Source: Rubrobacter sp. (lineage in GTDB: Bacteria > Chloroflexota > Chloroflexia > Thermobaculales > Thermobaculaceae). Taken from it: a stretch of 36,046 bases of DNA. Where the stretch lies: assembly GCA_016781735.1 (NCBI GenBank), contig JADDPT010000096.1, forward strand, positions 1 through 36,046, in the 5' to 3' direction. The translations under genes and the position numbers were made by a program. The notes under the pieces were generated by a model. That model ran no database searches. It was given only the letters and a program-made list of their open reading frames with translations, and had not been told where the DNA came from. Shown in pieces: positions 1 through 36,046 of this stretch. How positions within the stretch are numbered: the first letter of the stretch is position 1; the number at the start of each line of letters is the position of its first letter.

Positions 1-82
1 GAGACGGCCCTGTGAAGCCCGGCAACCAGCGCTTATAGCGCCAGGTGCCAATTCCGGCGGAGAAAGTCCGCGAGATAAGGGT
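1..82 (+). ncRNA. SAM-I riboswitch aptamer, 5' part truncated by window start
   Basis: Contains GGCCCTGTGAaGCCCGGCAACC...GGTGCCAATTCC...GAGATAAG, matching the SAM-I (S-box) conserved core; lies directly upstream of metX. The 5' P1 strand is outside the window. Confidence 0.85.
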
Positions 83-103
83 GCCCTGAGTATACAGCGT
101 ACA

Positions 104-130
104 CCCCTTGCGAGCGGCGAGGGGTTTTTT
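104..130 (+). terminator. Intrinsic terminator (riboswitch expression platform)
   Basis: Hairpin CCCCTTGC-gagcg-GCGAGGGG followed immediately by TTTTTT. Confidence 0.85.
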
Positions 131-173
131 GTTGCCCTGCTCCTCCCTGAGGCCGAGAACGTGGACGTGAACG

Positions 174-1331
174 GTGCAGCAGTACAGCGAGAAGAAATAC
201 TTTCATCTCCCTGAGCCTCTTCCCCTGTGGAGAGGCGGGGCGCTTGAGACCGTCACGCTTGCGTACGAGACGTGGGGAGAGCTGTCGCCCGATCGTGACA
301 ACGCGATTCTCGTCCTTCATGCGCTGACCGGCGACTCTCACGCCGCTGGCCGTCGCGGTCCGGAGGACACGAAGGGTGGATGGTGGGACCCGCTGATCGG
401 GCCGGGCCGAGCTTTCGACACCGACCGTTACTTCGTAATCTGCTCCAACGTGATAGGGGGCTGTCAGGGCTCCACCGGGCCTGCCTCGATAGGTCTGAGC
501 ACGGGCCGGCCGTACGCGCTCTCCTTCCCGCAGGTCACCATACAGGACATGGTCCGCGCGCAGCGCGCGCTTGTGACGTCGCTCGGGATCGAGAAGCTCG
601 CGTGCGTCACGGGCGGTTCTATCGGCGGGCAACAAGCGCTGGAGTGGGCGATACGATACCCGGATGCAGTTGAGGGCGCACTCATCTTCGGTGCGTCGGA
701 GCGCATCGGCCCGCAGGCGATAGGGTTCAACGCGATCGGCAGGGGCGCGATCATGCTCGATCCTGCGTGGATGCAGGGGGCTTACGAGCCCGAGCAGGGA
801 CCGGACGTCGGTCTCGGCCTGGCTCGCAAGATCGCCATGATCACGTACCAGAGCCAGGAGAGCATGTGGGCGCGTTTCGGGCGGGAGCCGGTCTCGCGCC
901 CGGTGGCTCCCTCACCCTTCGGGCAGGAGTTCGACGTCGAGAGCTACCTCGAGTACCAGGGGGTCTCGCTCGCGCGCCGGTTTGACGCCAACTCTTACCT
1001 GTATCTCACACGCGCCATGGACCTGTACGACGCCGTGGAAGGCTTTGAGTCGGAGGAGGACGCGCTCTCGCGGGTGCGTGCGAGGACGATGCACGTGGGC
1101 ATCTCCAGCGACTGGCTCTACCCGGCCGCCGACGTGCAGGCAACGGCGCAAAAGCTGCGCGCGCTTGGAAAGGAATCGAGGTACTGCGAGCTGGAGTCAA
1201 TACACGGGCACGACGCATTCCTCAAGGAGTGGGAGGCCATGATTCGGATCGTGCGCGAGTACATCAGCGAGCTCGAGCCACGCGCCGGGGGAGAGTCAGG
1301 TTGCACGCGCATGCGTTGGTCAGTTGGGTGA
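174..1331 (+). CDS. metX: Homoserine O-acetyltransferase
   Basis: 385 aa alpha/beta-hydrolase fold; LPLWRGGALETVTLAYETWG, VTGGSIGGQQALEWA, GHDAFL motifs; GTG start. Confidence 0.93.
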   Translation: MQQYSEKKYFHLPEPLPLWRGGALETVTLAYETWGELSPDRDNAILVLHALTGDSHAAGRRGPEDTKGGWWDPLIGPGRAFDTDRYFVICSNVIGGCQGSTGPASIGLSTGRPYALSFPQVTIQDMVRAQRALVTSLGIEKLACVTGGSIGGQQALEWAIRYPDAVEGALIFGASERIGPQAIGFNAIGRGAIMLDPAWMQGAYEPEQGPDVGLGLARKIAMITYQSQESMWARFGREPVSRPVAPSPFGQEFDVESYLEYQGVSLARRFDANSYLYLTRAMDLYDAVEGFESEEDALSRVRARTMHVGISSDWLYPAADVQATAQKLRALGKESRYCELESIHGHDAFLKEWEAMIRIVREYISELEPRAGGESGCTRMRWSVG

Positions 1332-1371
1332 ACGAAGAACCAAGTTTGGGAAAGTAGTCAGCAGGACATAA

Positions 1372-2751
<1,380 letters not shown>

Positions 2752-2828
2752 GGCCCGATTGCCGTAGGGGTCATGAATACCATCCTGGGCTAGGGCGATG
2801 TCCAGGTCCGTTTAGTGGGGTGTATACC

Positions 2829-2860
2829 GTGTAGAGACGTAGCATGCTACGTCTCTACAC
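2829..2860. repeat. Perfect 32-bp palindrome
   Basis: GTGTAGAGACGTAGCATGCTACGTCTCTACAC equals its own reverse complement. Confidence 0.95.
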
Positions 2861-2863
2861 CCG

Positions 2864-2924
2864 CACCTCGGCCCGTCGCGACGCCCATACGGGTCAGTAA
2901 CACGCCTGAAGAGCGGCCGAGGTG
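2864..2924. repeat. Second inverted repeat adjoining the palindrome (10-bp arms)
   Basis: CACCTCGGCC (2864-2873) pairs with GGCCGAGGTG (2915-2924). Confidence 0.8.
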
Positions 2925-3137
2925 GCTCAAGGCCAACTTTGGAGTGACCATTATCCTGGGCAGGGTTGGTGCCTTTGCTATTTACCTGGCTAGGGTGTGT
3001 GGTCTTGTGGGATATGTAATGCAGGATACGAAAACAACAACATATCACTCAAGGAACGTCGTATTTCTATAGGACTGCCGAGGCGGCCTCGCTGCCTAGC
3101 CCAGTTACACTTTGTTGTCGGAGGTATCCAGCCTATC

Positions 3138-4541
3138 TTGTTAGTACTCAAGTTCGGCGGCACTAGCGTCGGAACATCGGAGAGCATCCGCCGGGTGGCG
3201 CGCATCACGACCGAGAACCTTCACCGGTCTCCCGTCGTCGTGCTCTCCGCTATGAACGGCGTGACGGATTCCCTCCTGCTCTCCGCCAGGGCTGCCGCAA
3301 GGGGTGAGGAGGCAGAGTCATCCGCGGCGCTCGAGCGGCTGCGGGACCGGCATCGCCAGGCCGCACGCGAGTGCGTCGTCGAACCGTACTTGGAGCCGCT
3401 GCTTGCCTGCCTCGACAACACGCTTGACGCCCTCGGCAAAGTGTTCTCGGCGCTCGCGCTCCTGCGAGAGGCGAGTCCGCGCTCACTCGACCTCGTCGCC
3501 GCGCACGGCGAGCGGCTCTCGTGCGCGCTGCTCGTCGGCACGCTATGCTCGCAGGGGATCGCCGCCGAGACGCTTGCCGCTGAGGCGCTGGTGAAGACGG
3601 ATGACAACTTCGGGGAGGCTATGCCTTCGATGGAGCTCACATCCGAGGCGGCGCGCGAGTTTCTGCTGCCGGTACTCGCGCGCGGAGCCGTACCAGTCGT
3701 CCCCGGGTTCGCGGGCGCTACCATTGATGGCGTGACGACCACGCTCGGACGGGGCGGCTCCGACTACACCGCAACCATTCTCGGAGCTGCGCTTGGGGCG
3801 CACGAGGTATGGATCTACAGCGACACTGACGGCGTGCTCACAGCGGACCCGAAGGTCGTGCCCGAGGCACGGCCACTTCCGCACCTTTCGTACGCCGAGG
3901 CGCGCGAGCTCTCCTTCTTCGGCGCAAAGGTGATACACCCCCGCACGGTGCTGCCCGCAATGGATCACCAGTTCCCCGTGCGGGTGCGAAACAGCTTCAA
4001 TCCCAGCTTCGAGGGCACGGCCATAACCGTTCACGGCGAGCGTAGCGGACAGTCGGTGAAGTCGATCGCGTACACGCGCGACATCTCGACGGTGACGGTA
4101 GAGGGCAGCGGCAGACCGGGCGGGCCTCGGGTTGCCGGCCGCGCCCTGGGCGTGCTCGAGCGCTTGTTCACCGATGCGTTTCTAACGAATGCCTCCTCTC
4201 CTGAGCAGAACCTCAGCTTCGTGCTGCCGACCAGCAAGGCCGGGTCCGTTGTGCGAGGGCTGCGTGAGGAGTTCGCCGAGGAGATCCGTCGGGGCGAGGT
4301 GAGGCACATCGAGCGGCAAGACGGCCTGGGCGTGTTCGCGTGCGTTGGCGAGGCGCTCGGCGACACGAGCGGCATAGGCGCACGGGTCTTCGGCGTACTC
4401 GGCAGGCTGGGCGTGAGCGTTCACGGCTTCGCCCAGGCGCCTTCCGGCACCAGCTTCTCCTTCGTGGTTGACGCCGACCGGCTGGATGAGGCAGTCCGGG
4501 CGCTCCACGAGGAGTTCATAGGCAGAGAGGCAGCGCGCTGA
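3138..4541 (+). CDS. lysC: Aspartate kinase
   Basis: LVLKFGGTSVG N-terminus, GFAGATIDGVTTTLGRGGSDYTATILGAAL, C-terminal ACT-like region. The ORF opens at 2997 but a TTG start at 3138 fits the family N-terminus. Confidence 0.9.
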   Translation: MLVLKFGGTSVGTSESIRRVARITTENLHRSPVVVLSAMNGVTDSLLLSARAAARGEEAESSAALERLRDRHRQAARECVVEPYLEPLLACLDNTLDALGKVFSALALLREASPRSLDLVAAHGERLSCALLVGTLCSQGIAAETLAAEALVKTDDNFGEAMPSMELTSEAAREFLLPVLARGAVPVVPGFAGATIDGVTTTLGRGGSDYTATILGAALGAHEVWIYSDTDGVLTADPKVVPEARPLPHLSYAEARELSFFGAKVIHPRTVLPAMDHQFPVRVRNSFNPSFEGTAITVHGERSGQSVKSIAYTRDISTVTVEGSGRPGGPRVAGRALGVLERLFTDAFLTNASSPEQNLSFVLPTSKAGSVVRGLREEFAEEIRRGEVRHIERQDGLGVFACVGEALGDTSGIGARVFGVLGRLGVSVHGFAQAPSGTSFSFVVDADRLDEAVRALHEEFIGREAAR

Positions 4542-5629
4542 TGAGACAAGTCGGTCTCATACAACTGGGCGTCGGTGTCGTTGGTCGGGAGGTAGTGCGC
4601 CTCGTGATCCGCAATCGGGACTCATGGCGGGAAACGTATGGGATCGACGTGGGATACCTGGCGCTGCTCGATAGTAGCGGCATGCTATCCGGTCCCGACC
4701 GCCTCAGCGACGATATGCTGGCGGAGGCAGTTGCCCAGAAAGAGCGTGGTGGTAGCTTACGGGATATGTCGAATACCGTACCGGATGCATCTCCCGACGC
4801 TCTACGAGCGCTCCAGTCTGTTCAAGTCCTCGGCAGCGTCATCGACTGCGCCGCCGGTGAGCAGACCTACGAGCACGACCTGCATGCCCTGGAGGGATCC
4901 TTCAATGTGATCCTTTCAAATAAGGCGCCACTAGCCGTCTCCCAGGAGAGATACGACGCACTCCACGACGCAGGCAAAACCGGTTCGTTATGGTACGAGG
5001 CCACGGTGGGCGCCGGCCTTCCGGTCATCTCCACCCTCCGCTCGCTGCTCGACACGGGCGACGAGGTTGAAGAGGTCGTATGCTGCGCGAGCGGGACGCT
5101 CGGCTACATCACGAGCGAGCTGATGCACGGAAGAACGTACTCCGAGGCGGTGGGGCGGGCGCGCGAGCTGGGCTACACTGAGCCCGATCCACGTGATGAC
5201 CTCTCCGGGCTCGATGTCGCCCGCAAGGCGCTCATCCTTGCCCGGACATTCGGCCGCAGGCTCGAGCTGGAAGACGTGCGCGTCGAGCCCCTGTTGCCGC
5301 CGCTCGACTCCTCCCTCTCGGTGCCCGAGTTCCTCCAGGCGCTGCCGAGCGCGGACTCGCAGTTCCGAGAGCGAGTAGAGCGTGCCGGACGGGACGGGAA
5401 CTCACTCAAGTACATCGCTCGTGTGCCGGCGGATGGGGAGGTGACGGTGAAGTTGGAGGAGGTACCCGCCGCCAGCCAGATCGGGTCGCTCACCGGTCCC
5501 GACAACATCTTCTCGTTCCGCACTCGTGAGTACCGCGAGCACCCGCTCGTCGTGATCGGACCCGGCGCAGGACCGGTAAACACCGCGATGGGTATACTGT
5601 CCGATGTGTTAGCAGGAGCACGTAGATGA
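4541..5629 (+). CDS. hom: Homoserine dehydrogenase, short form
   Basis: 362 aa; Rossmann-type N-terminus GLIQLGVGVVGREVVRLV, SNKAPLAVS, EATVGAGLPVISTLRSLLDTGDEV; overlaps the lysC stop (TGATG). Confidence 0.92.
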   Translation: MRQVGLIQLGVGVVGREVVRLVIRNRDSWRETYGIDVGYLALLDSSGMLSGPDRLSDDMLAEAVAQKERGGSLRDMSNTVPDASPDALRALQSVQVLGSVIDCAAGEQTYEHDLHALEGSFNVILSNKAPLAVSQERYDALHDAGKTGSLWYEATVGAGLPVISTLRSLLDTGDEVEEVVCCASGTLGYITSELMHGRTYSEAVGRARELGYTEPDPRDDLSGLDVARKALILARTFGRRLELEDVRVEPLLPPLDSSLSVPEFLQALPSADSQFRERVERAGRDGNSLKYIARVPADGEVTVKLEEVPAASQIGSLTGPDNIFSFRTREYREHPLVVIGPGAGPVNTAMGILSDVLAGARR

Positions 5630-6720
5630 GACGGATCAGCGTAGGCGTGTTGGGCGCAACCGGCACCGTGGGGCAGCGCTTCGTGGAGCTGCTGGACGGC
5701 CACCCGTGGTTTGAGCTCTCGGCGGTCGTGGGCTCGGAGCGGACCAGAGGTCAGCGCTACGGGGACGCAGTGCGGTGGCACTTGGGCGCGGACGTCCCGG
5801 CATACGCGCGCGACATGGAACTCCTGCCGAGCGAGCCGGGACTGCCCTGCGAGGTGCTCTTCTCCGCACTGCCGTCGGAGCAGGCGGGTGAGCTGGAACC
5901 GCCGTTGGCAGCGGAGGGTTACAAGGTATTCAGCAACGCGAGCAACTACCGCATGGCCCCGGACGTGCCGCTGATGGTGCCGTACGTGAATCCCGAGCAC
6001 CTGGCTGCGATCCCAGTCCAGCAGGAGAGGCGGGGGTGGCAAGGCTTCATCCTGACCAACCCGAACTGCTCCGCCATACCGCTCGCCATGGCCCTCAAAC
6101 CGCTGCAGGAGCGCTTCGGGGTGCGCCGCGCGCTCGCGAGCACGATGCAGGCGATAAGCGGCGCGGGGTATCCGGGCGTGCCGTCGTACGATATCCTCGG
6201 CAATGTCGTGCCGTACATCGGCGGCGAGGAGGAGAAGGTAGAGACAGAGCCTCGCAAGCTTCTGGGGTCGTGGAACGGAGATACCTTCGTGCAGGCGACG
6301 GTCCTGTTGAGCGCACAGTGCCACCGCGTGCCGGTGCGCGACGGGCACCTGCTGGCTATCTCCGTGGAGATCGACGGAGCACCATCGGAGACCGACGTTC
6401 TCGCTGCATGGGAGGAGTGGACGCCCGCGGTGCTCGAGCTGGGACTGCCGAGCACGCCCGAGCGTCCGCTGATATACCGCGCGGAGCCTGATAGGCCGCA
6501 GCCGGGTAAGGACTCCATGGCATCCGACGGCATGGGGGCTGTGCTGGGCAGACTACGGCCTTGCCCTATCCTCGGCTGGAAGTTCAGCGCGCTCGGGCAT
6601 AACACCGTGCTCGGTGCAGCGGGTTGCTCGGTGCTAAACGCCGAGCTGTACTTCGCCTGCACCGAAGGAGCCCAGGTTCAGTCGGCGGAGGAAGGCAGTC
6701 CAGAAAGGGAGATAGTATGA
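5626..6720 (+). CDS. asd: Aspartate-semialdehyde dehydrogenase (archaeal/fungal-type)
   Basis: VGVLGATGTVGQRFVELL, LTNPNCSAIPLAMALKPL (catalytic Cys), STMQAISGAGYPGVPSYDILGNVVPYI. Confidence 0.93.
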   Translation: MRRISVGVLGATGTVGQRFVELLDGHPWFELSAVVGSERTRGQRYGDAVRWHLGADVPAYARDMELLPSEPGLPCEVLFSALPSEQAGELEPPLAAEGYKVFSNASNYRMAPDVPLMVPYVNPEHLAAIPVQQERRGWQGFILTNPNCSAIPLAMALKPLQERFGVRRALASTMQAISGAGYPGVPSYDILGNVVPYIGGEEEKVETEPRKLLGSWNGDTFVQATVLLSAQCHRVPVRDGHLLAISVEIDGAPSETDVLAAWEEWTPAVLELGLPSTPERPLIYRAEPDRPQPGKDSMASDGMGAVLGRLRPCPILGWKFSALGHNTVLGAAGCSVLNAELYFACTEGAQVQSAEEGSPEREIV

Positions 6721-6917
6721 TGCTTAAGCGAGCCAGGCATGACCGGCGAATCCTCGGCGTCTGCGGCGGCATAGCGCACACGTACGGCCTGAGCCCGAGG
6801 GGAGTGCGCATACTGACCGTGATACTCGCCATCATAATACCGGGCTTCAGCGCGATACCCACCTTCATTGGGTACCTCCTGCTCGGTCTCCTCCTTCCCG
6901 AGAGCAACGAGTACTAG
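6717..6917 (+). CDS. PspC domain small membrane protein
   Basis: MMLKRARHDRRILGVCGGIAHTYGLSPRGVRILTVILAIIIPGFSAIPTFIGYLLLGLLLPE; start overlaps the asd stop codon (ATGA). Confidence 0.88.
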   Translation: MMLKRARHDRRILGVCGGIAHTYGLSPRGVRILTVILAIIIPGFSAIPTFIGYLLLGLLLPESNEY

Positions 6918-7171
6918 GCGCGCTGAAAATGCGATGGTCTCGGTAATGGCTGCGTTTGGTCCGCGCGGGTTGGATCGTTCAGCACTCCATTATCCTTGAA
7001 TGGCACCAAGGACGGGACTATGCACGGATGCGCCGTGGCATAGAAAGGGAGGAGCGCAACCTTCCGCCGTCCAGCGCCTGCCGCTTCCCGACTACTCCCG
7101 GCACAGGGCTTGCCATTCAGGGACCTATCCCATGACTTTCAACCCTGCCTAGAACGGACCGCGTACAACCC

Positions 7172-8572
7172 ATGACCGCAACCTTCCTGTTCCTCATCTT
7201 CGGCGTGCTGTTCGTTGCAATCGCCTTGATCTCGCCGCTTCTAGAGCGACTGCCGGTATCCACGTCGAACGTATACCTGCTGGTGGGGTTGCTGATGGGA
7301 CCCGAGGTGCTCGGGCTACTCTCTCGCGACGCCATGCGTGAGGCCGGAGTCCTGGAGCGGCTGACGGAGGTTGCCGTCATCGTCTCGCTGTTCACCGTGG
7401 GGCTGAACATAAGACGCAGCCTGAGCAACCCTCGCTGGCTGCCGCCACTCCGGCTTGCCACCATCACGATGGTGCTCACTATCGCAGCAATAACACTGAT
7501 CGGCACAATGCTACTTCGCTTGCCTCTGGGCGCAGCGGTACTCCTGGGTGCGGTACTCGCTCCCACCGATCCGGTGCTGGCTTCGGACGTACAGGTCCAG
7601 GGAATAGCAGACCAGGATGACGTGCGCTCTGGGCTGACCGGCGAGGCAGGACTCAACGACGGCGCTGCGTTCCCGTTCGTGATGCTCGGACTTGGTCTGC
7701 TCGGGCTACACCCGGACGACCAGGCAGGCTTTCTCAAGCTGTGGGCCGGAGGAGAGTTCACCCTGCCGGTTTGGCTCGCATGGGATGTCGTGTGGGCGGT
7801 AAGCGTGGGCCTGGCAGTGGGATGGGGCACCGGGTGGGCGGTTGGGAAAGCGGCGCTGTACCTGCAGCGCCGACAGAGGACGGCGCTTGGTCTGTTCGAG
7901 TTTCTTGTGCTCGGCCTCATCGCACTGTCGTACGGGCTCGCCGAGCTACTATACGCGTACGGCTTCCTTGCCGTGTTCGCAGCCGGTTACGCGCTACGCT
8001 ACCTTGAGATACACAGTACTGAGTACGCGGACGTACCTGTCGAGTTGCCCGCCATAACACCAGGAGATCGGGAGGCCGCCACCGAGATCGCAGTCGCGGA
8101 GCCGAAGCAGGCGGCTCATTTCCTCACCGTGGCGCTGCTAGACTTCAATTACCAACTGGAGCACATACTTGAAGCCGGGGTCGTAGTCCTAGTCGGCGCG
8201 CTGCTCACGCGGGAGTACTGGACGTTCGAGGTGCTGTGGCTCGCACCGCTGCTCTTCCTGATCGTGCGCCCTGTGTCGGTTTGGCTCGGCTTACTCGGGA
8301 GCAAGCTTAGCAGGGCGCAGGTAGGGCTTGTAGGCTGGTTCGGCATCCGCGGACTCGGGTCCATATACTACCTCACGTACGCCACCGAGCACGGCCTACC
8401 GGAGGATATGGCACGGAGGCTCACCAGCCTGGTACTGTCTGTTGTGGCGGTGTCGATCGTGGTGCATGGAGTAAGTGTCACGCCGTTGATGTCTTGGTAT
8501 GAAGGGAAGCGTGATGAACGACAGGCGATAGCCGCGAGACACGACGAGCTGGCTTCGCAGGTTGACGCCTGA
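7172..8572 (+). CDS. Cation:proton antiporter (CPA1 family)
   Basis: 466 aa polytopic protein; LAPTDPVLASDVQ and GEAGLNDGAAFPFVM motifs. Confidence 0.88.
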   Translation: MTATFLFLIFGVLFVAIALISPLLERLPVSTSNVYLLVGLLMGPEVLGLLSRDAMREAGVLERLTEVAVIVSLFTVGLNIRRSLSNPRWLPPLRLATITMVLTIAAITLIGTMLLRLPLGAAVLLGAVLAPTDPVLASDVQVQGIADQDDVRSGLTGEAGLNDGAAFPFVMLGLGLLGLHPDDQAGFLKLWAGGEFTLPVWLAWDVVWAVSVGLAVGWGTGWAVGKAALYLQRRQRTALGLFEFLVLGLIALSYGLAELLYAYGFLAVFAAGYALRYLEIHSTEYADVPVELPAITPGDREAATEIAVAEPKQAAHFLTVALLDFNYQLEHILEAGVVVLVGALLTREYWTFEVLWLAPLLFLIVRPVSVWLGLLGSKLSRAQVGLVGWFGIRGLGSIYYLTYATEHGLPEDMARRLTSLVLSVVAVSIVVHGVSVTPLMSWYEGKRDERQAIAARHDELASQVDA

Positions 8573-8696
8573 TCGCAATGAGAAACGCCGTACCTGGTCG
8601 GGCACGGCGGCCTGTCATGTCCTCGTAAGAGGGGGCAGGGGAGCAGTTGGCTGGACAGGCGTGGCGAGACCCGTACCTGTAAAAGGAGTGGTATCC

Positions 8697-9266
8697 ATGG
8701 CGGTCAATATGGAGGTGGCTTGGGAGAGGTTTCACCCTAGACTCAAAAGCTTCATCCTTGGGCAGGTGAGGGACCAGCATGTGAGCGAGGACATCCTGCA
8801 GGACGTGTATCTGAAGGTGTACGCACATATAGAAACCCTGCGAGATGAGAGCAAGCTACAGCCATGGCTCTATCAGGTAGCTCGTAACGCCATCGCAGAC
8901 TATCACCGCAGCCGGGTGGCTACGTCCGAGCTACCTGAGCTGCCGTACTACCCGGACGACTCTCTCGACGAGGCGATGGCAACGGGCCTCAACCGAAGCG
9001 TCAAATCGATGTTGGAGTACCTTTCACCCGAGCACCGGCAGGCTCTCGTCCTCACCGAGTACGAGGGGTTGACCCAGGCAGAGCTGGCAAAGAAGCTGGG
9101 GGTTTCAGTGTCCGGGGCGAAATCGCGCGTGCAGCGAGCCAGGGCCAGACTCAAGGAACTGCTGCTGGCATGCTGCCACTTCGAGGTGGACCGCTATGGC
9201 AAGGTGCTCAACTTTTATCAGCGGAGGCCCGACTGCTGTGCCGGGAGTGGGTGCGGCGTCGCGTAA
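8697..9266 (+). CDS. sigZ: RNA polymerase sigma factor, SigZ-like
   Basis: HVSEDILQDVYLKVYAHIETLRDESKLQPWLYQVARNAIADYHR (region 2), GLTQAELAKKLGVSVSGAKSRVQRARARLKELL (region 4), Cys-rich C-terminus; ATG at 8697 preceded by AAAAGGAG. Confidence 0.85.
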   Translation: MAVNMEVAWERFHPRLKSFILGQVRDQHVSEDILQDVYLKVYAHIETLRDESKLQPWLYQVARNAIADYHRSRVATSELPELPYYPDDSLDEAMATGLNRSVKSMLEYLSPEHRQALVLTEYEGLTQAELAKKLGVSVSGAKSRVQRARARLKELLLACCHFEVDRYGKVLNFYQRRPDCCAGSGCGVA

Positions 9267-9383
9267 GTCGTACCCCCATGCTTCACGGTGCGTCCTTTTT
9301 CCACTTTCTCCGTCTATACATACGAGAAGGAGGTCGTAAGAACGGCCGCAACAGGGACGTGGTCCCGCACAGGAGGTGTTACC

Positions 9384-10202
<819 letters not shown>

Positions 10203-10235
10203 GCGGAATCAGCGACTGCTGGGACACAGTCGAAT

Positions 10236-10268
10236 GTAGAGAGACATCCGGTCGGGATGTCTCTCTAC
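10236..10268. repeat. Inverted repeat (14-bp arms, 5-nt loop)
   Basis: GTAGAGAGACATCC-ggtcg-GGATGTCTCTCTAC, directly 3' of arsM. Confidence 0.93.
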
Positions 10269-10305
10269 GCGACAAGCGTGCGTCGCGCAACCACCGCAGG
10301 ATGAA

Positions 10306-11055
10306 TCACGACGGAACGGCCACGCTCTCGACGAACTTGGAGACGGAGCGCGCGAACTCGTCCGCGTGGGCGATGCAGTGGTCGTGGCTGCCTTCAGATA
10401 GGTGTAGTCGAGAACCGGGTATGACCGCACGCAGCCTCGCCGAGCAGACTAGCGGCATCGTGTGGTCTTTCCTGCCCCAGGCCACAAGTGTCGGCGCGAC
10501 CACTGCCGGAGCCTGCTGGAGCACGTCGGCCCTTGCCGCAAGCCTCACCTGGTGTAGGAAGCTACCTGTGTGGAAGAGCAGGTTCCAGGCTACGTCCGGC
10601 CAGCCACGCGCGCTCAACCCCGGCTCTAAAGCGGCGTCAACTGCACGAGCAAGCAGCAACCGAAATAGCGAGTGGCTTTGCCTGGCGCCGATGGCATCGG
10701 CCAGCACGAGGCTCGACACACGCTCCGGGCGCCGCGCTCCCATAAGCAGGGCGACCGCCCCGGAGTTCGAGTGACCTACTATGATGGCGCGTTCTACAGC
10801 CACGGCATTTAGAAAGCGCTCCGACCAATCCGCGTATTCTTCCAGGCCCCACGTCTGTGTGAGACGAGAGGATCGTCCACTGCCGGGCAACTCCACCGCG
10901 AGCACCCGAAAGTGCGGTGCAAGCCTCGCTATCAACGGGGCGTACGTTCGGGCTCGAACGAGCATGCTGGCGAGTAGCACCAGCGTGGGGCCATCACCCA
11001 CCTCAAGGTAATGCGCGCGCATGCCCTCGACGTGCGCCGTTCGCTGGTGGATCAC
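10306..11055 (-). CDS. Alpha/beta hydrolase
   Basis: HYLEVGDGPTLVLLASML, VGHSNSGAVALLMGARRPERVSSLVLADAIG, GSHDHCIAHADEFARSV. Start approximate: GTG at 11055 or ATG at 11022; the longer ORF to 11571 overlaps the nitroreductase. Confidence 0.85.
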   Translation of the reverse strand: MIHQRTAHVEGMRAHYLEVGDGPTLVLLASMLVRARTYAPLIARLAPHFRVLAVELPGSGRSSRLTQTWGLEEYADWSERFLNAVAVERAIIVGHSNSGAVALLMGARRPERVSSLVLADAIGARQSHSLFRLLLARAVDAALEPGLSARGWPDVAWNLLFHTGSFLHQVRLAARADVLQQAPAVVAPTLVAWGRKDHTMPLVCSARLRAVIPGSRLHLSEGSHDHCIAHADEFARSVSKFVESVAVPS

Positions 11056-11090
11056 CGGAGGGGCGCTTGCCTTGGCGACTGTCTTCGTCC

Positions 11091-11747
11091 TCAGCCGGGG
11101 TGTCCGTCGGTGTCCGGGCCGCTGTCCCCATTGTCCCAGCCCATCCAGCGCGTCACCTCGGCGGCAGGCCTGCGCCTGGCCTCCGGCGCCGTCATGTCGG
11201 GGTAACCTACGTAGACGAACCCGAGGAGATGGGACGTGGGCGCCAGACCGAAGAAGGCCTTGACGTGCGGGTCGTAGGAGGCACCGCCTGTGCGCCACAT
11301 AGCGGCGAGGCCGAGGGCAGGAGCAGCAAGGAGCATGTTCTGGATAGCGGCGGCGCCAGCTTCCACCTCCTCTATCTCGATCACCTTCGGGCCGATGAAG
11401 GGCTCGACCGCGACGGCGATGATCACCGGAGCACGGAGAGGTTTTACGCGCGCCTTCTCGATTGCGGCTCGAGCGGCCCCGCCAGGCTCCGCCAGACTCG
11501 CGGCCTGGGACGCCACCATGGCATCGCCGAGAGCATTCCGAGCCTGACCAGCCACGACGAAGAAGCGCCACGGCTCAGTCAACTGGTGATTCGGCGCCCA
11601 CGTCGCCGCCTCGATGAGCTGCTCGATAAGCTCCCTCGGCGGTCGCTCCGCCCGGACCCTACCGATGCTCCGCCGAGACCGTATCGCATGGAGTACAGCG
11701 CCGGCCTCGGCGGATAAGGCATATCCGTCTCGGCTACTATCCACCAC
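11091..11747 (-). CDS. Nitroreductase family protein
   Basis: IRSRRSIGRVRAERPPRELIEQLIEAATWAPNHQLTEPWRFFVV, LGLAAMWRTGG. Confidence 0.9.
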   Translation of the reverse strand: MVDSSRDGYALSAEAGAVLHAIRSRRSIGRVRAERPPRELIEQLIEAATWAPNHQLTEPWRFFVVAGQARNALGDAMVASQAASLAEPGGAARAAIEKARVKPLRAPVIIAVAVEPFIGPKVIEIEEVEAGAAAIQNMLLAAPALGLAAMWRTGGASYDPHVKAFFGLAPTSHLLGFVYVGYPDMTAPEARRRPAAEVTRWMGWDNGDSGPDTDGHPG

Positions 11748-11763
11748 TTCAGCTATCTCCGTG

Positions 11764-13584
11764 CTAACCCTTACGGGCTCGTGAGCGCTCGTTGTCGGTG
11801 AGGAGTTTCTTGCGGAGGCGGATGCTCTTCGGCGTCACCTCCACCAACTCGTCGTCCGTTATGAAGTCGAGCGACTGGTCGAGCGAGAGGATCAGGGGCG
11901 GAGTCAGGCGCACGGTCGCGTCGGCGTTGCTCGAGCGCATGTTCGTGAGCTTCTTCTCCTTGCAGATGTTGATCGGCAAGTCCGTGCCCCGCGAGTTCGC
12001 GCCGACTATCATCCCCTCGTACACTGGCGTGCCAGGCGGGATGAACGTGATGCCCCTCTCCTGCGCGTTCTGGATGGCGTAGCCGGTCGCGGGCCCGGTG
12101 TCAGTGGCGATCATTGCGCCAGGTCGGTCGCTGGCAATCGGCCCCGCGAGCGGCCTGTAACCTATGAACACGCTGCTCATCACTACCGTGCCGCGGGTAG
12201 CGGTTAGCAGGCTTCCCCTAAGACCGAGCAGTCCGCGCGTCGGCAGGTCGAACTCAAGGTGCGTCTCGCCCCTGCCTTCGTTGCGCATCTCCGTCATCGT
12301 CGCCTGCCTGCGACCCAGGTGCTCGACCACCGTGCCCACGTGCTCCTCGGCAACATCTATCGAGAGGTGCTCCCACGGCTCCTGCTTCACGCCGTCAAGC
12401 TCCACGATGATGGCCTCTGGCTTCGATACCTGGAACTCGTATCCCTCGCGGCGCATGTTTTCTATCAGAACCGCGAGGTGCAGCTCGCCACGACCCGCCA
12501 CCTCGAATACGTCCGCGGACGCGGTGGGATGCACACGCAGCGACAGGTTCGTCTCGAGCTCCGTGTAGAGCCTCTCTCGCAGCTTGCGCGACGTGCTCCA
12601 CGTGCCCTCGCGGCCGCTGAACGGGCTGGTGCTCACGCCGAACGTCATCTTGATCGTCGGCTCGCTCACGGCGATGCGGGGCAGCGCCTCCGGATGCTCA
12701 GGGTCGGCGATAGTGTCGCCTATGCCCACAGCGTCCATGCCGGTGAGCGCCACGATGTCACCCGCGCGCGCCTCACGGACCTCCTGCCTGGTCAGACCCT
12801 GGTACAGGTACACCTGGTTGACCTGCGCCGCCACCGACTCTCCCGTCGGCGTAAGCACGACCACAGGCTGAGCCGGGCGTAACGTGCCCCGGCTGATGCG
12901 CCCTATGGCGTACCGGCCGCGATAGGAGTCGTAGTCCAGCGTCGTGACGAGCAGCTGCAGTGGCGCCTCGGGATCGCCGGCGGGCGGGGGAACCTGGGAG
13001 AGTATAGACTCAAAGAGGGGAACCAAGTCCGTGCGCGGCGCGTCGAGGCTCTCCGCCGCCCACTCCTCCCTGCCGGAAGCATAGAGGACGGGAAAATCAA
13101 GCTGCGCCTCATCAGTCGCCAACTCGAGGAAGAGGTCGGAGACCTCCTCGAGCACCTCATCCACCCGTGCCGCAGCCCGGTCCACCTTGTTTATCACCAC
13201 GACGGGCTTCAGGTTGAGCTCGAGCGCCTTCTTCAAAACGAAGTACGTCTGGGGCATCGGCCCCTCCACCGCGTCGATAATAAGAAGCACGCCGTCGGCC
13301 ATCAGCAGCACGCGTTCCACCTCCCCGCCGAAGTCGGCGTGGCCGGGCGTGTCGATAATGTTTATCTTTGTGCCCCTGTACGTGACCGCGGTGTTCTTGG
13401 CGAGGATGGTGATGCCCCGCTCGCGCTCGAGCGCGTTGGAGTCAAGCATGCGCTCCTCGAGCACCTGGCTCTCGCGGAAGATGTGGCTCTGCTTTAGCAT
13501 GCCGTCCACGAGCGTCGTCTTGCCGTGGTCAACATGGGCGATGATGGCGACGTTCCGAATGTCGTCGCGCCTGGCGTCAGTCAT
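11764..13584 (-). CDS. typA: Translational GTPase TypA/BipA
   Basis: MTDARRDDIRNVAIIAHVDHGKTTLVDGMLKQS, DTPGHADFGGEVERVL, RGLLGLRGSLLTATRGTVVMSSVF; ATG at 13584. Confidence 0.96.
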   Translation of the reverse strand: MTDARRDDIRNVAIIAHVDHGKTTLVDGMLKQSHIFRESQVLEERMLDSNALERERGITILAKNTAVTYRGTKINIIDTPGHADFGGEVERVLLMADGVLLIIDAVEGPMPQTYFVLKKALELNLKPVVVINKVDRAAARVDEVLEEVSDLFLELATDEAQLDFPVLYASGREEWAAESLDAPRTDLVPLFESILSQVPPPAGDPEAPLQLLVTTLDYDSYRGRYAIGRISRGTLRPAQPVVVLTPTGESVAAQVNQVYLYQGLTRQEVREARAGDIVALTGMDAVGIGDTIADPEHPEALPRIAVSEPTIKMTFGVSTSPFSGREGTWSTSRKLRERLYTELETNLSLRVHPTASADVFEVAGRGELHLAVLIENMRREGYEFQVSKPEAIIVELDGVKQEPWEHLSIDVAEEHVGTVVEHLGRRQATMTEMRNEGRGETHLEFDLPTRGLLGLRGSLLTATRGTVVMSSVFIGYRPLAGPIASDRPGAMIATDTGPATGYAIQNAQERGITFIPPGTPVYEGMIVGANSRGTDLPINICKEKKLTNMRSSNADATVRLTPPLILSLDQSLDFITDDELVEVTPKSIRLRKKLLTDNERSRARKG

Positions 13585-13733
13585 GCGGCTCCCTTTTGCG
13601 CCTCTGCTCGCGAGGCGCGCGAAAAGGGCGTGTACCGTGCGGTCCACGCCCGAAGTAACTACACCTATTTTACCACAGTGGACACGTCCTCCCAAAGGCC
13701 GGATCCGACGTGCAACGCGCCCAGGGTGATATG

Positions 13734-13774
13734 CATAGACCGAGGTGAAAGTCTAACCCTCACCCCGGTCTATG
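13734..13774. repeat. Long inverted repeat, ~15-bp arms with one mismatch
   Basis: CATAGACCGAGGTGA-aagtctaaccc-TCACCCCGGTCTATG; no T-tract on either strand. Confidence 0.85.
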
Positions 13775-13800
13775 TGCGATGATGCCCTTTCAGACTAGAG

Positions 13801-13983
13801 CTATGACGTTCCGGCCCCGGTCCTGGCATGTCGGCGCCACCGTCGGACTAGAAGCAGGACAGGGCTCATTAGTCCGCCGGAGAGGATCAGCGTGAGAGGG
13901 AGGCAACAGACGAAGCACCTACCCCTGCGTTGTGGTGTCTGGTACTGATAAAAGCATGTCACTCCCTCTCTACGCGCAATCAC
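13801..13983 (-). CDS. Possible small Cys-containing membrane protein
   Basis: 60-aa ORF with hydrophobic stretch RCFVCCLPLTLILSGGLMSPVLLLVRRWRR, adjacent and co-oriented with the 13991-16826 cluster. Weak evidence. Confidence 0.35.
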   Translation of the reverse strand: MIARREGVTCFYQYQTPQRRGRCFVCCLPLTLILSGGLMSPVLLLVRRWRRHARTGAGTS

Positions 13984-13990
13984 GCTACTA

Positions 13991-15208
13991 CTAGGCCTGG
14001 GACTCGTACTGCTGTCGGAACTCGGGGAAGTGCCGCTTGAGTTCCTCTGTCGAGCTCTGGGTGACAGACTCCGTCAGCCCGGTCGTGATGTTGCTCATCG
14101 TCTGCCCCTGCCCCTGCTGCGCCTGACTACGCGCCTTCAGAACTTGGGCGAGGAGCGCAGCTACCAGCAGCCCTCGGGTACCGCTCAGGCTCCTGTCCAG
14201 GACGCTGGGAAGTCGGCTCTCGGCGAACTCCTCGCCCTTCTCGGTAATGGCCGCGACCACGCCGGCGCGAAGAGACGTCTGCCCGAGCACACCCTCCAGG
14301 TTCTGTTCCAGGTAATCGCGCAGCTCTCGAGTCGTGAACTGCTTCGCACGCTGAACGGTTGCTGGTACGAGCGCCTGCCTGATATGGTCTACCTCTTGCT
14401 GGTTCGGCAGAGCCCCGGAGGTAGAGATGGTGCTTCCCAGATTGCTGGCCTGGGTACGTACGGCCTGCGTCACCTTCGACACCTGCGGCGCGAGGGTCGG
14501 CTGAAGTGCCGCACCGGTGACCACGGCTGCACTCAACACCGTGAGTGGTCGCTGCTGCACCTGCTGGTTGACGGAGGTTCCGAGATTGCCCACGCCGCCG
14601 CTGAGGCTACTGGCTAGGCCGGAGACCTGCTCGGACACCGTACTCGCCACGCTACCCGTCGTCTCCGCGACCTGGCCAGCCACCTGGCTGGTCGTGTTCA
14701 CCGCCTGACCGGCCACGGTGGCTGTGGTGTCTGCTATCGCCGCGACTGCGCCGGAGGCCGTCTCGCCGACCGTCTGCGCAACGCCGCCCGCAACATCACC
14801 AACTGCCTGGGCTGCGCCCGCGGCGGTGTCCGCGGCGCTCGAAGCTGCGCTGGAGACTGTCTCACCCGCGCTGGCGGAGCCCGCCTTCTCGCTGACCGTG
14901 CTACCGACCTGCGAGAGCGTCCCCGAGACTCCGCTCGTTGCGCCACCTGCAGTGCCCCGCAGGCTGCTCGCTGCCGACGTTATGGAGCCACCTTGTCCAC
15001 CAGACAGTACGCCCTTCAAGACCGAGCCGGCAGCTATCGAGAGGCCAAGTGCCAACAGGGGCCGCTTCTGTACCTGCTGAGTAAGGCTCGCGGTCACGCC
15101 TAGGCCACCGCCACTCTCCTGAGTAGCGGAGATGGCGTCGAGGCGCGTACTCATTCGGTCGCGCGTCTGTGCTATCTCAGTCTGGATGTGATCTGATGTA
15201 GTATCCAT
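13991..15208 (-). CDS. DUF3618-like protein with alanine-rich 11-mer repeats
   Basis: N-terminus SDHIQTEIAQTRDRMSTRLDAI (DUF3618-like), two xRPLxxL hydrophobic segments, seven 11-residue repeats; GGAGGACAAAGA before ATG 15208. Confidence 0.8.
   Translation of the reverse strand: MDTTSDHIQTEIAQTRDRMSTRLDAISATQESGGGLGVTASLTQQVQKRPLLALGLSIAAGSVLKGVLSGGQGGSITSAASSLRGTAGGATSGVSGTLSQVGSTVSEKAGSASAGETVSSAASSAADTAAGAAQAVGDVAGGVAQTVGETASGAVAAIADTTATVAGQAVNTTSQVAGQVAETTGSVASTVSEQVSGLASSLSGGVGNLGTSVNQQVQQRPLTVLSAAVVTGAALQPTLAPQVSKVTQAVRTQASNLGSTISTSGALPNQQEVDHIRQALVPATVQRAKQFTTRELRDYLEQNLEGVLGQTSLRAGVVAAITEKGEEFAESRLPSVLDRSLSGTRGLLVAALLAQVLKARSQAQQGQGQTMSNITTGLTESVTQSSTEELKRHFPEFRQQYESQA
14627..14857 (-). 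repeat. Seven degenerate 11-residue repeats in the DUF3618-like protein
   Basis: VSSAASSAADT/AAGAAQAVGDV/AGGVAQTVGET/ASGAVAAIADT/TATVAGQAVNT/TSQVAGQVAET/TGSVASTVSEQ. Confidence 0.8.
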
Positions 15209-15588
15209 TCTTTGTCCTCCTTGAGGCTATTGATAGTCTTCTGCGGGACGATATCCAGGCTCGCAAGGTTGCGCCAGGCGCGTCCCACAAGCACCGTGCC
15301 GGCAAGTACGAGCGCTCCCCCCGAGAGGAGCGAGGCTGCCCAGGGTGGCATCCGAGTCGCGAGTGCACGAACGGCGGCTTGCAGCAGGTACGATATGCCA
15401 AACACTGACAACACGCCCCCGCCGATCATCAAGCCCGCGGATCGGAGTGCGGGACCAAGTTTCTCCTTCGACTCCTGTTGGGCGAGCCGAGCCTCCTGCC
15501 GCACAAGCTCCGCTCCATCGCGGGCGACGCCAGCCACCTGAGACAACACCCTCACGGCCTGGCGGGCGCCGCCGTCCATACTGCTCAT
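15172..15588 (-). CDS. Holin-like membrane protein (PF07332 / Phage_holin_3_6-type, YqjE-like)
   Basis: GAELVRQEARLAQQESKEKLGPALRSAGLMIGGGVLSVFGISYLLQAAVRALATRMPPWAASLLSGGALVLAGTVLVGRA; overlaps the start of the DUF3618-like gene. Confidence 0.82.
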   Translation of the reverse strand: MSSMDGGARQAVRVLSQVAGVARDGAELVRQEARLAQQESKEKLGPALRSAGLMIGGGVLSVFGISYLLQAAVRALATRMPPWAASLLSGGALVLAGTVLVGRAWRNLASLDIVPQKTINSLKEDKEWILHQITSRLR

Positions 15589-15602
15589 TCACCGTTGCCC
15601 GG

Positions 15603-16826
15603 CTAAACCGTCGGGCGTGAGCCGCCGCTGCTGGTGGTATCGTCCGATGTTCCACCTTCGGTGTCAGTGGTGTAGCCAGTCCCTGTGTCGGCTCCCAGCA
15701 GAGGGTCGTCCGCCGTGAGTACGTCGACCTCGACCACCGTCAGGTCGTCGGTAGTGGGATCGGTACCGTACGGGTCCGTTCCGGTGGAGAAATCATCAAT
15801 CGCCGCCGCGCCGTAGACATCAGTGGTGACAGGCTCGACAGGAACATCCACGAGTCCCGTATCCCCCAGACCTGCAGTCGCGGTCGTGGCCGTTGTATCG
15901 TAGTCGTATACGCCGGTCGCGCCAGTGTCGGAGAACGTGGCGTCCGTGGTCGCGGCGCCCGTGGTGGCAAGGTCCGTGGTTGCGACGTCCGTGCCCGAGG
16001 TCGTGGTCTGTGAGGACTGGCCACCACCCTGTCCTGAGAAGAACGTGCCCCGCGCCAGGTAGCCGAGGCCGAGGCCGACGAGCAGCGAGCGTCCCGGGTT
16101 CCTGCGGACGGCGCCACGCAGGTCCTGGGCGATTATCGTTAGATCCGGTTGCCTCAGGTACTGAGCCAGCTTGTCGAGCACGTTCGAGGTCGTCACTGCA
16201 ACCGACCGCTGGACACCGGATGCGTCCGGGCCGGCTCCCCTCTGCTCGACTGTGTCGGCGAGGCTCTGAACCGCGCCCGCCGCGCCACCAGTAACCCTGC
16301 TCACCTGCGCGCTCGTCGCGCTCGCCGCTTGCTGGGCGGTGTCGCCCACTGTCGAGGCCGCTTGTTGTACCGTGTCGGCCACCGTTGAAGCCGCCTGCTG
16401 GGCAGTGTCGGCCACGGACGAGGTGGCCTGCTGAGCCGTACCAGCGGCAGACGACGCGGCTTGTTGTACGGTGTCAGTGGCGGACGATGCAGCCTGCTTC
16501 ACAGAGTCGGTGGCGGAACTGCCACTATCCTGCCCGCCGGTCGTCGTGGAAGACACAGTACCAGTATCCATACCAGTGGTGGTAGAACCCACCAGCGGGT
16601 CCCCGAAACCGATACCGGCGTCCGTCATCGCCGCGGCCATCGCCGTGTTCGGGGTCTCACCGAGCAGCTCGCGAGCCCTAGTCTCGTAGCTGGCGATCAC
16701 CCTCAGCTTCTTTCCGGTGCGGAACACCATGTTGTCGTTCGCGCCACTCTCAATCAGCATGCTCTCGGCGGCCTTGGCGTCATCCGTCGTGTCATACTCC
16801 CTAATCAGAACTCTCTCAGCACTCAC
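15603..16826 (-). CDS. LEA-like 11-mer repeat protein with membrane-like segment and acidic tail
   Basis: N-terminal domain ERVLIREYDTTDDAKAAESMLIESGA; six 11-mers of the DTxQQAASSxA type; RRNPGRSLLVGLGLGYLARGTFF; Thr/Asp-rich C-terminus. GTG at 16826 with GGGAGGAGA upstream. Confidence 0.75.
   Translation of the reverse strand: MSAERVLIREYDTTDDAKAAESMLIESGANDNMVFRTGKKLRVIASYETRARELLGETPNTAMAAAMTDAGIGFGDPLVGSTTTGMDTGTVSSTTTGGQDSGSSATDSVKQAASSATDTVQQAASSAAGTAQQATSSVADTAQQAASTVADTVQQAASTVGDTAQQAASATSAQVSRVTGGAAGAVQSLADTVEQRGAGPDASGVQRSVAVTTSNVLDKLAQYLRQPDLTIIAQDLRGAVRRNPGRSLLVGLGLGYLARGTFFSGQGGGQSSQTTTSGTDVATTDLATTGAATTDATFSDTGATGVYDYDTTATTATAGLGDTGLVDVPVEPVTTDVYGAAAIDDFSTGTDPYGTDPTTDDLTVVEVDVLTADDPLLGADTGTGYTTDTEGGTSDDTTSSGGSRPTV
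16311..16508 (-). repeat. Six tandem 33-bp degenerate repeats encoding 11-residue units
   Basis: DSVKQAASSAT/DTVQQAASSAA/GTAQQATSSVA/DTAQQAASTVA/DTVQQAASTVG/DTAQQAASATS. Confidence 0.92.
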
Positions 16827-17081
16827 GTCTGCATCTCCTCCCAACCGTACATCTACTCTTCGTGGCCGTTGCCACCCCTACCTCGCCCAAGACAAACATC
16901 AATAAAGAACGGCGAGCGTTAAATCTCGATGCACGATTGGTGCCACTGAAAAGTCGGGCGCCACCTGTCTGCTACGTTGATCAGTAAAGAAATACCTGAC
17001 ATTACGATCGAGGAACTCGGGGGCAACCCTCAACGCACTGGAGGCAGTGCGGGTGCGAGGTAAGCCCGTCAGCGAATGCTT

Positions 17082-18518
17082 CTACACCGTTAGGAGAGGC
17101 AAAGGCTCCTGGCGGTTCGCGGCGTCGTTCCAGTGCAGCAGGTGGGCTATAGGCTCGCCGGTCTCGGGGTCCATCGTCACCTGAACGAAAGAGAACCGCT
17201 CGCGAGCGCCGAGTAGCTCGAAGGCGTTGGGGACGACGGGAGTCCATGTGCCCGTGTTGAGGTAGCGCGGGTACGCACCATCGAGAACGAGCGGGTATTG
17301 CTCGGCGTTATGGGTGTGACCAAACACATACACCGGCACCTCCTTGCCTTCCTTCCTCAGTATTCGATGTATGGAGAGAGCCGCCCTGTGGAGATAGCCG
17401 AGCGGGTGAGCAGCTGGCCGAAGCACTCCTCGCTCACGCCACACCAGGCCCGCCAGTCCAGCGGCAAGCAGTAGAAAAGAGCTGATGCTGCTGCGTAGGC
17501 GATTCAGCGCGGCCCAGAGGGTGACGAAGGCACCCGCCAGGGGAACGAGCGGCAGGAGCGGCTCGAGGAGGAGGGAGCGCAGCAGGCGCGTCCTGCTCCT
17601 CATGGCAGGCACGGCAGCCAGCGAGTCTATCGCCACGAGAGTTCGGTGGCTCAAACCAACGACCTCCGCGTGAGCGCGAAGGTGCTCCTCGCGGTACGCC
17701 CTGCACCGCGCCTCGGTCTCTGCGACGGGTACGTCTCCAACGCGCGTCCACACGTTGAACAGGAAGCGGAAGTACTTTCCCAGGAGCATGATTGCGAGTA
17801 CGGGATGCACCCGAAACGACCACAGCAGGTAGCGGTTCACGGGCCGGATGTTATCGGCAAAGGGGTCCATGCTCTCGATCCGGTTGAAAAGATAGGTTAC
17901 GAAGTACGAGCCGAGCGGCAGGTCTATAACGTCGACATCGTCGTCGACGTACGGGGTGAGCAGGGTCGCAAAAGAGTTTGCGTGCTCGTACTGCTGCCCG
18001 TGCTCCGCGTACAGCACGCCGGGCACGTAGAGGATCCAGGGATGAAAGTTGATCCGTGCGGAAACCTCGGGCGTGCCGCACTTCTCGACCAGCAACTGCT
18101 TGAAATGCTCCTGAGTGCGTGGACGGATCATCTCGATGTCGTGGTTGCCCACGACTATGTCTACGTTGAAGCCCTGCGCCGCGAACTCTCCGAGGGCCTG
18201 GAAGAACTCCGCGTGCCCGGCTACCACCCTCTCCAGCTTGGCGATCGTGGCAGCTTCGGACACGTCGGGCCCCGGCCCGTCCTTACGCGCTTCGGGTACG
18301 TCCACCTGCAGAAAGTCGAAGAAATCACCCAGGATAACGAGCCTCCAACGCCGGCCTTCTACCTCCGCGCGCTTCGACAGGTCCGCCAGGAAGCGCGCGA
18401 ATGCAGCGTCGTAAAAGAAGTCCTCGTTGCGATTGTATGCCCCGGTCCGCGGGTCGTATCCCGCGGAGAGGTGAAGGTCGCTCACTATGACGATGTCGTT
18501 ACTGCCGCTCTTGGACAT
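17082..18518 (-). CDS. Membrane-associated metallophosphoesterase
   Basis: IVSDLHLSAG, VILGDFFDFLQ, IVVGNHDIEMI, YVFGHTHNAEQYP motifs; hydrophobic segments between GNHD and GHTH; ATG at 18518. Confidence 0.88.
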   Translation of the reverse strand: MSKSGSNDIVIVSDLHLSAGYDPRTGAYNRNEDFFYDAAFARFLADLSKRAEVEGRRWRLVILGDFFDFLQVDVPEARKDGPGPDVSEAATIAKLERVVAGHAEFFQALGEFAAQGFNVDIVVGNHDIEMIRPRTQEHFKQLLVEKCGTPEVSARINFHPWILYVPGVLYAEHGQQYEHANSFATLLTPYVDDDVDVIDLPLGSYFVTYLFNRIESMDPFADNIRPVNRYLLWSFRVHPVLAIMLLGKYFRFLFNVWTRVGDVPVAETEARCRAYREEHLRAHAEVVGLSHRTLVAIDSLAAVPAMRSRTRLLRSLLLEPLLPLVPLAGAFVTLWAALNRLRSSISSFLLLAAGLAGLVWRERGVLRPAAHPLGYLHRAALSIHRILRKEGKEVPVYVFGHTHNAEQYPLVLDGAYPRYLNTGTWTPVVPNAFELLGARERFSFVQVTMDPETGEPIAHLLHWNDAANRQEPLPLLTV

Positions 18519-18574
18519 GCCGCTGTCGATCTCCTCGCTCCGCGGCCCGATGCTAGCACCGTCGGACAGGGGTG

Positions 18575-19483
18575 TCAACGCCGGGAACTCTCGCTGCTCG
18601 TCACAGCCGCATCATTGGCCAACTTCTCCGTGAGCACCGGTTCCTCACCGGACGCCTCACTCCCCCGTCCTCGGCAGTACGCCGCGGAAATTTCTGCGCC
18701 GAACAGGAAGATGGCGGCGGTGATGTAGGCCCAGAACAGCACCACTGCAATGGACGCTAGCGAGCCGTACACCTCGTCGTACCTGCTGCCGAAGGTGCTG
18801 ATGTACGCCTGAAACGCTTCCTGGCTGACCTGGAACAGCACCGTGGCGACTACGGCTCCCGGCAAGGCATCGCGCCACTGCACTCGTCTGCGCGGCATGT
18901 AACGGTAGAAGAGCAACACGATGGCGAACCCTGCCCCCTTGGCCGCAACCTCCTCGATGAAGTTGGGCCAGCCCTCCTCCGGAGACGCCGACCTCGATAG
19001 GAGCGAGGACCAGAGTGAGGCAGCATTCGCCTTATACAGCATGGTAACGGAGACGACGGCCACGGAGAGCGCGACCAGAAAGACCTCGATCAGGAGTCGA
19101 GTCTTCATCTTGTAGTTATGCTTCACGTCCCAGGCATCGTTCATGGCGCGCGTCGTGTGCGCGAAGATGCGAGTCCCGGACCAAAGCAGGGCAACGATCG
19201 ATATGCCTGCCGCCGATCCGCCAGCCTCGATCGCGCCGCGGAGCGCGTTCTCGATGAGCTTCTCACCTAGGGGCACATACTCCCCTATGACCTGCACTAA
19301 CCGACCGGGAGCCTCCTCCGGATCGAGGACGGCCCGGCTCACGAAGACGGAGAGTAGGAGCAACGGAAAGCCGGAGAAGAGCACGTAGAATGCGAGGCTG
19401 GCAGCGAGAAGGGTACAGTGGTCCTTGAAGAATCCGCGCACCGCCGACTCCAGCACCCGCGCAGCCGCGAGCAACCAGCTCAT
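18575..19483 (-). CDS. YihY/virulence factor BrkB family membrane protein
   Basis: DHCTLLAASLAFYVLFSGFPLLLLSVF, RRRVQWRDALPGAVVATVLFQVSQEAFQAYIS, SLASIAVVLFWAYITAAIFLFGAEI. Confidence 0.9.
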   Translation of the reverse strand: MSWLLAAARVLESAVRGFFKDHCTLLAASLAFYVLFSGFPLLLLSVFVSRAVLDPEEAPGRLVQVIGEYVPLGEKLIENALRGAIEAGGSAAGISIVALLWSGTRIFAHTTRAMNDAWDVKHNYKMKTRLLIEVFLVALSVAVVSVTMLYKANAASLWSSLLSRSASPEEGWPNFIEEVAAKGAGFAIVLLFYRYMPRRRVQWRDALPGAVVATVLFQVSQEAFQAYISTFGSRYDEVYGSLASIAVVLFWAYITAAIFLFGAEISAAYCRGRGSEASGEEPVLTEKLANDAAVTSSESSRR

Positions 19484-19801
19484 CACACCTCCAGCCCTCG
19501 CAGTAACCCGATGGCGGAGCATACCATATAACGCCCAGGTGATCCCGGACGCTTCTTCTGATCCGGGCGCTTGATGCATCTTTCCCAGCCTGGTGCGTTC
19601 GTTGTCCCAAAGAGAGCGCCCCGGCGACACGAATGTCTCGCCGAGATATCGACGGCAAGAGGAACGCTGATGCGGCTCTGGCACTGTCCTGCCCGAGCCA
19701 ACAACGCTGACACAAGAACACCCTCCGCCGGGGCAAAGTAGCAGGTCGAGGTCACCGGGCCGGCGGGAGCGAGTCAGGGAGGGCGCGGCCGGGCCTGGCC
19801 G

Positions 19802-20638
19802 TCAGATCTTCTCAGTGCGGCGACGATGGCTCCCTGCCCTGCGCCCCAGGGCCGCGGCCAGAAAACCAAGCACCGCCGCTAGCACAATTGTTCCCCCTGG
19901 CGCCAGGTCCAGTAGATAGGAACTGAGCAGGCCGCCCAGCACCGATACTACGCCGAAGGCGACCGCGTATATCATAGTCTGCCGAAAGCTGCGGGCCAAC
20001 TGGAGGCTCGCGGCGACCGGGATGACGAGCATCCCCGCGACCAGCAATATCCCCACTACTCGAAGGGCCGCCACGACAGTTACCGCAGCCAGCACGACTA
20101 CGAGGTAGTTCAGCGCACCCACCGGTAGCCCCGACACCCGGGCCAGGTCCTCGTCGTAGGCGAGCGCGAACAACTCCCCTCTAACCAGCATCAGGACTGC
20201 CAGCACCGCCGCGCCAGTCACACTAATCACCAGCAGGTCGAGCGAGGTGACCGTGAGGATGCTGCCGAACAGGTACCCGAAGAGGTTAGCGCTCATCCGC
20301 CGAGAGAGGCTGGTCAGCACGACTCCGAGCGCGATCCCCGAGTAAAACACAATTGCTAATGCCAGGTCCCCATACTCTCTACGCCATGACCGCAGCCGCT
20401 CGATGCCCACGGCTCCAAGCACTGCGAACACCGCGGCGCCCAGCAGCGGGTAGATTCCGAGGAGCCAGGCGCCCGCGACGCCGGCAAATGAGGCGTGACC
20501 CAGCCCGTCCCCAACCAGTGAGAGCCGCCTCAGCACCAGGTACACGCCGACGGCGGGACACACCACTCCGACCACCAGGCCGGCGAGTATCGCGCGCTGC
20601 ATGTAGCCCTGCCCGATCGCTTCGATGAGGCTCTCCAA
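19802..20638 (-). CDS. znuB: Zinc/metal ABC transporter permease
   Basis: ABC-3 type permease: AILAGLVVGVVCPAVGVYLVLRRLSLVGDGLGHASFAGVA. Confidence 0.92.
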   Translation of the reverse strand: MESLIEAIGQGYMQRAILAGLVVGVVCPAVGVYLVLRRLSLVGDGLGHASFAGVAGAWLLGIYPLLGAAVFAVLGAVGIERLRSWRREYGDLALAIVFYSGIALGVVLTSLSRRMSANLFGYLFGSILTVTSLDLLVISVTGAAVLAVLMLVRGELFALAYDEDLARVSGLPVGALNYLVVVLAAVTVVAALRVVGILLVAGMLVIPVAASLQLARSFRQTMIYAVAFGVVSVLGGLLSSYLLDLAPGGTIVLAAVLGFLAAALGRRAGSHRRRTEKI

Positions 20639-20643
20639 CCCTC

Positions 20644-21411
20644 TTACCTCCCTCCGTGATCGTGGTGGTCAGCCGCGAGAGCCGCCTCCACCAGCTGGCG
20701 CTGGATGTCGTGCTGGTCGCCCAGCTCCTCGCGTGTTCCAAAGAACACCAACTCCCGGTTCAGGAGCACGACCTTGCTGAAGTAGCGCCGGAGCGTCTCG
20801 AAGTCGTGCGACACGTACACGACCGCGAGCCCGCGTTCCTCGACCAATTTCCGCAGGAGCTCGAGCAGCTCCAGCTTTGCAACCGCGTCCACGCCTGCCG
20901 CCGGCTCGTCGAGGAGGAGCAGCTCGGGCTCGCCGGCGAGCGCGCGCGCCACCATCACGCGCTGGTGCTGGCCTCCCGAGAGCTCTCCGATCAGGCGGTG
21001 GCGGAACGCGGACATCCCGACGGACTGGAGCGCGTGCTCCACCGCGCGCCGATCAGCCTGATTGGATCTATGGAACAGGCCCCTACGACCAGCGCGACTG
21101 GTTGACACTACCTCCGCGACGGTAGCGGGAAAGCCTGTCCTCGACGCCGTGGCCTGGGGCACGTAGCCGATCCTGTGCCGGTCCCGCACTCGGTCAATAG
21201 GCATGCCGAATAGGCGCACCTCGCCAGATGTGGGACGCAGCAGCCCCACGGCGAGCTGCATGAGGGTCGATTTGCCCGACCCGTTCGGGCCTATCAGCCC
21301 GACGAACTCTCCCCGATTGACCGACAGGCTCACGTCCTCGACCACAGGCTCCCCCCCGTAGCTGTAGGAGACCCGGTCGATCTCGAGGACCAGATGGTCG
21401 CTCACCGGCAT
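20644..21411 (-). CDS. znuC: Zinc/metal ABC transporter ATP-binding protein
   Basis: Walker A GPNGSGKST, signature LSGGQHQRVMVARAL, Walker B LLLLDEP. Confidence 0.94.
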   Translation of the reverse strand: MPVSDHLVLEIDRVSYSYGGEPVVEDVSLSVNRGEFVGLIGPNGSGKSTLMQLAVGLLRPTSGEVRLFGMPIDRVRDRHRIGYVPQATASRTGFPATVAEVVSTSRAGRRGLFHRSNQADRRAVEHALQSVGMSAFRHRLIGELSGGQHQRVMVARALAGEPELLLLDEPAAGVDAVAKLELLELLRKLVEERGLAVVYVSHDFETLRRYFSKVVLLNRELVFFGTREELGDQHDIQRQLVEAALAADHHDHGGR

Positions 21412-22391
21412 CCAAGCCCGGCCCGGAGGTTAGCGAGGTTCTGTCGCATCAGGTCCGGGTAGTCCTTCCCCTCGGATTGCTCCTCGGGTGTCAGCCCCTC
21501 GATCGGGTTGAGCACCATGGTTCTTGCGCCTACCTCATTAGCAATGGTCTCGGCGACCCTGGGGTCCACAAGCGTCTCGAAGTAGATCACCTCTACGTCG
21601 TGCTCCCGAGCGAAGCGCACGATCTCCTGGAGCCGCCTGGGTGACGGCTCGGCCTCCGGGGACAGCCCGCTTATGGGAACCTGATCTAACCCGTAGCGCT
21701 CGGTCAGATACCCGAACGCGGCGTGGCTGGTCACCATCTCCTTCCGGCGGCAGCGCTCCAGCCCCCGCTTGAACTCCCGGTCCAGCGCCTCCAATTCACC
21801 TTGGTACGCTTGGGCGTTCGCCTCGTACACCCTCCGTCCGCCTGGGTCGATCCGAACGAGCTCGTCGCGTACCTTCGTCACGATCTCCCGCATCCGCACA
21901 GGATCGAGCCAGACGTGCGGGTCCTGCGAGTGCTCCTCGCTTTCCCCCTCAGCCTCGTGCTCGTCCTCCTGTCCCTCCAGCAGTTTCATCCCGCTGGCAA
22001 CGTCCAGCGTCCTCAGGTCAGGAGACTGGACCGTGTCCAGCGCGCGCTCGATGCCCGGCTGAAAGCCCGCCCCTACGTACACCACGAGGCTTGCCTCCCT
22101 CAGGCGGTCAATCTCGCTTGGCGATAGCTCCAGGTCGTGGGGCTCGGAGCCCGCCGTCACCAGGTTGGACGCCGCCACCTGGTCGCCACCTACCCGACTC
22201 ACCGCCTCGTAGAGGGGATAGAAGCTGGCCAGCACTCTCACCTGGGAGGCAGCACGCTGCTCCCCCGATCCGCCCGACGTCGGCGTCAGGCGGGAGGTCG
22301 CATTGTCGGAATCCGATCCGCAAGCGGCGAACGTCGCGGCAAGAAGCACGATCAAGACTGATAGGGACAAGATGCGTCCGAGCGGAGCCAA
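21402..22391 (-). CDS. znuA: Zinc/metal ABC transporter substrate-binding lipoprotein
   Basis: Lipobox-like LLAATFAACGSDSD, SEPHDLELSPSEIDRL, charged loop EDEHEAEGESEEHSQDPHVWLDP, VTSHAAFGYLTERYGL. Confidence 0.93.
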   Translation of the reverse strand: MAPLGRILSLSVLIVLLAATFAACGSDSDNATSRLTPTSGGSGEQRAASQVRVLASFYPLYEAVSRVGGDQVAASNLVTAGSEPHDLELSPSEIDRLREASLVVYVGAGFQPGIERALDTVQSPDLRTLDVASGMKLLEGQEDEHEAEGESEEHSQDPHVWLDPVRMREIVTKVRDELVRIDPGGRRVYEANAQAYQGELEALDREFKRGLERCRRKEMVTSHAAFGYLTERYGLDQVPISGLSPEAEPSPRRLQEIVRFAREHDVEVIYFETLVDPRVAETIANEVGARTMVLNPIEGLTPEEQSEGKDYPDLMRQNLANLRAGLGCR

Positions 22392-22393
22392 GG

Positions 22394-22861
22394 CTACAGT
22401 CCCTCCCTAATGTCCCCGGCGCCTGCCGGGCGAGGGGAGGCGTCCGTAGCACATGGGGCACAGACGCCGGAAAGCTCCAGGGCGTGTGACCGGAGGGTGA
22501 ACCCGGAGTCCTCGACGGCGGCCGCCAGCGCCCACTCCAGCGCTCCACTCTCCACCTCACCGATAGCTCCGCAAGAGGAGCAGACGACGTGGTGATGGTG
22601 ATGTGGGTCGCAGAGCAGGTACCCCTCCTGACCGCCAGGCAGGCGAACGCGCTCCAGCGCCCCCAGCCCTATCAGCAGGTCAAGTGTGCGGAAGAGTGTC
22701 GCCCTGCCGACCTCGGGCGCCCTCTCACCGAGATCCTCCAGCAGCTCGGCCGCGGTGAACACTCCCTCTCGCCCGGCAAGCAGCGAGACTATGTGTCCCC
22801 GGGATGTTGTTGACTTGTAGCCCGCGCTGGCCAGTAGCGCCCGCAACTGATCTTCCTGCAC
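22394..22861 (-). CDS. zur: Fur-family transcriptional regulator, Zur-like
   Basis: Winged helix plus CDPHHHHHVVCSSCGAIGEVE and CAPC Zn motifs; directly upstream of znuACB. Confidence 0.88.
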   Translation of the reverse strand: MQEDQLRALLASAGYKSTTSRGHIVSLLAGREGVFTAAELLEDLGERAPEVGRATLFRTLDLLIGLGALERVRLPGGQEGYLLCDPHHHHHVVCSSCGAIGEVESGALEWALAAAVEDSGFTLRSHALELSGVCAPCATDASPRPAGAGDIREGL

Positions 22862-22878
22862 GCCCGTCCCTCTCCAAC

Positions 22879-22915
22879 TGATACCAATGTCATTTCAGGA
22901 ATGATACCAGTATCA
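22879..22915. promoter_or_regulatory. Putative Zur operator (two nested inverted repeats)
   Basis: TGATACCAATGTCA (22879-22892) and TGATAC-CA-GTATCA (22902-22915), plus TCATT-tcagg-AATGA between them; 18 nt upstream of the zur start. Confidence 0.7.
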
Positions 22916-23045
22916 ATCAGAGGTGTAAAGGGGGTGTGGCAACGTAGTCATACAATCTAGTGCGGCGCTCGCTCTTCCATGCGGCATTGCGGATGACAAG
23001 CACAAGGGACGGGCGCGGCTGGGATACGAACAGCGCCGTGCCGAG

Positions 23046-24065
23046 CTAGCTTTCCGGCTTTCCGCCCGCCCTCGTGCCGAGCGCGGCCGCTGCGGCGACC
23101 GTGCCCAGCAGCGCCGTGCGCCGCGCCTTGGGATGGGTCTCCAGCCAGTTGTACAGGCTCCTGCGGAGCGCCCAGCGGCTGAAGTCACCCTCGCTCGTGT
23201 CGTACTCCTCGATGGGTACGTACAGGTTGTCCGGCGCGTCCTCAGACTTTGGCTCCGTCGTCTTCTGCCCCCTGAAACCTACTCGCGACATCACTGCGTC
23301 CATGAACCGGGGCGACATGCGTTGCGTGGAGAGGATGCCCTTGCCGGAGCCGCCTGCGATGATATCGCGAGTAGGGTGCTCGGCGGCGTAGAGGATGACG
23401 TTGGCGACGGTGCCCGGCTGGTAGATGGGCGGCGCGCCGACGGGCTTGACGCCTATCTTCGTGCGGGCGGTGCTGAAGAGCGGCGTGTTGATCGTGGCGG
23501 GCATAACCTGGGTCACGCTGATCGGCACCCCCTCATGCCGGAGCTCCACCCGCAAGGTTTCGAGGAAGCCATCAATTCCGTGCTTCGAAGAGGCGTACGC
23601 GCTGTGGTAGGGGAAGGACCGCTTCGCCTCGACGGAAGAGATGTGGATCAGTGCACCCCGCCCCTCTCGCCTCAGGTGAGGCAGTGCAGCCATAGCCCCG
23701 TATGCCTGACCCACGAGGTTGACGTTGATAACGTGCTTGAACTCCTCAGGAGTGGTGTCCTCGAAGAGCGCGTAGAGCAGCACGGCGGCAGCGTGTACCC
23801 AGGTGTCAAGCCTCCCGTACTCCTGCACTGCGCGGTCGGCGACCGCCTTCACCTGGGCGAAGTCGGTCACATCGGCGACCACCGACACCGCCTCACCGCC
23901 GTCGCGCCGTATCTCTTCGACGAGGGTTCGCAGACCCTGCTCGCCACGAGCCGACACAACCACCTTTGCGCCTCGCTTGGCGAATCGCAGCGCGGTCTCA
24001 CGCCCGATGCCGCTCGAGGCGCCGCATACGACGACTACCTGTTCCTTTATTGGCTTGAGTTTCAC
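23046..24065 (-). CDS. SDR family oxidoreductase
   Basis: VVVVCGASSGIGRETALRFAKRG, HISSVEAKRSFPYHSAYASSKHGIDGF (YxxxK). Confidence 0.92.
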   Translation of the reverse strand: MKLKPIKEQVVVVCGASSGIGRETALRFAKRGAKVVVSARGEQGLRTLVEEIRRDGGEAVSVVADVTDFAQVKAVADRAVQEYGRLDTWVHAAAVLLYALFEDTTPEEFKHVINVNLVGQAYGAMAALPHLRREGRGALIHISSVEAKRSFPYHSAYASSKHGIDGFLETLRVELRHEGVPISVTQVMPATINTPLFSTARTKIGVKPVGAPPIYQPGTVANVILYAAEHPTRDIIAGGSGKGILSTQRMSPRFMDAVMSRVGFRGQKTTEPKSEDAPDNLYVPIEEYDTSEGDFSRWALRRSLYNWLETHPKARRTALLGTVAAAAALGTRAGGKPES

Positions 24066-24140
24066 TTTGTCGCTCCTTCTTGTTCCCCTATCTCACGAGC
24101 GTCGGAGGCACCGAGAGTGGTGAAAGCCACTTGCCGCCCA

Positions 24141-25829
24141 TCACTCAGACTTCGGTTTCAGCAGCCCTTGCGCCAGTACCAGATCAAGCGAGAGCGTCTT
24201 GTACCCGGCCCCCTCAAACAGCACTGTGATTCGGTCGTCCTCCAGCCGCTGCACCACGCCAGCCCCCAGTGCGTCGTGCACCACCTCGTCACCCATGGAG
24301 TAGGGCGAGTCGACCGCTACCTCTGCTTTCGCGGTGTCGTGTGGCTCGGCTCGCCTCAGCACATCGTTATCACACATGTCGCACCGTCCGGCCTCGTATT
24401 CCTGGCCGAAGTAGTTGAGGATGTACTCTCGTCGGCACCGGTCGAGTTCGGCGTAGGCGCGCATCATTTCGACCCGGCTGCGCTCGTACGCCCGCCGGTG
24501 CTCCTCCTGATCGAGCGATACCTGCTCGGGGTCAAAGTCGGGCACCAGCATGCGGATGTGCCCATCCTCCTCGCGAGCGATTCCGTCGCGCTCCAGGACC
24601 GTCAATACTCGCGCCAAATCACCCTTACTCAACCCGGTGGTCTCGTCAAGCTCCTGCAACGATATTCGTCGCTTCGCACGCAGGCTCGCGCGAGCACCCT
24701 CGATGTCTTCGCGCGTGAGCTTCCCGCTGCCCGAGAAGAACGCAGCCCTGCCGAGGTCTTTTGGCCTGTAGATAATGACGCATCGGGCGAAGTCACCGTC
24801 CCGCCCAGCCCGTCCCGCCTCCTGGTAGTAGGCCTCCAAGTTCGCCGGGATGTCATGGTGGATCACGAAGCGGACATCCGGCTTGTCCACGCCCATTCCA
24901 AAGGCGTTCGTCGCCGCTATAACGCGTAGCTCCCCGTTCATGAACGCTTCCTGCACGCGGTCGCGATCCGACTTCTTGCGCTGCCCGTGGTAGTAGTCCG
25001 CCGCGATTCCCTGCTCCTGCAGCCAGGTGGCCGTCTCCTCTGCCGCCTTGGTGGTTGCCGTGTACACGATGCCGCTACCCTGCACGGCCTGGTGCAGGCG
25101 TTTCTCCAGATCCTCGGCGTCCTCGGCGGGATCACCAAACAGCAAGTTCTCCAGAACCCGGCGCTTGTCCGTCTCCTCCTCCACGCGCCTCACCTCGAGG
25201 TAGAGGTTGGGGCGGTCGGTGCCGTGCACGAAGATAGCGGGGTCTCGCATTCCCAGCCGCTCGATCACCTCGCGCCGCACCCACGGCGTGGCGGTGGCTG
25301 TCAGGGCCAAAATGGTCGGGCTGCCGAGCCGGGCGGCGGCGCTGCCAAGCGAGAGGTACGCCGGGCGAAAATCGTGGCCCCACTCTGAGATGGAGTGAGC
25401 CTCGTCCACGACGAAGAGCGAGACCTCCAGATCCCGCATCTCGGCCATGAACTCCTCGTTGCCGAAGCGCTCGGGGGTGACGTAGAGGAGCTTCGCCTCG
25501 GCGTCTTCCACCTCTCGAAGCTCCTGTTCCGCCTGCCTCTCGGACTGGGTGCTGTTGATGAAGCCGGCCTCCACGCCCCGGCTCTCGACGGACTCCACCT
25601 GGTCCTTCATGAGCGCAATGAGCGGCGAGACCACAATTGTAACGCCAGGCAGGAGTTGCGCCACTACCTGGTAGATGAGCGACTTACCGGCGCCTGTCGG
25701 CATGACCACGAGTGCGTCGCGGCCCTCCAGCAACCCACGGACCACCCTCTCCTGGCCAGGGCGGAAAGAGTCGTGACCGAAGCGTCGAAGCTCGGCCTCG
25801 AGGTTCAGACGCGATATCGTTGTTGTCAT
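24141..25829 (-). CDS. RecQ-family ATP-dependent DNA helicase
   Basis: FRPGQERVVRGLLEGRDALVVMPTGAGKSLIYQ, DEAHSISEWGHDFRPAYLSL, TATATPWVRREV, CRREYILNYFGQ...CDMCDN Zn motif. Confidence 0.93.
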   Translation of the reverse strand: MTTTISRLNLEAELRRFGHDSFRPGQERVVRGLLEGRDALVVMPTGAGKSLIYQVVAQLLPGVTIVVSPLIALMKDQVESVESRGVEAGFINSTQSERQAEQELREVEDAEAKLLYVTPERFGNEEFMAEMRDLEVSLFVVDEAHSISEWGHDFRPAYLSLGSAAARLGSPTILALTATATPWVRREVIERLGMRDPAIFVHGTDRPNLYLEVRRVEEETDKRRVLENLLFGDPAEDAEDLEKRLHQAVQGSGIVYTATTKAAEETATWLQEQGIAADYYHGQRKKSDRDRVQEAFMNGELRVIAATNAFGMGVDKPDVRFVIHHDIPANLEAYYQEAGRAGRDGDFARCVIIYRPKDLGRAAFFSGSGKLTREDIEGARASLRAKRRISLQELDETTGLSKGDLARVLTVLERDGIAREEDGHIRMLVPDFDPEQVSLDQEEHRRAYERSRVEMMRAYAELDRCRREYILNYFGQEYEAGRCDMCDNDVLRRAEPHDTAKAEVAVDSPYSMGDEVVHDALGAGVVQRLEDDRITVLFEGAGYKTLSLDLVLAQGLLKPKSE

Positions 25830-25964
25830 GCGCCTCCTGGTACTGCAGCAACACGTGAGCGCCGTGTCATCAGCTATGTGAGCATGAGCAGGCGCGGCCG
25901 TTGCAGCCTGCTCCAGATCGCCTCGTCCCGAGTACTCGCGCTGACACCGATCGTCGTCGGCTCG

Positions 25965-26507
25965 TCAGGTTTCGCGCTCGGGCCGGAACCTAAGCAGGAT
26001 CTCGTCCACTGTTTCCTCCGACGTCTGGTCGGAGTTATCGATCCACAATCCCACTCCTGCCATAGTGATCCTCAAGATATTGTCGAGATACCTAGCCCAC
26101 TCCTCGCCGAGGGGACGCTTCATCCGGCCGGTATCCCTCTCAGCGACGATCTCTACACGGGGCGCGAGCACGACCAAGGAGAACGGCACGCCCTCCAACT
26201 CCGCCTGTAGCTGCTGCCACCGATCTCCCAGGATGATGTCATCAAGCACAGCGGTGAACCCAGCCTTGTAGAATGAGATCCCGAGAAGACACATGTTCCT
26301 CAGGCGCAGGCGAAGCTGCTGCGCGGCCTCGCCGGTGGGCTCGCCAGGTTCGCTGACCCACTCACCTCCCGACACAATCATCCCCTGCAGCACATCCGCC
26401 TCCACATGCGCTGCTCGCACAAACCGATGCGCGAGCAGGCGCGCAACGGTTGACTTGCCGGCCGCCTGAATGCCGGTGACAACGATGATGACTGGTCGGC
26501 TGCTCAT
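25965..26507 (-). CDS. P-loop kinase/phosphotransferase-like AAA protein
   Basis: VIIVVTGIQAAGKSTVARLLAHRF Walker A; FTAVLDDIILGDRW; LAPRVEIVAERDTGR. Confidence 0.78.
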   Translation of the reverse strand: MSSRPVIIVVTGIQAAGKSTVARLLAHRFVRAAHVEADVLQGMIVSGGEWVSEPGEPTGEAAQQLRLRLRNMCLLGISFYKAGFTAVLDDIILGDRWQQLQAELEGVPFSLVVLAPRVEIVAERDTGRMKRPLGEEWARYLDNILRITMAGVGLWIDNSDQTSEETVDEILLRFRPERET

Positions 26508-26790
26508 CGACGGATTGGAGGTCAGTCTGCCACGTCCGTAGTGTGAACTTCAGGCCCTCGGGGCGACACGTCTGTCCGGCTCGGATAAAGTCTACATCTC
26601 AGCGCGCACAAGCGTCACGTTGGCCCTGCGTGTCTGCGTGTGTCCCCGCTGCAACTGGTGAGTAGAGAGCCTTATTCGACGCATCGGAGAACGGCCACCG
26701 TCGAGTGGGGAGGAGCGGCTGAGTGATGCCAAGCCCTGCGCACGGGTTTATGGCGAAACCTGCTACCAGAGTTCCGCCGATATTGATGCA

Positions 26791-27888
26791 CTACAGCTCA
26801 AGGACTGCCGGTCGCTCGTAGGTCTGTCCATCGAGATCCACCGAGATAGCGGGCCAGTCTGGGATCCGGGTAAGCACCTCGTTCTCCTCGGGTCCGACCA
26901 GGATCGTGTCCTCCGCCTTCACCCCTGTTATCGAGGGGTTCCACGCGAATGCCTGTCCCTCGGCCACCACCTGATCGGCCTCCGGCGTGCCCAGGTACTC
27001 GCGCGGCTCGTACCCGGCGGCCCCTCCCTGGTGGTGCCGCTGCCACTCGTCCGGGAAGCCGCTCTGTGCATACGCCTCAACCGCGCGGGCGAACACACCC
27101 CTCAGGCTCACGCCCGGACGAGTCGCTTCGAGAAAGGTCGCGTCCACCTTCAGCACTGCCTCCTGCTTGCGGCGCAGCTCGTCCGGAAGGGGACCGAAAT
27201 GCACGAGGCGCGTAATGGAGCACACGAGCCCGTGCCTTCTACCGCACAGGACAAGCATCGCATACCGGTCCACCTTCTTGTCCGTCGGCAAGGGATGACG
27301 GTATTGGTAGATGCGCTCGTCCGTCGCAACCAGGTCCACTATCGGCAGTACCCCTCTTGAATACGCTTCCGCTGAGAGAGCTGCGGCGATCTCATATTCC
27401 GACTGTCCGGGGCTTATCCGCCGGATCGCTGCGTTCATCGCCTCTCCGCACAACCTCCCAATCTCGCGCAAGCGGTCGCCCTCCTCGGGGGTGAGGTGTG
27501 CTCGCATCTGAGCCATGTCTTGGCTGACGTCAGTAGCACCGGGGTACGGACAGTCCGAGGCCAGCGCGAGCCCTTCAGTGAGGCTTCCCACGGCGTCACC
27601 CGACTCGTACCACCTGTCTCCCACCGGCTCCCAGCCCTGAGCTTCCAATCCCTCCTCATGTAACAGTCTTGGGGTCTCGATGTTGTTTGCGACTAGGTAG
27701 CGGCCGGAGGGAGTGTACAGGAGCGCACCCTCGCCGTAATCCGTGGCGATGTTGATGTGACTCGCCGCGCCCCCGGTGGCCCACGCGAAAGAGCTGACCC
27801 GCCGCAAGAGGAGGGCATCCAGCCCCCTCCCGGCGAGAAGCTCTCGTACTCTCTGCTCCTTCTGTCCGTGCTCGCTCATCTGCGGCAC
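26791..27888 (-). CDS. M24 family metallopeptidase (Xaa-Pro peptidase-like)
   Basis: RVRELLAGRGLDALLLRRVSSFAWATGG creatinase-like N-terminus; M24 domain ISPGQSEYEIAAALSAEAYSRGVLPI, HHQGGAAGYEPREYLGTP. Confidence 0.85.
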   Translation of the reverse strand: MPQMSEHGQKEQRVRELLAGRGLDALLLRRVSSFAWATGGAASHINIATDYGEGALLYTPSGRYLVANNIETPRLLHEEGLEAQGWEPVGDRWYESGDAVGSLTEGLALASDCPYPGATDVSQDMAQMRAHLTPEEGDRLREIGRLCGEAMNAAIRRISPGQSEYEIAAALSAEAYSRGVLPIVDLVATDERIYQYRHPLPTDKKVDRYAMLVLCGRRHGLVCSITRLVHFGPLPDELRRKQEAVLKVDATFLEATRPGVSLRGVFARAVEAYAQSGFPDEWQRHHQGGAAGYEPREYLGTPEADQVVAEGQAFAWNPSITGVKAEDTILVGPEENEVLTRIPDWPAISVDLDGQTYERPAVLEL

Positions 27889-27893
27889 CTCAC

Positions 27894-28877
27894 CTACGAG
27901 CCGCCGGCAGGAACACCCGCCTCGTTCTGGCGGAACTGCTCGATCTCCGCAAGTTCATCCTCGCTGAGACGGAACGTACCCGCGCCGATGATGCCCTCCA
28001 CCTGGTCGGGACGGCGAGCGCCCACAATCGCCCCGGTAACGGCAGGATGTCGGAGCGCCCAGGCAATCGCCACCTCGCCCGGTGAGCGACCGTGTCGCTC
28101 ACCTATCGAGCGCAGCAGCTCAGTCAACTCCAGGTTGCGGGAGAGCTGTGGCTCCTGGAAATACTCCGAGCCCTTGCGCCAGTCGTCGTCGGGCAGGCCG
28201 TCTATGCGCTCTTTCGTCATCTTGCCGGTAAGCAGGCCGGACTGCATCGGCGAGTAGACGATCACGCCGATGTTGTGCTCCTGGCAGTAGGGTAGCTGCT
28301 CCGCCTCAACCTCCGGTCTGACAAGCGAGTACGGCGGCTGGTACGTGTCTATCGGCGCTATCTTCCCTACAAGCTCCATCTGCTCAACTGAAAAGTTGGA
28401 GACGCCTATGTACCGGACCTTGCCTTCCTTCTTCAGCTCCGCCATCGCTACCCAGCCCTCCTCGATCTCCTCCTCGGGGTCGGGCCAGTGCATCTGGTAG
28501 AGATCGATCACGTCGGTCTGCAGCCGCCTCAGGCTGTTCTCACACTCCTCGCGGACGGAAGCCGTCTTGAGGCTGTTGTACAGGCTGCGGTCGGGGTTCC
28601 ACCTGATAGCGCACTTGGTGAACACCAACGGCTTCTCGGACCGCCCCTTGATCGCGCGCGCCACAACTTCTTCCGACCGGCCGAGGCCGTATGCGGGCGC
28701 GGTGTCTATCCAGTTCATCCCGAGGTCGAGCGCGCTGTTGATCGCGGCAATGCTCTCCTCATCATCCTGCGGCCCCCAGCCGCCGGCCCACTCCCCACCC
28801 CCTATGGCCCATGCGCCGAAGCCGATAGGCGTTATCTGGAGGTCGGTCCTCCCAAACTGTCGCGTCTCCATGTACAC
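27894..28877 (-). CDS. Aldo/keto reductase
   Basis: IGFGAWAIGGGEWAGGWG, GMNWIDTAPAYGLGRSEEVVA, VRYIGVSNFSVEQMEL, HPAVTGAIVGARRPDQVEG. Confidence 0.94.
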   Translation of the reverse strand: MYMETRQFGRTDLQITPIGFGAWAIGGGEWAGGWGPQDDEESIAAINSALDLGMNWIDTAPAYGLGRSEEVVARAIKGRSEKPLVFTKCAIRWNPDRSLYNSLKTASVREECENSLRRLQTDVIDLYQMHWPDPEEEIEEGWVAMAELKKEGKVRYIGVSNFSVEQMELVGKIAPIDTYQPPYSLVRPEVEAEQLPYCQEHNIGVIVYSPMQSGLLTGKMTKERIDGLPDDDWRKGSEYFQEPQLSRNLELTELLRSIGERHGRSPGEVAIAWALRHPAVTGAIVGARRPDQVEGIIGAGTFRLSEDELAEIEQFRQNEAGVPAGGS

Positions 28878-29046
28878 ATCCTCCTCAAGGTTTCCAGTAG
28901 CGGCGCATCGTTCGCACGAGCCGGGCCATCACACGGACTCACCCGCCTTCTACCAGTTGCGCAACACCACACTTACTTGCCAAGACCGCCTCGACCTGCG
29001 AAGATGCACGCGCACCACACAAAAGCACGCAGCAAGGGGGAGCCAA

Positions 29047-30738
29047 ATGCCGCAGGTCCGGTTCGACACATACTACCGATACGACGCGCTCACCGAGATA
29101 CTGCACGGGTACGCAGCCGAACGTCCCGACCTAGTGCAAGTAGAGAGCATCGGCCAAAGCCACGAGGGACGCGACATCTGGCTCGTGACCGTAACCAACT
29201 CTGATACGGGGACGCACAATGAGAAGCCGGCGCTGTGGGTGGACGGCAACATCCACGCAAGCGAGGTGTCGCCGTCGAGCGCGTGCCTGTACCTGCTCAA
29301 CAGGCTTGTGACGGAGTACGGCTCGAACCCTGACATCACCCGATGTCTTGACACACGGGCATTCTACATCTGCCCGCGCATCAACCCCGACGGGGCGGAG
29401 TTGGCGCTCGCTGACGTGCCGAGGATCATCCGGTCGAGCACGCGCCCGTACCCGTACGACGAGGAGCCTTCGGGAAACCTTGTGGAGCAGGACGTGGACG
29501 TCGACGGCCGAATCCTGATGATGAGGGTGCCGGACCCAAACGGCACTTGGAAGATCAACCCCGAGGAGCCGCGCCTGCTGACGCGCCGGGATCCCACCGA
29601 AGCAGGCGGGCAGTATTACAGGGTGCTGCCGGAGGGTCTCCTTGAGGATTACGACGGCGCACTGATAAAGATCCGGCCCCGCAAGGAAGGCCTGGACCTG
29701 AACCGCAACTTCCCCGCGATGTGGCGGCAGGAGAGCGAGCAGCGCGGCGCTGGGCCGTACCCCACGTCGGAGCCCGAGGTGCGTGCGATAGTACACTTTA
29801 TCGCAAACCACCCGAACATCACCGGCGAGATCACCTTCCACACCTTCTCGGGCGTGCTCCTGCGGCCATACGCGGACAAGAGCGACGAGGAGTTCCCCGC
29901 CGAGGACCTGTGGACGTACGAGAAGATTGGCGCCAAGGGCACGGAGATCACGGGCTACCCGGCGATCTCCGTGTACCACGACTTCCGCTACCACCCGAAG
30001 GAGGTGATAACGGGCGCCTTCGACGAGTGGATGTACGAGCACATGGGCGTGTTCGGGTGGACCGTGGAGATATGGAGTCCGCAGAAGCAGGCGGGAATCA
30101 AAGAGTATAAATACATTGACTGGTTCCGCGAGCACCCGGTCGAGGACGACCTGAAGCTGCTCGCATGGAGCGACAGCACGCTCAACGGTAGGGGATACGT
30201 AGACTGGTATCGCTTCGAGCATCCGCAGCTAGGTGCCGTCGAGTTGGGTGGCTGGAACCGATTGTACTCGCTCACGAACCCACCGCCCGACAAGCTGGAG
30301 AAAGAGGTCGCGCTCTTCCCCGACTGGGTCGTGTGGCACCTGCTCATCTCGCCGAAGCTGGAGGTGCTGGAGGCGAGCAGCAGGCAGCTCGGTGAGGACA
30401 CATACAGGGTGCGCCTAGTCGTGCACAACACCGGCTGGCTCCCCAGCTACGTCACGAAGAAGGCGGCTGAGAAGAAGACGACGCGCGGAGTCGTCTGCAA
30501 GATCGAGCTGCCGGACGGCGCGACGCTGGAGACAGGAGAGGCCCGCATAGAGCTAGGTCAGCTTGAGGGACGCGCGTACAAGCCGTCCGCGCCTAGCATC
30601 TGGAGCGCCGACCCCACGGAGGACCGCCTGAAGGCGGAGTGGGTGGTCCGCTCGCCAGGCGGAGGTAGGGTGATGCTCTGCGCCAGGCACGAGCGCGCCG
30701 GGACCGTGCGTGCGGAGGTGGAACTTTCTCCGCAGTGA
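29047..30738 (+). CDS. M14 family zinc carboxypeptidase
   Basis: WVDGNIHASE (Zn ligands), RINPDGAELAL, LDLNRNFPAMWR, EITFHTFSGVLLRP, GWTVEIW (catalytic Glu). ATG at 29047; upstream part of the 28567 ORF is antisense to the aldo/keto reductase. Confidence 0.88.
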   Translation: MPQVRFDTYYRYDALTEILHGYAAERPDLVQVESIGQSHEGRDIWLVTVTNSDTGTHNEKPALWVDGNIHASEVSPSSACLYLLNRLVTEYGSNPDITRCLDTRAFYICPRINPDGAELALADVPRIIRSSTRPYPYDEEPSGNLVEQDVDVDGRILMMRVPDPNGTWKINPEEPRLLTRRDPTEAGGQYYRVLPEGLLEDYDGALIKIRPRKEGLDLNRNFPAMWRQESEQRGAGPYPTSEPEVRAIVHFIANHPNITGEITFHTFSGVLLRPYADKSDEEFPAEDLWTYEKIGAKGTEITGYPAISVYHDFRYHPKEVITGAFDEWMYEHMGVFGWTVEIWSPQKQAGIKEYKYIDWFREHPVEDDLKLLAWSDSTLNGRGYVDWYRFEHPQLGAVELGGWNRLYSLTNPPPDKLEKEVALFPDWVVWHLLISPKLEVLEASSRQLGEDTYRVRLVVHNTGWLPSYVTKKAAEKKTTRGVVCKIELPDGATLETGEARIELGQLEGRAYKPSAPSIWSADPTEDRLKAEWVVRSPGGGRVMLCARHERAGTVRAEVELSPQ

Positions 30739-30837
30739 CATCCATCAAGGCAGGTCACCGCAGGGGCACGCCGAGAAATGACACGCCAGCACAGCGGGAC
30801 ACCTTACGCCGTGCTGGACCAGGATAACCCTGTCTGG

Positions 30838-31626
30838 CTACAGGTCGGCGAGGGCGCGGGCGGGCTCGCGGAGCCTGCCCAGGAAGATAGGAGTGTCCTG
30901 CTTGGTGTACCGCCGCACCTCAGTTGCCCGCAGCGAGAGCATCATCGCGTTCAGCTCCGAAGGATCGTCCGATTCGTTAGCGAGGATGAACTCATAGTCG
31001 CCGAGGCCGAACGCGTCAACCGTGTTCGAGAGCACACCGCCGCCCTCCGCTGTCGAGGGCTCGGCCGCAGGCTTGACTGCGGTGACTACGCCGCCCACGC
31101 CTTCTTCCGGCGCGGCGACAGGCACGAGTCTCTCCCGCGGAACCGCGTAGCGCCTGCCGACGCGGCCGTGCTCCGCCATCAACCTGCCTCGCTCCTCGCG
31201 AGAGAGCAGATACCAGTCCGTGGTCTTGATAAACGGGTACACGCTCGCGAACTGCTTCGGGGGCGCGCCGGCCGCAAACGCGGGCTGGTGATCGGGGTCG
31301 TAGCGCGGCTTAGTGGTGACGCCGATGTAGGTGTACGCCTGATGCAGGTATCGGCCCAGCCCGCTGTGGCGCAGACCGACCGCCAGCCGCTGAATAGCGT
31401 CAAGGTCGGGACCGAGCACCCACAGCATCAGGTCCGCCTCCTCTCGCAGGCCGACGAGCGAGTACGTCCCGCGCAGGGTGACGCTCTCGTCCCGCGCCTC
31501 CAAGGCGTTGAGAAACGCCTGCTTGCCCTGCTCCTGCTGCTCGATCGGCAGGCGGGCGTACTCCGGGTCGAGTCTGTAGAGCCAGAAGGCCGCGTATATC
31601 GCGCCGCTGTTCATAGCTGCCGTCAC
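30838..31626 (-). CDS. hemQ: Coproheme decarboxylase / chlorite dismutase-family heme protein
   Basis: YPFIKTTDWYLLSREERGRLMAEHGRVGR, NTVDAFGLGDYEFILANESDDPSELNAMMLSLRATEVRRY. Confidence 0.88.
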   Translation of the reverse strand: MTAAMNSGAIYAAFWLYRLDPEYARLPIEQQEQGKQAFLNALEARDESVTLRGTYSLVGLREEADLMLWVLGPDLDAIQRLAVGLRHSGLGRYLHQAYTYIGVTTKPRYDPDHQPAFAAGAPPKQFASVYPFIKTTDWYLLSREERGRLMAEHGRVGRRYAVPRERLVPVAAPEEGVGGVVTAVKPAAEPSTAEGGGVLSNTVDAFGLGDYEFILANESDDPSELNAMMLSLRATEVRRYTKQDTPIFLGRLREPARALADL

Positions 31627-31776
31627 CTCTGTTCGCTCCTAACTACCACGGGCCCGGCACCGTACGGATAACAGTTGCCCGCGGGCCGCGCCATTAATCA
31701 GTCCATCAGGATTGTAGCACCGCCGGTCCGGGTGAACCAGCCGGAGGGTTGGGCTGGTGGCCCACAGAAAACAGGC

Positions 31777-32745
31777 TCACCGCAGTGAGGTCGGGGACTC
31801 GCGGAACCTGCGGCGAAGCTTCTCGAGGGCTTCCTTCTCCATCTGGCGGACGCGCTCTCGAGACACCCCAAGCTCCACTCCAACCTCGTCGAGCGTCTGG
31901 GAATCATCGTCGAGACCATAGCGTAGGGAGACGACGCGTCGCTCACGCTCAGTCAGCTCGCCAAGCGCCACTCGCAGCTCCGTGCACAGCATCTCCCTGG
32001 AGACCTGCTCCTCGGGCCGCTCGGTCTCAGTGTCCTCGAGCACGTCGGAGACCGCGACCAGACCGCCCTCGCCGTACGGCTGCTCGAGCGAGACTGTCTG
32101 CTGCGATGCCTTGATGATCTCGCGCAGGCGGTCCTTCTTGATACCCACCTCTTGCGCAAGCTCCTCGTTGGAGGGCTCTCTACCAAGCTGCTGGGAGAGC
32201 TTGTCACCTGCATGGGAGATGCGCGTCATCGTCTCCGACACCTGTACCGGCAGGCGCACGACCCGACCGTGGTTGAGCAGTGCGCGCGTTACCGCCTGGC
32301 GGATCCACCAGATCGCGTACGTGCTGAAGCGGAAGCCGCGGGAGGGATCGAACTTATCCGCTGCCCTCATCAGCCCTATGTTGCCCTCCTCAATCAGGTC
32401 CCCTAAAGGCAACTCCCTGCCGGCGTAGCGGCGCGCGACAGAGACCACCAGCCGCAGGTTCGCCTCGATGAGCCTGCGCCGGGCATCCGCGCCCTGCGCT
32501 GCTTCCTCGAGAAGACTGTCCCGACGCGCAGGTTCGGAGCAACTTTCCAGCTTGCCGATCGCCTTGCGGCCACGCTGGATGCAGTCAGCAAGCTCGCGCT
32601 CTTCGGCGGGCGTGAGGAGCGGCACTGCGCCGATATCCCTGAGATAAATCGCAAGGGGATTACCCGACGCGTCGGTTTCGGTCGGGGTAATTCGCTCCGG
32701 TGATTCGGAGAGGGTAAGGCTTTCTTCCGTCCGCAGTGCGTTCAT
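31777..32745 (-). CDS. RNA polymerase sigma-70 factor, RpoD/SigA-type (group 1/2)
   Basis: NPLAIYLRDIGAVPLLTPAEERELA (1.2), NLRLVVSVARRYAGRELPLGDLIEEGNIGLMRAADKFDPSRGFRFSTYAIWWIRQAVTRAL (2), RVRQMEKEALEKLRR (4). Confidence 0.93.
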   Translation of the reverse strand: MNALRTEESLTLSESPERITPTETDASGNPLAIYLRDIGAVPLLTPAEERELADCIQRGRKAIGKLESCSEPARRDSLLEEAAQGADARRRLIEANLRLVVSVARRYAGRELPLGDLIEEGNIGLMRAADKFDPSRGFRFSTYAIWWIRQAVTRALLNHGRVVRLPVQVSETMTRISHAGDKLSQQLGREPSNEELAQEVGIKKDRLREIIKASQQTVSLEQPYGEGGLVAVSDVLEDTETERPEEQVSREMLCTELRVALGELTERERRVVSLRYGLDDDSQTLDEVGVELGVSRERVRQMEKEALEKLRRRFRESPTSLR

Positions 32746-32975
32746 ATACTGCAACCCTGGGCCGGCCAGCAATAAGTCGACGGAAACGCTCCGTCCGGTG
32801 GGGTCGATCACCCGGCGACGGTGTCGCGGGTAAACCCCGGTGCCCGGCTCTACACTTCAAGTGTATGTGGGCAACTTCTGGCTACCGTTCACCGATCATC
32901 AAGTTTTCATCAAGAAGTAGCCTGTGCGAGACGACAAACACGAACGACTCTGCAGCGGCAGGAGGGTGAGAGGAG

Positions 32976-34127
32976 TTAGCGGGACGAGGCGCCAACGGTC
33001 GAGGAGACGGCTACGGGCAGGGTGAAGGCGAAGGTTGAACCCTTGCCCGGCCCTTCACTCTCGGCCCAGATCCGGCCGCCCATCGCCTCGACAAGCGCAC
33101 GAGCTATGGAGAGGCCAACGCCCGAGCCGCCGCCCTCGCGGGAGCGCGATTTCTCGACTCTGTAGAACCGCTCGAAGACGTGCGGCAGGTGCTCGCCGGC
33201 GATACCCTCTCCCGTATCCGTCACGGTGAACAGCACCTGCTCCCCTTGCGGTCGTCCTTGCAGCACCACGCGGCCTCCCGGCGGAGTGTAACGCAGTGCG
33301 TTGTTGAGCAGGTTCGTCAGCACCTGTACCACCCGATCACCGTCGGCCATTACATCAGGGAGGCCACCTGTCTCCTCCCACTCCAGCGCAACACCCTTCT
33401 CGGCAAAGCGAGGCCAGCAGCGCTCCGTCGTGCAGCGTAGTATCTCCGACGGGGAGACGGCGCCGGAGTTGAGCGATAGGCTGCCGGCCTCGGCACGGGA
33501 GAGCTGCTGCAGGTCGTCAACGAGGCGTCGCATCCGCTCCGCCTCCCCGTGCAGCAGCGTCCAGGTATCGCGGGAGGGTGTCACCACCCCGTCGAGGAGA
33601 CCCTCTATGTACCCCTCCAGAGTCGTGAGGGGGGTGCGGAGCTCGTGCGACACGTCCATCATCAACTCCCTGCGCCGACGCTCGACCCCTTCCAGCGAGG
33701 TCGCCATCACGTTGAAGCTCTCCGAGAGGGCGCCGAGCTCGTCCGGCTCCTGGACCGGTACCCGTTCGCTGTATCGGCCTGAGGAGATGCGCCGGGTGGC
33801 GGCGAGCATGTGGAGCACGGGCCGGGTGATCCTACCCGACACAAAGAGGCTTACACCGGTTGCGGCGAGCATTCCCCCCACGCCGGCGACGAGCAACGAG
33901 AGCAGGAGCGCCCGCTCAAACGCGCTCGACACGGAGGCGCGCACCTCCTCCGCGGTCAGCGATCGTCCGAGCCCGGGCACGTCCTCAACCAGCCGTCCAA
34001 AGAGGTAGGGCGTCAGGAAGGACAGTCCGACGAGTAGGGTCAGCGTGCCGAAGAGGGCGACCAGGAAGTGCGAGAAGAAGAGCTTGGCCTTCAGGTTCTT
34101 CGGCAGGAGGCGCAGGAGAAGCGTCAT
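32976..34127 (-). CDS. Two-component sensor histidine kinase
   Basis: Two TM segments, HAMP, MMDVSHELRTPLTTLEGYIEGLLDG (H box), NLLNNALRYTPPGG (N box), GSGVGLSIARALVEAMGG (G2 box). ATG at 34127 overlaps the regulator stop. Confidence 0.93.
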   Translation of the reverse strand: MTLLLRLLPKNLKAKLFFSHFLVALFGTLTLLVGLSFLTPYLFGRLVEDVPGLGRSLTAEEVRASVSSAFERALLLSLLVAGVGGMLAATGVSLFVSGRITRPVLHMLAATRRISSGRYSERVPVQEPDELGALSESFNVMATSLEGVERRRRELMMDVSHELRTPLTTLEGYIEGLLDGVVTPSRDTWTLLHGEAERMRRLVDDLQQLSRAEAGSLSLNSGAVSPSEILRCTTERCWPRFAEKGVALEWEETGGLPDVMADGDRVVQVLTNLLNNALRYTPPGGRVVLQGRPQGEQVLFTVTDTGEGIAGEHLPHVFERFYRVEKSRSREGGGSGVGLSIARALVEAMGGRIWAESEGPGKGSTFAFTLPVAVSSTVGASSR

Positions 34128-34819
34128 TCTCTCGCGAACCTGTAGCCCACGCCCCGGACAGTCTGCACGTAGCGCGGCTGCACCGGATCCTCCTCCAGCT
34201 TCTTGCGGAGGTTTGCCACGTGGACGTCCACGGCATGGTCGCTGCCGAGATACCTGTCGTTCCACACCCGCTCCAGGAGCTGCGCGCGGTTGAAGACGAC
34301 GCCAGGACGGGAGGCGAGGGCGAGGAGCAGGTCGAACTCCAAGGCCGTTAGCGAGACCTCCCTGCCGTCCATGCGCACCTCGCGCCGGGCCGAGTCTATG
34401 TTCAGTCCACCGAAGACGAGCGGAGGCTGCTCCTCGGCCCCGTCGTGGACGCCGCCCCGTGGTCGCCGCAGCATTGCGCGTATGCGGGCCACAAGCTCGC
34501 CTGGGCTGAAGGGCTTTGTGAGGTAGTCGTCGGCTCCTGCAGAGAGGCCGACTATCTTGTCCACCTCCTCGGCTCGGGCGGTGAGCATGATGACGTACGC
34601 TTCGGAGAAACGTCTTAGCTCGCGCAGCACCTCGGCGCCGTCTAGGCCGGGCAACATCCAATCGAGCACGACGACGTCAGGGTCGAGGCTGCGGGCGCGC
34701 TCCAGGGCACTTGGGCCGTCGAAGGCCTCGTGCACCTCAAAGCCTTCCCGCTCGAGGTAGCCACGTAGCAGATTGACCAGGTTCCTCTCATCATCAACGA
34801 CCAACGCGCGCACGTCCAT
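34124..34819 (-). CDS. Response regulator, OmpR/PhoB family
   Basis: ALVVDDERNLVNLL, VVLDWMLPGLDG, GADDYLTKPFSPGELVARIRAMLRR, winged helix LLERVWNDRYLGSDHAVDVHVANLRKKLE. Confidence 0.95.
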   Translation of the reverse strand: MDVRALVVDDERNLVNLLRGYLEREGFEVHEAFDGPSALERARSLDPDVVVLDWMLPGLDGAEVLRELRRFSEAYVIMLTARAEEVDKIVGLSAGADDYLTKPFSPGELVARIRAMLRRPRGGVHDGAEEQPPLVFGGLNIDSARREVRMDGREVSLTALEFDLLLALASRPGVVFNRAQLLERVWNDRYLGSDHAVDVHVANLRKKLEEDPVQPRYVQTVRGVGYRFARE

Positions 34820-34895
34820 ACCACCATTATATATGCGAGGTTGCCGACGCACCGTTGTGGCGTTCTAGACAGTGCGAGCCAGGTTCGTCAGGTGT

Positions 34896-35165
34896 TTACT
34901 TGCCATATCTCTGAGCGGCGCGCGCCTTTGCTTTAACTGCTACTTCCTCCCGATTCTTCGGCGGCGCAGTAGACTCGAGCGAGGAGAGGAACCGGCCTGA
35001 GATGGAGGCGATCTCGTTGACTGCTGAGTAGAATGCAGCCTCGTTCGCCTTGGAAGGCGTATTGAAGCCGCTGATCTTCCTCACGAACTGCAGCGACGCG
35101 GCGAGAATCTCTTCCTCGGTGGCGGGAGGGTCGAAATTAAACAAAGTCCTGATGTTCCTACACAA
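34896..35165 (-). CDS. DUF2277 family protein
   Basis: MCRNIRTLFNFDPPATEEEILAASLQFVRKISGF; TTG start with GGAGGT upstream. Confidence 0.88.
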   Translation of the reverse strand: MCRNIRTLFNFDPPATEEEILAASLQFVRKISGFNTPSKANEAAFYSAVNEIASISGRFLSSLESTAPPKNREEVAVKAKARAAQRYGK

Positions 35166-35421
35166 ATGCTGTTACCTCCATGCGGATTGTTCCACCTTAC
35201 CGATCCTTCTCCGCTGGGTGTCCCCACGAAAAGGGACTGAGAGCATCCCCCTCTCGCAGCATCGACTCGGCCCTTGAGTGTTCTATGTACATTCAACCAC
35301 CACAATGGGCTGAATAGCATCACCACTCGGCCTGCCTCGAGTATGGGCGCGCCGAAAACCAGGAGTTTAGAATGCACATGGCTCCGTGTGTCGTCCCTGA
35401 GCTAAACTGATCCTGTTGGGG

Positions 35422-35809
35422 TCACCTGATGTACTCGTGACCGTAGGAGGGTGGGATAGCAACCTCCCATCCGAAAGCTGCAAGTGTCTCTTTCGCCAGA
35501 CGGCGTACTTCCTTCTACTCGCTGCGAGTGCGAAGCGCCTCCTCAGTCCACAAAGGCTCGTGCTCTGGTCTGCTCATTTGCTCAAGCCGGGTCGAGAGTA
35601 GCCAGGAGCGTCTTCTGTTGGTCGGTAAGGCAGACTCGGGAATTGTCCACTACGCACAGGCGCCAGTTATCAAAATCGAGCGCAAGTTCATCGACCTTGC
35701 AGACGAAGTCGGGGAACAGGCCAAGTTGCACATCGGCAGGCACCGCTAAAGCCTGCAAGGAATGTTGCAGACGCGTCATCATTCCGACAATCATTGCATC
35801 CTCACTCAT
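35422..35809 (-). pseudogene. Degraded ORF: frameshift plus in-frame amber stop
   Basis: MSEDAMIVGMMTRLQHSLQALAVPADVQLGLFPDFVCKVDELALDFDNW... (35582-35809) shifts by +1 into ...TRLEQMSRPEHEPLWTEEALRTRSE*KEVRRLAKETLAAFGWEVAIPPSYGHEYIR* (to 35422). Confidence 0.65.
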
Positions 35810-36046
35810 CCGACATACCCCCGCTAAGACAGGTTGCAAGGTGGAGTCCAGGAAACCAACTGGACATACAGTAAGCCGCGCACCACGCTGGCGACCTTCC
35901 GTATCACGGTCTAGCTTGGTCAAGGCCATGGCGACCCATATCAACAAAGCTGGGACTTCACGACACGATGACGAACGCTAAGCGGGATGGTACAAGTCTT
36001 GGACCGGGGAGGGCAGGAGGTGTGCCAGTAAGAGTTCAGGGTTGAG

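Follow-up and report, generated by a model that had tools for sequence, protein, structure and literature searches.

What kind of operon is formed by three co-oriented, tightly packed minus-strand ORFs (genes A, B and C) of which the outer two encode 11-residue-repeat proteins and the middle one a holin-like membrane protein? The locus lies in a stretch of 36,046 nt, referred to below as the window, from a 1.9 Mb Rubrobacter draft genome (136 contigs, 78% complete). The initial annotation had likened it to E. coli yqjD-yqjE-yqjK and, because of the repeats, had proposed a membrane-tethered protection module built on proteins of the group-3 LEA kind. As judged from sequence comparison, it is very probably a YqjD-YqjE-type operon in the form which that takes in Chloroflexia: a gene with a DUF883-like anchor, followed by one of the PF07332 ('Holin-X') type and one of the DUF3618 type. 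The relevant features are the following.

18575..19684 (-): BrkB/YihY membrane protein, upstream of A (PF03631, E=6.9e-51)
15603..16826 (-): gene A, anchored 11-residue-repeat protein, YqjD/DUF883-like by position and anchor (ORF, Shine-Dalgarno, orthologs, anchor profile)
16653..16826 (-): A residues 1-58, conserved N-domain, predicted beta-alpha-beta-beta-alpha (AF2; ortholog conservation)
16287..16517 (-): A residues 104-180, seven hendecad (11-residue) units, Ala/Ser/Thr/Gln-rich (lag-11; hydrophobic moment)
16041..16178 (-): A residues 217-262, DUF883-type glycine-rich membrane anchor DLRGAVRRNPGRSLLVGLGLGYLARG (class anchor profile)
15606..16025 (-): A residues 268-407, acidic Thr/Asp/Gly-rich tail, predicted disordered (composition; AF2 pLDDT <45)
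15172..15588 (-): gene B, PF07332 Phage_holin_3_6 / YqjE-like membrane protein (Pfam; two hydrophobic regions)
15172..15208 (-): B/C overlap, 37 bp (length kept in orthologous loci)
13991..15208 (-): gene C, DUF3618-type anchored 11-residue-repeat protein (position behind PF07332; orthologs)
15128..15208 (-): C residues 1-27, DUF3618 N-terminal half-motif (class DUF3618 profile)
14984..15070 (-): C residues 47-75, first glycine-rich anchor and SGGQGG linker (hydropathy 1.77 at 51-69; aligned conservation)
14567..14965 (-): C residues 82-214, degenerate 11-residue repeats (lag-11; hydrophobic moment)
14489..14560 (-): C residues 217-240, second anchor, behind the repeats (hydropathy 1.49)
13994..14416 (-): C residues 265-405, conserved helical C-terminal domain (ortholog conservation)

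The gene layout reported initially, with its tight spacing and one overlap, was borne out: A and B are separated by 14 bp, and the 37-bp overlap of B with C was found unchanged in all the copies examined in a second genus (L045, both copies, L046 and L047). B-C overlaps of 21-36 bp are common across the class. Gene A (407 aa) begins with a GTG preceded, 8 nt upstream, by a strong Shine-Dalgarno sequence, GGGAGGAG, and its start (MSSERV..) is common to the orthologs; gene C (405 aa) has an AAGGAGG site and gene B codes for 138 aa. Alignment of the upstream DNA across genera gave no clear conserved promoter, L045 having an N run there. At L045 8861-12235 the operon appears to be duplicated in tandem, with B copies 98% identical and one C truncated; since an N gap follows at 12251-12350, a scaffolding artefact is possible and the duplication was kept out of the evidence. 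Elsewhere in the window (8562-10202, plus strand) is a gene for a sigma-70-family factor with ECF-like regions 2 and 4, beside a methyltransferase gene whose Cys-rich GGCCGSSTCC stretch suggests that it is possibly an arsenite methyltransferase.

The assignment of the middle gene to PF07332 was confirmed (E=3.1e-23, 82.4 bits against a curated cut-off of 28.4), and the B protein has two hydrophobic regions, at residues ~47-77 and ~84-102. In E. coli, YqjE is a PF07332 protein (E=3.5e-21) and YqjD a DUF883 protein, so that the first two genes of the window operon correspond to yqjD-yqjE, in both cases an anchored helical protein followed by a PF07332 protein. The likeness to yqjD-yqjE-yqjK stops there: E. 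coli YqjK scores E=7.6e-25 with its profile PF13997, whereas the same Pfam search gave no PF13997 match in C. The identification of C with YqjK was thus rejected and the third gene is of the DUF3618 type.

Gene order was then considered at the level of the class, in a survey of 120 genomes restricted to matches above cut-off. PF07332 was present in 36 of them and DUF3618 in 21. All DUF3618 matches (23/23) were directly behind a same-strand PF07332 gene, and a gene encoding an anchor (e.g. DLEALVRRKPVESLLVAAGVGFLLSK) stood directly in front of PF07332 in at least 26 of the 30 fetched loci; neighbourhood conservation, which had been suggested as a check, is therefore found class-wide. A narrower search with a PF07332 alignment returned five Chloroflexia/Thermobaculum loci. 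The canonical Chloroflexia operons (L052, L054, L056, L061) share with the window the A-PF07332-DUF3618 order, the anchors, the 11-residue repeats and the B-C overlap, but they differ from it by their charged, LEA-like repeats, by a full DUF3618 and by the absence of the N-domain of A and the C-terminal domain of C. In the PF07332 tree, B falls among solo PF07332 genes from its own family and apart from the canonical operon copy, which a member of that family (G002) also carries; the window operon is thus a divergent form, as far as sequences tell. The solo genes in question, without A or C neighbours, are at L060 6337-6762, L064 6669-7094, L049 6900-7313 and L048 5128-5538.

The link of C to DUF3618 was only partly upheld. 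With the Pfam profile PF12277, C scored 16.1 bits (E=0.013), under the cut-off of 24.9, and its ortholog in G006 was borderline (25.3 and 20.0 bits in two runs). Orthology (55-56% identity of C to its orthologs) and a profile made from the DUF3618 N-termini of the class, which matched C residues 1-27 with E=4.5e-6, are in favour of the assignment. For A (44-45% identity to its orthologs), neither PF05957 nor PF19029, the DUF883 families, gave a match above cut-off in the Pfam search. A class-wide profile of the upstream-gene anchors nevertheless recognized residues 217-258 with E=6e-9. All but one of the anchors in that profile come from other families, and two poor segments (L080 and L093) were included; it ranked A and C proteins of the window lineage highest, then E. 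coli YqjD and ElaB (marginal, E=0.01-0.02), with unrelated window ORFs at 0.25 or above.

The A anchor is weakly hydrophobic, its hydropathy being under the 1.2 cut-off in the window and above it in the L047 ortholog, and its position is internal, with a 140-residue tail behind it. For the second anchor of C, weak DUF883_C matches were obtained in the orthologs (E=0.0007-0.0018). The segment shared by A and C, which had been noticed at the outset as xR(N)Px3L...G...SG(G)QGG, is real and conserved; by its sequence, it is a DUF883-type glycine-rich anchor plus a glycine-rich linker. A and C are therefore probably membrane-anchored, in line with the tethering proposed initially. YqjD has a glycine-rich anchor as well, though placed as a C-terminal tail, and A is four times longer, with an N-domain and an acidic tail in addition.

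The 11-residue periodicity attributed to A and C was assessed with lag-11 self-identity scores set against composition-preserving shuffles. For A, z was 6.3 overall and 11.4 in the best 110-residue window, lag 11 being the top lag; for C, it was 4.1 overall and 6.0 locally, with lag 11 among the top lags. The hydrophobic moment peaked at 98.0 degrees per residue in the A repeat, the value of an 11/3 helix, and at 99.5 degrees in that of C (0/2000 shuffles as high in either case). The seven A units conform approximately to [ST][AV][TA]DT[VA]QQAAS: positions 2, 6, 9 and 10 make up one Ala/Val face and the D, T, Q and S residues another, a spacing which we take to fit the a, d, e, h pattern of a hendecad coiled coil. 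Among orthologs, z was 3.4-5.7 for A in two genomes and ~2.0 in L047, which is short of one 11-residue unit, and 4.2-5.5 for C in three genomes. The periodicity is thus real against shuffles, and since the second-genus orthologs are periodic too, a lack of it in orthologs, named at the outset as what would speak against the reading, is not what was found. E. coli YqjD and ElaB gave hydrophobic moment peaks at 98-98.5 degrees. As a best-window test, the 98-degree signal is weak by itself (values of 3-5 per 1000 shuffles were also obtained with unrelated control proteins), and for that reason the lag-11 and fixed-region tests were preferred.

Do these repeats make A and C LEA-like proteins, as the initial annotation suggested? 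A membrane-tethered group-3 LEA-like pair, disordered when wet, helical on drying and shielding membranes and proteins, is in our estimation unlikely. The 11-residue amphipathic repeats that A and C have in common with group-3 LEA proteins are real, but LEA_4 (PF02987) was matched by neither protein in the Pfam search, charged residues make up 7-9% of their repeats as against 36% in the LEA motif, and the anchors set them apart as well. The hydrophilin criteria are glycine >6% and a hydrophilicity index >1 (PMC5384071, PMC7448490); A and C both contain 11% glycine, but with GRAVY values of -0.23 and -0.06, respectively, they fall short on hydrophilicity, and group-3 LEA identity was not sustained for them. 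A LEA_4 search of the genomes gave 0 matches, the controls being equally silent. Class relatives of A are another matter: charged residues account for 21-42% of their best repeat windows, where GRAVY is -0.7 to -1.3, and LEA_4 matches one of these relatives with E=3e-8, under the cut-off. Given these charged, LEA-like repeats, the LEA idea would fit the wider Chloroflexia family better than the window proteins. Since YqjD and ElaB have the same 98-degree signal, the 11-residue period does not by itself imply LEA; it is a trait of the YqjD/ElaB-type group of anchored helices.

Other readings of the repeats and of B fare no better. The helices could bind flat to the surface of membranes, lipid bodies or PHA granules in the manner of perilipins, apolipoproteins or phasins, an option we regard as quite improbable: the amphipathic faces are small and uncharged, and relatives of A and C gave weak phasin matches and sub-threshold Apolipoprotein ones (down to E=1.2e-6 in the C of L052; cut-off 90 bits), but all of these are far under the cut-offs, PhaC was not found in the window's draft genome (78% complete, as above) or in family relatives, and both the conserved membrane anchors and the linkage to PF07332 speak for something else. 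That the repeats are mere low-complexity drift without shared function has very little to recommend it. They are of low complexity, and a 33-bp DNA tandem repeat (16324-16423) underlies that of A; composition-preserving shuffles, however, fall short of the signal, and gene order, the 37-bp overlap, the anchors and the flanking domains are kept between genera. Equally far-fetched, in our view, is an operon for lysis or protein export with B as a real holin. Its two membrane regions and the Pfam name Holin-X would suit such a role, but no phage gene or endolysin was found among the neighbours checked, the operon is chromosomal and conserved in many genomes, and the B homolog YqjE resides in the inner membrane and is encoded on the chromosome. 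As less likely rivals of the YqjD-YqjE-type reading, we retain classical LEA protection, phasin-like lipid binding and true holin action.

Pointers to function come from counterparts of the operon and from BrkB. In stationary-phase E. coli, YqjD, ElaB and YgaM recruit ribosomes to the inner membrane; RpoS upregulates yqjC, yqjD and yqjE (PMC10746276). The P. aeruginosa PA3040-PA3042 operon (YqjD, YqjE-like, hypothetical) resembles that of the window in its first two genes and tight spacing and is tied to envelope stress; its third gene is unrelated, as judged by its description rather than by sequence comparison (PMC11302039). In Actinoplanes, ACSP50_3381-3383, coding for DUF3618, Holin-X and BrkB proteins, are strongly upregulated upon expression of sigma-H, which has a putative osmotic-stress role (PMC11205660). 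There, as in the window, DUF3618 is beside PF07332 with BrkB as a neighbour; but no A-type gene is described and BrkB is adjacent, whereas in the window the BrkB gene is ~1.7 kb upstream of A on the same strand, with one gene between them. This gene (17082-18578, minus strand), which shares 4 bp with the BrkB gene, is predicted to be phosphoesterase-like from DLHLSAG, GNHD and GHTHN motifs seen by eye; it had no Pfam match at 1e-5. In genome G007, BrkB and PF07332 are fused in one reading frame (L053 6780-8216, minus strand; PF03631 E=6.2e-45, PF07332 E=6.8e-27), with a small gene behind in the DUF3618 position. On sequence grounds the fusion links BrkB to YqjE-like proteins, and the window BrkB is a possible functional partner of the operon. 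By analogy with the E. coli, P. aeruginosa and Actinoplanes counterparts, a stress role, as the initial annotation had supposed, appears to be the likeliest function.

Two segments set the window lineage apart. The 58-residue N-domain of A is 55% identical to that of its orthologs, and the ~140-residue C-terminal domain of C is the most conserved part of the protein (67-70% identity to orthologs). The AF2 model of A was confident in the N-domain only (pLDDT ~63-83 across residues 1-50, i.e. fair confidence) and of low confidence in the repeats; that of C had no confident region. Foldseek with the N-domain model returned nothing significant (best E=0.27). Searches with A 1-58 and C 265-405 gave nothing meaningful in Pfam or among PDB sequences and no match in 200 other genomes drawn from the phylum, a draw that left the sister genus outside; the sister genus carries both domains. 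By these searches they would be new domains, so far found only in this lineage, where they accompany repeats with few charges and which class relatives are without.

Taking these results together, we favour, with some confidence, an envelope-stress module in which membrane-tethered hendecad helices surround a holin-like scaffold. A and C would sit on the cytoplasmic membrane through their glycine-rich anchors, and their 11/3 amphipathic helices may either form coiled coils by pairing through the small Ala/Val faces or rest on the membrane. B, with its two membrane regions, would be their scaffold rather than a lysis pore, and the N-domain of A could be the partner-binding part. By analogy, the operon would be expressed under envelope, osmotic or stationary-phase stress, and its products would organize the membrane and hold cargo there, the cargo of YqjD in E. 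coli being ribosomes. The BrkB-PF07332 fusion and the sigma-H control of the Actinoplanes homologs would agree with such a module. Several points count against it: A does not reach the Pfam cut-off for DUF883, nor C that for DUF3618, the anchor of A has an internal position and little hydrophobicity, in contrast to the C-terminal tail of YqjD, B is grouped with solo PF07332 genes and not with canonical operon copies, many class genomes have neither PF07332 nor DUF3618, and the AF2 models of the repeats, for what such predictions indicate, are of low confidence. A bolder version, which we think rather unlikely, is an envelope-stress module common to several phyla (an anchored hendecad protein, a YqjE-like PF07332 protein and a DUF3618 protein, physically partnered by BrkB), forming here a dedicated membrane scaffold whose two new domains would recruit cargo such as ribosomes under stress.

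To our knowledge, YqjE, YqjK, DUF3618 and Holin-X proteins are widespread and have no known function. The operon set itself is widespread and mostly ordinary; what this lineage adds is two conserved protein segments. One lesson is that an 11-residue repeat should not, by itself, be read as LEA, YqjD/ElaB-type proteins carrying one. To conclude, a single conserved envelope-stress module is suggested by the tight linkage in Chloroflexia, by the like pairing of the Actinoplanes genes, by the counterparts in E. coli and Pseudomonas and by the fusion of BrkB to PF07332, all of which point to candidate partners.
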